Of a stretch of DNA of 64,000 nt, positions 1 through 64,000 are shown piece after piece. Below the pieces are notes generated by a model. That model made no database searches, was not told the origin of the DNA, and saw only the letters and a list, made by a program, of their open reading frames with translations. The translations under genes were made by a program, and so were the position numbers. Source of the DNA: a bacterium (GTDB lineage: Bacteria > Bacillota > Clostridia > Lachnospirales > Lachnospiraceae). Positions within the stretch are counted from its first letter, which is position 1. Every line of letters starts with the position of its first letter. The stretch is from positions 1 through 64,000 of the forward strand of contig JAUNJY010000006.1 of assembly GCA_030535455.1 (NCBI GenBank), in the 5' to 3' direction.

Positions 1-864
1 CTTGGTTGGCGTTGCTGTTACTGTCGTGTTAAAATAAACATCAACAGCATATATATAGCCGTAACGAGTCTTTTTATTATACGTAAAGCTTACATAATAC
101 CAACGCTTATTGTTTTTATACTTTTCTTTTAAGATTTTAATACTGGCGTTCTTTTTTAAAGAAACCACTTTCCCACTTACCTTTAAGTAAGATGCACTGG
201 TCCCTTGAGCCGTACGGATCTTATATGTGCTAGTTCTTACATATGCATTTACGGTTGAACTTAGTGTTAACTGTACATATTCTCCAGATACCCATCCGTA
301 TCGTGTCTTCTTGTCATAAGTAAATGAAACATAATACCATTTTACGCTTCCTACCATTTTTTCATTTAAAATTGTAATCTTTTGTTTTGCAGATAACTTA
401 ACAGACTTTCCAGATACCGTTAACTGGCTGTAGTTTGTTCCTGCCCCGGTTCTTACCCTAAGAGTCTCCCTTGTCTTTGCCGGAATTTTAAACTTTGTAC
501 TGGTAGATGATACAGTGTTTGATGTACTTGTAGCTTTTGCATCTGACGTATTGGTTAATGTTATATATTTTTTTAATACATAGCCTTTTAAAGTCTTTTT
601 ATTAAACTTAAAACTAATACGATACCAGCCATTTTTCTCACTTAAGATGGTAACCGCTGTTTGTTTATTAAGCCTTACCTTGCTGCCATTGCTAGTCAAT
701 ACAGAGTAATTGGTCCCTGTACCTGTCCTGACATTTAAGCTATTAGCATTGACCTTCCCTTTTGTCGTCGCATATGCCTCATTCCTATTCATCGTAATTG
801 CAAATATAACGAGACACAAACTAATAATAACCGCCAGATAGGTAGCTATCTTCTTTTTATTCAT
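1..864 (-). CDS. SH3b-repeat exported protein, C-terminus cut by window edge
   Basis: A continuous reading frame of 288 codons starts at 864 and runs off the left edge. It is preceded by GGAGGGGG about 8 bases upstream. The N-terminus (MNKKKIATYLAVIISLCLVIF) is a typical signal peptide or membrane anchor. The rest has at least three bacterial SH3-like repeats, each starting with a pattern such as LNVRTGTGTNYS, LRVRTGAGTNYS or YKIRTAQGTSAS and ending with a GYV/GWV/GYI turn. A Ser/Thr-rich linker lies between repeats 1 and 2. Such repeats usually bind cell wall or are carried by wall hydrolases. No catalytic domain is visible in the part present, and one could lie beyond the edge. The function is therefore inferred only as cell-envelope associated. 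Confidence 0.85.
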   Translation of the reverse strand, partial: MNKKKIATYLAVIISLCLVIFAITMNRNEAYATTKGKVNANSLNVRTGTGTNYSVLTSNGSKVRLNKQTAVTILSEKNGWYRISFKFNKKTLKGYVLKKYITLTNTSDAKATSTSNTVSSTSTKFKIPAKTRETLRVRTGAGTNYSQLTVSGKSVKLSAKQKITILNEKMVGSVKWYYVSFTYDKKTRYGWVSGEYVQLTLSSTVNAYVRTSTYKIRTAQGTSASYLKVSGKVVSLKKNASIKILKEKYKNNKRWYYVSFTYNKKTRYGYIYAVDVYFNTTVTATPTK

Positions 865-1080
865 GTGAATTGCCCCCTCCTGTCACACCTTCTCTATCGT
901 TCATTCATATATATATATCGGTTCTCTTTAAGCTGAACTTAATACAAAAAGCCGTTATATATAACAAACTTAAACATTTATATAAATAATATAACAAATG
1001 CATGTGGCATTCTCTTGTCATAACTATCAAATTCTGCATTCTACTGACAATAGGTAAACCCGGATACAGGGCTGCTCAAG

Positions 1081-1228
1081 GAGAAGTTTCCCATAAATAA
1101 AAAAGTGTTTTGCTTGCAAAACACTCCGCGCCGAACGCGATTACGAAGTGATAAACTCCTTCCGTGTAAGTGAGCATCTTGGCTTTCTGGTTTTTAGAAA
1201 GCCTTTTTTACTCTATAGGGAAGGGCTC
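1081..1228 (+). repeat. Dispersed structured repeat, copy A
   Basis: This copy has a GAGAAGTTTCCC left end, a palindrome GTGTTTTGC-TT-GCAAAACAC (1105-1124), the core CCGCGCCGAACGCGA (1126-1140), a small stem ATTAC-GAA-GTGAT (1140-1153 region), then the hairpin GGCTTTCT...AGAAAGCC followed by six T. It ends near GGGAAGGGCTC. It lies between the purD terminator and the SH3b gene. Read leftward, the first palindrome is followed by T5-T6. Read rightward, the last hairpin is followed by T6. Both ends therefore look like outward-facing intrinsic terminators. The rest of the gap, 880-1080, shows nothing I can assign. Confidence 0.8.
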
Positions 1229-1251
1229 GGGAGAGAACTTTCCTATAGAGT

Positions 1252-1287
1252 AAAAAAGCAGCCCACACATATACTGTGTGAACTGCT
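1252..1287 (-). terminator. Terminator downstream of purD
   Basis: On the minus strand, AGCAG-TT-CACACA pairs with TGTGTG-GG-CTGCT across a short loop and is followed by six T. This closes the purE-M-N-D operon. Confidence 0.8.
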
Positions 1288-1334
1288 CAGACTATAGATA
1301 AATGAAAGCTTGGCGACTTTGTCGACAAGCTCGA

Positions 1335-2606
1335 TTATGCTTCGTCGATTGCTTTTCCTATATCATTTCTCATATATTTATTTTCAAATGTAACAAGCTT
1401 AGTTGCTTCATATGCATTAGCACGTGCTTCTTTTAATGTTGCCCCTTTGGCTGTCACTCCAAGAACACGTCCTCCATTTGTAACAATACCTTGTTCTGTC
1501 AGTTTTGTACCGGCATGGAATACATAGTATCCTTCTTTTTTTGCTACTTCATCTAGTCCATCAATTACAAATCCTTTGTCATAATGTTCTGGATATCCGT
1601 CAGAAGCAAGTACCACGCAAACTGCTGCGTTATCCTCAAATTGTAAATCAATCGTATCCAGCTTATGGTCGATACAAGCCTGCATCACTTCGATGATATC
1701 ATTTTTCATACGTGGAAGCACAACTTGAGCCTCAGGATCTCCAAAACGGGCATTATATTCTAACACCTTTGGTCCGTTCTCTGTCAACATCAGTCCACAG
1801 AATAGGATACCGACAAACTCTCTTCCTTCTGTTTTCATAGCATCTATAGTTGGCTGATAAATATGTTTTCTGCAGAACTCATCTACTTCTTCTGTATAGA
1901 ATGGACTTGGTGAAAAGGTTCCCATTCCGCCAGTGTTTAGTCCCTGATCTCCATCTTTTGCACGTTTATGATCCTGTGCACTTGTCATAGGTACAATTGT
2001 ATTTCCATCACAATAACAAAGGACACTTACTTCACGGCCTGTCATAAACTCTTCTACAACGATACGGTCCCCTGCATGGCCAAACTGTTTATCAAGCATT
2101 AACGTCCTAACGCCTTCTTTTGCTTCTTCATAGCTGTTACAGATTAATACCCCTTTTCCAAGAGCCAGTCCATCTGCCTTTAGCACAATTGGAAACTCAC
2201 AACTAGCAAGATAATCAATTGCATCCTCTGCTGTTGTAAATGTCTCATATCCAGCAGTTGGAATGAAATACTTTTTCATTAAATCCTTAGAAAATGCCTT
2301 GCTTCCTTCAATGATCGCTGCATTCTTTCTTGGACCAAATGCTGTAAGCCCTGCTGCTTCAAATGCATCTACTGCACCGGCTACCAAAGGATCGTCTGGT
2401 CCTACAATGGTAAAATCAATTCCCTTGTCTTTTGCAAACTGCACTAATTTATCAAATTCCATTACACCGATATTTACACATTCTGCAATCTGACCAATTC
2501 CAGCATTTCCTGGTGCACAGTATATTTTATCTACATGTTTGCTCTTTGCAACACTTGTTGCAATGGCGTGTTCTCTACCGCCGCCTCCAATGATTAGTAC
2601 CTTCAT
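1335..2606 (-). CDS. purD: Phosphoribosylamine--glycine ligase
   Basis: This enzyme makes glycinamide ribonucleotide from phosphoribosylamine, glycine and ATP, the second step of de novo purine synthesis in the cytoplasm. The 423-residue length is normal for the family. The N-terminal loop GGGGREHA (residues 8-15) and the ATP-grasp fold are present. The late signature RFGDPEAQ (about residue 287) carries metal ligands. It starts 17 bases after the purN stop and is the last gene of the purE-purM-purN-purD operon. A terminator follows at 1252-1287. No oddities were seen. Confidence 0.97.
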   Translation of the reverse strand: MKVLIIGGGGREHAIATSVAKSKHVDKIYCAPGNAGIGQIAECVNIGVMEFDKLVQFAKDKGIDFTIVGPDDPLVAGAVDAFEAAGLTAFGPRKNAAIIEGSKAFSKDLMKKYFIPTAGYETFTTAEDAIDYLASCEFPIVLKADGLALGKGVLICNSYEEAKEGVRTLMLDKQFGHAGDRIVVEEFMTGREVSVLCYCDGNTIVPMTSAQDHKRAKDGDQGLNTGGMGTFSPSPFYTEEVDEFCRKHIYQPTIDAMKTEGREFVGILFCGLMLTENGPKVLEYNARFGDPEAQVVLPRMKNDIIEVMQACIDHKLDTIDLQFEDNAAVCVVLASDGYPEHYDKGFVIDGLDEVAKKEGYYVFHAGTKLTEQGIVTNGGRVLGVTAKGATLKEARANAYEATKLVTFENKYMRNDIGKAIDEA

Positions 2607-2623
2607 TCGTGATGCCTCCTGCT

Positions 2624-3250
2624 CTATTTATTGATTACTGCTTTACCGTCGATTACCTTAACCTTGCCATTTGCAATCAGATCAATTGCCTCCGGAAGGA
2701 TGTTCCACTCTGCCTGTTCCATTACTCTTCTCTGTAACGTTTCAGGGGTATCGCCTTGTTCTACCATAACCGGCTTTTGCAAGATAATTGGACCAGAATC
2801 ACATCCACCATCTACAAAATGAACGGTTGCACCGGTTACCTTCACTCCGCGTTCTAGTGCTTCTTCATGCACCTTCAGGCCATAATAGCCTGGTCCACAG
2901 AAAGAAGGAATTAGAGATGGGTGAATGTTGATCATTCTATGCTCATATTGCGCTACTAATTTTTCTGGAAGTATCACCAAAAATCCTGCAAGTACGATAA
3001 GGTCCACCTTAAGATCATCAATTGCCTTAAGAAGGGCATCTCCAAATTCTTCACGGCTTACATAGTCTTTCCTTGCTACTGCCACAGCCTTTATGCCATG
3101 TGCTTTCGCTCTTTCCAATGCATATGCATCAGTCTTATTGCTGATTACCGCTTCAATTTTGGTATTTGTAATCTTGCCATTTTCCACTCCATCAATGATT
3201 GCCTGAAGGTTGGTTCCACCTCCCGAAACTAATACTGCAATTTTTAGCAT
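2624..3250 (-). CDS. purN: Phosphoribosylglycinamide formyltransferase
   Basis: This enzyme transfers a formyl group from 10-formyltetrahydrofolate to glycinamide ribonucleotide. The 208 residues match the single-domain bacterial enzyme. The substrate loop [10 protein letters not shown] is near residue 9. The catalytic trio is visible as Asn and His in INIHPSLIP (about residue 106) and the Asp in DGGCDSGPI (about residue 146). The ATG at 3250 overlaps the end of purM by 7 bases, which implies translational coupling. Confidence 0.96.
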
Positions 3251-4269
3251 ACAGTCACTCCTTTTTCGCCTGCTTTGATTTCACCTACTACATATGGAGT
3301 TTCTCCTGCAATCTTAATAAGGTTCATTGCTTTATCAACGTCTTCCTTATCCACTGCAACAATCATACCAATTCCCATATTGTAAGTATTGTACATCATT
3401 TCTTCTTTAATATTACCATCTGTGGATAACATTTTAAAGATTGGAGGGATTTCATAACTATTTTTATTTACAACTGCATGCATTCCGTCTTGTAACATTC
3501 TTGGAATATTTTCATAGAAGCCGCCACCTGTGATATGGCTGCAAGCCTTGATTTCAATACCGCCTGTCTTTAAGCTTTTAAGTGCGTTTACATATATCTT
3601 TGTTGGAGTAAGTAATGTTTCGCCAAGAGTTGCTCCTAAACTTTCATAATGACGTTCTAAAGAAGCACGTTCCATATTGAACACCTGACGAACTAATGAA
3701 TATCCATTACTGTGGATACCTGAAGATGCAATACCAATAAGTACATCTCCTTCTTTTAATTTGGAACCATCAATTAAGTTTGCCTGATCTACGATACCAA
3801 CTGCAAAACCTGCTAAATCGTATTCATCTACAGGATAGAAACCTGGCATTTCTGCTGTTTCACCACCGATTAATGCTGCTCCGGACTGTTTACATCCGTT
3901 TGCCACACCACTTACGATTGTTGCAATCTTTTCTGGCTCATTCTTTCCACATGCTATGTAATCAAGGAAAAATAAAGGCTCGCCACCAGCACATGCAATA
4001 TCATTTACACACATAGCAACACAATCAATACCAATGGTATCGTGCTTATCTAGGATAAATGCAAGCTTTAATTTGGTACCAACACCATCTGTACCGGATA
4101 CTAAGGTTGGTTTTTCCATTGTCTTAAATCCTTCTAAAGAAAATGCTCCTGAAAAACCGCCAAGGTTTCCTAATACTTCGCTTCTCATTGTTCCTTTTAC
4201 GTGCTCTTTCATTAACTCAACTGCTTTATATCCTGCTTCAATATCCACGCCCGCTTTTTTATAATCCAT
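3244..4269 (-). CDS. purM: Phosphoribosylformylglycinamidine cyclo-ligase
   Basis: AIR synthetase closes the imidazole ring from FGAM and ATP. The start at 4269 (MDYKKAGVD) is chosen because AGGAGG lies about 10 bases upstream. An in-frame ATG eight codons earlier sits before this site and has no ribosome binding site of its own. The resulting 341 residues are normal for the family. The nucleotide-binding motif [11 protein letters not shown] and the conserved [10 protein letters not shown] stretch are present. The gene lies 52 bases after purE and overlaps purN by 7. Confidence 0.96.
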
Positions 4270-4321
4270 AATAAGTCTTCCTCCTAATTTCACAACAAAG
4301 ATGGGTTAATAGTATCTTTTT

Positions 4322-4840
4322 CTATTTTTTCATTTGTTCAATATAGCCCTCATAACCTAACTTATCTAATTTATCCGCTTTTACAACAACTTCGTTTTTC
4401 ATTGTTTCCGCATACACTTGTAATTTCTTAAGCATTTCCTTATCATTTGTTGCAATAATCTTAGCCGCTAATAATGCTGCATTTTTTGCACCATTGATTG
4501 CTACTGTGGCAACTGGGATTCCAGATGGCATTTGTACGATGGAATATAAAGAATCTACGCCACCTAAAGATTTTGTCATAATTGGCACACCAATTACTGG
4601 TAATGGGAACATTGCTGCTGCCATTCCTGGTAAATGCGCTGCTCCGCCTGCTCCTGCAATGATACAAGTAATTCCTCTGTCTAATGCTGTCTTTGTATAG
4701 TCAAAGAAAATATCCGGCATTCTGTGTGCAGAGATAATCGTCATCTCGTATTCAATATTTAATTCTTCAAGTACTCTCGCAGCTGCACTCATGATTTCTA
4801 AATCTGAGTCACTACCCATTAAAATTCCAACCTTAGCCAT
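4322..4840 (-). CDS. purE: N5-carboxyaminoimidazole ribonucleotide mutase, class I
   Basis: This enzyme catalyses the carboxylation or mutase step from AIR/N5-CAIR to CAIR. The 172 residues start at MAKVGILMG, where AAGGAG lies 8 bases upstream. A further upstream in-frame ATG is less likely. Family motifs are GSDSDLEIM, the SAHRMPD loop with the catalytic His, and [11 protein letters not shown]. It is the first gene of the pur operon, behind the promoter at 4931-4959. No purK lies next to it, so the carboxylated substrate must come from a purK elsewhere or from direct AIR carboxylation. Confidence 0.95.
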
Positions 4841-4930
4841 ACTAGTTCTCCTTTTAGTCATTTATTTAAAAACGCTGCCTTATTTTTTCATCAGACGCCG
4901 CTTTATTAACATAATTAATTTACACATACT

Positions 4931-4959
4931 AATTTATAATTACAATTAATAAATGTCAA
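4931..4959 (-). promoter_or_regulatory. Sigma-A promoter of the purE operon
   Basis: On the minus strand, TTGACA (4959-4954), a 17-base spacer and TAAATT (4936-4931) form a near-consensus promoter about 90 bases before the purE start. I see no guanine riboswitch core in the leader between it and purE. Confidence 0.75.
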
Positions 4960-4998
4960 GTGATTTGCCGCAATATGTATCCTCTGATTTATACCAAT

Positions 4999-5041
4999 CT
5001 CTAACCTTATTCATAACCTGGCATTATGAATAAGGTTAGAG
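4999..5041. repeat. Perfect 18-bp inverted repeat
   Basis: CTCTAACCTTATTCATAA and its exact complement are separated by 7 bases. The repeat lies 16 bases past the aminopeptidase stop and upstream of the purE promoter. It has no T-run on either side, so it is not a standard intrinsic terminator. It could stabilise the 3' end of the aminopeptidase mRNA. Confidence 0.8.
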
Positions 5042-5057
5042 CAGCCCTGATTGCCTT

Positions 5058-7142
5058 TTATAGGGAATCTAAGGCTTCATTTAACTGTTCCGTACCTGCT
5101 AATACAAATCTTCCATTCTCAATGATCGTAATCGTGCTTTGATCCTTTTTGACCACTTCAATCTTTTGAAGCTCATCATATGGAATTGTAATATCTGTAT
5201 GGCAGCTAAAATATGCCTTTGTTATATCCGTCTTTCTAAGTTCAGAACATTCATTGTCTTTTGCAATGATTTCTTTTCCATCCGGATTGTATGTCTTATT
5301 TTCCTCTGCCATGGAATAGCAAGTATCCCCTACTGCAATGTGAGGACCTGTCTTTTCTGCAATCAGAATTGGGAGCTGCTGTTCAATATGATACGTACGT
5401 CCCATTTTATAAGCCGTTGTATTTGTACCAATTGCAAACTCACCCATAGGAAGCGTTTCTTGGTTATACAGTACATTTTCTTTTACAAACGCTTTGTTTT
5501 CTTCTTCCGTTTCAAAGTTCTTGCAAGTATAATCTGCAATCATACCATCTTTAAACTGGATTGATAAATCTTTGTATTTTAAGCCATTTAAATATACCGT
5601 AGATACATGGTAGCAGCCATTAGTACCTGTCAGTTTAGGAGACGTAAACGCTTCGCCTACTGGAATATTTACATCAGCAAGACAGTTTTCAAAGTTTGTC
5701 TCTTTTTCTTTATTTCCAATCTCATGAAGGCTGATCATAATATCCGTATGATTTGGTGCTTTACCAAGAATGTGAACAAATTCTCCTTCATCAAGAGCCT
5801 CGATCATCTTTGTCTGGATTTCTCGGTACATTGCAACATCAAGAGTATTTACCTTTACCGTCTCTGCAAAGATTGCATCAAAGTCCTTTCCAATCTCAGG
5901 AATAGGATATGCAATAATCGTAAAGCTATATTCGTCACTTGGTAAATATTCCTTGCTGATTAATTTGGATTCTCGACGATACTCTTTCATCAACTCTTGC
6001 TGATGTTCACTTAGACTGTATGCTTCTTCCTTTTTCACAGGGAAGAATTCTTTTTCACCGAATGTCTCAATTACTGCAGGACCAGCGAACTGTCGTGCCA
6101 GCTCCTTACGTTTTTCATAAGATGCCTTCTGAACTTCTAACTTCTTTGCAATAAATGCTTTATTTAAATAAATGGCGTCATCAAAACGATGGTCATAGTC
6201 ATACTGACGATTAATGCTGCTGGAGAAATAACCAATCTTTGCATTTTGATTTTTATTGATACTTGCAAATGCAGTACGATAAATTACTGTATCAAGGCCC
6301 ATCGCCTTAAATTGTTTGATTGCTGCACGAACCATACGTTCAAAACCAACACTATATCTAATGTTTACAACACTTTTCTTGGATAAATCGATATTTTCAC
6401 TGATAAATCCTTGTCTAAAGCCTTCTGTATACGTTCTTGCCATATCCTCAATCTTTTCTTCTGACATAGCAGCCAGATACGCCGAAATTTTTCTTTCATT
6501 TTCTCCAATATATTCACCAAACTGATATAAGTACTTTGGATCCGACAAATCAGAGTTCATAATGATATTAACTGCAAAATCACGTTTTGGATCAAGCATT
6601 TCTTCAATTCGGTTATCTACCATATCGCTGCAATAATCATTTACAAAGTAACGGATTGCTGATTTTACTAAGTAACATGTTTCTTCATTTACTTCTGTAA
6701 AATAGCAATAAATCTCGATAAATAATTCGAAATAAATTAATAAGTCGTAACGGCGTTTTTCAAATGCAGGTACAATCAGTCCGCGAAGTTCTGCATATAA
6801 GAAACATAGCTGGCGGCCAATCGGCTCTCCAAAGATTTTTACAGCATACTCAGGATTTCCATAACATTGTGCATATGTCTCTTCTTTTATATCTTCATAA
6901 AGTCTTTCATTCCATTGCTCTAGTTCTTCTAATGAGCTTGCAGAAAGGCTTCCATCACATACCTTTTCATATGCTTCACGAACTAAAAGAAGAAATTTCG
7001 CCTCTTTTACAAAAAATTCACTGTATGGAGTCGTCAATTCGTTTTCCTTAACTATTGATTGTATTCGTTCAATCGCAAGTTCTTCACGCTCGCTTAGCAT
7101 TTCATTCCATTCCACTTGACCTGTTTCACTAAATTCTCTCAT
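5058..7142 (-). CDS. M29-family (thermophilic-type) metalloaminopeptidase with long N-terminal extension
   Basis: The C-terminal 330-360 residues match M29 aminopeptidases (AmpS / aminopeptidase T type). The metal-ligand stretches are PVGEAFTSPK (about 490), LPMGEFAIGTN (about 565) and EKTGPHIAVGD (about 595). Such enzymes are cytoplasmic dizinc or dicobalt peptidases that release N-terminal residues. Classic M29 enzymes have about 400 residues. This one has 694, with roughly 300 additional residues that are mostly helical and acidic and have no motif I recognise. There is no signal peptide. The gene is monocistronic as far as visible, with an inverted repeat downstream. The family assignment is firm, and the role of the extension is unknown. 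Confidence 0.85.
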   Translation of the reverse strand: MREFSETGQVEWNEMLSEREELAIERIQSIVKENELTTPYSEFFVKEAKFLLLVREAYEKVCDGSLSASSLEELEQWNERLYEDIKEETYAQCYGNPEYAVKIFGEPIGRQLCFLYAELRGLIVPAFEKRRYDLLIYFELFIEIYCYFTEVNEETCYLVKSAIRYFVNDYCSDMVDNRIEEMLDPKRDFAVNIIMNSDLSDPKYLYQFGEYIGENERKISAYLAAMSEEKIEDMARTYTEGFRQGFISENIDLSKKSVVNIRYSVGFERMVRAAIKQFKAMGLDTVIYRTAFASINKNQNAKIGYFSSSINRQYDYDHRFDDAIYLNKAFIAKKLEVQKASYEKRKELARQFAGPAVIETFGEKEFFPVKKEEAYSLSEHQQELMKEYRRESKLISKEYLPSDEYSFTIIAYPIPEIGKDFDAIFAETVKVNTLDVAMYREIQTKMIEALDEGEFVHILGKAPNHTDIMISLHEIGNKEKETNFENCLADVNIPVGEAFTSPKLTGTNGCYHVSTVYLNGLKYKDLSIQFKDGMIADYTCKNFETEEENKAFVKENVLYNQETLPMGEFAIGTNTTAYKMGRTYHIEQQLPILIAEKTGPHIAVGDTCYSMAEENKTYNPDGKEIIAKDNECSELRKTDITKAYFSCHTDITIPYDELQKIEVVKKDQSTITIIENGRFVLAGTEQLNEALDSL

Positions 7143-7290
7143 AATTTATATCCTTTCTATGATAAAATTCTCTTAAAACCATTCCCATTCAGTTTAATTG
7201 CTCATTTCAAATAAAGCAAGGGGAATTGTAGCACAATTTCCCATTTTTTCTGATGTATCTTAAAGTGTCACCCGCCATATTCTTCTCGAA

Positions 7291-7443
7291 GAGAAGTTTC
7301 CTCGTATTACAGAAAAAAGTGTTTTGCTTGCAAAACACTCCGCGCCGAACGCGATCACGAAGTGATAAACTCCTTCCGCTTAAGTGCGTATCTTGGCTTT
7401 CTGGTTTTTAGAAAGCCTTTTTTTTATTGATAGGAGATTTCTC
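7291..7443 (+). repeat. Dispersed structured repeat, copy B
   Basis: This copy runs from GAGAAGTTTCC to GGAGATTTCTC, so the ends are an inverted pair. The palindrome GTGTTTTGC-TT-GCAAAACAC at 7319-7338 is identical to copy A. The core CCGCGCCGAACGCGA and the stem ATCAC-GAA-GTGAT follow. The stem changes T to C relative to copy A (G-T to G-C), keeping the pair. The GGCTTTCT/AGAAAGCC hairpin is followed by eight T. The copy fills most of the 390-base gap between the unknown gene at 7534 and the aminopeptidase. Confidence 0.8.
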
Positions 7444-7464
7444 GAAGAGAAGTTTCTTATCAAT

Positions 7465-7499
7465 TAAAAAAAGAGATGCCACAGGTCTATGGCATCTCT
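7465..7499 (-). terminator. Terminator of the unknown gene at 7534-8274
   Basis: AGAGATGCCA pairs with TGGCATCTCT across a short loop. On the minus strand it is followed by seven T. Confidence 0.8.
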
Positions 7500-7533
7500 A
7501 AAAACTAGCATACTGCTATTTCTACATTCTTAT

Positions 7534-8274
7534 TCAACGAGCCTCCGCTAAGCGACTCTTATTGGAACTATAAGTTCTTGTCCAATCATAACATTCTTCA
7601 ATAAGCTTTCTTGATAATTGATTATATTGCATCAACAATTGATTTAATGTAAAGCGATTTGATGAGCAAGATGCATATAAATCTTTTAACATATAGCAAA
7701 TAGAAAGATTTATCCTATTGTGCATAAGATGAGGATATGCCTTACGAAGCTCAGCATTCATCTTTTCATACAGTTCTTCTTCTAATAAAACATCTTCGCC
7801 CTCTTCATAGTAATTATCTAACATCCGAAATATTATATTTTCTTCTTCTTTTGTTAAATTTGCATGAATTGCAATTACTTCAAGTATATCATTTATTGTA
7901 TTCATCTGAATACCATACGTTGAAAGCCCTAATTCATAAAATACATTGGTACTGATACGAATAACAAATCTTAATTGATGCTGCTGTAACTTATGTAAGG
8001 TCTTTCTAATCTGCTGGTATATTGATTTCGTCGTTTTTTCATAGCGCACTGAAAACACCATTGCTGTAATAATGCTGAGCTTGTACTGTTCAAAAACTTC
8101 GATCTTCGTTATGTATTTTGAAATTCCTTTTAATTTTAGGACTAAATATTTATAATCTTCATATGTTAAGTCAAGATCGCCAATTGTCCGTAGCATCTTT
8201 TCATCTGTCTTAAATCTTTCCTCTAATGTTTGTTCAATCTGATAAAGTGTAAAATCCGCATCTAAGATATTCAT
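7534..8274 (-). CDS. Unknown helical protein
   Basis: The 246 residues have no signal peptide, no membrane span and no motif I recognise. The sequence is rich in Leu, Glu, Lys and Tyr with long amphipathic stretches, which suggests an all-helical cytoplasmic protein. A Cys pair and Tyr-rich segment lie near residues 200-230. The gene stands alone, with its own terminator and repeat copy B downstream, and is divergent from rnpB. The start at 8274 has a GGAGGAG ribosome binding site. It is real by length, ribosome binding site and terminator, but no function can be given. Confidence 0.75.
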   Translation of the reverse strand: MNILDADFTLYQIEQTLEERFKTDEKMLRTIGDLDLTYEDYKYLVLKLKGISKYITKIEVFEQYKLSIITAMVFSVRYEKTTKSIYQQIRKTLHKLQQHQLRFVIRISTNVFYELGLSTYGIQMNTINDILEVIAIHANLTKEEENIIFRMLDNYYEEGEDVLLEEELYEKMNAELRKAYPHLMHNRINLSICYMLKDLYASCSSNRFTLNQLLMQYNQLSRKLIEECYDWTRTYSSNKSRLAEAR

Positions 8275-8503
8275 TTTTCTCCTCCTTCGTCACATTTTCG
8301 TAGCCATAAATGCTTATGACTTAGCTATGCGTTAGTGTCATTGAACTTTTTTTGCCTTGGAAAGTTAATTCCTTCTACCATTTTAGTATATTCTCAAAAA
8401 ATTAAATTATTACCAATTTTATTTAATTCTATAGAAAAATTTTAATTTTTACATAATAACTTTGTAAAGAAATTTATTTCCAAATATACTTTAAATTAAA
8501 TAC

Positions 8504-8532
8504 TTGCTTTTTCCCCATTAATTTGATAGAAT
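8504..8532 (+). promoter_or_regulatory. Promoter of rnpB
   Basis: TTGCTT (8504-8509), a 17-base spacer and TAGAAT (8527-8532) place transcription start near 8540. This is exactly where the RNase P RNA P1 helix begins. Confidence 0.75.
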
Positions 8533-8539
8533 GAGTGTC

Positions 8540-8884
8540 TGAGTAGCACAGATGATCGCGCCTATTAGTTGCCGAAAGGCCTTAGGTGAGGAAAGTCCGG
8601 GCTTCATAGGGCAGGGTGCCAGATAACGTCTGGTGGAGGCGACTCCAAGGCTAGTGCAACAGAAATATACCGCCAATTTATTGGTAAGGGTGGAAAGGTG
8701 ATGTAAGAGATCACCGCCTGGTTGGTAACAAACAGGGCATATGTAAACCCCACTCGAAGCAAGACCGAATTATAAGCGATACGGCTGCCCGTCGTGCTTA
8801 TGGGTAGGTCGCTAGAGCCTAGTGGCGACGCTAGGCCAAGATAGATGATCATTTAATACAGAACTCGGCTTATAGTGTTACTCA
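8540..8884 (+). ncRNA. rnpB: RNase P RNA component
   Basis: This is the catalytic RNA that matures tRNA 5' ends. The universal segment GAGGAAAGTCCGGGC is at about 8589-8603. The matching 3' segment ACAGAACTCGGCTTAT is at about 8858-8873, and AGGCCAAGATAG-type P4-proximal sequence is near 8832. The outer helix P1 is formed by TGAGTAGCAC (8540-8549) and GTGTTACTCA (8875-8884). About 345 nucleotides is a normal size. It is on the plus strand, opposite to both neighbours, with its own promoter and a likely terminator at 8965-9010. Ends are set from P1 pairing and may be off by a few bases. Confidence 0.95.
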
Positions 8885-8964
8885 ACCTTTTATAATTCTT
8901 GTACGTTATATAAAGGATAAATATTAACGCCATACCACACATATGGTGGAAAAAACGACTTACA

Positions 8965-9010
8965 AAAACAGGGGTTAGAAATATAACAATTTCTTTTACC
9001 TGTTTTTTTT
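8965..9010 (+). terminator. Likely terminator downstream of rnpB
   Basis: AAAACAGG pairs with CCTGTTTT. An inner AGAAAT...ATTTCT stem is present and eight T follow. Confidence 0.6.
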
Positions 9011-9043
9011 ATACATAAAATCGAACATCCAGACAGTATAAAA

Positions 9044-9085
9044 CAAAAAAACGGCTTTTGCATCCATTAAATGCAAAAGCCGTTT
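9044..9085 (-). terminator. Terminator of the nucleoside kinase gene
   Basis: AAACGGCTTTTGCAT is paired with its exact complement over a 6-base loop. On the minus strand it is followed by T7. Confidence 0.85.
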
Positions 9086-9087
9086 CT

Positions 9088-10752
9088 TTATACGTTAAAA
9101 CAAGAACCACCGATAAACTCACGAATAATAGAGTTCTTTGGCACTTCTTCTGTATTAATTCCCACAAAATAATCCAAGAATTTTAAAAGCCGTTTGGCCT
9201 CGATATATTCTGGTGCTTCTTTTGGAATGCCGAACAGCAACGGCTCTGCACTGGTCTTTAATACTGCTAACTCATAGATCAAGGCACTGTTAAACATGGC
9301 ATCTGCTTCTTCCTGGAATGGGAAGATATAGGTTTCTTCACCACGTCGTACACTGGACCACATGGCAATTGTCTCTGCCGCACTGGTTCCCCTTGTGCGG
9401 GCATCCCTTACCATTCGTCTGATCAGACGGCCATCTGTGGTAGGAATTCGATTGTGTTCATCAATATTAAGCTGCGTCAAAGCACTGATATAGATCTTAA
9501 ACTTACTTTCCTTTGGAAGGGAATGGGACAGCTTATCATTTAATCCATGGATGCCTTCAATTACAAGAATATCATCCGGACCAAGTCGCTTATAATTCCC
9601 CTTATACTCTCTTCTTCCAGCTTTAAAGTTATAGGTTGGAAGCTCTACTGTCTTTCCTTCTAACAATTCGGTCATATCCTTGTTGAACTGTTCAATATCA
9701 ATCGCTTCTAGACATTCATAATTATAACTTCCATCCTCATCCAAAGGCGTATTTTCGCGATTTACAAAATAATTATCAATCGCAATTGGATGTGGTTTTA
9801 AACCAAAGGTACGTAACTGAATAGATAGGCGATGAGAAAAGGTGGTCTTTCCAGAAGAAGATGGCCCTGCAATCATAACAAACTTTTTATCACTGGACTT
9901 GCAAATCTGCTCTGCAATCTCTGCAATCTTCTTCTCTTGAAATGCTTCCTGAACCAAGATCAGTTCATTGGCGCCACCACTGGCAATCTCATCATTCAAC
10001 GCTCCTACCGTATCAATTCCCATTGCCGTCCCCCACTCATTGGAGTCTTTCATTGTCTGGAAGAGCTTAGGTCTAGGCAAGAACTCAGTAAGTCTTGTTG
10101 GTGCACTTTTATATGGCAGGATCATAAGAAATCCATCATCATATAATTTCAAATCGAAGTATTTCAATATTCCTGTGCTTGCCGGCATATATCCATAATA
10201 ATAATCTTCAAATCCATCCAGATTATAAATATTAGCCTTGGACACCCTGCGGTACTTAAATAACTTATGTTTATCATACATTCCATAACGGAAGAATAAA
10301 TCCATTGCCTCATCTGTATTAATGGACATCTTGTTAATCGGAAGATCCGCTTCGACTAACATGGTCATACGCGCTTTTACTTGTTCCAGAAGTTCCTCAG
10401 TCAATATCACATCAGACACTAAATCGCAATAATAAGCATTTCCAATGGAATACTCCACACAAACGCGTTCAATGTTTTCTTTTCCAATTACCTGATACAT
10501 TGCCTTCAACATAAGGAGTGTCATTCCTCTTACATAGGTCTTATGCCCAACATCATCCTTAGTCGTTACAAAACTTACAGTACAGTCTTTCTTTACGGTT
10601 TTAAAAAGCTCACGAAGCTTGTTATTTACACAAGCTAACATAATATCGTATTCATATTCATCTTCATGTTCTTTACTGATTGAAAGTAATGTCGTTCCTA
10701 CTTCATACTCTTTCACAACACCGTTTATTTCAACTTTAACCATCTCTCCCAT
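9088..10752 (-). CDS. Nucleoside (uridine) kinase-like protein with TGS/ThrRS-like N-terminus
   Basis: The start at 10752 (MGEMVKVEING) is chosen because AAGGAG lies 6 bases upstream. The 554 residues divide in two. Residues 1-60 look like a TGS domain, and 60-220 look like the threonyl-tRNA synthetase editing-type region. The C-terminal half is a P-loop kinase of the uridine kinase/phosphoribulokinase family with GPSSSGKTTFS (about 290). A LVIEGIHGLN-type Walker B stretch and RRMVRDARTRG follow. A phosphorylation role on a nucleoside is inferred from family, and the real substrate is not known. It is the last gene of the dgt-dnaG-rpoD cluster, 64 bases after the Nif3-like gene, and has its own terminator. 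Confidence 0.85.
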   Translation of the reverse strand: MGEMVKVEINGVVKEYEVGTTLLSISKEHEDEYEYDIMLACVNNKLRELFKTVKKDCTVSFVTTKDDVGHKTYVRGMTLLMLKAMYQVIGKENIERVCVEYSIGNAYYCDLVSDVILTEELLEQVKARMTMLVEADLPINKMSINTDEAMDLFFRYGMYDKHKLFKYRRVSKANIYNLDGFEDYYYGYMPASTGILKYFDLKLYDDGFLMILPYKSAPTRLTEFLPRPKLFQTMKDSNEWGTAMGIDTVGALNDEIASGGANELILVQEAFQEKKIAEIAEQICKSSDKKFVMIAGPSSSGKTTFSHRLSIQLRTFGLKPHPIAIDNYFVNRENTPLDEDGSYNYECLEAIDIEQFNKDMTELLEGKTVELPTYNFKAGRREYKGNYKRLGPDDILVIEGIHGLNDKLSHSLPKESKFKIYISALTQLNIDEHNRIPTTDGRLIRRMVRDARTRGTSAAETIAMWSSVRRGEETYIFPFQEEADAMFNSALIYELAVLKTSAEPLLFGIPKEAPEYIEAKRLLKFLDYFVGINTEEVPKNSIIREFIGGSCFNV

Positions 10753-10815
10753 AGCTTGCTCCTTCCTAACATCACAGGTATCTCCATACAATGCTAATCG
10801 ACAACACTTTTTAAG

Positions 10816-11940
10816 TTACATTACTTTAAATGGTCCTTCTTCTCTTGCAGCAATAACTTCAATCTCGCTTGCCACTCCAACGTAATTTGCATCAGAACGA
10901 TACAGATATTCATTAATATAACCTCTCATATACGAAACAAACTGATATTCTGTTCCATAATGGCCTGCATCAATGATCATCAGGCCGGCCTCTAATGCAT
11001 CAAGCGCTGCATGGTGGTCAATATCCCCAGTAATCAACACATCACATTTTGCACGTAATGCATCCTTTACCATGCTCTTCCCTGAACCAGGAGAAATTGC
11101 AACCGATGCAACCCTTCTTCCTAAGTTTCCACATACCTTTACATTTGGAATGGAAAATGCCTGTTTGGTAAACGCAGCAAGTTCTTCTAAGAGCATATCT
11201 CTTTGAAGGTAACCATAGTAACCTACGCCTGTTATCTTTCCTTTATTCTCTAGCTTATAAACATCATATGCAACTTCCTCATAAGGATGTGCTTTCAACA
11301 TGGACTGAATTGTCTGTTCTAGTTTTTCTGGGCGTACAATAGTCTCTAAACGCACTTCATTTGTATGAGTCATTTCGTTAATCTTACCGATGTATGGGTT
11401 TGTCCCCTCTTCTGGCTTATAACTTCCGATCCCTTCCGCACCAAAGCTGCAACCAGAATAATTTCCAATATGTCCTGCATCTTCTTTGCAAAGCGCAGCT
11501 CTCACCTTATCTACGCTATCTGTTGGTACATAAACGACTAACTTATAAAAACTCTCTTGCCCAGTTTGCTGTAATACTCTTGGATTTGTAAGGCCTAATT
11601 TCTTTGCCCCTTCCATTCCCATAACTGTCACATCAAAATTGGTGTGCATTGCATAGCATGCAATCTGATGCTTGATTAATTTCATAATCTTACGGCCTGT
11701 AGCATCTGCCGTAGTAATACGATTCACCTTTGAAAAAAGCATTGGGTGATGCGTAATCAATAGATCTACCTGTTGGTGAATACATTGGTCAATTACATCT
11801 TCCGTTGCATCAAGGGCAACCATGATCTTGCTTACAGGCCAGTCCTCGGCACCTACTAATAATCCTACATTGTCCCAGCTCTCTGCCATTCTTTTCGGTG
11901 CAAGCTGCTCAAGTCCAACAATAATATCCCTAATCTGCAT
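10816..11940 (-). CDS. Nif3-like dinuclear metal-centre protein
   Basis: The 374 residues match the YqfO/Nif3 family, which forms ring-shaped hexamers with two metals per subunit. Metal-site motifs include LLITHHPMLF (about 60) and the late GHYGTEYQF (about 325). The middle insertion (roughly residues 130-230) is the YqfO-type PII-like domain. The family function is debated, with a GTP cyclohydrolase I type 2 label in some annotations. The ATG overlaps the trmK stop by 11 bases. The trmK-yqfO pair next to rpoD is a conserved Firmicutes arrangement. Confidence 0.92.
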   Translation of the reverse strand: MQIRDIIVGLEQLAPKRMAESWDNVGLLVGAEDWPVSKIMVALDATEDVIDQCIHQQVDLLITHHPMLFSKVNRITTADATGRKIMKLIKHQIACYAMHTNFDVTVMGMEGAKKLGLTNPRVLQQTGQESFYKLVVYVPTDSVDKVRAALCKEDAGHIGNYSGCSFGAEGIGSYKPEEGTNPYIGKINEMTHTNEVRLETIVRPEKLEQTIQSMLKAHPYEEVAYDVYKLENKGKITGVGYYGYLQRDMLLEELAAFTKQAFSIPNVKVCGNLGRRVASVAISPGSGKSMVKDALRAKCDVLITGDIDHHAALDALEAGLMIIDAGHYGTEYQFVSYMRGYINEYLYRSDANYVGVASEIEVIAAREEGPFKVM

Positions 11941-12613
11941 AAAACTTCAGTCCCCCTTCTATTAAAGCAATCTCCTCATTTAACTCACTAATTCGATCTG
12001 CATATTTTTCAGAAAGTGTTGCAACAATCTTTTTCTTTTTGGCTAACTCATGTGTCAGAAACTCAAAAAGAGTCGGATCCTTATGCTCTAATAAATATTT
12101 TCCATAACAGTCAAATACTTTAGAACACTCTGTATGCACTCCACGCACAGCCTTCATCATCACATAGTATTTGCCTTCATCGATTAACATGGTCTCTTTC
12201 TCAATGACAAATCCATGCTCTCTTAAATATCCACGCACAAGAAACACTTCTGATTGTGGCTGTAAATATAACTCGGAAAGTTGATCTACCACATCCTGAC
12301 GGCTGCTTAGGATATTTTTCATAAGCGCTCCACCCATACCTGCGATTAAAAGCGCATCTACTTCTCCTACCTGAAGCTTTTCAGCCCCATTTGATAATCT
12401 CGTTTCAATCCTGTCTTCATATCCATACATCAGAATATTGGCTGCTGCACGTTCTAATGGTCCTTTATTAATATCCATGGCAATGACCTTGCTAGCGATT
12501 TCCTTTTGACAAAGTTCAATGGAAACATAGGCGTGATCACACCCAATGTCCGCAACACGTAATCCCTTTGTAACTAATTGTGTCAATGCCTTAAGACGTT
12601 TTGATAATTGCAT
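11930..12613 (-). CDS. trmK: tRNA (adenine22-N1)-methyltransferase
   Basis: This SAM-dependent enzyme methylates A22 of tRNA. The start at 12613 (MQLSKRLKAL) has GGAGG 5 bases upstream. The longer frame begins with residues that do not fit the family. The SAM-binding motif VADIGCDHAYVS (about 20-31) and the motif IV region LLIAGMGG (about 90) are present. The length of 227 fits. The gene lies directly after rpoD and overlaps the Nif3-like gene, as in Bacillus. Confidence 0.92.
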   Translation of the reverse strand: MQLSKRLKALTQLVTKGLRVADIGCDHAYVSIELCQKEIASKVIAMDINKGPLERAAANILMYGYEDRIETRLSNGAEKLQVGEVDALLIAGMGGALMKNILSSRQDVVDQLSELYLQPQSEVFLVRGYLREHGFVIEKETMLIDEGKYYVMMKAVRGVHTECSKVFDCYGKYLLEHKDPTLFEFLTHELAKKKKIVATLSEKYADRISELNEEIALIEGGLKFYAD

Positions 12614-12676
12614 ATATCCTCCAAAAATAAAAACAGGGTTGTTGTGAAGAGATTTTATTCTCCACAACAGCACCCA

Positions 12677-13765
12677 TCATTCTAAATAATCTTTTAATTT
12701 TCTGCTTCTGCTTGGATGTCTTAACTTTCGAAGGGCTTTGGCTTCAATTTGTCTGATACGTTCTCTCGTAACATTAAATTCTTTGCCCACTTCTTCAAGT
12801 GTCCTTGCTCTTCCATCGTCTAATCCAAATCGAAGACGTAATACTTTCTGTTCTCGATCCGTCAAAGTACTAAGTACATCTACAAGCTGCTCTTTTAGCA
12901 GTGTAAATGCTGCTGCCTCTGCCGGAACTGGAACATTGTCATCCTGAATAAAGTCTCCAAGGTGACTGTCTTCTTCCTCGCCAATTGGGGTCTCTAAAGA
13001 AACCGGCTCTTGACTGATCTTTTGTATCTCACGTACACGCTCCACAGGAAGATTCATCTCTTTTGCAATCTCTTCAGGTGTAGGCTCACGCCCCAAATCC
13101 TGTAATAACTGACGCTGTACTCGAATCAGCTTATTAATGGTCTCGACCATATGCACAGGAATCCTTATAGTTCTTGCCTGATCGGCAATGGCTCTTGTAA
13201 TTGCCTGACGAATCCACCAAGTAGCGTAGGTACTGAACTTATACCCTTTGGTATAATCAAATTTTTCCACTGCCTTGATCAAGCCTAGGTTTCCTTCCTG
13301 AATTAAATCCAGAAAAAGCATACCTCGTCCCACATATCGTTTGGCAATGCTGACAACAAGACGCAGATTGGCCTCTGCAAGTCTTTTCTTTGCTGTCTCA
13401 TCTCCTTCTTCCATGCGTTTTGCAAGCTTAATCTCCTCATCGGCAGATAATAACGGTACTTTTCCAATTTCCTTTAAATACATTCGAACCGGGTCTTCAA
13501 TACTGACACCCTCTGGGACTGATAAATCAATGTTTTCTAACTCTTCATCTTCAATCGTTGGTAAGTCTTCCTCTTCCGTAATACGAAGAACATCAACATT
13601 ATTAGCTTCTAAATATTCATATATCCTCTCAATCTGAATAGGATCTAACTCCATATCAGCAAAATAATCATTTATTTCGTGGAATTCTAAAACATTTTTC
13701 TTTTTTTTCGCAATAGCTAACAACTCTTTAAGTTTTTCAGAAAATTTTTGAACATTTTCTTTCAT
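12677..13765 (-). CDS. rpoD: RNA polymerase primary sigma factor
   Basis: This is the vegetative sigma-70 that reads the TTGACA/TATAAT promoters seen across the window. Its 362 residues have the short N-terminus usual in Firmicutes SigA. Region 1.2 is around [17 protein letters not shown]. Region 2 is around [18 protein letters not shown] and ends with [15 protein letters not shown]. Region 4.2 has [20 protein letters not shown]. It follows dnaG by 33 bases. Confidence 0.97.
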
Positions 13766-13798
13766 AGATTACCATCCTTTTCTAAAGCTCTTAATATT

Positions 13799-15571
13799 CT
13801 AACCACGATTTAAAGAAATATGCAATTTTTGTAAGTCCGCTTGTGCCTTAATAATCTCCTGTAGTTTTTTAATATCCGTTACGGTTCTGCTGGCATTATC
13901 AAGGCTATTTTTTTTGATTCGATAAATCGTTTCGTTTAACGCTTTTTCTCTCTCTTGTACGTTCAATTGTTCACGAATACTCGTATTGAAAAGAGAGGCT
14001 ACCTCATTTTGTTCTTCCTTACTCTCAAAATGATTGATAATCTTAGCCGGTGTTACCTGATTAGTTTCTCTATATTGAGAAAATAACATACTGGCAACCG
14101 TATGGTAAAGTGGATCAATAAAATCATCTTCGCTGACTACCGGCATTACCAGTGGGAATAACTTAGCATCCTCAATAAGCCAAGTAAGCAGAATTTTCTG
14201 AGATTCTTTGATACCATCTTCTTGCTTTTTATATTTTTTCTTATCTTCGTTATAACTCTCTTCCACATATTTAGAGCCTGCAAGCTGGGCGCCATAACGA
14301 TTTACTAATTTTCGTAAATTATCAAATGAAATATTATATTTTTTAGCAACCGCCTCAACATAATTATTTCGTTCCAACTCATCGCTAAATACCAACATCT
14401 TCTTAGCAATTTCATTGAAGAATTTTGTTTTTGACTCTGGATCGTTTAAATCAAACTCACGCTCCAGTACTTCGATTTCAAAATAAAAGCTATTGATTGC
14501 ATTGTCAATCCTCTTTTGGAACTCCTCTGCACCAAGTGCCTTTATAAATTCATCTGGATCTTTATAAGGCTTCATATTGATGACACGCGTAGACAATCCT
14601 GCCTCTTTTAAGATTGGAATTGCACGTAATGCAGCTTTTGTTCCTGCTGCATCTGAATCGTAAGTAATCAATACTTCTTTGGTATATCTTTTCAATAAGT
14701 TTGCCTGTAGGCCTGTAAATGCTGTACCAAGACTGGCTACTGCATTGTTAAAACCTGCCTGATGAAGTGCAATGACATCCATGTAGCCTTCACAAATAAT
14801 CATATTGGGCTTTCTTGAAACCCTTGCCAGATTCATGCCATACAAATTACGGCTCTTATCAAAGACCTTCGTTTCTGGTGAATTCAAGTATTTTGGCGTA
14901 CCTTCTCCCATAACACGTCCACCAAAACCGATTACCTTATTATTTGCATCCATAATCGGGAACATGACACGGTTCCAAAACTTATCATAAATCCCTCGTT
15001 TCTCATCATACGTGATCAGACCCGACTGTCGTAAGATCTCATCGGAATATCCGAGATTTTTTAAATAAAGATATAAATCATTGCTTGTCTTATTGGAGTA
15101 TCCAAGACCAAACTTCACCATTGTCTCATGAGACAATTCGCGGTCTGATAGATACTTTAGGGCATGCGCTCCCTGTTCTTTCTTAAGCTGATAGAAATAG
15201 TATTTCGCAGCTTCCTTATTTATCTCCAACAACTGACCTTTAATATCTGCCTGTCGTTTAGCTTCCTCTGAGTACTTTACTTCTGGTAACTCGACACCAG
15301 AACGTTCTGCCAACATCTTCAGTGCTTCCACAAAGCTGTAGTTTTCATACTCCATAATAAATGTAAAGACATTGCCTCCAACACCACAGCCAAAACAATG
15401 ATACATTTGTTTTTGACCACTTACGCTAAACGAAGGGGACTTTTCATTGTGAAACGGACAAAGTCCCATATAGGAGCTTCCTTTTTTCTGAAGCTTCACA
15501 TAATTGCCAATGACATCTACAATATCATTTCTCTGACGAACTTCCTCCACAATATCTTCAGGATAATACAT
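13799..15571 (-). CDS. dnaG: DNA primase
   Basis: DnaG makes RNA primers for replication. The CHC2 zinc finger is CPFHNEKSPSFS...HCFGCGVGG at about residues 38-67. The TOPRIM core shows IICEGYMDV (about 257) and TYDSDAAGT (about 305). The C-terminal part (about 430-590) is the helicase-binding region and is typically divergent. The length of 590 is normal. It lies in the dgt-dnaG-rpoD order with a 167-base gap upstream that has a TATAAT but no convincing -35 element. Confidence 0.97.
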   Translation of the reverse strand: MYYPEDIVEEVRQRNDIVDVIGNYVKLQKKGSSYMGLCPFHNEKSPSFSVSGQKQMYHCFGCGVGGNVFTFIMEYENYSFVEALKMLAERSGVELPEVKYSEEAKRQADIKGQLLEINKEAAKYYFYQLKKEQGAHALKYLSDRELSHETMVKFGLGYSNKTSNDLYLYLKNLGYSDEILRQSGLITYDEKRGIYDKFWNRVMFPIMDANNKVIGFGGRVMGEGTPKYLNSPETKVFDKSRNLYGMNLARVSRKPNMIICEGYMDVIALHQAGFNNAVASLGTAFTGLQANLLKRYTKEVLITYDSDAAGTKAALRAIPILKEAGLSTRVINMKPYKDPDEFIKALGAEEFQKRIDNAINSFYFEIEVLEREFDLNDPESKTKFFNEIAKKMLVFSDELERNNYVEAVAKKYNISFDNLRKLVNRYGAQLAGSKYVEESYNEDKKKYKKQEDGIKESQKILLTWLIEDAKLFPLVMPVVSEDDFIDPLYHTVASMLFSQYRETNQVTPAKIINHFESKEEQNEVASLFNTSIREQLNVQEREKALNETIYRIKKNSLDNASRTVTDIKKLQEIIKAQADLQKLHISLNRG

Positions 15572-15738
15572 ATGTCCTCCCTGTCTTTCACTTATATAAT
15601 ATTCGACCCTTACGCTTAATTTCCTTTTTTACTTTATAAATTAATCATTTACTAGGAAATTATACATAATAGTCTGTTTTTACACATTCTTTTCAATATA
15701 TAGGATATACCATTTGCGAAAAGACTTCAAATCCTTTC

Positions 15739-16779
15739 TTAATATATGTTCCAAAATTTCGGCACAAAAAGCTCTTCAAATCTATTGATTGCGTATCCAT
15801 CGCTCATGCCCGCAATGTAATCACACACCACTCGCTCTTTTGTCTCCCCTTTTCTCTCCATCAACTCAATATAATCTCCTGGCAATAAATTAATATGTTT
15901 TAGATAGTATTCATACAAATTGATCACAAGATGTTCCGCCTTTCCCTCCTGCCCCTTGGCAATCGGATTGGTATACACATTTTCAAACATAAAGGTCCTA
16001 AGTTCAAACATGGCACGTTTGATTTGTTCTGACATGACGATATCATCCTTTCCTTCACTGGAAATGACAATGTCGTGGATTAGGCAGTTCAATCTTTCCT
16101 TAACACTAAACCCAAGGATTTCCCGATACTTATTGGGTATCTCATCCTCTCTGATAATTTTCCCCCTAATGGCATCATCAATATCATGATTGATATAGGC
16201 AATCTTATCGGACAAACGGACAATCTTCCCTTCCAAAGTCATTGGCATTCCCTTGGTCTGATGATTCCGGATGCCATCACGCACCTCTTTTGTCAGGTTT
16301 AATCCTTGTCCATGTTTTTCTAATAATTCTACCACGCGAATACTTTGTAGATGATGCTGGAAACCATCTTTGCAAACCATATCCAGCGCCCGTTCACCTG
16401 CATGGCCAAATGGTGTATGTCCCAGGTCATGTCCTAGCGCGATTGCTTCTGTCAGGTCTTCATTTAACTCCAATGCTCTGGATATCGTCCTTGCAATCTG
16501 AGCCACTTCTAGTGTATGAGTAAGCCTTGTCCTATAATGATCTCCGGTTGGCGCCAAAAAGACCTGTGTCTTCTGCTTCAGCCTTCGAAAAGCCTTACAG
16601 TGAAGAATACGGTCACGATCTCTTTGATAAACAGTCCGAATATCACAAGGAGGCTCGTACACATCTCTGCCCAAAGATGCATCACTAAAAGAAGCATAAG
16701 GACTAAAGTACTTATGCTCTCTTAGCTCTTGCCTTTGCCTAAGAGTAATTGAACCTGGTGACATGTTCTCTGTTTCCAT
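15739..16779 (-). CDS. dgt: dGTPase-like HD-domain triphosphohydrolase
   Basis: This is a member of the dNTP triphosphohydrolase family, which hydrolyses dNTPs to deoxynucleoside and triphosphate. HD-domain ligands are in RTRLTHTLEVAQIAR (about 83-97) and GHDLGHTPFGHAGE (about 115-128). The length of 346 corresponds to the short type-2 class. It is the first gene of the cluster upstream of dnaG. Preference for dGTP is not certain from sequence alone. Confidence 0.9.
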   Translation of the reverse strand: METENMSPGSITLRQRQELREHKYFSPYASFSDASLGRDVYEPPCDIRTVYQRDRDRILHCKAFRRLKQKTQVFLAPTGDHYRTRLTHTLEVAQIARTISRALELNEDLTEAIALGHDLGHTPFGHAGERALDMVCKDGFQHHLQSIRVVELLEKHGQGLNLTKEVRDGIRNHQTKGMPMTLEGKIVRLSDKIAYINHDIDDAIRGKIIREDEIPNKYREILGFSVKERLNCLIHDIVISSEGKDDIVMSEQIKRAMFELRTFMFENVYTNPIAKGQEGKAEHLVINLYEYYLKHINLLPGDYIELMERKGETKERVVCDYIAGMSDGYAINRFEELFVPKFWNIY

Positions 16780-16815
16780 AAAACACTCCCCTTTCTCTCT
16801 AATACAATAGTCTGT

Positions 16816-16845
16816 ATTATAATACTATTAGACAAAAAGCAAAAA
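16816..16845 (-). promoter_or_regulatory. Possible promoter of the dgt-dnaG-rpoD cluster
   Basis: A minus-strand TATAAT (16821-16816) sits in the palindrome GTATTATAATAC. The best -35 at 18 bases is TTTTTG, which is weak. Confidence 0.4.
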
Positions 16846-16853
16846 TATCCTTT

Positions 16854-17012
16854 TTAATTGTAATTTTTATTGCATTTCTTTGAAGAAGGGCAATCTCCAC
16901 ATCCACAGCTGCAAAATTGCCCTGCTTTTATTTTCTTTATCTTCCTGCGAATAACCAACGCCGCATAGGAGAAAATAAGGATAAGAAGAATTGCCGGAAC
17001 CACATATTCCAT
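16854..17012 (-). CDS. FeoB-associated Cys-rich membrane protein
   Basis: This short gene encodes 52 residues (MEYVVPAILLILIF...). It has one membrane span (about residues 4-20), a basic patch RRKIKKIK and a Cys-rich tail with CSCGCGDC and a fifth Cys near the end. AGAGGTG lies 7 bases upstream of the ATG. It follows feoB by 21 bases. The layout of one span plus a Cys cluster matches small proteins found after feoB in many Firmicutes, thought to assist iron(II) uptake. Confidence 0.88.
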   Translation of the reverse strand: MEYVVPAILLILIFSYAALVIRRKIKKIKAGQFCSCGCGDCPSSKKCNKNYN

Positions 17013-17033
17013 ATTGGTCACCTCTTTCACATT

Positions 17034-19085
17034 CTAAAAAACTCTGCTTGCGATCTGATAAAATAACGTTGCAACTCCCCATGCTACGGATAACTGTAAT
17101 ACAACCGATGCAATCATCCATTTGGTGGAATTAAGCTCACGTTTTACTGTAGCAAGCGTTGCAATACATGGCGTATATAGCAGGCAGAATAACATAAGTG
17201 CATAAGCATTGGCAGGTCCAAAGGATACCACACTTAAGTTTGCCTTTAATTCCATCATTCCCACGCTGGAGTTAATATTGCTAATTCCAAATAATACGCA
17301 GAAGGAAGATACCACCACTTCTTTGGCAGCTAGTCCACTTATCAGGCAGACACCGATTTGCCATACGCCAATTCCTGCTGGTGCCAAGACTGGTATTAAG
17401 AACTTACCAATGGCTGCGCCAAAACTTCCGGAAACGTCATCGCCGACCATTCCATTTGGACCAAAGTTAAGTACAAACCAAACAACGATGGATGCAACGA
17501 AAATGGTAGTACCAGCTTTCGTCAAATAATCTTTTACCTTCTCCCATACATAAATAAATATTGTATGCGCGTTTGGTGTCTTATATTCCGGAAGTTCGAT
17601 TAATAATGTATGAACTCCTTTTTTTCCTTCAAACAATTTTAAAATCAAAGCAATAGTGATTGCCACAACTAGTCCAATTACATACATGGAGTATGCCACC
17701 AGCATGGCATGGTCTGGGAAGAAAATCTCTGAAAATAACACATAGATTGGTAATCTTGCACTGCATGACATAAATGGCGTTACCAATACTGTCTTACGTC
17801 TGTCTTTAATATCTTCCAATGCTCGAGATGCCATTACTGCTGGTACAGAACATCCAAAACCAAGCAGCATTGGGATAAATGCTCTTCCGCTTAATCCGAG
17901 CTTGCCCATAAGCCCATCCATAATATATGCAACACGGGACATGTATCCACTGTCTTCCAAGATGGCTAATGCCAAGAATAAGATGAAGATATTAGGAAGG
18001 AACGTCAATATGCCGCCAACGCCTGCAATAATACCATCTACGATTAAGCTGGATACCATTTCTCCTGCACCAATATTAGAAAGCACGTTAGCTGCACCGC
18101 CTGAAAAATGTTCCAAGAAGATTTCAAAGTATCCCTTTAAGAAGTCACCTACTGTAAAGGTCAAAAAGAATACCATGGCCATAATTCCAAGGAAAATTGG
18201 AATACCAGCGTAACGATTGGTAAGAACCGCGTCAATCTTGTCTGTCTTCGCTTCCTTGACTGCCTTATTTACAAGACACTCCTCGATGACCTCATCAATA
18301 AAATCATATTTCTGGTTAATGATATCCTGCTCATAGCTTCGATCAACAATATGAGAAATATCAAGGCCAACCTGTCTTGTTACTTCCTCATCCTGCTCTA
18401 ACAGCTTAATTGCATGCCAGCGTGCATTTACTAAATCTGGACGCTGATTTTTAAGAAGAATTACCAGCTCATCAATCTTATGCTCAATCTCATCGCTGTA
18501 AACAACAACAAACTGGTCATGTTTATTACGCTTATCACTGCTATTTACCAAATGAGCATGGTGATGTTCAAAAGAATACTGCTGTATTTTCTTTTTATGA
18601 TGGGCCACTGTATGCATTAAGATATCAAGTCCGGTCTTCTTACGTGCAGAAACAGGAATCACAGGGATACCAAGCATTTCAGGCATTCTATGTAAGTCAA
18701 TTTCCATCCCTCTTTCCTCTACGATATCCATCATATTAAGAGCAAGAATTACGGGCTTTCCAAGTTCAATCAACTGTAAGGTAAGGTACAGATTACGTTC
18801 TAATGATGATGCATCTGCAATATCCACGATTACATCCACCTGATCGCTCATAATATACTCTCTTGATAACTTTTCTTCCATTGTATAGGATGTTAGGCTA
18901 TAAATTCCTGGGAGGTCTACTAATTTAAAATGGTGATCATGATATTTCATTGCACCTTCTTTTTTCTCTACTGTAACCCCCGGCCAGTTTGCAACTTTTA
19001 ATTTTGCTCCTGTATAGGCATTAAATAACGTCGTTTTTCCACAGTTTGGGTTTCCTATAAATCCAACATTCAGTTCTTCGTTCAT
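17034..19085 (-). CDS. feoB: Ferrous iron transporter FeoB
   Basis: This membrane protein imports Fe2+. Residues 1-170 are the G domain with GNPNCGKTT (11-19), DLPGIYSL (about 58) and NMMD (about 119). A helical GDI-like spacer with a His-rich patch follows at about 165-195. From about residue 290 there are multiple spans including the conserved GFGCSVPAVMASRALED and CSARLPIYVLF segments with gate Cys residues. The length of 683 is on the normal side. The gene starts 1 base after the feoA stop. Confidence 0.97.
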   Translation of the reverse strand: MNEELNVGFIGNPNCGKTTLFNAYTGAKLKVANWPGVTVEKKEGAMKYHDHHFKLVDLPGIYSLTSYTMEEKLSREYIMSDQVDVIVDIADASSLERNLYLTLQLIELGKPVILALNMMDIVEERGMEIDLHRMPEMLGIPVIPVSARKKTGLDILMHTVAHHKKKIQQYSFEHHHAHLVNSSDKRNKHDQFVVVYSDEIEHKIDELVILLKNQRPDLVNARWHAIKLLEQDEEVTRQVGLDISHIVDRSYEQDIINQKYDFIDEVIEECLVNKAVKEAKTDKIDAVLTNRYAGIPIFLGIMAMVFFLTFTVGDFLKGYFEIFLEHFSGGAANVLSNIGAGEMVSSLIVDGIIAGVGGILTFLPNIFILFLALAILEDSGYMSRVAYIMDGLMGKLGLSGRAFIPMLLGFGCSVPAVMASRALEDIKDRRKTVLVTPFMSCSARLPIYVLFSEIFFPDHAMLVAYSMYVIGLVVAITIALILKLFEGKKGVHTLLIELPEYKTPNAHTIFIYVWEKVKDYLTKAGTTIFVASIVVWFVLNFGPNGMVGDDVSGSFGAAIGKFLIPVLAPAGIGVWQIGVCLISGLAAKEVVVSSFCVLFGISNINSSVGMMELKANLSVVSFGPANAYALMLFCLLYTPCIATLATVKRELNSTKWMIASVVLQLSVAWGVATLFYQIASRVF

Positions 19086-19086
19086 C

Positions 19087-19344
19087 TTATACCTCCCCTG
19101 TTATGCTGATGGCTTCTGCAAACTCTTTCCCGATTGCCAGCCTTGTACCTCTTACTTTAAATATTACTGCGCCACTTCTTTTATTATTCAAGATTACAAC
19201 CTTTGTCCCAATTGTCAGTCCTAATGCCTGTAAACGAAATTCCGTTTCTTTTGCCAGGTTCATGCCTGTGACTGTATAGCACGCGCCAATCTTACCATCT
19301 CTTACTGTCATCTTCCTCCCACTTTCCTTTCCTGTAACGATCAT
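19087..19344 (-). CDS. feoA: FeoA-type SH3-like protein
   Basis: This small cytoplasmic partner of FeoB has 85 residues from the first ATG. An alternative ATG at 19311 gives 74 residues, which is the usual FeoA size. Neither has an ideally spaced ribosome binding site, so the start is uncertain. The FeoA pattern FRLQALGLTIGTKV and a closing AIGKEFAEAISI are visible. It is the first gene of the feo operon, behind a consensus promoter and Fur box. Confidence 0.9.
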   Translation of the reverse strand: MIVTGKESGRKMTVRDGKIGACYTVTGMNLAKETEFRLQALGLTIGTKVVILNNKRSGAVIFKVRGTRLAIGKEFAEAISITGEV

Positions 19345-19428
19345 CTTTCAAACTGATTTCCTTTACTCATCTTATTCCACAAAGAAATAAGAAGTTCTTA
19401 TCTATTTATGTAATGAGTCTAATTTTAT

Positions 19429-19443
19429 TGATAATAATTATCA
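19429..19443. promoter_or_regulatory. Fur-type operator of the feo operon
   Basis: TGATAATAATTATCA is a perfect 7-1-7 palindrome that matches the Fur box. It lies just downstream of the -10 element of the feoA promoter, where bound Fur-Fe2+ would block transcription. Confidence 0.85.
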
Positions 19444-19454
19444 TTTACAGCATA

Positions 19455-19483
19455 ATTATACTCCTGGTAAGTTTCTATGTCAA
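19455..19483 (-). promoter_or_regulatory. Consensus promoter of the feo operon
   Basis: On the minus strand, TTGACA (19483-19478), 17 bases and TATAAT (19460-19455) are a full consensus match. Confidence 0.88.
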
Positions 19484-19580
19484 TCGGTATGCTTTGGTTA
19501 CGTATTTACTTTTATTTCATAATAAGATACCATAAGGGCATACAGTATTAGGTGTAAATAACAATCATAGGAGGAATAAC

Positions 19581-20084
19581 ATGAGCACATTTAGCCAGAT
19601 CTCACCAGAGGCATTGAGCGATAATACAATTAAACTAATCGGAAAGGAATGGATGCTTGTCACCGCAAAATCTGATAATAAAGTAAATACAATGACTGCG
19701 TCCTGGGGCGGACTCGGCGTTATGTGGGGCAAACCTGTTGCATTTGTGGTAATCAGATCAAGCCGCTATACGAAAGAATTTATTGATCAAGAAGAAAGCT
19801 TTTCTCTTTCCTTCTTTGGAAATGCATATAAAAAACATTTAGGATATTTAGGTACTGTTTCAGGAAGAGACGAGGACAAAATCGCAAAAAGCGGATTGAC
19901 TGTAGTCGAAGATGAAGTTCCTTATTTCGAAGAAGCAAGACTTGTTCTAAAGGTTAAGACGCTCTATGCTCAAGAAATGAAAAAAGACTGTTTCCTTAAT
20001 CAGGAATATTGCGAAAAATGGTATCCAAACGAAAATTACCATACTCTTTATGTTGCTGAGATTACTGAAGCATTAACAAAATAA
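19581..20084 (+). CDS. Flavin reductase-like FMN-binding protein
   Basis: The 167 residues have the flavin-reductase-like split-barrel pattern: NTMTASWGGLGVMWGKPV (about 36-53), then IRSSRYTKEFI and SFSLSFFG. Members bind FMN and reduce flavins or serve as small flavoproteins in anaerobes. The substrate is unknown. AGGAGG lies 6 bases before the ATG. It is a single gene with a terminator at 20118-20152. Confidence 0.82.
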   Translation: MSTFSQISPEALSDNTIKLIGKEWMLVTAKSDNKVNTMTASWGGLGVMWGKPVAFVVIRSSRYTKEFIDQEESFSLSFFGNAYKKHLGYLGTVSGRDEDKIAKSGLTVVEDEVPYFEEARLVLKVKTLYAQEMKKDCFLNQEYCEKWYPNENYHTLYVAEITEALTK

Positions 20085-20117
20085 ATCAACAAACAAAGTG
20101 TTTGTTCCAACCCTCCC

Positions 20118-20152
20118 CTCCCAGGCAAACTATTTTTTGTCTGGGAGTTTTT
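20118..20152 (+). terminator. Terminator of the flavin reductase gene
   Basis: CTCCCAGGCAAA pairs with TTGTCTGGGAG and is followed by five T. Confidence 0.85.
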
Positions 20153-20183
20153 CTTAAAATATGATTAGATTTCTTATCATTTC

Positions 20184-20212
20184 TTTACTTTTTCTTCCAA
20201 TACTACTATGAT
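20184..20212 (+). promoter_or_regulatory. Probable promoter of the ABC pair
   Basis: TTTACT, 17 bases and TATGAT lie about 45 bases before the ATP-binding gene. Confidence 0.5.
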
Positions 20213-20256
20213 TAGATTAATTGATGTCAAACTAAATATAGTAAGGAGAATATGCC

Positions 20257-20955
20257 ATGGAATCACTTTTGGAATGCCGTAACCTAACAAAGAAATATGG
20301 TGCTTTTACTGCATTAAACAACCTAAACCTGACACTGAACAGTGGACGTATCATTGGACTTCTAGGTCCCAATGGAAGCGGTAAATCGACCCTACTAAAG
20401 ATGATTAACGGATTGCTAGTCCCAACAAACGGAGACATTGCAATGGCTGGCTGGCTCATTGGTCCTTCCTCCAGAGAGTTAATCAGCTATCTTCCAGAAC
20501 GCACCTATCTGCCAAGTAGCGAAACGGTTGCTTCTTTCATTGATTTCTTCAATGATTTTTATACTGATTTCGATCGAATCAAGGCAAATGAAATGCTAAG
20601 TCATTTAAATATCAATCCAAAGGCAAAACTTAAGACCTTGTCCAAAGGAAATAAAGAAAAAGTGCAGCTGATCCTTGTTATGAGCCGTAATGCAAAACTC
20701 TATTGTTTGGACGAGCCTATCGGGGGAGTTGATCCCGCTGCCAGAGAATATATACTAAATACCATTATGAAAAACTATAATCCTACCTCTTCCCTTTTGA
20801 TTTCCACCCATTTAATTGAAGACATTGAAGATATTCTGGACGATGTAATCTTTATTCAAAACGGAAACTTAATTCTTTACGCTCCTGCAGAAGAGCTTCG
20901 CAGGAAGGAAGGAAAAACAGTTGATGCAATATTCAGGGAGGTATTTAGATGTTAG
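20257..20955 (+). CDS. ABC transporter ATP-binding protein
   Basis: The 232 residues form a single nucleotide-binding domain with Walker A GPNGSGKST (about 38-46), a signature reading LSKGNKEK (rather than LSGGQ) and Walker B LYCLDEPIGGVDP. It resembles the YtrB/EcsA-like class that pairs with a small permease. The AAGGAG site is 9 bases upstream. The 3' end overlaps the permease gene by 7 bases. The transported substrate cannot be told. A GntR regulator often sits with such pairs but is absent here. Confidence 0.88.
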   Translation: MESLLECRNLTKKYGAFTALNNLNLTLNSGRIIGLLGPNGSGKSTLLKMINGLLVPTNGDIAMAGWLIGPSSRELISYLPERTYLPSSETVASFIDFFNDFYTDFDRIKANEMLSHLNINPKAKLKTLSKGNKEKVQLILVMSRNAKLYCLDEPIGGVDPAAREYILNTIMKNYNPTSSLLISTHLIEDIEDILDDVIFIQNGNLILYAPAEELRRKEGKTVDAIFREVFRC

Positions 20956-21737
20956 GAAAACTTATTAAGCACGAGTATCGTTCTACCTATAAACTATTTT
21001 GTGCAATCTATGGCACGATGGCTTTTATCACGTTGTTCACTATATTTACAACGAATATCAGCCTATTTGACAACATGCCGTTTCGACCACTTCGAACCAT
21101 CTCTACCATAGCATTTGCAATTGGGTGCTTTGCCCTTCCCATTGGTTCCATAATCTACATCATATATCGTTTTTATAAGAACCTATTTACCGATGAAGGG
21201 TACCTGACTTTCACCCTACCTGTATCCAGAATGCAGATCATTGGATCAAAATACCTGGTAAGCTGTTCTTGGTTTGCCGGCAGTTTATTGCTTTTAGTAG
21301 GTTCACTCTACCTGTACATAAAATGTAATAGTAAGATATCCAACTTTGTTGATGCTCTTAAGATGATTATGGATGAGGTTCTTGTTAACGCATTTACTGA
21401 CTCATCTAATGTAAAAATATACCTGTGTATTTATGCCATAAGCTATGTTCTTTATGTGGTTGCGTTCTTCTATCTTGCTTTGGCATTTGGACAGCTCATC
21501 GTTCCAAACCATAAGATTGTAGGTGCATTGCTTGCATATCTGGTATTACAGCTGGTAGAACAACTTATTTCCCTATTGGTTATGGGACTATTTATGGTAT
21601 TTACCTCGTATAGTCTAAAATCCCCTACCCTGCCAAGCACCTACTATCTGGTTTACGGCTTGATTTTATTCGTCATGACCTTTGTATGGCTATTCTTTAC
21701 AAACCTTATCTGTACAAAGAAGCTTAACCTGTCCTAA
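20949..21737 (+). CDS. ABC transporter permease
   Basis: The 262-residue membrane protein has about six spans: around residues 18-38, 55-75, 105-125, 155-175, 190-215 and 235-255. It starts MLGKLIKHEYRST, a common opening for ABC-2-like permeases in clostridia. It is translationally coupled to the ATPase. There is no motif for substrate. Confidence 0.82.
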   Translation: MLGKLIKHEYRSTYKLFCAIYGTMAFITLFTIFTTNISLFDNMPFRPLRTISTIAFAIGCFALPIGSIIYIIYRFYKNLFTDEGYLTFTLPVSRMQIIGSKYLVSCSWFAGSLLLLVGSLYLYIKCNSKISNFVDALKMIMDEVLVNAFTDSSNVKIYLCIYAISYVLYVVAFFYLALAFGQLIVPNHKIVGALLAYLVLQLVEQLISLLVMGLFMVFTSYSLKSPTLPSTYYLVYGLILFVMTFVWLFFTNLICTKKLNLS

Positions 21738-21751
21738 TGCAATATTTTTAA

Positions 21752-21825
21752 ACAGAACAAAGCGTTTTGCTTGCAAAACACTCCGCGCCGAACTCGGTTG
21801 CGCAAGCGACATCTTCCTTGTATTA
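21752..21825 (+). repeat. Dispersed structured repeat, copy C (short)
   Basis: This copy has a palindrome variant GCGTTTTGC-TT-GCAAAACAC and the core CCGCGCCGAACTCGG. The stem GTTGC-GCAA-GCGAC corresponds to GTCGC-GACA-GCGAC in copy D. The right half with the GGCTTTCT hairpin is missing and is replaced by the shared terminator at 21830-21861. It lies between convergent genes. Confidence 0.75.
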
Positions 21826-21829
21826 AAAA

Positions 21830-21861
21830 AATCCCGTGAAAGCATATGCCTTCACGGGATT
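21830..21861. terminator. Bidirectional terminator between ABC permease and VOC gene
   Basis: AATCCCGTGAA pairs with TTCACGGGATT, with A-runs before and T-runs after on both strands. Confidence 0.85.
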
Positions 21862-21866
21862 TTTTA

Positions 21867-22235
21867 CTATTCACATGGAATGATTTCTACCCAATATCCA
21901 TCTGGATCACTAATGAAGTAAATTCCCATTTCCTTGTTTTCAAAACAAACACAGCCCATTTCTTTATGTTTTTCATATGCTGCATCAAAATCATCCACTT
22001 GGAATGCAAGATGGAATTCATTTTCTCCAAGATTATAAGCTTCTGTACGGTCACGAAGCCAAGTTAATTCTAGTAGGTGCTGTGTGCTCCCATCTCCTAA
22101 AAATTTAAGGATAAAACTTCCGTCTTCGCTCTCTCTGGTGCGCATTTCCACTAATCCCAATGCTTCCTTATAAAATGAAACAGACTTCTCTAAATCTAAT
22201 ACATTTAAATTATTATGATTGAATGTAAATCTCAT
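21867..22235 (-). CDS. VOC-family protein (glyoxalase I-like)
   Basis: The 122 residues have two beta-alpha-beta-beta-beta repeats typical of vicinal oxygen chelate proteins. It opens FTFNHNNLNVLDLEKSVSFYKEALGL and closes YFISDPDGYWVEIIP. Candidate metal ligands are His5, Glu in HLLELTW (about 75), His near residue 95 and Glu near 118. This fits lactoylglutathione lyase (GloA), but many VOC proteins have other roles. AGGAGG lies upstream. It is a single gene. Confidence 0.82.
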   Translation of the reverse strand: MRFTFNHNNLNVLDLEKSVSFYKEALGLVEMRTRESEDGSFILKFLGDGSTQHLLELTWLRDRTEAYNLGENEFHLAFQVDDFDAAYEKHKEMGCVCFENKEMGIYFISDPDGYWVEIIPCE

Positions 22236-22433
22236 AGTGTTTCCTCCTAAAATTTATGTTATAGGTTTAATTATAGCAATAGTTTTCTCCTTGTCCACTA
22301 TGACTTTCACCTTCATTAGTATTGCTAATATATCCTTTTTATAGTAAAATTATCTATATTGTAAATATTTATACAATTCTTTTCTATAATTATAAGAGAG
22401 GAATTACAATAAACAATTTCATAGGAGGATAAT

Positions 22434-23951
22434 ATGGATTATTTAGTTTTACTATCCATGGCTGCGTATATGGCGCTAGTTATTGGTATCGGAGTCTACT
22501 ACAGCAAGAAAAACAAGACTTCCGATGATTATTTTATTGGTGGACGTGGCCTAGGTCCTTGGGTTACTGCAATGAGTGCAGAAGCATCTGACATGTCAAG
22601 CTGGCTTCTTATGGGACTCCCTGGCGTTGCATATCTAAAAGGCTTTGGTGAAGCTGGATGGACAGCAGTTGGTCTGATTATCGGTACGTACTTAAACTGG
22701 AAGTTGATTGCTGCAAGACTTCGTAAATATTCACAAGTTGCAAACAATTCCATTACGATACCTGATTTCTTTAGTAATCGTTTCCGTGATAAGAAGAATA
22801 TACTTATGACGATCGCATCTATTATGATCATTGTATTCTTTACGGTATATACAGCAAGTGGTTTCTCTGCCTGCGGTAAACTATTCCAAACTATTTTTAA
22901 AGCAGATTATCATATTGCTATGATTGTATGTGGACTTGTCATCGTTGCATATACATTTATCGGTGGTTTCCTTGCCGCAAGTACAAGCGACTTCGTTCAG
23001 GGAATTCTTATGAGTATTTCAATCATAATCGTACTTATTATTGGTACAGTTAAGGCAGGTGGCATTCAGACTGTTATTGATAACGCACGAAGTCTTCCTG
23101 GATACTTAGATGCATTTAGCACATACGACGTTGCTACCAATGCAAAAGCTTCTTACGGATACTTAAGCATTTTCTCTGGTTTAGCTTGGGGACTTGGTTA
23201 CTTTGGTGTTCCTCATGTTTTAATCCGCTTTATGGCAATCAAAAACTCAAAGGAAATCAAAAAATCAAGAAAGATTGCAATGATCTGGGTTGTGATCTCT
23301 TTAAGTGTTGCTACATGCATCGGCTTTGTTGGAAATGCATTAAGTGCACAAGGAATAATTCCGTCTTTAGCAACAAAAGACCAATCCGAAACAATCTTTA
23401 TCGTTATGACAAATACGTTCTTATTGCCGATTTTTGCAGGTATCGTACTTTCCGGTATTCTTGCAGCTACAATGAGTACGTCTGACTCACAGCTTCTTAT
23501 GGTTTCTTCTTCTGTAGGTTCTAACCTTTATAAGAAACTGCTTAAGAAAGATGCAACAGATAAGCAAATTCTTTTCATTTCCAAAGCAACCATCCTTGTT
23601 GTAGCAGTATTCTCCATTGTAATTGCATGGGATCCTAACAGTTCCGTTTTCGAACTTGTTTCCTACGCTTGGGCTGGCTTTGGTGCTGCATTTGGTCCTC
23701 TTGTACTATTCTCATTATTCTGGAAACGTACTACATTAAGAGGTGCAATTTGCGGTATGGTAGGTGGCGGTACGCTTTCTATCGTTTGGTCCTTATGGAT
23801 TAAAAAATTAGGTGGTATCTTCTCCATCTACGAACTATTACCTGCATTTATCTTTGCCAGCTTATTGATCGTAATCGTTAGTTTACTGGACAAAGAACCT
23901 AGCAAAGAAATTCAAGATGAATTTGACAGTGTAAAACACGCAGACTGCTAA
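22434..23951 (+). CDS. putP: Sodium/proline symporter
   Basis: The 505 residues form a member of the sodium:solute symporter family with about 13 spans. Family markers include DDYFIGGRGLGPWVTAMSAEASDMSSWLLMG-type residues in span 1-2 (about 30-60), followed by GLPGVAYLKG, and FTVYTASGFSACGKLF (about 135-150). The late ATMSTSDSQLLMVSS stretch holds the second Na+ site. Proline is inferred from close match to PutP. A strong terminator follows. Confidence 0.93.
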   Translation: MDYLVLLSMAAYMALVIGIGVYYSKKNKTSDDYFIGGRGLGPWVTAMSAEASDMSSWLLMGLPGVAYLKGFGEAGWTAVGLIIGTYLNWKLIAARLRKYSQVANNSITIPDFFSNRFRDKKNILMTIASIMIIVFFTVYTASGFSACGKLFQTIFKADYHIAMIVCGLVIVAYTFIGGFLAASTSDFVQGILMSISIIIVLIIGTVKAGGIQTVIDNARSLPGYLDAFSTYDVATNAKASYGYLSIFSGLAWGLGYFGVPHVLIRFMAIKNSKEIKKSRKIAMIWVVISLSVATCIGFVGNALSAQGIIPSLATKDQSETIFIVMTNTFLLPIFAGIVLSGILAATMSTSDSQLLMVSSSVGSNLYKKLLKKDATDKQILFISKATILVVAVFSIVIAWDPNSSVFELVSYAWAGFGAAFGPLVLFSLFWKRTTLRGAICGMVGGGTLSIVWSLWIKKLGGIFSIYELLPAFIFASLLIVIVSLLDKEPSKEIQDEFDSVKHADC

Positions 23952-23965
23952 TAGTGGTGTAACAT

Positions 23966-24016
23966 AAAAAGAGGTGTCACACCAACGATTCTCATCGTTG
24001 GTGCGGCACCTCTTTT
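23966..24016 (+). terminator. Terminator of putP
   Basis: A long stem AAAGAGGTGTCACACCAACGAT with its near complement surrounds a TTCTC loop and is followed by five T. Confidence 0.88.
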
Positions 24017-24047
24017 TATGTCTTTATGACCTTTTTTCTTTTGTAAC

Positions 24048-24704
24048 CTAACAATACGTACTAAATAATACTCCTGTATTTACGGAATAATTTATGTTTC
24101 CTGTACTCTGATAAAACTTTGGAGCAGAGGAGACCATGGATAATGACTCTTTTCCAAGCTGGCTTGCACGTTCCATAACAGCCATACCGTAAGAGTTTTG
24201 TCCATGAAAGAGTCTTTCTATTACCGATAAATCAGTCGTATCGATCTGATCAGTATCAATATTCAATGTCTGATCCTCATTTATCTGAATACCCACACTT
24301 AAAAGGTCATCCTTATAAAATTCGGACACACCTTCTAACATGTAACTCTTCTCTTTTAATTCATCTTTTTCACATTCCCCTAGTGCTTCCACTAGTGAAT
24401 TATACTCCTGAACAAAAGAGAATAGTGTCTCGCCTAATTCTTCTCTTTTTTCCTCAGAATATAATTCCTGCTTCTCTTGTAGTACATGCAAGGATGTCGC
24501 AATATCCTTCGTCTTCTCATTAAGTGTGAGCAGTTCCGAACTATAAGTGCAAGGCAATGTTTTCTTGAATAAGGAGTGCTTTCCATAATAACTATTGATC
24601 AGTCGTCCAAAAGAATTTTTATTTACATTATTCGTGTTTCTACTAATACGGGGACTCATTAAATAGCTACCATAAACATAAGATAACGAATTGTTATATG
24701 CCAT
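24048..24704 (-). CDS. Small FliD-C-terminus-like protein
   Basis: The start at 24704 (MAYNNSLSY) is chosen for AAAGGAGGG upstream. It gives 218 residues with no signal peptide. The middle contains FVQEYNSLVEAL, and the C-terminal part has LLSVGIQINEDQTLNIDTDQ followed by VIERLFHG. This is the pattern of the flagellar cap protein FliD C-terminal domain, which has a GI...DGTL.ID motif. Full FliD is over 450 residues, so this is a stand-alone fragment-like gene. No flagellar genes are nearby. It follows telA on the same strand with an 83-base gap. Confidence 0.6.
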   Translation of the reverse strand: MAYNNSLSYVYGSYLMSPRISRNTNNVNKNSFGRLINSYYGKHSLFKKTLPCTYSSELLTLNEKTKDIATSLHVLQEKQELYSEEKREELGETLFSFVQEYNSLVEALGECEKDELKEKSYMLEGVSEFYKDDLLSVGIQINEDQTLNIDTDQIDTTDLSVIERLFHGQNSYGMAVMERASQLGKESLSMVSSAPKFYQSTGNINYSVNTGVLFSTYC

Positions 24705-24787
24705 AAAATCCCTCCTTTTACTGATTTTATACAATATTCTATCCTTATTATAACGAAAATGGGAGATTTTTCAATCCCCCATTCCCT

Positions 24788-25936
24788 CTATTTCGTATGC
24801 AGATTTAATAACTTGTTCTTTAAATCATTTTCCATGCGGTTCAATTCTACTTCTGCTTCTTTACGTTTTTGCTTTCCTTCTGCCTGGATGCGAAGTACCT
24901 CATCCAATGTTGAAATTAAGGATTCGTTGGTCAATTTCAATGTTTCCATATCAACCACACCACGTTCTGTCTCTTTTGCAGTCTCAATCGTTGCCATCTT
25001 AAGTGTTTCTGCATTCTTACGAAGCAATTCATTGGTCATATCCGTTACCTGACGCTGTGCCTGAACTGCCTGTTCTGAATGTGCTACTCCAAGGGCAAGT
25101 ACCATCTGACTTTTCCAAAGTGGAATTGTGTTTACAATGGTAGACTGTATCTTTTCACTCATCAATGTATCATTTCCCTGTACAAGGCGAATTTGAGGTG
25201 CCATCTGGATACTGATCATACGAGTCAATTCAAGATCATGAATTTTCTTCTCAAAACGATTGCATAAGCTGTTTAGATCATTTACTGCCTGTGCATCTTC
25301 TGGAAGTCCGGATGCATCTGCTTTTGCAATAAGGGCTGGAAGTTCTACTGTCTGTACCTCATGAAGTTTTTTCTTTCCTGCCAAGATATACATGGATAGC
25401 TCTTTAAAATATGTCTTATTCACATCGTACATTTTATCGAGCATCGCTACGTCTTTTAATAACTGTACTTGATGAGCCTCTAATGCCTGACAGATTTTAT
25501 TGATATTGACTTCTGCATTGGCATATTTGGTCTTCATAGCTGATAATTTATTGGATTTTCCTTTAAAAAAGCCTAAAATTCCGCCCTTCTCCTCATTTGC
25601 ATCAAATCCTTTTAATTCTGTCACTACGTTGGTAAGCATATCGCCAATTTCGCCAAGATCTTTTGTCTTTACATTATTAAGTGCAGTCTCAGAGAAATCT
25701 GCAATCTTTTTCTGTGCTCCTGCACCATATTGCAAGATTAAGTTACTATTTGTTAATTCAATTTGTGAAGAAAAGTGATTTACCATCTTTTTTTCTTCTT
25801 CGCTTAACATTGATTCATCGAATACAGGTTTTTCTTCCTTTGTTTCAACAATCTCTTGTCTCACTGGCTCTGTTTCAAACGGCTGAAATGTCAACGTTGG
25901 TGCTGGTATTTCATTCATGATTTCATCATTTCCCAT
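24788..25936 (-). CDS. TelA-family toxic anion resistance protein
   Basis: The 382 residues are nearly all helical and coiled-coil, with the TelA/YceH family pattern. LGEIGDMLTNVVTELKGF is near 95, GFFKGKSNKLSAMKTKY near 125, and a long C-terminal coiled coil follows. Members were named for tellurite resistance. In Firmicutes they commonly pair with XpaC, as here (24-base gap). The exact biochemical role is unknown. Confidence 0.88.
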   Translation of the reverse strand: MGNDEIMNEIPAPTLTFQPFETEPVRQEIVETKEEKPVFDESMLSEEEKKMVNHFSSQIELTNSNLILQYGAGAQKKIADFSETALNNVKTKDLGEIGDMLTNVVTELKGFDANEEKGGILGFFKGKSNKLSAMKTKYANAEVNINKICQALEAHQVQLLKDVAMLDKMYDVNKTYFKELSMYILAGKKKLHEVQTVELPALIAKADASGLPEDAQAVNDLNSLCNRFEKKIHDLELTRMISIQMAPQIRLVQGNDTLMSEKIQSTIVNTIPLWKSQMVLALGVAHSEQAVQAQRQVTDMTNELLRKNAETLKMATIETAKETERGVVDMETLKLTNESLISTLDEVLRIQAEGKQKRKEAEVELNRMENDLKNKLLNLHTK

Positions 25937-25960
25937 AGTAATATCCTCCTAAATGCCGAT

Positions 25961-27301
25961 TTATTTCAAATCAAAATCTTTCTTTGTTAATCCCTCTTGT
26001 GCAAATAACGTATTTAATACAGAAATATCTGATGAGACCTCCATTGCCTCATCTTCATACAGACTGTCTAGCAGCTTTTCAAATGCCGTATTGATAGTAT
26101 CTAAAGTTGCCTCAATCTCTTTCTTTGAATTGGTTATATTCTCCCCTTGAATTGGCTGTGCATCAAATTCTTTATATGCATTTACAAGCTTTAGTGTGAT
26201 TGGAAGGTAATATTCCATAAACTTTCTGATTTCTGATAATTTCTCTGGATGCTTCTCAACACAGACAAAAATCTTGCTTATTACATCTTCTAATCGATAT
26301 AACTTACGGCTGATTTCTTCTCCTGGAATATCCTCATTTGCTGCCTTTACTTGTTCAATAAACTGCTGTCCTTCCTTAATTGCCTTTAACAGCTCTGGAT
26401 CAAGGTCTTTCTTAGTCGTATCGACCTTTTTTTCTGCCTCTTCTTTCAGGCGCTGTTTATACCCTTCCTGTGCAATCAAATACTGCTCAAATGTGGCATT
26501 GTCCTCAATAAAACATGTCTTTGTATCATCAATATGGCCTTCCACAAAGAAGCCAAGCAAGATCATCTTTTTCAAATCTTTTAATACATATTTTTTTGAC
26601 TTTCCTGTATACTGTGCCATTCGCTCAATTTCACAATATTTCTTTTCTCCAAGCAAGCTCTCATAGATATGAAAACGCTTAATTCGTTTCTTTTTGTGAA
26701 TGCCAATTCCAAGCATGGTTGCAAAAATCAGTGTAACTACTCCAAAAATAGAACCTAGCGTTGGCAACATAAGGTTAAGTGCACCTGTTCCAAGCCATAC
26801 CATATATAGTACAAAGGACGTAATTCCAAAACATGCAAGTCCAAGTGAACCAAATACTATAAATAAGATACTTGAGACTTTTCCAATCTCTTTTCTTTTC
26901 TTTATAATCCTATTACGCCTTGTAGTTTGGCCGTACTGACGTGACTGCGCTTCTTGTCTTTTAAAATCACGTTGTCCGTTAAAAGGTGAAGCCTGTCCAT
27001 TAAATTGTGGTCCCTGTCCTCTGAACGTTCCCGTATTATTGGGTCTTCTCTGATCACGAAATGGCTGTCCTTGAAATGGACCATTTTGCCCAAATGGGCC
27101 GCCTTGGCCAAATGGTGGTACATTGTGAGAGTTTCGTTTTCTCTTGTCTCCATACTGAAAAGGTGCTGTCGCCCGATTAAATTCATCTATCGCCCGATCC
27201 GCAGTATTCTTTATTTTATTATTTAAATCACCAAAGTTGCACGAGTCTACTGCATCTTCAACAATATTCTTTATTTGATCGCCTAAATTATTTCTATACA
27301 T
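25961..27301 (-). CDS. XpaC-like membrane protein
   Basis: The 446 residues resemble the 5-bromo-4-chloroindolyl phosphate hydrolysis (XpaC) family. Residues 50-125 are a low-complexity Gly/Gln/Pro/Asn/Phe stretch. Two membrane spans follow (about 150-172 and 178-200), then the conserved cytoplasmic helical domain with YESLLGEKKYCEIERMA and a winged-helix-like stretch KKYVLKDLKKMILLGF. It is the first gene of an xpaC-telA unit. The family name reflects an old phenotype and does not prove hydrolysis. Confidence 0.82.
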   Translation of the reverse strand: MYRNNLGDQIKNIVEDAVDSCNFGDLNNKIKNTADRAIDEFNRATAPFQYGDKRKRNSHNVPPFGQGGPFGQNGPFQGQPFRDQRRPNNTGTFRGQGPQFNGQASPFNGQRDFKRQEAQSRQYGQTTRRNRIIKKRKEIGKVSSILFIVFGSLGLACFGITSFVLYMVWLGTGALNLMLPTLGSIFGVVTLIFATMLGIGIHKKKRIKRFHIYESLLGEKKYCEIERMAQYTGKSKKYVLKDLKKMILLGFFVEGHIDDTKTCFIEDNATFEQYLIAQEGYKQRLKEEAEKKVDTTKKDLDPELLKAIKEGQQFIEQVKAANEDIPGEEISRKLYRLEDVISKIFVCVEKHPEKLSEIRKFMEYYLPITLKLVNAYKEFDAQPIQGENITNSKKEIEATLDTINTAFEKLLDSLYEDEAMEVSSDISVLNTLFAQEGLTKKDFDLK

Positions 27302-27401
27302 ACCTGCCTCCTAATATGTAAGTATCTTTTCACAATTATACCCTAATTTATTAAAAATAACAATTTGATAATTGCATTATGTAAGAAGATGCTTTTTCAC
27401 G

Positions 27402-27436
27402 AAAAAAGGCATGAGATGAATAATCGTCCCATGCCT
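27402..27436 (-). terminator. Terminator of galE
   Basis: AGGCATGGGA pairs with TCTCATGCCT on the minus strand and six T follow. Confidence 0.8.
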
Positions 27437-27506
27437 AATCTATAACTATATAAACTCTTTTTTTCAACCCACCGGTTATCTGCTTTATTGAAAAGCCAAC
27501 AGCATC

Positions 27507-28520
27507 CTATGCTTCGTAACCATTTGGATTATTGCTTTGCCATCTCCAAGAATCTTCACACATCTCTTCAATTCCACGTTCTGCAACCCATCCTAATTCT
27601 TCTCTTGCTTTCTTAGGATCTGCGTAACAAGTTGGGATATCACCAGCTCTACGTGGTTTGATTTGATATTTTAAAGTCTTTCCGCATGCTTTTTCAAATG
27701 CATGAAGTACTTCTAGTACACTGTATCCATTACCAGTACCTAAGTTGTAGATGGAAACGCCTTGGTGTCCTTCTAATCTCTTAAGTGCTTTTACATGTCC
27801 GATTGCAAGGTCAACTACGTGGATATAATCACGTACGCCTGTACCATCTGGAGTTGGGTAATCATTTCCGAATACACCAAGTGCTTCTAACTTGCCAACT
27901 GCAACTTGTGCAATATATGGAACAAGGTTGTTAGGGATTCCTTTTGGATCCTCACCAATTCTACCGCTCTTATGTGCACCAATTGGATTAAAGTAACGAA
28001 GTAACACGATGTTCCATTCGTTATCAGCCTTATAAACATCTTGAAGGATTTCTTCTGTCATAAGTTTTGTTCTTCCATAAGGATTTGTCACTGATAATGG
28101 GAACTCTTCTGTAATTGGCACTGTATGTGGATTACCATATACAGTTGCAGAAGATGAGAAGATAATGTTCTTACAGTTATGCTTACGCATTACATCAAGT
28201 AAGATCAAAGTTCCTGTAATATTGTTATAATAATATTCTAAAGGTTTTTCAACGGATTCTCCTACTGCTTTTAATCCTGCGAAATGGATAACGCTATCAA
28301 TGCTTTCTTTTTCGAAAACTTCTGTTAATGCTTCGCGGTCAAGTAAGTCAACATGATAAAATTTCACTTTTGAATCTGTTAATTCCTCTACTCTTTGAAG
28401 AGAAACTTCACTAGAATTACATAAGTTATCTACAACAACGATTTCATGACCTTCCTTAATTAATTCAACGCATGTGTGGCTTCCAATATAACCAGCTCCG
28501 CCAGTAACTAATATTGCCAT
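27507..28520 (-). CDS. galE: UDP-glucose 4-epimerase
   Basis: This enzyme interconverts UDP-glucose and UDP-galactose using tightly bound NAD. The 337 residues are the usual length. The NAD loop GGAGYIGSH is at residues 7-15, and a catalytic Ser lies in FSSSATVYG (about 122-130). The YGRTK motif (about 148) supplies Tyr and Lys. It is a single gene with its own promoter and terminator and no Leloir partners alongside. Confidence 0.95.
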
Positions 28521-28619
28521 TTCGTCAACTCCTTTTCTTTATCTTTTCCTTTAACGATTGGTTCTTATTTAAGTATCTTTTTTTGTTTATTAATATATTC
28601 ATAAACATTTTACATCCAC

Positions 28620-28648
28620 ATTCTACCACTAATGACATTTCATTTCAA
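28620..28648 (-). promoter_or_regulatory. Promoter of galE
   Basis: On the minus strand, TTGAAA (28648-28643), 17 bases and TAGAAT (28625-28620). Confidence 0.65.
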
Positions 28649-28706
28649 CGTGTTAATTAATGGCACCTTTTGTCTGTGAATTCGTCTTTTTGCGTCTTCC
28701 TTTCGG

Positions 28707-28735
28707 TTGACGTGTAAAATCTGTTGGTTTAAAAT
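28707..28735 (+). promoter_or_regulatory. Promoter of the AEC transporter gene
   Basis: TTGACG, 17 bases and TAAAAT lie about 25 bases before the start codon. Confidence 0.65.
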
Positions 28736-28757
28736 CGAATAAAAGGAGAATAATACA

Positions 28758-29708
28758 ATGAATAATTTACTATTTAGTCTAAATGCTACATTTCCAGTGT
28801 TTTTAGTTATGTTGCTTGGCTATATCCTGAAATCACTACATATGCTAGGTCCTGGCTTTGTCAAAGAGGCCAACGCACTGAATTTCAAAGTAGCCTTGCC
28901 GGCTCTCTTATTCCTGGATATCTCAACCACTAATATACGTGAAAAATGGGATACCAGCTTTGTCCTATTCTGTGCCATCACCACCACAATCATGTTCTTT
29001 ACAATCTGGGGGCTGAGCAAGCTTTTGATCAAAGACAAAAGCATTACCGGCGCCTTTGTTCAGGCTTCCTTTCGAAGCAGTGCTGCAATCCTAGGCGTTG
29101 CCTTTATTCAAAATATGTACGGCAATGCAGGAATGGCTCCTCTTATGATTATTGGTACTGTACCACTATTTAATATCTATTCTGTCATTGTCCTGACCTT
29201 CGAAGCAAATACAGAAGGCGAGCAGAAGAAACTACATAAGATTAAAGACTCTGTTGTAAATATCGCTAAAAATCCAATTATCCTGGGAATCCTGTGTGGA
29301 TTGTTGGCTTCCCTATGCGACTTCCACTTATATACGCTATTTACAAAGACAATCAAAAGCATTTCCACCTTGGCCACTCCCCTTGCATTGATTGCCCTGG
29401 GTGCCGGGTTCGAAGGTAAAAAGGCAATTGCCAAAGTAAAGCCAACGATCATTGCCTCATTAATAAAATTAGTAGCACTCCCAGCCATCTTCCTTCCATT
29501 TGCATATTTACTGCATTTTCAGGGTGAAAAACTAGTTGCGCTACTAATCATGCTTGCTTCCCCAACTACGGTAAGCTGTTATATCATGGCGGACAATATG
29601 AATAATGATGAAGTCATCACCTCAAGCATTGTTGTCCTTACCACATTTTTAAGTGCATTTACAATGACTGGATGGATTTATCTGTTACGTTGTTTCCACC
29701 TAATTTAA
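28758..29708 (+). CDS. AEC-family (auxin efflux carrier-like) transporter
   Basis: The 316 residues have about ten membrane spans in two five-span halves. The first half is LMLGYILKSLHMLGPGFVK-like and the second holds the conserved LASPTTVSCYIMA stretch (about 271). Bacterial members export malate or other organic acids. The substrate is not predictable. Its 3' end overlaps the convergent sbcC end by 9 bases, so the two share a short antisense overlap and no terminator is visible between them. Confidence 0.85.
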   Translation: MNNLLFSLNATFPVFLVMLLGYILKSLHMLGPGFVKEANALNFKVALPALLFLDISTTNIREKWDTSFVLFCAITTTIMFFTIWGLSKLLIKDKSITGAFVQASFRSSAAILGVAFIQNMYGNAGMAPLMIIGTVPLFNIYSVIVLTFEANTEGEQKKLHKIKDSVVNIAKNPIILGILCGLLASLCDFHLYTLFTKTIKSISTLATPLALIALGAGFEGKKAIAKVKPTIIASLIKLVALPAIFLPFAYLLHFQGEKLVALLIMLASPTTVSCYIMADNMNNDEVITSSIVVLTTFLSAFTMTGWIYLLRCFHLI

Positions 29709-32700
29709 CACAAGTTTCAGATGAGATCCTTCCATTGTCTTTTCAATTAAGATTTTCTTATCAATACGTTCCTTTAACTCATTTACATGGGAGATGATAC
29801 CTACTAATCGATCTCCCGTTGTAAGTGCATTTAACGTCTCAATTGCCTGTTCTAAGGAGTTGGAATCCAAAGAGCCAAATCCTTCATCAACAAACATGGC
29901 ATCCACTTCAATTCCGCCTGCATGGCTTTGGATCACATCACTTAATCCAAGGGCAAGAGATAATGCAGCCTTAAAGGACTCTCCACCACTTAGAGATTTT
30001 ACCGAACGAGGCTTTCCTGTATAGTAATCCATAATCTCGAGTTCCAGGCCTGTTGCCTTTCTAAGGTTAGTTGGATCATCTTTTCTCATCAGCTCATATT
30101 GGCTGTTAGACATCTTAAACAATCGCTTGTTTGCCTCACGTAATACTTGTTCAAAGTAGAATGCCTGTACATACTGCTCAAAGGCAAGCTTTGCTTTTCC
30201 TTGTAAATTACCATTTGCCGTCTTAGCAAGCAGATCAATGGTTGCATATTCGTCTGTCTTTGTCTTATGGTCTGCATAAGCCTTTGCCACATGCTTAAGG
30301 GTATCTGCATTATGGTTGATCCTGCTGTAGACTGCACGAAGCAAATCTTCTAATCCCTTGCTCTTTGTAAGGAGTTCCTCTTTTTCCGTCTGAAGAACTG
30401 TAACTTCTTTTCGTTCTTTTCCTTTAAGACGACTTGTTAAATCCATAATAGTCTGCTCATTCTTTGCAACCTGCTCTTTATACGCTTGAATCTGCTGCTC
30501 CATGGCCGTAAGCTCTGCCTCACTAATAAGGGCGTTCTTATATGCCTCCTCATCTGTGAAACCGCCTTCTGCTATAGAAGTCTCAAATATAGCTTTTGCT
30601 GCAATTGTCTTTTGAATCAGTTCTTCACTTCGTCGTTCAATCTCCTGTATCCTTGCCACAAGTTTGCTACGTTCTTCTTTTTTCTGATCAAATGCCATGC
30701 TTGCCTGGTCTAATTCCTTTTCCAATCTCTGATACTCTGCCTGTTCTAGGTGATAGCACTTTTCAAATTCTTCTTTGGAAGCAAACTCAACCTCTTGTTT
30801 CATTGCTGTAATAAGCGTGGTTACATTGGAAATCTCTAACTCAAGTGCTGTCATCTTTTCCTTAATCTGCTCTAAACGCTGATTTTCCTCCACTTGCTTT
30901 GCTAACAGTAACTCACGTTTTTCTTCCGCCTGTTTCTTCTTTTCAAGCTTTTCCTTCATCTCATTTAATGTATTAAGTAATGCAGCATATGCTTCCTTCC
31001 TATTATCCATCACTTCAAACAGCTGTTGCTTTCTGGATGTACTAACTTCAGTAACTGCTTCACCTAACAACTCCTGTAACTCCTTGGCTGCTGCCTCATT
31101 ATTTACTTCCCACTGAGTCTGTATCTTATTACAGCTGCTGCTAGCCTTTGTATACTCCTGTTGTGCAAGCTCCTTTTGTTCCTTTAACTGATCAAGCTGT
31201 TCTTTGGAAATCGCCTTCTCAGTTAATGTAGCAACCTGAGGATGAGTCGTAGAACCACAAACCGGACATGGCTTGCCTTCCTCTAATCCGGCTCCTAGAA
31301 TCCCTGCCTGTTCTCTAAAATAATTGGCCTCTGCTTCTTGGTATAGATAAGATTTTTCTTGGTAGTTTGCCTCTTGTTCTTTAAATGCTGCAACTTCTTT
31401 TTCATATGCAAGTTTTAATGCTTCTACCTGAGTCACTGCATTAAAACATGTCTGCATACGTTTTAGCTCAGTCTCTATTGCCACACGTTCATTTTCAGTC
31501 TTTGCGTATATGACATCTAACTCTTTTACTTCCGATAGATACTCCTGGCATTGACCGAGCGCCTGCTCATTTTCCTTACATGCATTTGTTACAAGATTTA
31601 AGGCTTCCGATGCAGTGACTTTTTCAGCAGATAGCTTTTGTAGCTGCTGCTCCTGTTTTGTAATCTCATTATATTTTAAGGCTTCTGACTTACGCTTGCT
31701 TAAAACAGCCACTAACTCATCCATTCTTGGCTTTGTTAAGCTAGCCTGTTTAGCTCTTTGGTTTAAGGCTTCAAAGGCAACGTTTACTTCTTCTCTCAAT
31801 TCAAACAGCTTTGCCAAGGTAGCTGCTACCTCTTTTTGTTCTGCCATAGTCTTAAGATAGTCAGCTTCTAAAGGCCTTACTGTATAGAGAGCCTTCTTTC
31901 CTGCCTCTACGCTGTTTTTCTTAGCATCAAACGCTTGTCCTTGTCCTTTTAGCTGCTTATTATTTTCTTGTGCCTTTACAAGTTCTTCAAACAACTGATT
32001 AATCTGATTTAACTCTGTAATCAGTGTTGTCTTTTCATCAATAGATTTTTTAAGCTCATCATAAGACGTTTTATTCTCTTTAAAGATTTCTTTGTCTTTC
32101 TTAATTAGTTCGCTTAAATAGGAAATCAAGACCTCTGTCTCATAAATGTTTCGTTTCTCTAATAATTCTTTAACTGCCTCTAAGTTCTCATAATCTCCAG
32201 GGATGTCCATACGCTTTAATGACTCAAAGATAGTATTTGTAATCATCTCACATTCACGTCCTAATGCCCTTGCCATCTCTCCAAGACGCATCTGGATATT
32301 TACATAGATACCCGTTCCAAATACTTTACGTAAGATTGCTCCACGCTCCTGAGAATCTGCAGTCAGTAACTTTAAAAACTCCCCTTGTGCAATCATGGCA
32401 ACCTGCTTATATTGCGCCCAGTCAATTCCTAAGATTTCTTCTACTGCCTTGGTTACCTTTTTAAAGTCAACAACCTTTCTTCCATCCGGATAGATTAGTT
32501 CCGCTCCCTGCTGTTCTAATGTATCGGCTCCCGTTCCTCTCAGCCTTGGACGCATATACTGAGGATTTCTTCGAATAAAGTATTCCTTGCCACGATGTAA
32601 GAAGGTAAATTCAACAAATGTCTTTGTCTCTTTCTTCGCATAATGGCTTCGAAGCATGGCATTGTTCTCTTCTTTACGGACTTCCCCCGATGGTGAGCCA

Positions 32701-32858
32701 AATAAAGCGAAACTGATGGCATCAAAAATCGTGGTCTTACCTGCTCCGGTGTCTCCGCTTACCAAAAACAAACCTTGTCCTCCAAGCTTTGTAAAGTCAA
32801 CTTCCTGTACACCTGCAAATGGACCAAATGCACTCATAATTAATTTTACTGGCTTCAT
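29700..32858 (-). CDS. sbcC: Exonuclease SbcC subunit
   Basis: This SMC-like ATPase forms the SbcCD nuclease that opens hairpins and trims double-strand ends. Walker A GDTGAGKTTIFDA is near residue 34. Long coiled-coil arms flank the zinc hook EEGKPCPVCGST (about 525). The C-terminal signature SLSGGESFKAALSLALG and Walker B AMFVDEGFGSLD are present. The length of 1052 is normal. It overlaps sbcD by 4 bases (ATGA), which implies coupling. Confidence 0.96.
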   Translation of the reverse strand: MKPVKLIMSAFGPFAGVQEVDFTKLGGQGLFLVSGDTGAGKTTIFDAISFALFGSPSGEVRKEENNAMLRSHYAKKETKTFVEFTFLHRGKEYFIRRNPQYMRPRLRGTGADTLEQQGAELIYPDGRKVVDFKKVTKAVEEILGIDWAQYKQVAMIAQGEFLKLLTADSQERGAILRKVFGTGIYVNIQMRLGEMARALGRECEMITNTIFESLKRMDIPGDYENLEAVKELLEKRNIYETEVLISYLSELIKKDKEIFKENKTSYDELKKSIDEKTTLITELNQINQLFEELVKAQENNKQLKGQGQAFDAKKNSVEAGKKALYTVRPLEADYLKTMAEQKEVAATLAKLFELREEVNVAFEALNQRAKQASLTKPRMDELVAVLSKRKSEALKYNEITKQEQQLQKLSAEKVTASEALNLVTNACKENEQALGQCQEYLSEVKELDVIYAKTENERVAIETELKRMQTCFNAVTQVEALKLAYEKEVAAFKEQEANYQEKSYLYQEAEANYFREQAGILGAGLEEGKPCPVCGSTTHPQVATLTEKAISKEQLDQLKEQKELAQQEYTKASSSCNKIQTQWEVNNEAAAKELQELLGEAVTEVSTSRKQQLFEVMDNRKEAYAALLNTLNEMKEKLEKKKQAEEKRELLLAKQVEENQRLEQIKEKMTALELEISNVTTLITAMKQEVEFASKEEFEKCYHLEQAEYQRLEKELDQASMAFDQKKEERSKLVARIQEIERRSEELIQKTIAAKAIFETSIAEGGFTDEEAYKNALISEAELTAMEQQIQAYKEQVAKNEQTIMDLTSRLKGKERKEVTVLQTEKEELLTKSKGLEDLLRAVYSRINHNADTLKHVAKAYADHKTKTDEYATIDLLAKTANGNLQGKAKLAFEQYVQAFYFEQVLREANKRLFKMSNSQYELMRKDDPTNLRKATGLELEIMDYYTGKPRSVKSLSGGESFKAALSLALGLSDVIQSHAGGIEVDAMFVDEGFGSLDSNSLEQAIETLNALTTGDRLVGIISHVNELKERIDKKILIEKTMEGSHLKLVLN

Positions 32859-33997
32859 TCTTCACCCTCCAATCGATTTAAAAGTCTCGTCATAATCTCT
32901 TCCTGCTTTTCATTCATATCTACATTGTTCTGCGCAGTAAAGAACTCTTTGAACAATTCCATTGGATTTTTCTTCTGCACATCAGTTGCCATAGTTCTGG
33001 CATTTTCATTATTCTTCGTCATGCTGTTTTCAAAGTCAAGTCGCATAATGTTAGGATATACAGTACGTAGTCGTCCAATAGCATCTACGATATTTTCTTC
33101 ATCTGTCAAAGTTGCCTGGATATAATCATTGGTATTTGCCTGAGTATAATACTCTGGATTTAATAATTCCTCAATTGGCCCTTTGATCACTCTCATGTCT
33201 TTTAATGGTGTGAGTGGTTTTAACTCATAGCTAACCTCACCTTTTTTTCCCATAGTTACCATAGTTACACTCTTTTTCTGTCTCACTTCAGAAAATGAAT
33301 ATTTAATCGGACTTCCTGCATATCGAATGGACTCACGCCCTATCTTTTGCGCTCCGTGTAAATGTCCCAGTGCAACATAGTCAAATGGTTCAAACACGCT
33401 TGCATCAATCTGATCTAATCCGCCAATGCTTTCAAGTTCTGAATCACTTCGTATCGGTGTCTGGTTACCGCAGATGATGAACTGATGTGCAACAAGAAGA
33501 TTTCTCTCAGATGTATCAACATTTGCATGTTCGATAATTGCTTTTACAGCTTCTTCATACGTTTCGATTTCTGGATGATATGGCGTTACCATCGCCGGCT
33601 TTACAAATGGAAGCAGATAAATGTTAAGAGGTCCATGCTCATCGGTCACTGTCACTTTCTTTAATTCCCCTTCAAAAACTCCCGCAATGTAAACCTTTTG
33701 TGCTTCCATGATTCTTCCGCCAAAGTTAAGACGCTCAGCCGAATCATGATTGCCGCTCACTATATATACAGGGGTCTTAAGAGCACTTACGCTTGTTAAA
33801 AAACCATCGAACAGAGTGACCCCCTCAACAGTGGGAATGCTCTTATCATACACATCCCCTGCAATTATTAACCCATCCGGTTTTTCTTCTTTTATCATCT
33901 CTAGGATTTCATTCAATATATGTTTTTGATCTTCAATCATGGAAAACTCATTGACCCGCTTTCCAATATGAAGATCCGATAAATGCATAAACTTCAC
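32855..33997 (-). CDS. sbcD: Exonuclease SbcD subunit
   Basis: This is the Mre11-like metallophosphoesterase partner of SbcC. The start is a GTG at 33997 (read VKFMHLSDLHIGK) with AGGAGG 8 bases upstream. Codons further upstream do not fit the family. Phosphoesterase motifs are HLSDLHIG, AGDVYD, VSGNHDSAE and LGHLHGAQ. The 380 residues are normal. A weak minus-strand promoter may lie in the 240-base gap upstream. Confidence 0.94.
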   Translation of the reverse strand: MKFMHLSDLHIGKRVNEFSMIEDQKHILNEILEMIKEEKPDGLIIAGDVYDKSIPTVEGVTLFDGFLTSVSALKTPVYIVSGNHDSAERLNFGGRIMEAQKVYIAGVFEGELKKVTVTDEHGPLNIYLLPFVKPAMVTPYHPEIETYEEAVKAIIEHANVDTSERNLLVAHQFIICGNQTPIRSDSELESIGGLDQIDASVFEPFDYVALGHLHGAQKIGRESIRYAGSPIKYSFSEVRQKKSVTMVTMGKKGEVSYELKPLTPLKDMRVIKGPIEELLNPEYYTQANTNDYIQATLTDEENIVDAIGRLRTVYPNIMRLDFENSMTKNNENARTMATDVQKKNPMELFKEFFTAQNNVDMNEKQEEIMTRLLNRLEGEE

Positions 33998-34249
33998 GGT
34001 AAGACCTCCTGCTATTTTTGTTCTATTCTCTATTATTGTACTATGAATTCCTCTCCATTTACAACATACCATAAAATACCATCTAACTTTCCCTCTTGAA
34101 ACTATTGATATTTTTTTAACAAATTGTTATAGTAAAGATACCATTACTTAATACTTCATATTTTTTCGCATAGAAATCCGACGATATAGATTACAAAAGT
34201 GAATTGTAGCTAGCCTTACTACATAGACTTTTCCGAAAAAAATGAGTCC

Positions 34250-34286
34250 AAAGGGGCGGTCACAAAAACTATGTGACCGCCCCTTT
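34250..34286. terminator. Terminator of the FtsX-like permease gene
   Basis: AAAGGGGCGGTCACA is paired with its exact complement TGTGACCGCCCCTTT over a 7-base loop. It lies downstream of the permease gene, between it and sbcD. Confidence 0.75.
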
Positions 34287-34316
34287 CTGCGCCATCGGTT
34301 ATTAATATCTTCAGCT

Positions 34317-36701
34317 TTATTCATGAAATAACTCATTTGGAGTAATGTTACGTATTTTTATGGATGCAAGGAAGATTGTCACGACTGCTGTCACTCCAAT
34401 TCCACAAGGTAATACAATTGCATAAAATGGGGAAATCGTAAAATTTATCTTGCTAATGCCCACACTCTTAATCATCAGTCCAATCAAAGGATTAGATAAA
34501 AAGAGCCCTGCTGCCAAGCCTGCCAGAATTCCAGCCAGTATAATTGGCAAAAAACCAACTATGATTTGGAGAATCAGCTGCTTTGTAGTATATCCAATTG
34601 CTTTGAAAATACCATAATTTTTTCTCTCCTTCACCAGCTTCAGACTGATTAAAAGTAACAATGTTAAAACAATCACAAATATGGTAATTGCAACAAATAT
34701 GATACATAACATTCCGATTGCTGATTTAAAGCTTTCCAGGCTGGATATTAACATTTCTTGATTATTGTAAAATACAACGGAAGTATTCGCATACCTTGCA
34801 TTCAACTGTCCCATATACTCACTTGTACTAACCCCGTCTTTTAAATATACATAAAAGTTGGTAAGCTCATAAGAAGGAACAATACGTTTTGCTGCCTGAT
34901 CGGTCATCTCAATTCCCAATCCCAAATTGCTAATCTGCTGCGTAAGTCCTACGATAATGAATTCCTTTTCTTCTCCTCCGAAACCAACAGTTACACTATC
35001 TCCTATCTGTACTCCCATTCTTTCTGCTAAAAGACTTGTCATACCCACTTCATTATCATATCTTGGGTGATTTCCTTTTATGGCCGTATCTAGAGTAAGG
35101 GTACTAAAATCATCACATATATGGGCTAATAAATTTTCTTCCATATTCTCTTTCTTTACCGTCATATATTCGGTTGCATAGTTAGTCGTCTTAGAAACAC
35201 GGGAGTCCTTTTTGATATCCTCCTTTACCTGCCCAACATTTTCTTTCTCTGCAATTACTTGTACATTGGCATTTTCAATTCCAACTAGATTTAATACGCC
35301 CTCTTCCTTTACGTTAAAATTATAATACATAGTCATTGCAAATACGCCTGCAAAGCTTAATAGGCAAATAATACTCATCATTACAAAGTTCTGTCTTACA
35401 TTTTGAAAGATGCCTTTCAATCCTACCTGAATATTTACGCGTCCTTTTCCATGCTCCAGTGGAAGGTGATTTTTCTTAAAGTTATGTGTCTCAATTCCAG
35501 AACGTAATGCCGTAAGGGGAGTGATTCTCTTAATCTTCCTTACTACAAGTTCGGTTACCAAAATCATCAGAGATAATATGCTCAGTGTAGCGATTGCTAT
35601 TACAGGACCGCTGATTTTATTGATCCACTTAAGTCCCACTGAAACAGAAACGATGTTTCCCATTGCGCCTGCTGCTGCTAGTGCCGCTATAATGCCGATA
35701 AGGATACCTATTATCCCAATGAATAAGAATTGAAGGATGATTGCCCTTCGTATTTGTGTTGTGGTATATCCAATTGCCTGTAACGAGCCTATATTCTCCA
35801 TATTCCGTTCAATTTCCACATGAATGGAGAACCGGATGATTACCAATGAAATCACAATTAAGACAACTGCAAATGCCATAATGATGGCCATCAGTATATT
35901 GACAAAGATACTATTTCCCTGTTTATACGTCTCTGTTAACATTCCCTCAAGACCAGCATCAATTCCTGCCTTCTTGGTATATGCTTTGATGACTTCTTTC
36001 TCATAGGCTTTGATATCGGTTCCCTCTTTTACACGAATTTGTATGAAGTAACGTTGTTTGCTTTGTTCTAACTTACCTTTCATCTTTTCTAAACAGGAAT
36101 TCAAGACATAGAACTCATAGCAGCCGGAAGATGACACATTGGCAAATACCATATCTTCAAAAAATCCTGCAATCTCATACTCAAACTCCACTCCGGTAAT
36201 CTGAATGCTTAACATATCCCCAATTTCATATCCACCTGTTGCATGTAATGCATAGGGCACATAGATAGACCTTTCCTTAAGCGTCTCAAATTCCCCTACA
36301 AACTTTGGCTTGCTTAACACCTGCGACTCATTATAAGGGCATACATAGACAGATGCCGTCTTTACATGGTCGTTTTTAGTCTTATTCTGTACTTCTACCG
36401 TCATGCTTTCAATCACATCGCTGCTTTCTACAAATGCAGTATCTCCCTGTTCTGATAACGCCTCTTGTAAAAAACTTTCGTTCTTTTTCTCAACAGAACA
36501 TATGTAATCTGATGTATTTAACTGAGCTGCCTTCTGATCTAGAAATCCATTCAGTTGTGTCAGTACGCTTAAACCAGAATAAATCAAAATAGTAGAGACC
36601 ACAATCAATGCAAATAATACTATGGTAGAGCCTTTGGATTTCCTCATATTATCTTTCGCAATTAATAATAAACCAGAATTTCTTACATTCACAGCTACCA
36701 C
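34317..36701 (-). CDS. FtsX-like ABC transporter permease
   Basis: The 794 residues have an N-terminal span (about 24-45), a large extracellular domain (about 46-265), then two FtsX-type membrane modules. Spans lie around 270-400 and a second extracellular part runs to about 650. Three C-terminal spans lie at 665-790. The pattern LVKERKNYGIFKAIGYTTKQL is the FtsX cytoplasmic signature. It overlaps the ATPase gene by 7 bases. With the two-component system upstream this looks like a peptide-sensing or detoxifying ABC module of clostridia. The substrate is unknown. Confidence 0.85.
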   Translation of the reverse strand: MVAVNVRNSGLLLIAKDNMRKSKGSTIVLFALIVVSTILIYSGLSVLTQLNGFLDQKAAQLNTSDYICSVEKKNESFLQEALSEQGDTAFVESSDVIESMTVEVQNKTKNDHVKTASVYVCPYNESQVLSKPKFVGEFETLKERSIYVPYALHATGGYEIGDMLSIQITGVEFEYEIAGFFEDMVFANVSSSGCYEFYVLNSCLEKMKGKLEQSKQRYFIQIRVKEGTDIKAYEKEVIKAYTKKAGIDAGLEGMLTETYKQGNSIFVNILMAIIMAFAVVLIVISLVIIRFSIHVEIERNMENIGSLQAIGYTTTQIRRAIILQFLFIGIIGILIGIIAALAAAGAMGNIVSVSVGLKWINKISGPVIAIATLSILSLMILVTELVVRKIKRITPLTALRSGIETHNFKKNHLPLEHGKGRVNIQVGLKGIFQNVRQNFVMMSIICLLSFAGVFAMTMYYNFNVKEEGVLNLVGIENANVQVIAEKENVGQVKEDIKKDSRVSKTTNYATEYMTVKKENMEENLLAHICDDFSTLTLDTAIKGNHPRYDNEVGMTSLLAERMGVQIGDSVTVGFGGEEKEFIIVGLTQQISNLGLGIEMTDQAAKRIVPSYELTNFYVYLKDGVSTSEYMGQLNARYANTSVVFYNNQEMLISSLESFKSAIGMLCIIFVAITIFVIVLTLLLLISLKLVKERKNYGIFKAIGYTTKQLILQIIVGFLPIILAGILAGLAAGLFLSNPLIGLMIKSVGISKINFTISPFYAIVLPCGIGVTAVVTIFLASIKIRNITPNELFHE

Positions 36702-37450
36702 CCCATTCTTTCTAAGAACTCTCTTAGCTGTTTATGGCGGCCTTTATCATCCTTTACATACTGTCCAAGGTTACACTCATCCATAATTACGCCATCTTTT
36801 AAATATAAGATACGATTGGCTCTTCTTGCAGTCTTTATATCATGGGTTACCATAACGATAGACTGCCCCTCCTTATTTATGGCTGTCATGACATCCAGCA
36901 CGTTTACTGCATTTTCCGAGTTCAGTGCACCTGTTGGCTCATCTGCAAATACAATTTCAGGGGTATTAATCAATGCTCTTACAATGGCAATTCGTTGTGC
37001 CTCTCCACCGGATAGCTGTAATGGATACTTATGATATACATTCTCAGTGAGCCCAACCTGACCAATCAGTTTCTTTGCTCTTTCAGTAACCTGCTTGCGA
37101 TTTTTATTGACCAGTAAACCTGCTACCAGAATATTATCCAGTATGCTCATGGTATTATTTAGATACATCTGCTGAAACACAAATCCTGCATGGGTTCTTC
37201 GAAATACTGCCAGTTGGTCGTTGTTATAATCAGAAATCTTTGTTCCCTTAAAATAGATTTCTCCCAACGTAGGATGGTCCATTCCGGAAAGTGCATATAA
37301 CAGTGTTGATTTTCCCGATCCAGAGCTTCCCATAATTACAGTGAAGTCCCCCTGTTTAATTTCTAAATTTAAGTTCTTTAACACATGTTGCTGCAGTGTA
37401 TTTGTCGAATATGTTTTACTTAGCATCCTTGCTTCTAATATTACGCTCAT
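36695..37450 (-). CDS. ABC transporter ATP-binding protein (MacB/LolD type)
   Basis: The start at 37450 (MSVILEARML) has GGAGG 8 bases upstream. The 251 residues show Walker A GSSGSGKST (about 39), signature LSGGEAQRIAIVRAL and Walker B EIVFADEPTGALNSEN, followed by the TH switch. This class powers FtsX-like permeases by mechanotransmission. It is the first gene of the ABC pair and the 3' neighbour of the histidine kinase gene. An 11-base-period repeat array lies upstream. Confidence 0.9.
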   Translation of the reverse strand: MSVILEARMLSKTYSTNTLQQHVLKNLNLEIKQGDFTVIMGSSGSGKSTLLYALSGMDHPTLGEIYFKGTKISDYNNDQLAVFRRTHAGFVFQQMYLNNTMSILDNILVAGLLVNKNRKQVTERAKKLIGQVGLTENVYHKYPLQLSGGEAQRIAIVRALINTPEIVFADEPTGALNSENAVNVLDVMTAINKEGQSIVMVTHDIKTARRANRILYLKDGVIMDECNLGQYVKDDKGRHKQLREFLERMGW

Positions 37451-37506
37451 TTCTATTCCTCCAGGCAGATAAGTTTTTAAATAAGACGTTTTATTTTTAT
37501 GCTCTA

Positions 37507-37580
37507 ATTGTACTAAAACAAAGCTTACTAAGTCTTTTGGCAATCCTTATGAAATCCTTATCCAATTCTTAAATTCTTTT
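37507..37580 (-). promoter_or_regulatory. Likely response-regulator-activated promoter of the ABC pair
   Basis: On the minus strand a TACAAT -10 (37512-37507) has only AGACTT at -35. Immediately upstream are repeats AATCCTTAT (37542-37550), AATCCTTAT (37553-37561), AATTCTTAA (37564-37572) and a weaker fourth unit, spaced exactly 11 bases apart. An 11-base period is typical of OmpR/PhoB-family binding sites, and the adjacent gene pair encodes such a regulator. Confidence 0.6.
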
Positions 37581-37603
37581 TATAACACGATTCCAGTTGT
37601 CGT

Positions 37604-38830
37604 TTATACCATAGGAAGCGACAGCATCACTACAAATCCATTATCATTGTAACAGACCAGATCACCTTGCATCCGTGTCATAAACTGTTTTGCAATAAAA
37701 AGCCCCAGTCCAGAACCATTGGATCTTACTGCATTGGAACCTCGATAAAACTTCTCAAACAGCATAGGAAATTCTTCTTCCTTCACCCCATTACCATAAT
37801 CTCTTATGGTAATGCATAAGAACTTCTCCTTTTTCTTAAAACCAATTGAGATTTTTGTATTGGCATATTTATAAGAATTGCTGATGACATTATCACTGAC
37901 CTGACTAAGCCTAAGGCTGTCCACAGACACGAGACACGCAGGAATTTCATTTTCAAAGCTGATATATCCATAATGATTAATCTGTTCAAACATCGGCTTG
38001 ATCTTGGTACTTTCAAACTCCATATTTACTACCTTTAACATCTCCATTTCCTCTAAGGTGGCATGGAACATGTTGTCCATCAGCTCATTTATTACATTTG
38101 CCTTTGTATTGATGATGGCCAGTTTAGCTCTAACTGGCTTCTCTTCTACCATGGCCTCTAATAGTTCACAATTGGCTTTGATTGTGGCTACGGGCGTCTT
38201 GATATCATGGCTTAGGCTGGCTACCAACTCCTTCTTGCTTCGATTTGCCTTATACTCTCCCTCTTTCGCTGAAAGCAACTGGTCCCTCATTAAATCAAAA
38301 CTTTCTGTAAATGCACCAAAATAATTTGCTTTCGGCATATGTAAGGAAAACTCAAAGTTACCATTAGAAATCTCTGTTGCAAATTTCTGCAGCATATGAA
38401 AAGGCTTGATAAATCGATGGTTTATGTAAAATACAGCAATATAAAATGCACACAGGCTTATTATAAAAACTTCCGTAACCACTTGGTTTAGTCGTCTCTG
38501 CAGCTGTTGTTCTCTTACCTTAGATGCTTTAAATACAGCCTTTCCAATTATCATATTGTTGCTGGTAAGATCCATAACCGTATCCCCTTTTGCATACGCC
38601 TGATACAGCTGTCTTTCATACTCCTGATCTGTCATCAAAAGCACTTGACAATCATCTATTTCAGGGATGGATCCATTTTGTTTCAGTTGTTCTTCTATCT
38701 GTTTTACTTTTTTATTATTTGTAACAAATTCCGTTTTTTCCTCTGTTGTTGTATTGATCTGTAGTAAAAGTCCGCCATATATCCCAACTAAGAACAGCGT
38801 GACTGCAATTACAATTGACCTTATCTTCAT
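37604..38830 (-). CDS. Sensor histidine kinase
   Basis: The start at 38830 overlaps the response regulator stop by 4 bases (ATGA). The 408 residues have two membrane spans (about 5-25 and 125-150) around a roughly 100-residue outer domain, then a HAMP-like linker. The phosphoacceptor motif SLSHDIKTPVATIKA is near residue 207. The ATPase N, G1 and G2 boxes read NVISNSYKYANTK, RDYGNGVKEEE and NGSGLGLFIAKQ. It works with the regulator gene just upstream, probably on the neighbouring ABC pair. Confidence 0.92.
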   Translation of the reverse strand: MKIRSIVIAVTLFLVGIYGGLLLQINTTTEEKTEFVTNNKKVKQIEEQLKQNGSIPEIDDCQVLLMTDQEYERQLYQAYAKGDTVMDLTSNNMIIGKAVFKASKVREQQLQRRLNQVVTEVFIISLCAFYIAVFYINHRFIKPFHMLQKFATEISNGNFEFSLHMPKANYFGAFTESFDLMRDQLLSAKEGEYKANRSKKELVASLSHDIKTPVATIKANCELLEAMVEEKPVRAKLAIINTKANVINELMDNMFHATLEEMEMLKVVNMEFESTKIKPMFEQINHYGYISFENEIPACLVSVDSLRLSQVSDNVISNSYKYANTKISIGFKKKEKFLCITIRDYGNGVKEEEFPMLFEKFYRGSNAVRSNGSGLGLFIAKQFMTRMQGDLVCYNDNGFVVMLSLPMV

Positions 38831-39501
38831 AGTTCCAATATATACCCCGTTCCCCATATAGTCTTAATCAATACCGGATTATTTGGATCCTTTTCAATCT
38901 TTTCCCTTAGCTTTCTAATATGTACATTTAATGTTCCGTCGCTAAAAAACTCATCGCCCCAGACATTTGCAAATAATTCAGACTTTGTAACCACTGTATT
39001 TTTATGAGCATAGAGATAGGCGAACAGCTTAAACTCCTTTCCCTTTAGCCCTGCATCTTTTTGATCTACAAGTACCTTTCTTGCATTATAGTCTATACAG
39101 ATACCACCGGTCTCCTCCCTCTTTCTATCGTTCATAGACTCCATCCGTTTTAAGACAACCTTTACTTTTGCCAAAAGTACTGACAAGGAATAAGGCTTCT
39201 TAATATAGTCGTCTCCCCCAATATTTAAGGCCATCAGGATGTCATCGTCGCTTTGCCTTGCACTGATAAAGAAAATTGGAAGGTCCGTCTCCTTTCGAAT
39301 GTCCTTACAAAGCAAAAAACCACTCTCATTCTTTAGATTAATGTCTAGTAGCAACAGTTTCACCTCATTCTGTGTTAAAAAACGCCTACATTCCTCTCCA
39401 TTTGTAACAAATGCTGTGTGCAGGCCAAACATTTCGAAATACTCACAAGTTGCCTGGGCTAACTCTTGTTCATCATCCACAATCAAACAACTATAATTCA
39501 T
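38827..39501 (-). CDS. OmpR-family response regulator
   Basis: The 224 residues have a receiver domain with acidic pocket VDDEQE (about 8-13), phosphoacceptor Asp in LLLLDINLK (about 52) and Lys in IKKPYSL (about 101). The C-terminal winged-helix DNA-binding domain ends NVHIRKLREKIEKDPNNP...GTGYILEL. It likely binds the 11-base repeats upstream of the ABC ATPase gene. The upstream gap contains a hairpin (39540-39570), so expression may partly be read-through from the oxidoreductase unit. Confidence 0.93.
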   Translation of the reverse strand: MNYSCLIVDDEQELAQATCEYFEMFGLHTAFVTNGEECRRFLTQNEVKLLLLDINLKNESGFLLCKDIRKETDLPIFFISARQSDDDILMALNIGGDDYIKKPYSLSVLLAKVKVVLKRMESMNDRKREETGGICIDYNARKVLVDQKDAGLKGKEFKLFAYLYAHKNTVVTKSELFANVWGDEFFSDGTLNVHIRKLREKIEKDPNNPVLIKTIWGTGYILEL

Positions 39502-39539
39502 TTTTTCCTCCTACTTTTTAACTTCTCTATGTAGCAAAT

Positions 39540-39570
39540 AAGCACACTATCAGTTGTGATAGTATGCTTG
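39540..39570 (-). terminator. Hairpin between the unknown gene and the two-component system
   Basis: AAGCATACTATCA pairs with TGATAGTGTGCTT on the minus strand, followed by ATTTG. The T-run is short, so this may be a leaky terminator. Confidence 0.55.
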
Positions 39571-39585
39571 TTTGTATTTTTTTAT

Positions 39586-40122
39586 TTAGTTGGTTACCGA
39601 TTGGTAATCCGGTTTGATAAACCTATGGTAATAGGCTCCCATTTCTCCAATGGAGAAACAGTAGTAAAACTCATCTATTGCTGGATCTTTATAATAAATT
39701 ACATAATCAAATTCCTGTCCTACGGTCTTTTCCACAACGACTTCTGATGACTTTAATAAAAATACATCCTTGATTGTCTCAATCGTGCAGTTAGGAGTCT
39801 GTAATACAGAGATTAACTGTTTTAAAAACTCATTTTCCTTGTAGTGCTCATAAATATATGCTACACCTTCTCGGCTGACCATAAAGCAGTAACGTTCCCC
39901 CTGGTGAGAAACTGTCACGTTTCCAAGTCGTTCTGACACAAATGCAGGGAAGGAAGAAAGGATCTCATCCATTTCCTCAATAGAAGCCGCATTGGTATCC
40001 AATAAGCCGTTCAAAGAAGGAATAAAGTAATAGATACGGACGATTTCATCGGCATATCCAAGCTTTACCTGTCCTTCATGAATATTATCACATATATTTT
40101 TCTCTAAATGTTTGTAATTCAT
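39586..40122 (-). CDS. Unknown protein, possibly DUF3877 family
   Basis: The 178 residues are acidic and soluble with no signal peptide. The pattern (NIHEGQVKLGYADEIVRIYYFIPSL near the start, then a YYCFSIGEMGAYYHRF end) recalls the clostridial family DUF3877, from memory only. No catalytic motif is seen. It starts 10 bases after the oxidoreductase stop, so the two are co-transcribed. Confidence 0.65.
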   Translation of the reverse strand: MNYKHLEKNICDNIHEGQVKLGYADEIVRIYYFIPSLNGLLDTNAASIEEMDEILSSFPAFVSERLGNVTVSHQGERYCFMVSREGVAYIYEHYKENEFLKQLISVLQTPNCTIETIKDVFLLKSSEVVVEKTVGQEFDYVIYYKDPAIDEFYYCFSIGEMGAYYHRFIKPDYQSVTN

Positions 40123-40132
40123 AATGCCTCAC

Positions 40133-40993
40133 CTACTTTTTCGTATCTAGGTAAGAAACTGCAGATAGTGCTGCAATATTTCCTTCACCCGCTGCCTTGA
40201 TATATTGATATGGTACTCCGACGATATCACCGCATGCAAAACATCCTGGCAAGTTTGTCTTCATTAAACGATCTACCTCCACATGATTTCCGTCTAATTT
40301 AAGACCTGGAACAAGCTGTCCTGGAGGAGTAGAGTCACGTAAGATAAATACGCCATCTGTTACGATTTCTGTATTCTTACATACCAGTTTCTTTACAATC
40401 TCATCACCTACGATTTCAACTGGCGTATCACGAACCACTTCTATAGAAGCATCCACTTCAACCTCTTCTTTATACATAGGTATATAATAAAGCTTACTAG
40501 CGATTGTCGCCATAAAGTTTGCTTCTGCTTCTTCATGCTTGTTATAAGCAATGATCGTAACGATCTTGTCACGATATAAAGGAGCATCACAAGTTGCACA
40601 ATAACCAACACCGCTTCCTAAGAATTCTTCTTCACCCTTAAATGGCTTTCCAAAGTTTACTCCGGTAGCAAGGATAATTGTCGTTGCCTCATAAAACTTG
40701 TCCTTGCTCATAAGAGAATAATAATCTCCCATATTATAGATTGTTGTAATCTTGTCTTCTGTAATAGAAACATCCATATCTTTTAAATGCTCTTTAAAAT
40801 GTTCCTGCATATCTTTTCCGCTAATGCCCGGAAATCCTAAATAATTATTTATTTGACTTGCTTTTACAAGCTTTGTACTTAACTCTTCACTGCCAAAAAT
40901 AATAAAGCTCTTCTTTCTAATTTTGGCATTTAATGCAGCAGAAAGACCAGCCACACCTGAACCAATTATTGCAATATCATAACGTTCACTCAT
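40133..40993 (-). CDS. Thioredoxin-reductase-like flavoprotein lacking the NADPH motif
   Basis: The ATG at 40993 is chosen, with GGAG 8 bases upstream. The 286 residues have the FAD loop IIGSGVAGLSAA (about 9-20), an ATG motif, the redox pair CATC in GVGYCATCDAPLY (about 131), and the closing FAD motif FACGDIVGVPYQYIKAAGEG. The second dinucleotide domain should carry GxGxxA and HRRD-type residues. Here it reads IIAYNKHEEAEANFMA and SKLYYIPMY. This resembles the ferredoxin-linked thioredoxin reductases of clostridia. Use of NADPH is therefore unlikely. No thioredoxin gene is adjacent. Confidence 0.82.
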   Translation of the reverse strand: MSERYDIAIIGSGVAGLSAALNAKIRKKSFIIFGSEELSTKLVKASQINNYLGFPGISGKDMQEHFKEHLKDMDVSITEDKITTIYNMGDYYSLMSKDKFYEATTIILATGVNFGKPFKGEEEFLGSGVGYCATCDAPLYRDKIVTIIAYNKHEEAEANFMATIASKLYYIPMYKEEVEVDASIEVVRDTPVEIVGDEIVKKLVCKNTEIVTDGVFILRDSTPPGQLVPGLKLDGNHVEVDRLMKTNLPGCFACGDIVGVPYQYIKAAGEGNIAALSAVSYLDTKK

Positions 40994-41162
40994 TGTCAAA
41001 TCTCCTGTCTATTTTGAATATATAATGCTATATCTCCTATTGTAACCGTTATAGCCACATTTTGTATAGTTATATTTTCCCACAATGTATTTCTTCCTAT
41101 TATAATAGTTTCTAAAAAATGAGCAATAAAGACAAAAAGTATCAAGAAGTTTCCTGTTCATT

Positions 41163-41201
41163 AAAAAAACCGGCAAGCATACTCTGCTTACCGGTTTTTT
41201 T
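41163..41201. terminator. Terminator of the cation/proton antiporter gene
   Basis: AAAAACCGG-C-AAGCA pairs with TGCTT-A-CCGGTTTTT, with T-runs on both strands. Just upstream at about 41146 is the motif AGAAGTTTCC that also begins the dispersed repeats. Confidence 0.8.
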
Positions 41202-41224
41202 AACCATTACTATCTATATTATAA

Positions 41225-42421
41225 TTAAGCTGTTACAGCTTCTTTTTTCTCTTTGAAAACGATATTTAATAATACTGGAGCAATTACTGTAGTAACTACT
41301 ACCATTAAAATGATTGGTCCCATTAATGATGCAGATACTAAACCAACTGCAGCACCCTTTTGAGCTACGATTAACGCAACTTCACCTCTGGATACCATAC
41401 CGATACCGATTTGTTTACATTCTAAAGAAGAATATTTGAATAATTTTGCACCAAACATACAACCAAAGTATTTAGTAAGAACAGCAACAACGATGATTGC
41501 AACAGTAAATAAGATTAATGTTCCGCTCATTTTTGGAAGTGTCATAGCTAAACCAATACTTGTAAAGAAGATTGGTGATAAGAAACCATAAGAAATTGTA
41601 TCACAACGTTTTTCAACATAATGACTCTTTTCAAGGCTAGAGATAATTAAACCTGCAAAGAATGCACCTGTAATATCTGCTACACCAAAGAATTCTTCTG
41701 CTGCAAATGACATGAATAATGCAAATGCAATTGAGATAACAACGAATCTTCTTTTGTTTTCGCTTCCAGCAGTCCATTTCTTGAATACGAAGTAATAAGC
41801 ACCACCTACTACTGCAACAAATACGAAGAATAATACAATTTTAAGTAATACTGTTACAATGTTAACTTCTGGGTCAGCCATTGAAGTTACGATTGTAAGG
41901 ATAATGATACCTAAGATATCATCGATGATTGCGGCACCCATAATTGCAGTACCAGCTGCAGAATTAAGTTTTCCTAATTCTTTTAAAGTCTGTACTGTAA
42001 TACTAACTGAAGTTGCAGTTAAGATTACACCCATAAATACATTTTCTAACATTACTCTAGTACTGTCAGCACTTCCTAATAAACCTGGTTTATTAAAGAA
42101 ATAAAGACATGCAAAACCGCCTGCTAATGGGATGAATACACCACATAATGCGATAACTAAAGAAGCTTTCCCCGCTTTTTTAAACTCTTGAATGTCAGTT
42201 TCAACACCAGCTAAGAACATAAGCATAATAACGCCGATCTCAGATAATGCTGTAATTAATTCTGTTTTTTCTACGATTCCAAAACAAGCTGGTCCAATAA
42301 TGATACCTGCTAATAATGCCCCAATTACTTGTGGTAATTTAAACTTTTGAAATACTAGCCCTAATAATTTTGTGCTTAGTAAAATAATTGCTAAGTCCAA
42401 TAAGTAACGATATGATTCCAT
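41225..42421 (-). CDS. CPA2-family cation/proton antiporter
   Basis: The 398 residues have about 12-13 membrane spans. Typical family features are LPQVIGALLAGIIIGP (about 30-45), GVIMLMFLAGVETDIQEFKKAG (about 63-84) and the acidic pair in GAAIIDDILGIIIL (about 162-175), which forms the ion site. There is no cytoplasmic RCK or TrkA domain, unlike full KefB/KefC. It exchanges H+ for Na+ or K+; which one cannot be read from the sequence. It is a single gene with its own promoter. Confidence 0.88.
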   Translation of the reverse strand: MESYRYLLDLAIILLSTKLLGLVFQKFKLPQVIGALLAGIIIGPACFGIVEKTELITALSEIGVIMLMFLAGVETDIQEFKKAGKASLVIALCGVFIPLAGGFACLYFFNKPGLLGSADSTRVMLENVFMGVILTATSVSITVQTLKELGKLNSAAGTAIMGAAIIDDILGIIILTIVTSMADPEVNIVTVLLKIVLFFVFVAVVGGAYYFVFKKWTAGSENKRRFVVISIAFALFMSFAAEEFFGVADITGAFFAGLIISSLEKSHYVEKRCDTISYGFLSPIFFTSIGLAMTLPKMSGTLILFTVAIIVVAVLTKYFGCMFGAKLFKYSSLECKQIGIGMVSRGEVALIVAQKGAAVGLVSASLMGPIILMVVVTTVIAPVLLNIVFKEKKEAVTA

Positions 42422-42466
42422 ACTTCTGCCTCCATGTGAGTCCTTGATAATTTTTTCACCTTGCTA

Positions 42467-42494
42467 ATTATACTCTTGTCAATAATTATGTAAA
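42467..42494 (-). promoter_or_regulatory. Promoter of the antiporter gene
   Basis: On the minus strand, TTTACA (42494-42489), 16 bases and TATAAT (42472-42467). Confidence 0.65.
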
Positions 42495-42888
42495 TATCGA
42501 AATTCACCAAATTATACATTGTATTCATGAATATTTTCTATTTTTCTTACACTTTCTTTTTTTGTTCAAATATTTTTTAGTATTTTATACAAGTTTTTTT
42601 AACTTTTTGTCGTTTCATTAGGTATTTATGTATATATTGTACTCAAAAATAACCATTTCTTCTTTTTTTTCCACCTGTTTTTCACTTGTATCCCCTTGTA
42701 TTTTCTTGAAAACAAAGCATTTTTTTATTGTTTTTTAGTGTTTTTTATACTTTTTTTATAATTTTCTTACACTTTCAAGATAAGTTCATAAGTTTTTCTT
42801 ATGCTGATGTATCAGTATTTCTTATAGAGAAATACCTGCTTCTTTTTCTTATAAACCATATCATTTAAGTATGAATTCATTTTTTCCA
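42495..42888. other. AT-rich intergenic stretch with strong pyrimidine bias
   Basis: I see no gene here. The plus strand is very T-rich with many T4-T8 tracts. The string TTCTTACACTTTC occurs twice, about 220 bases apart (near 42546 and 42766). No riboswitch core was recognised. It may act as an upstream A-tract element or be unconstrained. Confidence 0.5.
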
Positions 42889-42940
42889 AAAAAATAAAGC
42901 TTTCAAATCGAAAATTAATCTCGATTTGAAAACTTTATTT
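42889..42940. terminator. Terminator of the ABC exporter operon
   Basis: AAATAAAGCTTTCAAATCGA pairs with TCGATTTGAAAACTTTATTT over a 9-base loop. It is AT-rich but about 19 base pairs long. Confidence 0.7.
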
Positions 42941-42945
42941 CTATT

Positions 42946-44853
42946 TTATGCTAATTCAAATGCTCCAGTATATAATTGATAGTATTTTCCTCTCTCTTCA
43001 ATCAGCTTATCGTGATTGCCTCGTTCGATAATTCTACCCTGTTCTAATACCATGATTACATCTGAATTCTTAACTGTAGATAGACGGTGGGCAATAACAA
43101 ATACTGTTCTGCCTTCCATTAACTGATCCATACCAGCCTGAACGATTGCTTCTGTTCTTGTATCGATACTTGATGTTGCTTCATCAAGAATTAATACAGG
43201 AGGATCTGCAATGGCAGCTCTTGCTATGGCAAGTAACTGACGCTGTCCCTGACTTAAGTTAGAACCATCTCCGGATAACATAGTGTCATATCCCTCTGGT
43301 AAATGTTTAATAAAGGTATCTGCATTAGCAAGCTTAGCAGCTGCATATACTTCCTCATCTGTTGCATTTAACTTACCATACATAATGTTTTCTTTTACCG
43401 TACCTGTAAATAAGTGAGTATCCTGTAATACGATACCTAAGGAAGAACGTAAGTCATCCTTTTTAATCTTGTTGATATTGATGCCATCATAACGGATCTT
43501 TCCGTCTTGAATATCGTAAAAACGATTGATTAAGTTAGTGATTGTAGTCTTTCCTGCACCAGTAGCACCTACAAAGGCTACTTTCTGACCTGGTTCAGCA
43601 AATAATTTTACGTTGTGAAGGACAATCTTCTCATCGTTGTATCCAAAGTCTACATCATCAAATACCACGTCACCGCATAGCTTCGTATAGGTTACGGTTC
43701 CATCCTGGTGAGGATATTTCCAAGCCCATTCACCAGTATGTTCTTCAACTTCTTCAATAGTTCCATCTTCTTCAATCTTTGCATTTACTAATGTTACATA
43801 CCCATCATCTGTTTCAGATTCTTGATCCATTAGTTCAAAGATACGCTTTGCACCTGCAAGTGCCATAATAATAGAATTAAACTGTTGAGAAATCTGAGAA
43901 ATTGGCTGATTAAAACTTCTTGTTAACTGTAAGAATGCTGCCAATCCACCAAGAGTAAATGTACCAACTTCGTTGATAGCTAAAATACTTCCGAGTATTG
44001 CAGTAAGAACAAAATTAATGTAACCAAGGTTATTTAACACTGGCATTAATACATTGGCAAACGTATTTGCATTCTTCGCACTGTCAAATAACTGATCGTT
44101 CAATTTGTTAAAATCTGCTTTTGTTTCTTCTTCATGACAGAAAACTTTAACAACCTTCTGTCCTTCCATCATTTCCTCAATATAGCCGTTTACCTTTGCA
44201 ATGTCCTGTTGCTGGTTCATAAAGAAGTACGCACTCTTAGAGCCTAATTTCTTCGTTACAATGACCATGAACGCAATGCACACTACGATTAAGAGAGTAA
44301 GCGGAATACTAAGCACTACCATGGAAATAAATACACCAGTTATTGTAATTGCAGAAGCAATTAACTGTGGAATACTCTGACTGAGCATCTGTCTTAATGT
44401 ATCTGTATCATTTGTATAGACACTCATAATGTCACCGTGGGTATGAGTATCAAAATACTTGATTGGCAAGGACTCCATATGATTAAACAAGCTGTTTCTG
44501 ATGTCACGTAATGTTCCTTGAGTTACGTTAACCATTAAGCGGCTATATACATAAGTAGAAACTACACCTGTCATATAGATGCAACCCATAATTACTAATG
44601 CTTGAAATAATAATGCAAAGCTAGGATTGGTCTGGCCAATAAATGGTGTAATGTAGTCATCAATCAAGTTTTTTAGGAACAAAGTACTTGCAACCCCTGT
44701 TAAAGAACTGATTACAATACATAATAAAACGATTGCGCAGTGAATTGGGTACTTTTTCACTACTACTTGAAATAGTCTTTTTAGTGTTTTTAGTGCCTCT
44801 CCCTTTTGGGCCTTGCCCATTGGTCCCTTAGGCCCCTTGTTCATTGGCTTCAT
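42946..44853 (-). CDS. ABC exporter half-transporter, catalytically complete subunit
   Basis: The 635 residues have a basic N-terminal tail, six membrane spans (about 38-345) and a nucleotide-binding domain. Motifs are canonical: Walker A VGATGAGKTT (about 433), signature LSQGQRQLLAIARA and Walker B VLILDEATSSID with the catalytic Glu. An acidic insert follows span 6 at about 345-390. It overlaps the partner gene by 26 bases. With that degenerate partner it forms a heterodimeric multidrug-type exporter of the BmrCD/TM287-288 kind. Confidence 0.92.
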   Translation of the reverse strand: MKPMNKGPKGPMGKAQKGEALKTLKRLFQVVVKKYPIHCAIVLLCIVISSLTGVASTLFLKNLIDDYITPFIGQTNPSFALLFQALVIMGCIYMTGVVSTYVYSRLMVNVTQGTLRDIRNSLFNHMESLPIKYFDTHTHGDIMSVYTNDTDTLRQMLSQSIPQLIASAITITGVFISMVVLSIPLTLLIVVCIAFMVIVTKKLGSKSAYFFMNQQQDIAKVNGYIEEMMEGQKVVKVFCHEEETKADFNKLNDQLFDSAKNANTFANVLMPVLNNLGYINFVLTAILGSILAINEVGTFTLGGLAAFLQLTRSFNQPISQISQQFNSIIMALAGAKRIFELMDQESETDDGYVTLVNAKIEEDGTIEEVEEHTGEWAWKYPHQDGTVTYTKLCGDVVFDDVDFGYNDEKIVLHNVKLFAEPGQKVAFVGATGAGKTTITNLINRFYDIQDGKIRYDGININKIKKDDLRSSLGIVLQDTHLFTGTVKENIMYGKLNATDEEVYAAAKLANADTFIKHLPEGYDTMLSGDGSNLSQGQRQLLAIARAAIADPPVLILDEATSSIDTRTEAIVQAGMDQLMEGRTVFVIAHRLSTVKNSDVIMVLEQGRIIERGNHDKLIEERGKYYQLYTGAFELA

Positions 44854-46579
44854 CGAAATCAGCTCCTTTCATTTGAGAGTTATAAACATCTTGATAAATT
44901 GCATTTTTCGCTAATAATTGTTCATGAGTACCAAAATCATCAATCTTACCATCATTTAAGACGATAATTCGATCTGCATCCTGAATACTTGAAATACGCT
45001 GAGCAATAATTAATTTTGTTGTATTTGGAATTGCTTCCTTAAATGCCTTACGGATATATGCATCTGTCTTTGTATCTACTGCACTTGTAGAGTCATCAAG
45101 AATAAGGATCTTAGGTTTCTTAAGAAGTGCTCTTGCGATACATAGACGTTGTTTCTGTCCACCGGATACATTTGTTCCGCCCTGCTCGATATAAGTATCA
45201 TAGCCATCCGGGAATGACTGAATAAAATCATCCGCCTGAGCTTGAATACATGCTTCAATTAATTCTTCTTCAGTTGCCTCTGGATTTCCCCATCGAAGGT
45301 TTTCCTTAATCGTACCTGAGAATAATACATTCTTTTGAAGTACCATTGCTACTTCATTACGTAATGCTTCTAACTCATAATCTCTGACATCCACACCACC
45401 AACTTTAACACTGCCTTCTACGACATCATAAAGTCTTGGAATTAATTGAACGAAAGAAGATTTCGCACTACCCGTTCCTCCAAGGATACCAATTGTTTCG
45501 CCCGATTTAATCTTAATATCAATATCCGTAAGGTTAAAGTTTTCTGTATTTCCATTATAACTAAAGTTTACATGGTCAAATTCAATCGATCCGTCTTTTA
45601 CCGTAGTGATAGCATCTGGTTTAGACTGGATATCACTTGTTTCATCAAGAATTTCTACAATTCTTTCTGCCGATGATTTTGACATGGTAACCATAATAAA
45701 TACCATGGAGATTAACATTAAGGAAACTAAGATATTCGTAACATACATAAACAGACTCATTAACTCACCTGTCGACATATCGCCTACTACGATCATCTTC
45801 GCTCCTAACCAAGATAATGCAATCATAGATGCATACATGGATAATTGCATGATTGGATTATTTAATACGATAAGACGTTCTGCTTTTACAAAATGCTCAT
45901 ATACTGCCTGAGATGCCTTTTGGAACTTAGTCACCTCATAATCCTCTCTGACATACGCCTTTACAACACGTATTCCTGTCAAGTTTTCCTGCACACTTCC
46001 ATTTAAATCGTCATATTTACGAAATGCACGTTTAAAGTTTGGATGGGCATTAGACATGATAAAGAATAAACTTGCTCCTAAGAATACAAGTGCTACCAAG
46101 AAAATAAGGCTTAATCTTGCATTGATCATTAAACACATTACCATTGCTGAAATCAACATAAATGGCGCTCTGACAAACATACGGATGATCATTTGATATG
46201 CATTCTGTACATTGGTAACATCCGTAGTCAGACGAGTAACAAGACCCGCTGTGGAGTATTTATCAATATTGGAAAATGAATAGTTTTGAATATTATAAAA
46301 CATCGCCCTTCTAATATTCCTTGCAAATCCTGTACTTGCTGTGGCTGCCGTCTTCCCCGCAATCGCACCAAATCCCAGACTTAAAAATGAAACAAGTAAC
46401 ATGGTAAGTCCAATTACTATTACATGCTTCATGTTTCCAACTGCAACACCCTTATCAATAATTGATGCCATAAGAACAGGAATTAATACTTCCATAATGG
46501 CTTCTAACATAATAAAAATTGGTGTAAGTATGGTATCCCTTTTAAACTCGCCGATATAATTCATCAACTTTTTAATCAT
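44828..46579 (-). CDS. ABC exporter half-transporter, degenerate-site subunit
   Basis: The 583 residues have six spans and an ATPase domain. Walker A reads GGTGSAKSS and Walker B reads ILILDDSTSAVDT, with Asp where the catalytic Glu is expected. The signature NVSGGQKQRLCIARAL is intact. This asymmetry is characteristic of heterodimeric exporters where one ATP site is non-catalytic. The gene lies 19 bases after marR and overlaps the second subunit gene. Confidence 0.92.
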   Translation of the reverse strand: MIKKLMNYIGEFKRDTILTPIFIMLEAIMEVLIPVLMASIIDKGVAVGNMKHVIVIGLTMLLVSFLSLGFGAIAGKTAATASTGFARNIRRAMFYNIQNYSFSNIDKYSTAGLVTRLTTDVTNVQNAYQMIIRMFVRAPFMLISAMVMCLMINARLSLIFLVALVFLGASLFFIMSNAHPNFKRAFRKYDDLNGSVQENLTGIRVVKAYVREDYEVTKFQKASQAVYEHFVKAERLIVLNNPIMQLSMYASMIALSWLGAKMIVVGDMSTGELMSLFMYVTNILVSLMLISMVFIMVTMSKSSAERIVEILDETSDIQSKPDAITTVKDGSIEFDHVNFSYNGNTENFNLTDIDIKIKSGETIGILGGTGSAKSSFVQLIPRLYDVVEGSVKVGGVDVRDYELEALRNEVAMVLQKNVLFSGTIKENLRWGNPEATEEELIEACIQAQADDFIQSFPDGYDTYIEQGGTNVSGGQKQRLCIARALLKKPKILILDDSTSAVDTKTDAYIRKAFKEAIPNTTKLIIAQRISSIQDADRIIVLNDGKIDDFGTHEQLLAKNAIYQDVYNSQMKGADFDEANEQGA

Positions 46580-46598
46580 AATTATCCTCCTTTATTTA

Positions 46599-47033
46599 TT
46601 AAGAGTTACGAACTGCCTCTGAAATTCTTTGTATAATTCCAAAAAATAGCTCTCTTTCCTCTTGTGTTACATCTTTTAGAATATTTTCTTCTTCTTCTAA
46701 AATAATTTTTCCAACTACTACTGTAGCTTCTCTTCCCTTTGCTGTAAGTTTCAGCTGCTTTAACCTTGCATCAGAAGGAACACTTTCACGATTGATATAT
46801 CCATTTTTCTCAAGCAGTTGTAATATACTTGTCACCGTAGACCTTCGAACATCAAACATCCCTTCAATATCCTTTTGGTATACCGGAGTATCATTTTGGC
46901 CTTTTTTTTCAATAAAATGCAGTACCCTTGACTGGACACTGGTAAGACCAAACTCTGCAACCTTTGCATCAATATTACGCTTCATCGTATTGGATATAAA
47001 GTGAAACTCTTTTCCGATCTCATATGGCTTCAT
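46599..47033 (-). CDS. MarR-family regulator
   Basis: The 144 residues form a winged helix with the recognition helix in DVRRSTVTSILQLLEKNGYI and the wing SVPSDARLKQLKLTAKG (about 90-110). It is the first gene of the exporter operon. Two 14-bp palindromes at its promoter are likely self-binding sites. A drug or metabolite would release it and induce the exporter. The ligand is unknown. Confidence 0.92.
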   Translation of the reverse strand: MKPYEIGKEFHFISNTMKRNIDAKVAEFGLTSVQSRVLHFIEKKGQNDTPVYQKDIEGMFDVRRSTVTSILQLLEKNGYINRESVPSDARLKQLKLTAKGREATVVVGKIILEEEENILKDVTQEERELFFGIIQRISEAVRNS

Positions 47034-47069
47034 AGTGATTCCCTCACTTTCAAAAGCTTTTCCTTTATT

Positions 47070-47098
47070 GTTAGAATTCTAACTGTTAGGTTTCTAAC
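47070..47098. promoter_or_regulatory. Tandem MarR operators
   Basis: GTTAGAATTCTAAC (47070-47083, perfect palindrome) and GTTAGGTTTCTAAC (47085-47098) lie one base apart between the -10 element and marR. Confidence 0.75.
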
Positions 47099-47100
47099 AT

Positions 47101-47129
47101 ATTCTACACTTAGTTATTTTCTAAGTCAA
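47101..47129 (-). promoter_or_regulatory. Promoter of the marR-ABC exporter operon
   Basis: On the minus strand, TTGACT (47129-47124), 17 bases and TAGAAT (47106-47101). The spacer region holds a further imperfect dyad ACTTAG...CTAAGT. Confidence 0.75.
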
Positions 47130-47196
47130 TAACAAAATATGCTAAGTATTTAATTTTAAACAAAACAAACACTTTACCTGTACGTCCCAATAAACT

Positions 47197-47224
47197 AAAA
47201 AAGCAGCCTGCAACTTGCAGGCCA
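47197..47224 (-). terminator. Terminator of the amino-acid ABC operon
   Basis: GCCTGCA-AGT-TGCAGGC on the minus strand is followed by TGC and six T. Confidence 0.85.
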
Positions 47225-47253
47225 CCTTATATGCATCTCACTATATTGTTTTC

Positions 47254-47994
47254 TTATAAAACTTTACTTAAGAATAATTTCAAACGATCACTTTGTGGTT
47301 CGTTAAAAATCTTATCAGGTGTATTTTCTTCTACGATTTTTCCTTGATCCATAAAGATTACTCGGGATGCAACCTCTCTTGCAAATCCCATTTCATGAGT
47401 AACTACCACCATGGTCATATTATCATTGGCAAGTTCTCGCATAACCTCCAATACTTCGCCAACCATTTCAGGATCTAACGCAGAAGTAGGCTCATCAAAT
47501 AACATGACATCTGGCTTCATACATAAAGAACGTACAATTGCAATACGTTGTTTCTGACCACCAGATAATTGATTTGGATAAGCATTTGCACGATCTTTTA
47601 AGCCAACACGTTCAAGAAGGGCTAACGCTTCCTTCTCAGCTTCTTCTTTACTTAACCCCTGTAACTTCATTGGAGCTAATGTAAGATTTTTAAGCACTGT
47701 CATATGAGGAAATAGATTAAAGTGCTGGAATACCATCCCCATCTTCTGACGATGCATATTAATATCCACTTTTTTATCTGTAATATTACAGTTATTTACA
47801 AGAATATCTCCCTCAGTCGGTACCTCTAGAAGATTTAGGCAACGAAGAAGGGTACTCTTTCCAGAACCACTTGGTCCAATGATAAATACGACTTCGCCTT
47901 TTCCAATGGAAAGATTGATGTCGTCAAGCGCTAATGTTGTGCCGAATTGTTTTTTAATGTGTTCTACTTGAATTAAAGAATTAGTGACTTCCAT
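47254..47994 (-). CDS. Polar amino-acid ABC transporter ATP-binding protein
   Basis: The 246 residues are GlnQ/ArtP-like. Walker A is GPSGSGKST (about 39), signature [13 protein letters not shown] and Walker [15 protein letters not shown]. It is the last gene of an operon of binding protein, permease and ATPase. It overlaps the permease gene by 14 bases. Confidence 0.93.
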
Positions 47995-48706
47995 TGTTCA
48001 GCCTCCTCTCTAGTTTCTGTACAAAGTGGGAAAAGATCATTACAAGTACCAAATACACTGCAGCAACTGCAAGTAATGGCATGAAAGTGGAGTATGTCTG
48101 GCTTCTAATAATATCTCCACCTTTTGTTAAGTCCTGTAATGCAATATATCCTGCAACAGATGTTTCTTTTAATAAAACGATAAATTCATTTCCCAAGGCA
48201 GGAAGTACATTTTTAACTGCCTGTGGCATAATGATATAACGCATTGTCTGAATATAGTTAAATCCAAGACTTCGACCTGCCTCAAACTGTCCTTTGTCAA
48301 TGGACATAATACCACTTCGTATGATTTCTGCCACATAAGCTCCCGAGTTAATACCAAATGCCAAAATTGCAACAAATACTGGCTCAATATTTACTGAGGC
48401 AAAAATTCCATAATAGATGATTAACAACTGAACTACTACCGGTGTTCCACGAATTACTGTCAGATATACTTTACAAATTGCATTTCCGATTTTTAATTTT
48501 CCAGTATTGTCATATGTAGATCGAATCATTCCTACTATAAAACCAATAATGATACCAAGCAATACTGCAAAAAATGTAATCTTTAATGTAACAACAACAC
48601 CATCGAGTAAGTATTGATAACGATCTTTTGCTATAAAATTTTGTTGAAAGGATTTACAGAAGTCATCAAAAAACTTCGGCATTCCACTTGCTAAAAATGT
48701 AACCAT
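47981..48706 (-). CDS. Polar amino-acid ABC transporter permease
   Basis: The 241 residues belong to the HisM/GlnP family with about five spans. The ATPase-contact loop [22 protein letters not shown] is near 150-170. [17 protein letters not shown] (about 88-104) is the usual opening of the conserved core. It likely works as a homodimer because only one permease gene is present. Confidence 0.93.
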
Positions 48707-48746
48707 AGTCCTTACCTTATCCTTGTTTTATTTAAATAGTTCTTTC

Positions 48747-49505
48747 TTATTTGATATATTTATCAATAATCTTTTGAAGTTCGCCACTTTCTTTTAATTT
48801 CTTTAAAGATGCATTGATTTTTTCAGTTAATTCTGTATTTCCTTTTTTCACAGCGATTGCGTAATCTTCATTTGTATAGGATTCATCAAGAATTTTAATT
48901 CCTGTATTTTGCTTTACAAATTCTTTTGCTGGCTCACTATCGATTACTACTGCATCCACTTTTCCCTGAGTCAAGGATTGAACAGCTTCCATTCCTTTTG
49001 AAAAACGGCTTACCTCAATGCCTTTTTCCTTATCTGATACATATAGGTCTCCTGTTGTACCAGTCTGAACACCAACTTTTTTACCTTTTAAGTCCTCAGG
49101 CTTTGTAATATCTGTATTATCTTCTTTTACAATCATAATCTGTGTGGATGTTGTATAAGAGTCTGTAAATTCAACATTTTCCTTACGATCTGGTGTCACT
49201 GTCATACCAGCCACGCCAATATCTGCTTTCCCACTGTTTACTGCTGGAATAATAGAGTCAAATTCAATACTGTTTACTTTCAGTTCCATTCCTAAATCAT
49301 CTGCAATTGCTTTTGCAATATCTACATCAATTCCTACAATATCATTACCATCACGATATTCATAAGGTGGAAACTCTGCATTAGTTGCCATTGTTAAAAC
49401 TTTTTTCTCATTAGAGTCAGCCGTTCCAGATTCTTTTGATCCACAAGCTACTAAAGATGTCATTACTGTTGCTGCTAAAAGCATACTTACTATTTTTTTC
49501 TTCAT
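48747..49505 (-). CDS. Amino-acid-binding lipoprotein
   Basis: The 252 residues have a lipoprotein signal ending LVAC (Cys21) and a family 3 solute-binding domain. Ligand-binding stretches include TNAEFPPYEYRDGNDIVGIDVDIAKAIA-type residues at about 42-66, AGMTVTPDRKENVEFTDSY and VGVQTGTTGD. The pattern is closest to arginine/lysine/glutamine binders such as ArtP. Arginine is suggested by possible ArgR boxes at the promoter, but not proved. Confidence 0.92.
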   Translation of the reverse strand: MKKKIVSMLLAATVMTSLVACGSKESGTADSNEKKVLTMATNAEFPPYEYRDGNDIVGIDVDIAKAIADDLGMELKVNSIEFDSIIPAVNSGKADIGVAGMTVTPDRKENVEFTDSYTTSTQIMIVKEDNTDITKPEDLKGKKVGVQTGTTGDLYVSDKEKGIEVSRFSKGMEAVQSLTQGKVDAVVIDSEPAKEFVKQNTGIKILDESYTNEDYAIAVKKGNTELTEKINASLKKLKESGELQKIIDKYIK

Positions 49506-49576
49506 AATTCATTCTCCCTTTCTATTCGCAAACACTGCTTCAATATGTTCATATGTTTCTGTTATTAAATTCATTC

Positions 49577-49648
49577 GCATTAATTTTTATGCATCTGACT
49601 TACTATAATTATACACACCATTTGGCAGAAATCAAGTATAAATATTCA
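49577..49648 (-). promoter_or_regulatory. Promoter of the amino-acid ABC operon with two possible ArgR boxes
   Basis: On the minus strand, TTGATT (49635-49630), 16 bases and TATAAT (49613-49608). TGAATATTTATA (49648-49637) abuts the -35 and the dyad GCATAAAAATTAATGC (49592-49577) lies after the start point. Both resemble ARG-box halves. A similar pair, TGAATATTTATACATAATATTTATGCA, sits further out at 49780-49805. Confidence 0.5.
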
Positions 49649-49836
49649 TTCTTTTCAAAAAAATATTCTTTTACAGATAATACTTGTTTTTACAACGTTT
49701 TTAGTATCTAATAATAACATTTTTCTTTATGTATTTTTCTTTTATTCCCCATATTAAATCGTTATTTTACATTTATTAATGAATATTTATACATAATATT
49801 TATGCACTGCATGCCTTTGAAAGTTCTATTTTTAGG

Positions 49837-49985
49837 TAAGTTTCCTATAGTGTAAAAAAGTGTTTTGCTTGCAAAACACTCCGCGCCGAACTCGGTCGCG
49901 ACAGCGACATTCTCCTTTCGAGTGAGTGCACATCTTGGCTTTCTGGTTTTTAGAAAGCCAAGATGTGCACTATAGGGAAGGACTC
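49837..49985 (+). repeat. Dispersed structured repeat, copy D
   Basis: The ends are near-inverted: TTTCCTATAGTG on the left and CACTATAGGGAA on the right. The palindrome GTGTTTTGC-TT-GCAAAACAC is at 49860-49879. The core CCGCGCCGAACTCGG follows, then the stem GTCGC-GACA-GCGAC. The last hairpin is extended to a perfect 19-bp stem (GTGCACATCTTGGCTTTCT with its complement). It lies downstream of cobO and upstream of the amino-acid ABC operon. Between 49650 and 49836 I see only AT-rich sequence and the ARG-like pair. Confidence 0.82.
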
Positions 49986-50003
49986 TGAGCTTTCATATAG
50001 CGT

Positions 50004-50062
50004 AAAAAAAAGAACTAGAGGAACTTGTTTCCTATAATAGGTAAATAGTTCTTTCTAGTTCT
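50004..50062 (-). terminator. Terminator of the cobO-type gene
   Basis: On the minus strand AGAACTAGA...GAAC pairs with GTTC...TCTAGTTCT and eight T follow. Confidence 0.7.
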
Positions 50063-50069
50063 CTCCATA

Positions 50070-50585
50070 TTAAAACTCTACGCCTCTTCTGGCAGGAAGT
50101 CCTTGATCAAAAGGATGCTTCTCCTTTTTCATATTGGTAATATAATCGGCCTGACCAATTAAATACTCATCTGGGTTTCTTCCAGTCATAACAATCTCTA
50201 ATTCCTTTGGACGCATCTCTAATAATGTACGTACCATATTCTTATCAATCAAATCCATATTATAAACATCTAACAGCTCATCTAAAATTAGAGTATCACA
50301 TTCTTTACGGTTGATTTTATCAATTGCCTGCATTAAGTTCAGATTATGCATCATTGCAACTTCTTTCTTTTGCTCCTCCGACATTTGAAATGTAAATCCA
50401 TGATTGATTTCATTTCTTAAAATCGTCACTTCCGGAATTCGACTTAATATTTCAATCTCTCCGGTCGGATTTCCTTTCAAAAACTGAACTATTGTTACTA
50501 GGTTTCCTACCCCAGCTGCCCTTACTGCCAAGCCCATTGCTGCAGTGGTCTTTCCTTTTCCGTCACCATGATAAATATGAACCAT
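50070..50585 (-). CDS. cobO: Corrinoid adenosyltransferase (BtuR/CobO type)
   Basis: This enzyme transfers adenosyl from ATP to cob(I)alamin or cob(I)yrinic acid diamide. The 171 residues have the P-loop YHGDGKGKTTAAMG (about 4-17) and the late NPDEYLIGQADYITNMKKEKHPFDQG-type region ending ARRGVEF. No cobalamin biosynthesis genes or cobalamin riboswitch lie nearby, so it may serve salvage. It is divergent from the GntR gene. The symbol follows the family. Confidence 0.9.
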   Translation of the reverse strand: MVHIYHGDGKGKTTAAMGLAVRAAGVGNLVTIVQFLKGNPTGEIEILSRIPEVTILRNEINHGFTFQMSEEQKKEVAMMHNLNLMQAIDKINRKECDTLILDELLDVYNMDLIDKNMVRTLLEMRPKELEIVMTGRNPDEYLIGQADYITNMKKEKHPFDQGLPARRGVEF

Positions 50586-50617
50586 GCTTGCACCTCTCTC
50601 TTCTATTCGTTCTTCCC

Positions 50618-50647
50618 TTGAAAAACATATTCTTTTAATAGTATAAT
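50618..50647 (+). promoter_or_regulatory. Promoter of the GntR gene
   Basis: TTGAAA, 18 bases and TATAAT. A dyad GGCAA-N8-TTGCC (50666-50683) lies between it and the start and could be an autoregulatory operator. Confidence 0.6.
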
Positions 50648-50706
50648 ACTTTCAGCATAAAAAAAGGCAATTATATTGTTGCCATTATATGACAGGAGAA
50701 ATCAGA

Positions 50707-51378
50707 TTGAAATCCAATGAAAAAAATCTAATGCAGAAGACTGCAGATGATATCATCCAATATATTATCGATCACAATATGAAACCCGGGGACAAGGTAC
50801 CTACTGAACCTGAACTGAGCCAATTATTAAATGCAGGAAGAAGTACGATTCGAGAAGCAATGCGTACTCTAGCAACTCGTAATATTGTAGAAGTTCGCCA
50901 AGGATCCGGTACCTATATTTCAGGAAAAATGGGAATGATTGAAGATCCATTTGGTCTATTCTTTATCGACGACAAGGAAAAACTGATGCGCGACCTTATG
51001 AACTTACGTATCCAGGTAGAACCAGATATCGCCGCAATGGCTGCAACAAATGCAACTGATAATGATCTTGAAACAATTAAGACATGTCTAGAAGATATCG
51101 AATTACTAATCTATACAAAACAAGATTTTACAGAAGCAGATAACCGCTTCCACCAGGCGATTGCCAACAGTGCCAATAACTTAGTAAGCCCAAGGCTGAT
51201 TCCACTGTTTAGTACCGTAAGCCGCTATATTAAGGAAGAAGATGAAGAAACTGCAAACTCATTGATTGCAAGCCATCGAGAAATCTATGAGGCCATTGCC
51301 TCAAAAGACCCGGTAAGTGCCAAGGACTGTATGTATCTCCACCTAGTCCAGACTCGCCGCCTCTTAAGCAAGAAATAA
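50707..51378 (+). CDS. GntR/FadR-family (FCD) regulator
   Basis: The start is taken as TTG at 50707 because AGGAG lies 8 bases upstream. The in-frame ATG at 50689 has no ribosome binding site and its codons overlap the AGGAG. The 223 residues have a GntR winged helix with PGDKVPTEPELSQLLNAGRSTIREAMR (broadly residues 30-56) and a C-terminal FCD ligand domain. Likely metal ligands are Asp and His in ADNRFHQAIANSA, with later His residues in SHREIYEAI and YLHLVQTRR. Such proteins sense carboxylic acids. The target genes are unknown. Confidence 0.9.
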   Translation: MKSNEKNLMQKTADDIIQYIIDHNMKPGDKVPTEPELSQLLNAGRSTIREAMRTLATRNIVEVRQGSGTYISGKMGMIEDPFGLFFIDDKEKLMRDLMNLRIQVEPDIAAMAATNATDNDLETIKTCLEDIELLIYTKQDFTEADNRFHQAIANSANNLVSPRLIPLFSTVSRYIKEEDEETANSLIASHREIYEAIASKDPVSAKDCMYLHLVQTRRLLSKK

Positions 51379-51396
51379 CCCCAGCATTTAAGTAAA

Positions 51397-51458
51397 CTAG
51401 TCTTTTGAGGAAGGTATTTTTAATACCTTCCCTACTGGCTTTCGCCCTCAAGAACTAG
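51397..51458. ncRNA. Three-way-junction-like fold, 3' of the GntR gene
   Basis: An outer stem of about 12 bp (CTAGTCTTTTGAG with CTCAAGAACTAG) encloses two hairpins. One is GGAAGGTATT-TTTT-AATACCTTCC (51409-51432). The other is GGC-TTTC-GCC (51437-51446), which on the minus strand is a GAAA tetraloop. No T-run follows, so it is not a plain terminator. The strand is undecided; the GAAA loop favours minus. Confidence 0.5.
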
Positions 51459-51498
51459 ATAAAGACTATTATGAAACTTGTCATAACTAACAAAGTAT

Positions 51499-51663
51499 AA
51501 ATGGGAGTTCCTAACAATACTAACTTATACTTCGTCTGCCGTTACTATCATATTAAAATATCCACTGAGGGCAAACACTGAAAGTGTCTGACAGCAGCGG
51601 ATATTTTAATACGACTGTAGAGGCAGCGGAAGCACAATAGAATTGTTATGGAAGCTCCCATTT
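51499..51663. ncRNA. 165-nt long-hairpin RNA candidate, 6S-like in outline
   Basis: The closing stem of about 20 bp pairs 51499-51518 with 51642-51663, with two single-base bulges. A central bubble of 11 and 9 bases follows. Stem two is CTTC-GT-CTGCC with GGCAG-CG-GAAG. An internal loop comes next, then a perfect 12-bp stem ATTAAAATATCC/GGATATTTTAAT and an apical part with ACACT-GAA-AGTGT. A long bulged stem with a central bubble is the layout of 6S RNA. I cannot match primary sequence, and no clear promoter is visible on either strand. Confidence 0.45.
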
Positions 51664-51713
51664 ATGATTCATAGCCTACAACAAGTTTAATAATAGCCTT
51701 TTGCCAAAACTTA

Positions 51714-51738
51714 AAGGGGCGAAAGCTCCCCCCTCTTT
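51714..51738 (-). terminator. Possible terminator of the HPr-like gene
   Basis: On the minus strand, GGGGAGC-TTTC-GCCCC is followed by TTTAAGTTTT. The stem is short. Confidence 0.4.
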
Positions 51739-51740
51739 AT

Positions 51741-51968
51741 CTAAACCATATATGGCTGAAGTACTTGTACTACTTCATCAGTATCGTCTGTATACACAGA
51801 TAGCTCTAAATCCCTTGTTAAGTCTACACTGCATACACCTAAGATGGATTTTGCATCCACTATGTACCTGCCCGCTGCTAAATCAATTTCGCAGTTTAGC
51901 GTACAACATTTGTTTACAAAATCACGAATTTCATCGACAGAAGATAATTTAACTCTTAAATTCAACAT
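51741..51968 (-). CDS. HPr-like protein without the active-site histidine
   Basis: The 75 residues follow the HPr fold pattern, with KSILGVCSVDLTRDLEL (about 40-56) matching the Ser46 region of HPr. The phosphorylated His of HPr lies in a GLHARPA loop. Here the equivalent stretch is SSVDEIRDFVNKC, with no His. It therefore cannot act as a PTS phosphocarrier and may have a regulatory role like Crh. It is a single gene between structured RNA and dbpA. Confidence 0.72.
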   Translation of the reverse strand: MLNLRVKLSSVDEIRDFVNKCCTLNCEIDLAAGRYIVDAKSILGVCSVDLTRDLELSVYTDDTDEVVQVLQPYMV

Positions 51969-52152
51969 ACTACAACACCCTTTTCCCTTTTCATAACATT
52001 TTTTTGAGTTTAGGTAGAAATCATCTATGGAATAAGCTACCCAAACAAAACTTTTTCCGTACTAGATGATATCGTCCTAAAACTTCTGTGTGTATATCGG
52101 CACAAGCCCTTTAACAGTTTATAATATTTTTACAAAAATTTCCATACTTTTT

Positions 52153-53595
52153 TTATCTTGTCATTCTAACTTTTCGTATTTTTGCCTTTATTGGCTTATT
52201 TTGCAGTGCATCGAGAACAATTTTCCCTTTTCCATTCAGTATTTCTACATAAGTCAGCGAATCTCGCACATCAATTATTCCGATATCCTCTGCTGCTACA
52301 CCATCAATACTGCATACAGTTCCTACAATATCTACGGCACGCATTTTGGATTTACGTCCACCACCAATGCTAAGCTTCATTATATCTTTATTAAAGACGG
52401 CACCTTTTTTCGCCTTTAACGGCTGTCTAATCTTCTGTTTTTGTAAGAATTCCTGCTTCTTCTCTTGTAGTTCTTCTTTGGATTTTGGTACACACATGGT
52501 GATTTTTGCATTTGTGTATTCTTCAATCAATCCTTGTAATTTTTTTTCTCTATTGTTTATAAATGTAATCGCAGTTCCTGTCTTACCGTTTCGTCCAGTT
52601 CTTCCAATACGATGTACATAAGTCTCTTTTGCATTTGGCATGTCATAATTAATTACGTGTGTAATTGTGTCAAAGTCAATTCCTCTTGCCGCAACATCTG
52701 TAGCAATAAGAATTGTAAACTTACCTTGTCTAAAATCATCAATTGTCGTAAGTCGCTCCATCTGATCTACCATACCATGAAGCATGCCACAGCGAATTCT
52801 CGCCTTCTTAAGCTGGCGGAATAATACATTTACCATTTCCCTTGTTGAACAGAAAATCATGCAGTACTCAGGAGATTGTTCATAAAGAACATCTAATAAA
52901 AGATCAAACTTCTCCTCATTTTCTACCTCATACCCAAGCTGAGTAATTGCATCTTCTGTCACAGTCTCATCTTCAATCATGATCTTGACAGGATCTGACA
53001 TATACTCATTTGCAAGGTTGTCCACTTCGTCAGGAAGAGTTGCTGAAAATAACATTGTTGTATGAATTTCTGGCAAATAACTCATAATTTCTTTTACATC
53101 TGCAAGAAATCCCATATCTAACATTAAATCCGCTTCATCTATTATAAAATACTTTACCTGACTTATGTCAAGTGTTCCTTTTTGTAAATGATCTAAAACT
53201 CGCCCTGGTGTTCCTACGACAACATGTGACTTCTGCTTTAAGGATAGAGCTTGTTTATCAAATGGCGCACCACCAAATACGACTGGCACCTTAATTCGCT
53301 TCATACGTCCTATATTGAAAATTTCGTCCTTCACTTGATAAGCAAGCTCTCTTGTTGGCTCAAGTACCAATGCCTGTGGCGCATTTTCTTCCCAGACAAC
53401 GTTTTCTACAATAGGGATTGCAAATGCTGCTGTCTTTCCGGATCCCGTCTTAGATTTTACGACAATATTTTTATTGTCGAGCGCCGGCGGAATTGCTTTT
53501 CTTTGCACCTCAGTTGGTGTCAAATATTTTAATTTTGTAAGAGCCTCTAAAACATCCCTATTTAATTTATATGTTGCAAATTCATTTTTTATCAT
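52153..53595 (-). CDS. dbpA: DEAD-box RNA helicase with DbpA RNA-binding domain
   Basis: The start at 53595 (MIKNEFATYKL) has AAGGAA 8 bases upstream. The 480 residues show the Q motif, KTGSGKTAA (about 50), IIDEADLML, SATLP, ATDVAARGID and HRIGRTGR. The last 75 residues match the DbpA RNA-binding domain (FNKDIMKLSIGGGRKSKMRA and AVDIVGTVCSIDGV). In DbpA/YxiN this domain binds hairpin 92 of 23S rRNA during large-subunit assembly. Monocistronic. Confidence 0.9.
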   Translation of the reverse strand: MIKNEFATYKLNRDVLEALTKLKYLTPTEVQRKAIPPALDNKNIVVKSKTGSGKTAAFAIPIVENVVWEENAPQALVLEPTRELAYQVKDEIFNIGRMKRIKVPVVFGGAPFDKQALSLKQKSHVVVGTPGRVLDHLQKGTLDISQVKYFIIDEADLMLDMGFLADVKEIMSYLPEIHTTMLFSATLPDEVDNLANEYMSDPVKIMIEDETVTEDAITQLGYEVENEEKFDLLLDVLYEQSPEYCMIFCSTREMVNVLFRQLKKARIRCGMLHGMVDQMERLTTIDDFRQGKFTILIATDVAARGIDFDTITHVINYDMPNAKETYVHRIGRTGRNGKTGTAITFINNREKKLQGLIEEYTNAKITMCVPKSKEELQEKKQEFLQKQKIRQPLKAKKGAVFNKDIMKLSIGGGRKSKMRAVDIVGTVCSIDGVAAEDIGIIDVRDSLTYVEILNGKGKIVLDALQNKPIKAKIRKVRMTR

Positions 53596-53681
53596 TACAA
53601 TTTTCCTTTTTTGCACTTTTTCTTTCATTTTTAATTAGTGTATCCAAACCATTGTAATTCATGACCGCCCTTTTTGAAAGC

Positions 53682-53722
53682 AAAAAAACAGACTATTGCT
53701 AAAAACATACAATAATCTGTTT
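53682..53722 (-). terminator. Terminator of the cupin gene
   Basis: AACAGATTATTG pairs with CAATAGTCTGTT on the minus strand and seven T follow. Confidence 0.8.
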
Positions 53723-53727
53723 TCTCT

Positions 53728-54066
53728 TTATTCATTTAATAACATTACAAACATCATCTTAAACTGCTCTAGTGCATAAATACTATGAGGTTTGCTGGCA
53801 GGTAAAATAATGGTCTCTCCTGCTGTTACAATATGGCGTTTTTCTACAATGGTAACTTCCGCAGTTCCTTCCAATACATAAATCAGAGTATCCTTGGCAT
53901 TTTTCGTAGTCATTACCTTTTGCTTACGATCAATTGCCATCAATGCAATCGTTACACTTTTACTCTGAAGAATTGGCTCTGTTACAATATCTCCCTGCTT
54001 ATAATTAATCTGCTTTACCAGCGGCATTGGCTTTTCAAGCTCTATATGATTCATAAAATGATCCAT
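53728..54066 (-). CDS. Small cupin-domain protein
   Basis: The start at 54066 (MDHFMNHIEL) has GGAGTG about 9 bases upstream. An earlier ATG at 54111 is possible. The 112 residues form one cupin barrel, with YVLEGTAEVTI and AGETIILPASKPHSIYA. Of the usual metal ligands only the last His is clear. The first cupin motif has Lys-Asp-Thr in place of His-x-His, so metal binding is doubtful. Role unknown. Confidence 0.78.
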   Translation of the reverse strand: MDHFMNHIELEKPMPLVKQINYKQGDIVTEPILQSKSVTIALMAIDRKQKVMTTKNAKDTLIYVLEGTAEVTIVEKRHIVTAGETIILPASKPHSIYALEQFKMMFVMLLNE

Positions 54067-54184
54067 TTGCACACACTCCAAGAAAAATAGTATATTGACA
54101 GTATTCTCCATACATCAATTTCCTATTCTTTTACCATGTTTGACCTATCTACTATTAACATATTGAGCTTTTCAAAAAAAGGAA

Positions 54185-55768
54185 CTAATTTTCTAATTTT
54201 AATGCTCGTATTTTTTTACAAAATGGATGCAGTGGTAATCCACTTTGATCAAAGATCGTTACCGGACTAAAGTTATGATATGCGTAGCGCACCGAAACAA
54301 TTTCCTTTACCTGTTTGGCATATACTTCAATCTCCGAATCATGGAGCTTAATCTCCGCAGGATAAAATACATCATCCCTTCCAGCCACCTCAAACCCATT
54401 TTCACTGATTACAGGATCGAATTCCTCTGTTGGGCAATACTCTTCTCGTGTTGACCTGTATAGTTTGTCCTCTCTGTATACAAGATCTCCCTTTACCTTA
54501 TGAAACTGCAATACTACTGCTTCGTCTTTTACCAAGGCATTCTTATACATTGGACCAAATGCCTTGGCTTTCTTCTTATATACAAGGGCAAGCGCCTGCT
54601 TCGCAAGACGCTTTCCTACTACAGACTTCTCAAGAGGATGGATATTATTAAACTCGCCTTGGTCTATGATCACTGCAAGGCCTGTGTTTGCCACGGTCTT
54701 ATATACTTTCATTTGATTATCACGTAGCACTGCCCAATCCCCATGGTCTGCTTCATCCTTAAAGATATGGCGTGGTAACTGGACATTAATAAATGGCAAT
54801 GTATCGTCATTCCAATCTTCTCTTAGCTGTTCAATCACCATACGAAGCAGCTTATCATAAGAAGATGCTCTCTTAGCATCCTCTTCCCCCTGGTAATATA
54901 AAAAGCCACGTAAGGTATATCCTGCTACCCTCTTTGTCATTGTTTCATGGACACCGCCTGGTCGAAATGGCGACTTTGGTCCTAATGGCTCCGGCCACAC
55001 ACAGACCCCTGCAATCTCCTCCACCTTTGACCACTCAATATCCGGGTCCTTTGCATAAAGCTCATCCACTTTTTTCTGCCATACCGAATACCAGTCATTA
55101 AACTCCTTTAACTCCTGCTCATATTGTTCCAGAGACTTTCCTTCCATTGCCTTATTGTAGTCTTCAATATAACTATTTGTATCACTATCCTTTTCCAGCC
55201 GCTCCTTATCTACCCAGCAAGATGCTGATGTTGCTCCAAGGTTGCAGCCAATGATTCCTACAGCAACACCTAATTCCTTCTGCAGATACTCTGCAAAATA
55301 CGTTCCGACTGCGGACCAGGTTCCACAAGTATTTTTCGAATACACTTCCCAGCTTGCATTTTCTTCCCCTGTATAAAATGCATTATCAAAAAATGATTTT
55401 CTCTGTACTTGGTAAAAACGGATCTTATCATTTTTCTTTAAAGAAGCTACTCTCTCTTTTCCATTTAGGCTGTTCACCAATGCAAGTTCCATATTAGACT
55501 GTCCGCCTGCATACCATACTTCGCCGATCATGACATCAAGAAAACGGACAACGTCTTTTCCCTGTCGAATTACCACATCATAAGGCCCACCTGCTTCCAT
55601 AGGATGTAGGGTTGCTTCAAAATGATCTTCACAAATCATGGCCTCTACTACTTGGTTATGCATGGCTACTGTGATTTTTTCTTTACTGTCTGTCTTTCCC
55701 CATATTACAATATTCTTTTTCTGCTGCAAGACCATATGGCTGCTAAATACTGCTGCTGGCTTTATCAT
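54185..55768 (-). CDS. Sialate O-acetylesterase-like (SASA) esterase
   Basis: The 527 residues have the SGNH-type catalytic Ser in AGGQSNMELA (about 90) and further blocks LRGFLYYQGEEDA (about 292) and FNNIHPLEKSVVG (about 374), where the His lies. There is no signal peptide, so it acts in the cytoplasm on imported acetylated sugars. Family members remove acetyl groups from sialic acid or from xylan fragments. The gene follows an acetyl-esterase-like gene by 6 bases, which favours plant-glycan deacetylation. Confidence 0.85.
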   Translation of the reverse strand: MIKPAAVFSSHMVLQQKKNIVIWGKTDSKEKITVAMHNQVVEAMICEDHFEATLHPMEAGGPYDVVIRQGKDVVRFLDVMIGEVWYAGGQSNMELALVNSLNGKERVASLKKNDKIRFYQVQRKSFFDNAFYTGEENASWEVYSKNTCGTWSAVGTYFAEYLQKELGVAVGIIGCNLGATSASCWVDKERLEKDSDTNSYIEDYNKAMEGKSLEQYEQELKEFNDWYSVWQKKVDELYAKDPDIEWSKVEEIAGVCVWPEPLGPKSPFRPGGVHETMTKRVAGYTLRGFLYYQGEEDAKRASSYDKLLRMVIEQLREDWNDDTLPFINVQLPRHIFKDEADHGDWAVLRDNQMKVYKTVANTGLAVIIDQGEFNNIHPLEKSVVGKRLAKQALALVYKKKAKAFGPMYKNALVKDEAVVLQFHKVKGDLVYREDKLYRSTREEYCPTEEFDPVISENGFEVAGRDDVFYPAEIKLHDSEIEVYAKQVKEIVSVRYAYHNFSPVTIFDQSGLPLHPFCKKIRALKLEN

Positions 55769-55774
55769 TACTTC

Positions 55775-56719
55775 CTACTCCTTTCCAAATAAGGTCTTTA
55801 CCCAAGTAATTGCCAATTCAAACCATGGTTCACAGTTTTTGTTGACTTCCCAAGGGTTCACCTCTGTAACCTCGTTTGCAAGGGCAAGTCCATGACCACC
55901 TTCTCCAAACATGTGAATTTCAAACGGTACTTGGTTTTCATATAATGCATTGGCAAACTTCAGTGAATTTGCTGGCAGGATAAGTCCATCTTTTGTAGTA
56001 TGCCAGATAAAAGTTGGTGGCGTATCTTTGGATACATGATTTTGCAGAGAATAAAACTCTTCCTGTTCTTTTGTATAATCCGTGCCTCCAAATATATATG
56101 CATTCATATGGTTTTCAAAATCAACATAAGTCCTTCCACCTTCTCGTACAAAGACTTTTTCTGGATCTGCATTTTTATGTATTTTAAAATCAATCTGATC
56201 ATATTCTGGATATCCCTCGATGCCAATATCCATTTTCTTAACACTGCTGAATAAATCAATTACCGGATAACAGATGATTAATCCATTTGGCTTAATACTC
56301 TCACGGTTGTTATCATACTCCAAAAGCAGGTCTTTGTTATTCCAGAACACTCCAAGACTGGCTGCCAAATGGGCTCCTGCTGAAAAACCGGTCAATACGA
56401 CTTTGTCCGGATCAATGTTCCACTCTTCACTACGTTCCCTAATTGTATACACTGTCTTTGCCAGCTCATTAAGAGGTGCTGGCATTGCTCCATACTCGCC
56501 GCAAGAATAACGAAGTACAAACGCATGGTATCCTTTGGCTGCATAGGATAATGCAATTGGCTCTGCTTCTCTGTCCGAAGTAAAGGAATATCCGCCACCT
56601 GGGCAGACAACGATTGCTGGGCGTTTTTTCTTATCTCCCATTTCTACTGAGTTTTCCTGAATGTAGGTATCAAAATACACTCTCTTATCATCTGATAAAT
56701 ATATTCTCTGACAAATCAT
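55775..56719 (-). CDS. Alpha/beta-hydrolase, carbohydrate acetyl esterase-like
   Basis: The start at 56719 (MICQRIYLS) has GGAGGG 7 bases upstream. The 314 residues have the oxyanion loop VVCPGGGYSF (about 37), the nucleophile in TGFSAGAHLAAS (about 119) and the closing His in GEGGHGLAL. This is the BD-FAE/acetyl esterase class. It has no signal peptide. It is the first gene of the two-esterase unit, so the pair probably deacetylates imported oligosaccharides. Confidence 0.85.
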   Translation of the reverse strand: MICQRIYLSDDKRVYFDTYIQENSVEMGDKKKRPAIVVCPGGGYSFTSDREAEPIALSYAAKGYHAFVLRYSCGEYGAMPAPLNELAKTVYTIRERSEEWNIDPDKVVLTGFSAGAHLAASLGVFWNNKDLLLEYDNNRESIKPNGLIICYPVIDLFSSVKKMDIGIEGYPEYDQIDFKIHKNADPEKVFVREGGRTYVDFENHMNAYIFGGTDYTKEQEEFYSLQNHVSKDTPPTFIWHTTKDGLILPANSLKFANALYENQVPFEIHMFGEGGHGLALANEVTEVNPWEVNKNCEPWFELAITWVKTLFGKE

Positions 56720-56796
56720 AACTTTCCCTCCAATAAACACTATTTTTTCATACTATAGTCCTTGTCAGAGCAAAATTAAATAGATTATATAACACA

Positions 56797-56832
56797 AAAG
56801 ATGTCTAAATTCCTACAACTTAGACATCTTTC
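56797..56832 (-). terminator. Terminator of the RNase H gene
   Basis: AAAGATGTCTAA pairs with TTAGACATCTTT over an 11-base loop. A short T-run follows on the minus strand. Confidence 0.65.
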
Positions 56833-56851
56833 ATTTACTTACTATTTTATT

Positions 56852-57457
56852 TTATATAATGCCCAGTGCTTTTTTTGCTAGCTGGTCAACACGTTCATTT
56901 AACTCAACGCCAGTGTGGGCTGCAACTTTGTGGAAGTTTACACGAAGCTTGTCCTTAATGCCATTGTAGTAATCACGATATGCTTGTGTCCCAGGCTTTT
57001 TCGCCTGCCATACGCCTGTACACCATTTTTCAATGCCTTCGTAATCATAGTATAGGTCTAATTCCTTAATGCCTCGTTCCACGCACTCACGCATCATAAT
57101 TTCCGCACCGAGGATTTCACCTGCCACATTTCTCATATCAGCAAGGCTTTTGTCAGTTCCTTTTTCACTATATTCAAACTCTTCATTATTATGGCATAAC
57201 ACCGCACCATAACTAAATTCCTTTGTATGAACATTATAGCTTCCGTCCACGTAAGCAAATGCCTTTTCATGATCTTCATAAGCAACTGTAGGCTCTTTTC
57301 TCTGTCCACCCATTACATATTCCATAGCTTCTGCTTCTGTCTTAAAACTCTTATATTCCGCACCGCTAAAACCTGTAATCTTGCTCTTACAAACATCCCA
57401 GGAATGGAAAATCCCTGTTTCTCTTCCTTTACGGACTGCATAAAATTTACCTGCCAC
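56852..57457 (-). CDS. rnhA: Ribonuclease H with N-terminal viroplasmin-like domain
   Basis: A GTG at 57457 is preferred because AGGAG lies 10 bases upstream and the next residues (KFYAVRKGRETGIF) begin the domain exactly as in relatives. An ATG at 57511 would add 18 unusual residues. Residues 1-50 are the small viroplasmin/RNase H N-terminal fold that binds RNA-DNA hybrids. The RNase H core has Asp in AYVDGSYN (about 88), Glu in NVAGEILGAE, Asp in LYYDYEGIEKW and the last Asp in VDQLAKKAL. It removes RNA from hybrids. Confidence 0.87.
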   Translation of the reverse strand: MAGKFYAVRKGRETGIFHSWDVCKSKITGFSGAEYKSFKTEAEAMEYVMGGQRKEPTVAYEDHEKAFAYVDGSYNVHTKEFSYGAVLCHNNEEFEYSEKGTDKSLADMRNVAGEILGAEIMMRECVERGIKELDLYYDYEGIEKWCTGVWQAKKPGTQAYRDYYNGIKDKLRVNFHKVAAHTGVELNERVDQLAKKALGII

Positions 57458-57568
57458 TTTTCGTTCACTCCTATCTCGTATTGCTCTAATACTACCATAT
57501 TTTATTTCCATAAAACAAGGTATATATTAGTGCGAAACGGAATAGGGTGTACAAGAGGTGAGAAAAAA

Positions 57569-58036
57569 ATGAATAAACTCAAAATCAAGGAATTCATCAT
57601 AGCCGTCCTTATCCCTCTTGCCGTTGGCGGGATAGCCGGATTTCTAACAAGAAACAGCATGGAAGACTACCAGAAATTAAACCAGCCAGTCATTGCACCT
57701 CCAGGCATTGTATTTCCAATCGTCTGGACCATACTTTTTATCCTGATGGGAATTGCCTCTTACTTTGTGTATATTTCCACCTGTAAATATGGTAAAACCG
57801 GACTTAAGGTATACGCAATTCAGCTGGTAATCAACTTCTTTTTTAACATCCTGTTCTTTACCTTCCAGTTGTTCTTTATCTCCTTTTTATGGACCGTATT
57901 GCTGCTCTTCGTAAACCTTGTCATGTTCCAGCTCTTTTACAAATGCAATAAGACTGCCGGATATCTGCTTATACCCTATATTGCCTGGAATTCATTTGCT
58001 GTTTTATTAAGTTTTCTTGTATATACATTAAACTAA
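57569..58036 (+). CDS. TspO/MBR-family membrane protein
   Basis: The ATG at 57569 follows GAGGTG. The 155 residues have five membrane spans, and the family marker QPVIAPPGIVFPIVWTILFILMG is at about 38-60. Tryptophans and aromatic residues common to TspO are partly kept. TspO proteins bind porphyrins and cholesterol-like ligands. The role in anaerobes is unknown. The stop TAA overlaps the stop of the convergent small gene by two bases. Confidence 0.88.
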   Translation: MNKLKIKEFIIAVLIPLAVGGIAGFLTRNSMEDYQKLNQPVIAPPGIVFPIVWTILFILMGIASYFVYISTCKYGKTGLKVYAIQLVINFFFNILFFTFQLFFISFLWTVLLLFVNLVMFQLFYKCNKTAGYLLIPYIAWNSFAVLLSFLVYTLN

Positions 58037-58259
58037 TCTGTTATTTTTCTTTGCTGCGTTTCCTTCTTTGTTTCAGAGGCATTAGAAACAGCTTCCTGTT
58101 CTGTTTCCAGTGCTTCTGATTTTTCCGGGCCAAACGTCTGGTTTGTCTTATCAAATTCTTCTAATTTCCCCTTCTTCAGTTCTATTCCATTATGATTTAA
58201 TGCCCAGGTACTATCTTCAAAGACTTTTCATACAAAACCACTTTCTCCATTACAAGCAT
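58033..58259 (-). pseudogene. Small gene broken by a single-base frameshift
   Basis: From ATG at 58259 or 58250 the frame reads MLVMEKVVLYEKS and stops at GH soon after. A second frame, starting inside it at about 58226, continues VFEDSTWALNHNGIELKKGKL and on to EEFDKTNQTFGPEK, ending at 58033. One extra base near 58227 would join them as MEKVVLYEK-VFEDSTWALNHNG. The joined product would be about 70 residues with a Lys/Glu/Gln-rich tail. It lies 21 bases after the CPBP gene. A sequencing error or real decay are both possible. The family is not recognised. Confidence 0.6.
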
Positions 58260-58280
58260 ACAGACTCTCGAAAGTAGCGA

Positions 58281-59093
58281 TTACTGATCTTGCTGATATT
58301 CAGTTACATAACTTCTTGTTATAAAGAAGGCCGTTATTGCCAGAGGCAGATAAAATACAATTAAATACTCTACATTTGCAATGGAAATATCCACTTTGCT
58401 AATATTTGTCGTTGGTGTCACCAACTCCCAGAATTCTGCAGCAAAATCAAATAGTCCATGAAGAAGTATTACAAGCCACATATTACCTGACTTTAAATAT
58501 ACAGACGCCATGAACAACCCAATAAATGTTGCGTAAAATACCTGTGCAATGGTTGGATTTAAATAATTGCTGCCATTAAAGTAATTTACAAAATGGGCAA
58601 GGCCAAATAACAGGCTAGAAAGACCCACTGCAGCATATGAACCATATTTGCGGCATTTCCACTGCTCATTCATAATATTTAACACGGTCCCTCTAAGAAG
58701 CACCTCTTCAAACAGGCCGACTGACATATTTGCAAAGAAACATAAGATATAATTCCATGCAGTAATCTTACTAAAATCAATAACCGCATCTACCTTGGAA
58801 CCACTTACAAAGTTTTCAACTATGTAAATCACCATCACAATACTAAGAAGCAGCCCCTGTCCCATGCCCTTTAGACAAAATCCCAATCTAAGCCTAGGGT
58901 AAAAAATCCTCATACAGACAATAAGCAACACAGACACGCCTACCCTTGGCACCATTTCCTTTATATACTGGGCGTTGGTGGAATGCACAGGAAACTGCTT
59001 CCCTATAAAACTGCATAAAAATAAACCTATAGCAATAGCAAGTATCGAAACTTCTAAAATCACAATAACCCTAAGAGGTCTTTTCTCTTCCAT
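58281..59093 (-). CDS. CPBP-family intramembrane metalloprotease
   Basis: The ATG at 59093 has GGAGG 5 bases upstream. The 270 residues have about seven to eight spans. Motif 1 is VGLFEEVLLRGTV (about 132), motif 2 is LLFGLAHFVNYF (about 165) and motif 3 is ILLHGLFDFAAEF (about 213). These hold the Glu-Glu and His zinc residues of the CAAX/Abi protease family. Functions range from bacteriocin immunity to regulated proteolysis. No bacteriocin precursor is recognised nearby. Confidence 0.87.
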   Translation of the reverse strand: MEEKRPLRVIVILEVSILAIAIGLFLCSFIGKQFPVHSTNAQYIKEMVPRVGVSVLLIVCMRIFYPRLRLGFCLKGMGQGLLLSIVMVIYIVENFVSGSKVDAVIDFSKITAWNYILCFFANMSVGLFEEVLLRGTVLNIMNEQWKCRKYGSYAAVGLSSLLFGLAHFVNYFNGSNYLNPTIAQVFYATFIGLFMASVYLKSGNMWLVILLHGLFDFAAEFWELVTPTTNISKVDISIANVEYLIVFYLPLAITAFFITRSYVTEYQQDQ

Positions 59094-59175
59094 GTCTTCC
59101 TCCAAGCAATCAAATGTCTTACTATGCTATAGTATATACTATAGGTTTACAATAGAGAATACGAACCGCATTTTA

Positions 59176-59316
59176 TTATCGTAACTTTGTAAAAGAACAG
59201 TTCTCCTTTTGCCTCCTTTGCCTTCTGAAAGTTCGATGAAGCAGTCTATTCTTTATTCCTAATAAGACTACAGTCAAAAGTATAAGCACTATGGCATATA
59301 ACAGTGCAACAATCAT
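59176..59316 (-). CDS. Small single-span membrane peptide
   Basis: The 46 residues have a strong GGGAGG site 8 bases before the ATG. Residues 2-20 (IVALLYAIVLILLTVVLLG) form one membrane span. The tail is very basic (RTFRRQRRQK). It is on the same strand as the CPBP gene, 82 bases upstream. Its function is unknown. Small peptides of this form can be toxins, exporter accessory peptides or chance. Confidence 0.6.
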   Translation of the reverse strand: MIVALLYAIVLILLTVVLLGIKNRLLHRTFRRQRRQKENCSFTKLR

Positions 59317-59529
59317 AATAATTCCTCCCTGTTATATACTATGTAAAAAATCTTTATTTGCTAAATCTTAACTCTATATTATCTGACCGACTACTGCACC
59401 AGCGATGACCGTAAGCCATGATCATTATGCAATAGAAAAAATAGAACGGAGATCTATTGTGAAGCAATATCAATAATCTCTTTACAATATTTAGTAATTT
59501 TTGGTTTTTATTTATTTTCCAAAAAATAG

Positions 59530-59557
59530 TTGACAAATTACTTTAGTTTTGTATAAT
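59530..59557 (+). promoter_or_regulatory. Consensus promoter of the amt-glnB leader
   Basis: TTGACA (59530-59535), 16 bases and TATAAT (59552-59557). It lies about 345 bases before the amt start, leaving a long leader. Confidence 0.75.
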
Positions 59558-59578
59558 TAATAACATCTTACATAAGCA

Positions 59579-59616
59579 AAGGCGCTTTATGGATTTTTCC
59601 ATGAAGTGCCTTTTTT
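59579..59616 (+). terminator. First leader hairpin
   Basis: AGGCGCTTTATGGA pairs with TCCATGAAGTGCCT over TTTT and is followed by six T. It lies only about 15 bases after the predicted start point, so it would stop transcription very early. Confidence 0.75.
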
Positions 59617-59667
59617 CGTCTTTGTATCAAACTGCTTACAAAAGCTGACTTTTACAAAGCAACAGAC

Positions 59668-59722
59668 AAGGGTGTCTTATTCAGAGTCAAAAGAATGACT
59701 CTGCTAAGGTGCTCTTTTTTTA
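59668..59722 (+). terminator. Second leader hairpin with hexaloop
   Basis: GGGTGTCTTA pairs with TAAGGTGCTC (several G-T pairs). Above it CAGAGTCA pairs with TGACTCTG around the six-base loop AAAGAA. T7 follows. The loop has A at position 1 and G at position 4, as ANTAR-protein targets do. A separate inverted repeat TTAATTAACAAG/CTTGTTAATTAA follows at 59720-59764. Confidence 0.6.
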
Positions 59723-59762
59723 ATTAACAAGGCACTTCTCTTCTTAAAGCCTCTTGTTAATT

Positions 59763-59880
59763 AAAAAGGCTTTCAACAAATCAGAAAGCCTAGATGCGCA
59801 CTCACATGAGAGAAAGATGGCGCTATTGCGACCGGGTTCGGCGCAGACAAAGTGTGTACTACACACGCTTTGTTCAAAAA
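59763..59880 (-). repeat. Dispersed structured repeat, copy E (inverted, diverged)
   Basis: Read on the minus strand, it has the stem ACAAAGCGTGTGTA/TACACACTTTGT in place of the common palindrome. The core CTGCGCCGAACCCGGTCGC is followed by GAGTGCGCATCTAGGCTTTCTG and GAAAGCCTTTTT. The stem sequence is entirely changed but still pairs. It sits inside the amt-glnB leader and ends about 8 bases before the ribosome binding site. Confidence 0.7.
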
Positions 59881-59901
59881 AATAAATGGAGGTGCTGTGC
59901 A

Positions 59902-61626
59902 ATGAACTTTTCTGCAGCAAACACAATCTGGGTACTTCTTGGTGCCGCTTTAGTATTCTTTATGCAAGCTGGTTTTGCAATGGTCGAGACTGGATTTACC
60001 AGGGCCAAAAATGCCGGTAACATTATTATGAAAAACTTAATGGATTTTAGTATTGGTACTCCTGTATTTTGGATTATCGGTTTTGGACTTATGTTTGGAG
60101 GTGGCAACGGTCTGATTGGTTCTGTAAATGGACTGGCAACTGAAGCCAACTATGGTATAGGAATGTTACCAGACGGGGTACCATTCTATGCCTATCTAAT
60201 CTTTCAGACAGTATTCTGTGCAACTGCCGCAACCATTGTATCTGGTGCAATGGCAGAACGTACAAAATTTATTTCCTATTGTCTTTACAGCTTCTGTATC
60301 AGTTTATTTGTATATCCAATCTCTGGCCACTGGATTTGGTCCTCTAATGGCTGGTTAAATGCAATGGGATTTCATGATTTTGCAGGTTCCACTGCAGTTC
60401 ATATGGTTGGTGGTGTAGCTGCTTTTGTAGGTGCCTTAATCCTAGGACCTCGTATTGGAAAATACGGTAAGAATGGTAAAGTAAATGCAATTCAAGGACA
60501 CAGTCTGACATTAGGCGCACTTGGTGTATTTATCCTTTGGTTCTGCTGGTTCGGTTTCAATGGTGCTTCCACTGTATCCATGGGCGATGATGCCGCAATC
60601 CTTAGCGCTTCTAAAATCTTTGTTACAACAAACTTAGCTGCTGCCGTAGCAACATGTACGGTTATGCTGCTCACTTGGTTCCGTTATAAGAAACCTGACG
60701 TTTCCATGACACTAAATGGTACTCTTGCAGGACTTGTTGCAATCACTGCAGGATGTGATACCGTAAGTCCAATCAGCGCAGCCATCATTGGATTTGCTTC
60801 TGGATTTATTGTAGTATTCGGTATTGAGTTTATTGATAAGAAATTAAAAATTGATGATCCAGTTGGTGCTGTAGGTGTCCATGGATTAAATGGTTTATTT
60901 GGTACGATAGCAGTCGGCTTATTCTCAGATGGTGCTGGTACAGAACTCAAAGGTTTATTTACTGGCGGTGGATTCAAACTATTAGGCATTCAGACACTTG
61001 GTGCTATTGCAGTTATTGCTTGGGTTGCAATTACAATGACAATCGTATTCAAGGTAATAGATAAGACAATCGGTCTTCGTGTTAGCAAAGAAGAAGAAAT
61101 TCTTGGACTTGATAGCACAGAACATAACTTAGCATCTTCTTATGCTGACTTCTTACAAGTTCCAGCTACCTATAATCCAGATGCCAAAGTACCTGCTCCA
61201 ACTTCTAGCAAAGCAACCGTAGATGCCTCTGTACCTGTTCAGGTAGTAAGCGGAAATGAAACAGTTGCAAGCGATGTCAAATTATCAAAAGTAACTATCA
61301 TATGTAAACAAAATAAATTCGACGATTTAAAAGAAGCCCTAAACGATATTGGCGTTATGGGTATCACAGTAACACAAGTACTTGGATGTGGCGTTCAAAA
61401 GGGTGCTGCTAAATATTATCGTGGTGTCCAAGTTGATGTAGTCGTATTGCCAAAAGTGCAAGTTGACGTAGTCGTAAGCAAGGTTCCTGTAAGAGATGTA
61501 ATTGAAACAGCCAAAAAAGCTCTATACACTGGCAATATTGGCGATGGCAAGATCTTCGTTTACAACGTTGAAAATGTAGTAAAGGTAAGAACCGGAGAAG
61601 AAGGATTTGATGCTCTTCAAGGTTAA
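59902..61626 (+). CDS. Ammonium transporter fused to a PII signalling domain
   Basis: The ATG at 59902 follows GGAGGTG. Residues 1-410 are Amt/AmtB with 11 spans, including FFMQAGFAMVETGFTRAKN (about 20-38), DFAGSTAVHMVGG (about 155, first pore His) and VGVHGLNGLFGT (about 325, second pore His). A linker of about 60 residues (Ala/Pro/Ser/Val-rich) leads to a PII domain from about 465. It has KFDDLKEALNDIGVMGITVTQV, GCGVQKGAAKYYRG, LPKVQVDVVV and TGNIGDGKIFVY. The Tyr of the T-loop that is uridylylated in GlnB is Val here. The PII domain probably blocks the channel when nitrogen is plentiful. Confidence 0.95.
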   Translation: MNFSAANTIWVLLGAALVFFMQAGFAMVETGFTRAKNAGNIIMKNLMDFSIGTPVFWIIGFGLMFGGGNGLIGSVNGLATEANYGIGMLPDGVPFYAYLIFQTVFCATAATIVSGAMAERTKFISYCLYSFCISLFVYPISGHWIWSSNGWLNAMGFHDFAGSTAVHMVGGVAAFVGALILGPRIGKYGKNGKVNAIQGHSLTLGALGVFILWFCWFGFNGASTVSMGDDAAILSASKIFVTTNLAAAVATCTVMLLTWFRYKKPDVSMTLNGTLAGLVAITAGCDTVSPISAAIIGFASGFIVVFGIEFIDKKLKIDDPVGAVGVHGLNGLFGTIAVGLFSDGAGTELKGLFTGGGFKLLGIQTLGAIAVIAWVAITMTIVFKVIDKTIGLRVSKEEEILGLDSTEHNLASSYADFLQVPATYNPDAKVPAPTSSKATVDASVPVQVVSGNETVASDVKLSKVTIICKQNKFDDLKEALNDIGVMGITVTQVLGCGVQKGAAKYYRGVQVDVVVLPKVQVDVVVSKVPVRDVIETAKKALYTGNIGDGKIFVYNVENVVKVRTGEEGFDALQG

Positions 61627-61682
61627 CTCACTTACCAATAACCTTAGATATTTAATCACCCAATTAAATATAAATTAATAAC

Positions 61683-61719
61683 AAAAAAGAGGCATCGCTT
61701 AGGCAATGTCTCTTTTTTT
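61683..61719. terminator. Terminator between amt-glnB and vanY-like gene
   Basis: AGAGGCAT pairs with AATGTCTCT, with A-run before and T7 after. It serves both converging genes. Confidence 0.75.
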
Positions 61720-61733
61720 CTTCGACCAATAGA

Positions 61734-62552
61734 CTACTTAGCACTATTTACCAGGTTAATAAACTCCTCATAGGTAAGGTTATTTTTAGTAATAAATTTG
61801 GCTACCTTTTTCCCTACATAGCGGAAATGCCATGGCTCATAAATAATACCTGTAATTTCACTCTTTCCATCTGGATAACGCAGAATAAATCCATATTTAT
61901 AGCAATTCGTTTTCAGCCACTTAAACTCATCCGTTTTTTCCTGCGTCTTATCAAGCTTGCTATTCTCTTTTGATATAATGTCCACGGCCAGCCCGGTAGC
62001 ATGTTCACTATAACCTGCCGGCTGAACAGACAATGCTGTTTTCTTATACGCAGCTTCATAATCCATACCTTGATTTTGATACTTATTTAGATCTTTATCA
62101 AATAAGTTTTTCTGATATTCATTACTTCGATATGCAGAACATACTACAAAAGAAAACCCTTTCTCTTCACCATCTGCAAGCATTTTTTCTAATGGCTTCA
62201 AAATGATAGCTGCTACCTTTTTTTCTTGTTTTATATATGTACTCTTCTTGACATTATAAGTATCTGGAATTGGATGATCCTTATTCACTAAAATAAGCGT
62301 AGACTCCTTCTCTGACTGATACACCTCCTTTGCCTCTTTTGCCTTGCTCTCTTCCTGATCATCAAGGAGGTTACCGGTCAGCGCCTGTTTTTGCCTCTCT
62401 GTCTGTATTTCCTCTATCCCCTGTGCTTTTGCATTCTCATAGCCAATCATCTGATCCATATGAATTACCAACACAGCATTGATTACAGCTAAAATAGCAA
62501 TTATCTCTGCCATTACAATAAATCGTATTTTCTTTCTTTTATCCGTTGCCAT
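61734..62552 (-). CDS. D-alanyl-D-alanine carboxypeptidase, VanY/M15 family
   Basis: The 272 residues have one N-terminal membrane anchor (about 10-30), a charged linker, and the M15B domain outside the cell. Zinc and catalytic motifs are SEHATGLAVDI (about 197) and YEPWHFRYVG (about 247), with CSAYRSNEYQ earlier. It trims the terminal D-Ala of peptidoglycan stems. AAGGAG lies 6 bases upstream. No vancomycin-resistance genes are nearby, so it is likely a housekeeping wall enzyme. Confidence 0.9.
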   Translation of the reverse strand: MATDKRKKIRFIVMAEIIAILAVINAVLVIHMDQMIGYENAKAQGIEEIQTERQKQALTGNLLDDQEESKAKEAKEVYQSEKESTLILVNKDHPIPDTYNVKKSTYIKQEKKVAAIILKPLEKMLADGEEKGFSFVVCSAYRSNEYQKNLFDKDLNKYQNQGMDYEAAYKKTALSVQPAGYSEHATGLAVDIISKENSKLDKTQEKTDEFKWLKTNCYKYGFILRYPDGKSEITGIIYEPWHFRYVGKKVAKFITKNNLTYEEFINLVNSAK

Positions 62553-62664
62553 TTCTACTCCTTCATACTAAATAATTCATTTAAATCTATTATATCACTT
62601 TCGACAGTTTCTTCAAATATAATCCATTTTTTCGGTAACTTCTCCAACAGAAGTTACTCTGTTC

Positions 62665-62710
62665 AAAAAAAGCAGAAAACCATGACTAACTCATAGTTCT
62701 CTGCTTTTTA
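62665..62710 (-). terminator. Terminator of mgsA
   Basis: AAAGCAGAGAACTATGA pairs with TCATGGTTTTCTGCTTT and seven T follow on the minus strand. A separate perfect 9-bp hairpin GTAACTTCT/AGAAGTTAC lies just beyond, at 62635-62657. Confidence 0.75.
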
Positions 62711-63181
62711 TTATAATGAATTTGCTCTATCGCTTATATTTTTGTGGAAATTAATAATTTTATGATCATAGGATTCGTTCATAAGAGAAGAATTTATCAT
62801 AAAATCTGCACTAGATAAGTTATTCGCAATCGGAATATCATAAACCTGTGCAATACGAAGCAGTGCTTTTACATCTGGATCATGTGGCTGTGCAGATAAT
62901 GGATCGGAAAAGAAAACTACAAAATCAATTTTACCTTCCACAATTTTTGCACCAACCTGTTGATCTCCGCCAAGAGGACCGCTATTGTATCCTTTGACAG
63001 GCAAACCTGTTCTGTCTGTAATCATTCTAGCTGTTGTTCCTGTACCGCATAAAAAATGTTTCTGTAAGATGTCTTTATTTTTTTCACACCATTCCATCAT
63101 TTGCTCTTTTTTACCGTCATGGGCAATTAATGCAATGTTTTTTTGTTTTCCAATAGTCATCGTAATAAAATCTCTATCCAT
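62711..63181 (-). CDS. mgsA: Methylglyoxal synthase
   Basis: This enzyme converts dihydroxyacetone phosphate to methylglyoxal and phosphate. The 156 residues include IALIAHDGKK (about 16), the phosphate loop CGTGTTARM (about 45), SGPLGGDQQVG (about 67) and the FFSDPLSAQPHDPDVKAL region with the catalytic Asp and His. The length is normal. It is a single gene. Confidence 0.95.
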   Translation of the reverse strand: MDRDFITMTIGKQKNIALIAHDGKKEQMMEWCEKNKDILQKHFLCGTGTTARMITDRTGLPVKGYNSGPLGGDQQVGAKIVEGKIDFVVFFSDPLSAQPHDPDVKALLRIAQVYDIPIANNLSSADFMINSSLMNESYDHKIINFHKNISDRANSL

Positions 63182-63254
63182 CTTAATCCACCTGCCTATT
63201 ATTTATTTGTTTCCATTACCATTATATCTAAAAATTCTAAATAAAACAACAAAA

Positions 63255-64000
63255 TTAGTGTATTCCCAACATCTGTTGAAGGCTAAAACTAACAACTGCA
63301 ATACCTACCCAGCAAGCAAATCCCATAAGGATTGGTTTGCCTCCAGTCTTCACTAATTTGATCAAATCTGTATTTAATCCAATTGCAGCCATTGCCACTA
63401 CGATAAAGAATTTACTTACTTTTTTCAAGAAGGCAAATAATTCAACGATCGTAGTTGCAGCAGCACCTGTTATTACTGACTGGTCAATCATATATTGAAA
63501 TACTGTGGTAATAACAGAAGCAAGTACGAAATAAAGGATAAACATAGGGAATACCTTTTTAATGCTCACTTTATTCCCTTCCACCTTTTCATGTTTTGCT
63601 CTATGAAGTGCCAGTACAAGTGTAATCGGAATGATAGCTAATGTTCTTGTAAGTTTTACAATGGTAGCGGTGTCAAGTACTTGAGTTCCAGTATTATGCA
63701 TGCTATCCCAAGCAGATGCTGCTGCCGTTACCGAAGAAGTATCATTGATTGCCGTTCCAGCAAAGATACCAAATCCTTGATTGCTAAATCCCAGCACTTC
63801 CCCTAAGGTTGGGAAAATAAGCGCTGCTATAATATTGAATAGAAAAATAATCGAAATCGATTGTGCAATTTCAGCATCATCCGCATCAATTACGGGTGCC
63901 GTTGCCGCAATTGCACTGCCACCACAGATTGAGGAACCTACCCCTACCAAAGTAGCAATCTTTCCTGGAATATGCATCACCTTACATAGTACATAAGAAA
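63255..64000 (-). CDS. YeiH-type (UPF0324) putative exporter, N-terminus beyond window
   Basis: The frame stays open to the right edge. Visible are about 248 residues with seven or so membrane spans. The family signature [20 protein letters not shown] is followed by [19 protein letters not shown]. YeiH-like proteins are annotated as sulfate or sulfonate exporters, on weak evidence. The missing part is about 90-100 residues by comparison with family length. No regulator is visible in the window. Confidence 0.88.

Follow-up and report, generated by a model that had tools for sequence, protein, structure and literature searches.

One of the closest comparisons for the repeat discussed here is with the BCR repeats of the Bacillus cereus group, interspersed elements of 100-400 bp that are restricted to that group, reach up to 130 copies, are mostly chromosomal and show mobile features (PMC6542083), with Bcr1 listed as having a conserved secondary structure (PMC2267715). 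Like bcr1-type repeats, ours is a many-copy, structured intergenic repeat of one bacterial group that is present or absent at individual sites; however, the mobility of BCR repeats has been tied to TTTAT repeats and a mechanism resembling site-specific recombination (PMC6542083), and the portions of that account on which we draw mention neither terminator docking nor fork polarity; the comparison is one of description. REP and REPIN elements are also many-copy hairpin repeats, lying mostly 3' of genes and presumed to move as single strands (PMC3116915, PMC6006769, PMC3733652). Our repeat, in contrast, shows neither a GTAG/GTGG foot at its left stem nor a linked Y1 gene, and is a larger modular unit with a covarying core and strict polarity. 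Group IIC introns, for their part, dock at terminators. They insert at DNA stem-loops and exploit the lagging strand (PMC10190682). Our repeat likewise inserts downstream of a terminator stem-loop (109 of 173 sites, with longer hairpins at two further copies, D and E), although it is only some 150 bp long, carries no reverse transcriptase gene and has no match to an Rfam group II intron. BOX repeats are modular, and to our knowledge neither they nor RUP are associated with terminator docking or fork polarity. BOX and RUP are the short interspersed repeats of pneumococcus (PMC3049150), and our repeat is of that modular interspersed sort, but in another host and built of other parts. We would call it an interspersed, structured mobile repeat that behaves like bcr1 or a REPIN and fails those defining features of REPINs and group II introns that were tested; it combines a covarying fold, docking behind one kind of signal and a nearly absolute replication polarity, across many genera of a single family.

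The window, by which we mean the whole stretch of 64,000 nucleotides that was analysed, holds five copies (A to E; Table 1), all of which an earlier note had located and all of which are indeed there when the sequence is read, aligned and re-read by coordinate; the 21-mer GCAAAACACTCCGCGCCGAAC occurs four times without mismatch, against none in 100 shuffles. The sites given for the copies were right but the right ends were not, the full units extending further at that end, and copy C, while present, is truncated inside the core and is not reported by our core model R1. The stretch CGCGCCGAAC, previously taken to be single-stranded, is better read as GCGC pairing with GCGC, CGA facing GAGT and AC opening the next helix, and the 'partly inverted ends' turn out to be the arms of the right-end palindrome, or else, on the left side of copies A and B, leftover arms similar to the end of a unit lying upstream. 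As to the suggestion that the repeat is MITE-like, a mobile terminator or a structured RNA, the fold, the T-run hairpin of full copies and the mobility have all held up, whereas the core and ends had been misread; the fixed polarity relative to terminators and to replication lies beyond what that note saw.

Table 1. Copies of the repeat and adjoining hairpins in the window
Feature	Position	Strand	Basis and remarks
Copy A, full unit: A-run followed by H1, core and T1, then a palindrome ending in an A-run	1099..1257	+	sequence, R1; missing at matching place in G002
Copy A stem H1 (AGTGTTTTGC-TT-GCAAAACACT)	1104..1125	+	sequence
Copy A core	1126..1178	+	model R1, 60.7 bits
Copy A hairpin T1 with T-run	1181..1209	+	sequence
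Copy A palindrome TTTTTTACTCTATAGG...CCTATAGAGTAAAAAA	1204..1257	+	sequence
Terminator hairpin of minus-strand gene 1335-2606 (GARS family), adjoins copy A	1258..1286	-	-21.4 kcal/mol
Copy B, full unit	7313..7472	+	sequence, R1; missing in G002
Copy B core	7340..7392	+	model R1, 55.7 bits
Terminator hairpin of minus-strand gene 7534-8274, adjoins copy B	7473..7498	-	-18.3 kcal/mol
Copy C, truncated: H1 and first part of core, then A-run	21755..21831	+	sequence, 11-mer; a different copy there in G002
Terminator hairpin between convergent genes, adjoins copy C	21832..21859	-	-22.8 kcal/mol
Copy D	49854..50011	+	sequence, R1; G002 contigs end at this place
Copy D core	49881..49934	+	model R1, 73.7 bits
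Long terminator-like hairpin of minus-strand gene 50070-50585 (CobA/BtuR family), adjoins copy D	50012..50060	-	-13.1 kcal/mol, z -3.3; fails strict short-hairpin test
Copy E, full unit	59715..59875	-	sequence, R1; clean empty site in G002
Copy E core	59793..59846	-	model R1, 63 bits
Long terminator-like hairpin with T-run, adjoins copy E	59668..59722	+	-19.5 kcal/mol, z -5.3; fails strict short-hairpin test

At all five window copies the right end adjoins, on the opposite strand, a hairpin and its T-run; A, B and C pass a strict terminator test, while D and E fail it but have a longer hairpin. Copy D has a damaged palindrome and a T1 remodelled into a long hairpin (49927-49969), and copy E sits directly upstream of the plus-strand ammonium transporter gene at 59902-61626. 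Nine proteins encoded beside the copies proved to be ordinary ones or to have no match in Pfam. At gathering threshold, Rfam has a single match in the window, a class A RNase P RNA gene (8540-8888, plus strand).

Read 5' to 3' on the strand that carries GCGCCGARC, the repeat is about 150 nt long and runs from an A-rich end through a stem (H1), a 54-nt core and a terminator-like hairpin (T1) to a variable palindrome. The left end has the form AANAA, with conservation dropping beyond it in the left-end flanks of 91 copies; H1 is either short (GTGTTTTGC-TT-GCAAAACAC and relatives) or longer, with an insert; the core is made of P1 (GCGC/GCGC), CGA facing GAGT, helix P2, hairpin P3 and a pyrimidine-rich strand of 10 nt; T1 is a hairpin with a T-run, going down in relatives to CGC-GGA-GCG; and the palindrome spans from the T-run of T1 to an A-run. 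The long form of H1 (loci L004, L005, L008, L042, L088, L104 and L160) can be drawn in two ways, as a small hairpin (for example GTGTCTTCGACAC) or as a long-range stem closing on the core, and these could be alternative states.

The core has a conserved fold with compensatory changes. Among 23 host cores, 95.3% of cells pair, against 88.5% after shuffling, with 29 both-side changes against 8.6; the corresponding values are 99.4% against 96.0% and 42 against 10.3 for 65 distinct family rows, and 94.9% against 85.9% and 120 against 33.5 for 78 distinct host rows, the rows of these alignments being related and the latter two alignments having been fitted to the model. Covariation scores for the three alignments, in the same order, are 0.279, 0.175 and 0.353, and with the partners slid they reach at most 0.128, 0.080 and 0.107; on the other side of the balance, further pair types are no more frequent than in shuffles (12 against 12.5 in the 23 host cores, 13 against 11.9 in the 65 family rows). 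CGA is kept in 65 of 65 family and 74 of 78 host rows, whereas GAGT is found in 62 of 65 family rows and in 53 of the 78 from the host, 21 of which have AAGT at this place; we take tandem sheared G.A pairs to be the likely form of this internal match. Because G.U cells exceed A.C cells (16 against 4 in the family, 51 against 29 in the host), the GCGCCGARC strand is favoured as the one that folds.

The arms of the palindrome tend to change together: with the arms anchored on inner bases only, which could be done for 53 of 74 host, 47 of 65 family and 26 of 36 G001 copies, complementarity over the outer 8 bases amounts to 74% (host), 82% (family) and 80% (G001) of positions within a copy, and to only 46%, 59% and 66% between copies. 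We prefer this to a figure of 98% within-copy complementarity, which is inflated, coming from 69 of 136 inverted repeats picked partly for a high score. Imperfect palindromes can be corrected by template switching, and such correction, or selection on structure, could lie behind the joint change. That the arms are copied from the target is suggested by copies B and E when set against G002 but not by copy A or L046, and we reject it as a general rule because recent copies in G001 share their arms.

How widespread is the repeat? The earlier note had expected many copies in the genome, and the host draft indeed holds at least 148 (model R1; 150 candidates scored), with the 11-mer CCGCGCCGAAC occurring 61 times against none for a backwards control. 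The same model finds 47, 69 and 1 copies in three congeners and, under stricter filters, has matches in 69 of the 299 genomes that were drawn from the host's family, so that the wider search which had been proposed does yield further copies both in the host and in other Lachnospiraceae. A second model, R2, matches just two of 398 genomes drawn across the phylum, both of them in the host's family. A pattern scan of named genomes returned at least 112 stretches; among the 80 titles listed, most are Lachnospiraceae or its genera (Butyrivibrio, Roseburia, Coprococcus, Eisenbergiella and others), and some give no more than Eubacteriales, Clostridiales, Eubacterium or Clostridium fessum. The host draft (G000) is listed at 93.56% completeness with 7.74% contamination, so that absences in it are weak evidence. 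A known RNA family was considered and rejected: in the window no Rfam family matches over a copy at gathering threshold, and at permissive E-values (12 loci, E up to 5 or 1) there are weak matches over hairpin parts, far below threshold, such as mir-4679 (38 of 88 bits, E 0.0003), EF3314_EF3315 (28 of 100 bits, E 0.006) and sau-6072 (26 of 50 bits), which we take as chance. Phages and plasmids gave no match to copy B (191 bases, the sole query) and viral contigs none to one exact pattern, and as far as we have searched the repeat is chromosomal only. In the open-licence literature we found nothing that describes it, nor a described family that would hold it.

The copies have a marked placement: at 115 of the 127 sites that could be classified, the gene on the right-hand side has its end towards the element. 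Relative to the element, and with genes called by our own ORF caller, the flanking genes lie -- at 49, +- at 12, -+ at 5 and ++ at 1 of the host sites, and at 39, 15, 4 and 2 of those from the family; the host set comprised 76 sites, with copy C added through its 11-mer and tandem neighbours collapsed, the family set 65 of 82 matches (15 were near a locus end and two were further units of L153), and 14 host and family sites at edges or inside a called ORF were unclassified. In a strict test that asks for a hairpin ending at a T-run on the terminator strand, 109 of 173 sites have the right end by a T-tract, compared with 14 for the left end and 6 for shuffled right flanks (host 39 of 72, 11 and 3; family 42 of 65, 2 and 2; G001, where 36 of 47 copies entered this test as well as the identity, flank, end-loss and -10 tests, 28 of 36, 1 and 1). 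The 64 sites that fail include D and E, despite their longer hairpins. At most sites the distance from the start of the T-run to the core is near constant (medians 76, 58 and 72), with a tail of exceptions, and where units stand in tandem, the following unit's H1 occupies the usual place of the gene terminator. A few neighbours deserve mention in their own right. At L082, L085, L089, L092 and L133, copies lie between a putative T-box attenuator terminator (identified by eye) and the start of its gene, which from the sequence would be insertion inside a regulated leader, and a TPP riboswitch (L008, 2047-2150, minus strand) lies near a triple array. There may also be a second dispersed repeat downstream of terminators (CAGACTGTAGACAAATGAAATCTTG / GACTTTGTCGACAAGC), at about 1283-1340 in the window and in the right flanks of L011, L032, L013, L034, L045 and L031, its exact 25-mer occurring in just 2 of 325 loci and a 16-mer once in the window, the other look-alikes having been found by eye.

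The second fixed orientation is with respect to replication: the GCGCCGARC strand runs in the opposite sense to the terminator and counter to the fork. Counted over four complete genomes, 63 of the 66 copies are turned towards the replication fork and three the other way. In G001, with dnaA at 3,496,685, the count is 46 of 47 if the terminus is placed opposite and 47 of 47 with the terminus anywhere from 1.105 to 1.159 Mb; hand counts give 8 of 9 in G298, 5 of 5 in G235 and 4 of 5 in G088. Gene direction explains much of this, because most genes around the G001 copies are themselves co-directional with the fork (194, against 25 head-on; n=219), although 46 of 47 still exceeds the gene expectation of 0.886 (p 0.024). 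Convergent gene pairs, which help to tell gene direction and fork apart, agree with the fork or with the local majority at 20 of 24 informative sites: by the fork, 6 of 6 in G001, and by local majority 4 of 4 in the host (8 more being uninformative) and 10 of 14 in the family, where four sites disagree. Copy E goes with its terminator and runs counter to the main direction of the genes. We infer that the terminator comes first and that the fork adds to it. Across 42 G001 sites there was no departure from a uniform spread between origin and terminus (p 0.41).

The repeat appears to be mobile, being dispersed with unrelated flanks and present or absent between close species. Nine of the 36 G001 copies make up 29 pairs that share at least 95% identity over some 161 bases, and their flanks are no more alike than background (0.49); in the host there are 4 such pairs among 4 of 72 copies. 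A close relative, G002 (about 79-91% identical in aligned stretches), lacks copies A, B and E and the copy at L046, and it offers one clean empty site, that of copy E, where the unit sits between a T-rich and an A-rich stretch. Single missing sites could instead be losses in G002, and not all copies are recent, since the one at L243 is common to G000 and G002.

How might all of this fit together? With confidence and doubt about evenly balanced, we read the repeat as a mobile element of Lachnospiraceae, non-autonomous and carried on the chromosome, whose insertion site lies directly behind an intrinsic terminator (a hairpin followed by a T-tract); the dispersal, the presence and absence, the terminator docking, the replication polarity and the fold with compensatory changes are all observed directly. 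Insertion would be into single-stranded DNA at the fork, where the terminator would form a hairpin, and the element's own H1 hairpin and T-rich end (on the terminator strand) may mimic that target, which would explain the head-to-tail arrays. The core fold might serve as a recognition feature for a putative mobilising protein, and landing behind a terminator would make insertion nearly harmless. Terminator hairpins as landing sites at the fork fit the placement, the polarity, the arrays and the gain and loss. Against this stand the 64 sites that fail the strict terminator test and the fact that no mobilising enzyme was found; in addition, the strand favoured by the fold is not the one exposed on the lagging-strand template. 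This strand preference is the main loose end, which simple insertion into that template does not explain; speculatively, it would be accounted for if a single strand annealed and became a piece of the nascent lagging strand. We would also entertain, tentatively and as an unlikely possibility, a replication-coupled element without the usual transposase or reverse transcriptase, spreading via host replication or single-strand annealing at terminator hairpins through its conserved core, and so seeding terminators that face head-on traffic.

A rather different idea is that the repeat is a cis-acting element under selection, with transcripts of the GCGCCGARC strand folding and ending at T1, thereby stopping head-on transcription antisense into leading-strand gene ends, or else that it is a polar chromosomal binding site. 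Polarity would then be the function, and the conserved fold on that very strand, T1 in full copies, the location at gene 3' ends and the copy common to G000 and G002 all speak for it; however, the rapid gain and loss, the species-specific near-identical copies, the 230 of 299 family genomes without a match and the lack of any excess of -10-like motifs upstream of H1 (88 of 176, against 101 of 176 shuffled) do not, and we consider it unlikely, if worth taking seriously.

Insertion by way of RNA, in which a reverse transcriptase makes DNA from the element's transcript at a terminator T-tract, would account for the junction A-run and the structured, RNA-like core, and has the kind of target and the polarity described for group IIC introns (PMC10190682). 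An RVT_1 domain is present in 7 of 13 carriers, but was not found in the other six (the host draft, G090, G169, G215, G173 and G243), and neither the window, at gathering threshold, nor 12 loci, at permissive settings, match a group II intron of Rfam. In addition, a lost left end with an intact right was seen less often than the reverse (12 cases as opposed to 34, by a rough automatic test), which argues against target-primed copying of the GCGCCGARC strand, and so we find this quite improbable.

We are, if anything, slightly more sceptical of a REPIN-like or IS200/IS605-derived element moved in trans by a Y1 (HUH) transposase. Features of the IS200/IS605 type are certainly there, in the form of hairpins near both ends (the left stem and the right palindrome) and a polar insertion, together with arrays, and HUH transposases use the lagging-strand template (PMC6006769). 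No terminal inverted repeats were seen by eye, which is likewise of the IS200/IS605 type; with regard to a classical MITE, the A-runs at both ends would mask any short target-site duplication, and copy E alone offers a clean empty site. A Y1 domain occurs in 7 of 12 carriers and in none of G001, G090, G169, G215 and G179; of these, the complete G001, source of the near-identical copies, has no match at E 0.001. Moreover, none of 20 Y1 loci carries a copy (R1, the core model, at E up to 1), no GTAG/GTGG (or CGTC) foot was seen by eye at the left stem in 91 left-end flanks, where the foot is the A-rich AANAA, and it is the wrong strand that folds better. The repeat is not consistently accompanied by a Y1 transposase or by a reverse transcriptase: G090, G169 and G215 have neither, most of the tested carrier genomes being drafts, and no mobiliser was found beside arrays when neighbours at eight loci were translated and read by eye. 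That these are only ordinary terminators, alike by chance or common composition, can be dismissed as very improbable indeed, for although T1, and H1 on the other strand, are terminator-like, the 61 exact 11-mers against none, the 148 model matches and the compensatory, non-terminator core contradict it.

If our preferred reading of a terminator-docking mobile element is right, it is of interest well beyond this window. The carriers are gut and rumen bacteria from many genera of Lachnospiraceae, short structured repeats are common in bacteria generally, and the repeat is a countable natural record of DNA invasion at replication forks; its enzyme, or the absence of one, bears on how transposase-free repeats spread. 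It could also mark replication direction in draft genomes. Several contigs of the G002 assembly (for example C96, C123, C61, C67 and C190) begin in the palindrome, and the repeat therefore probably breaks short-read assemblies.
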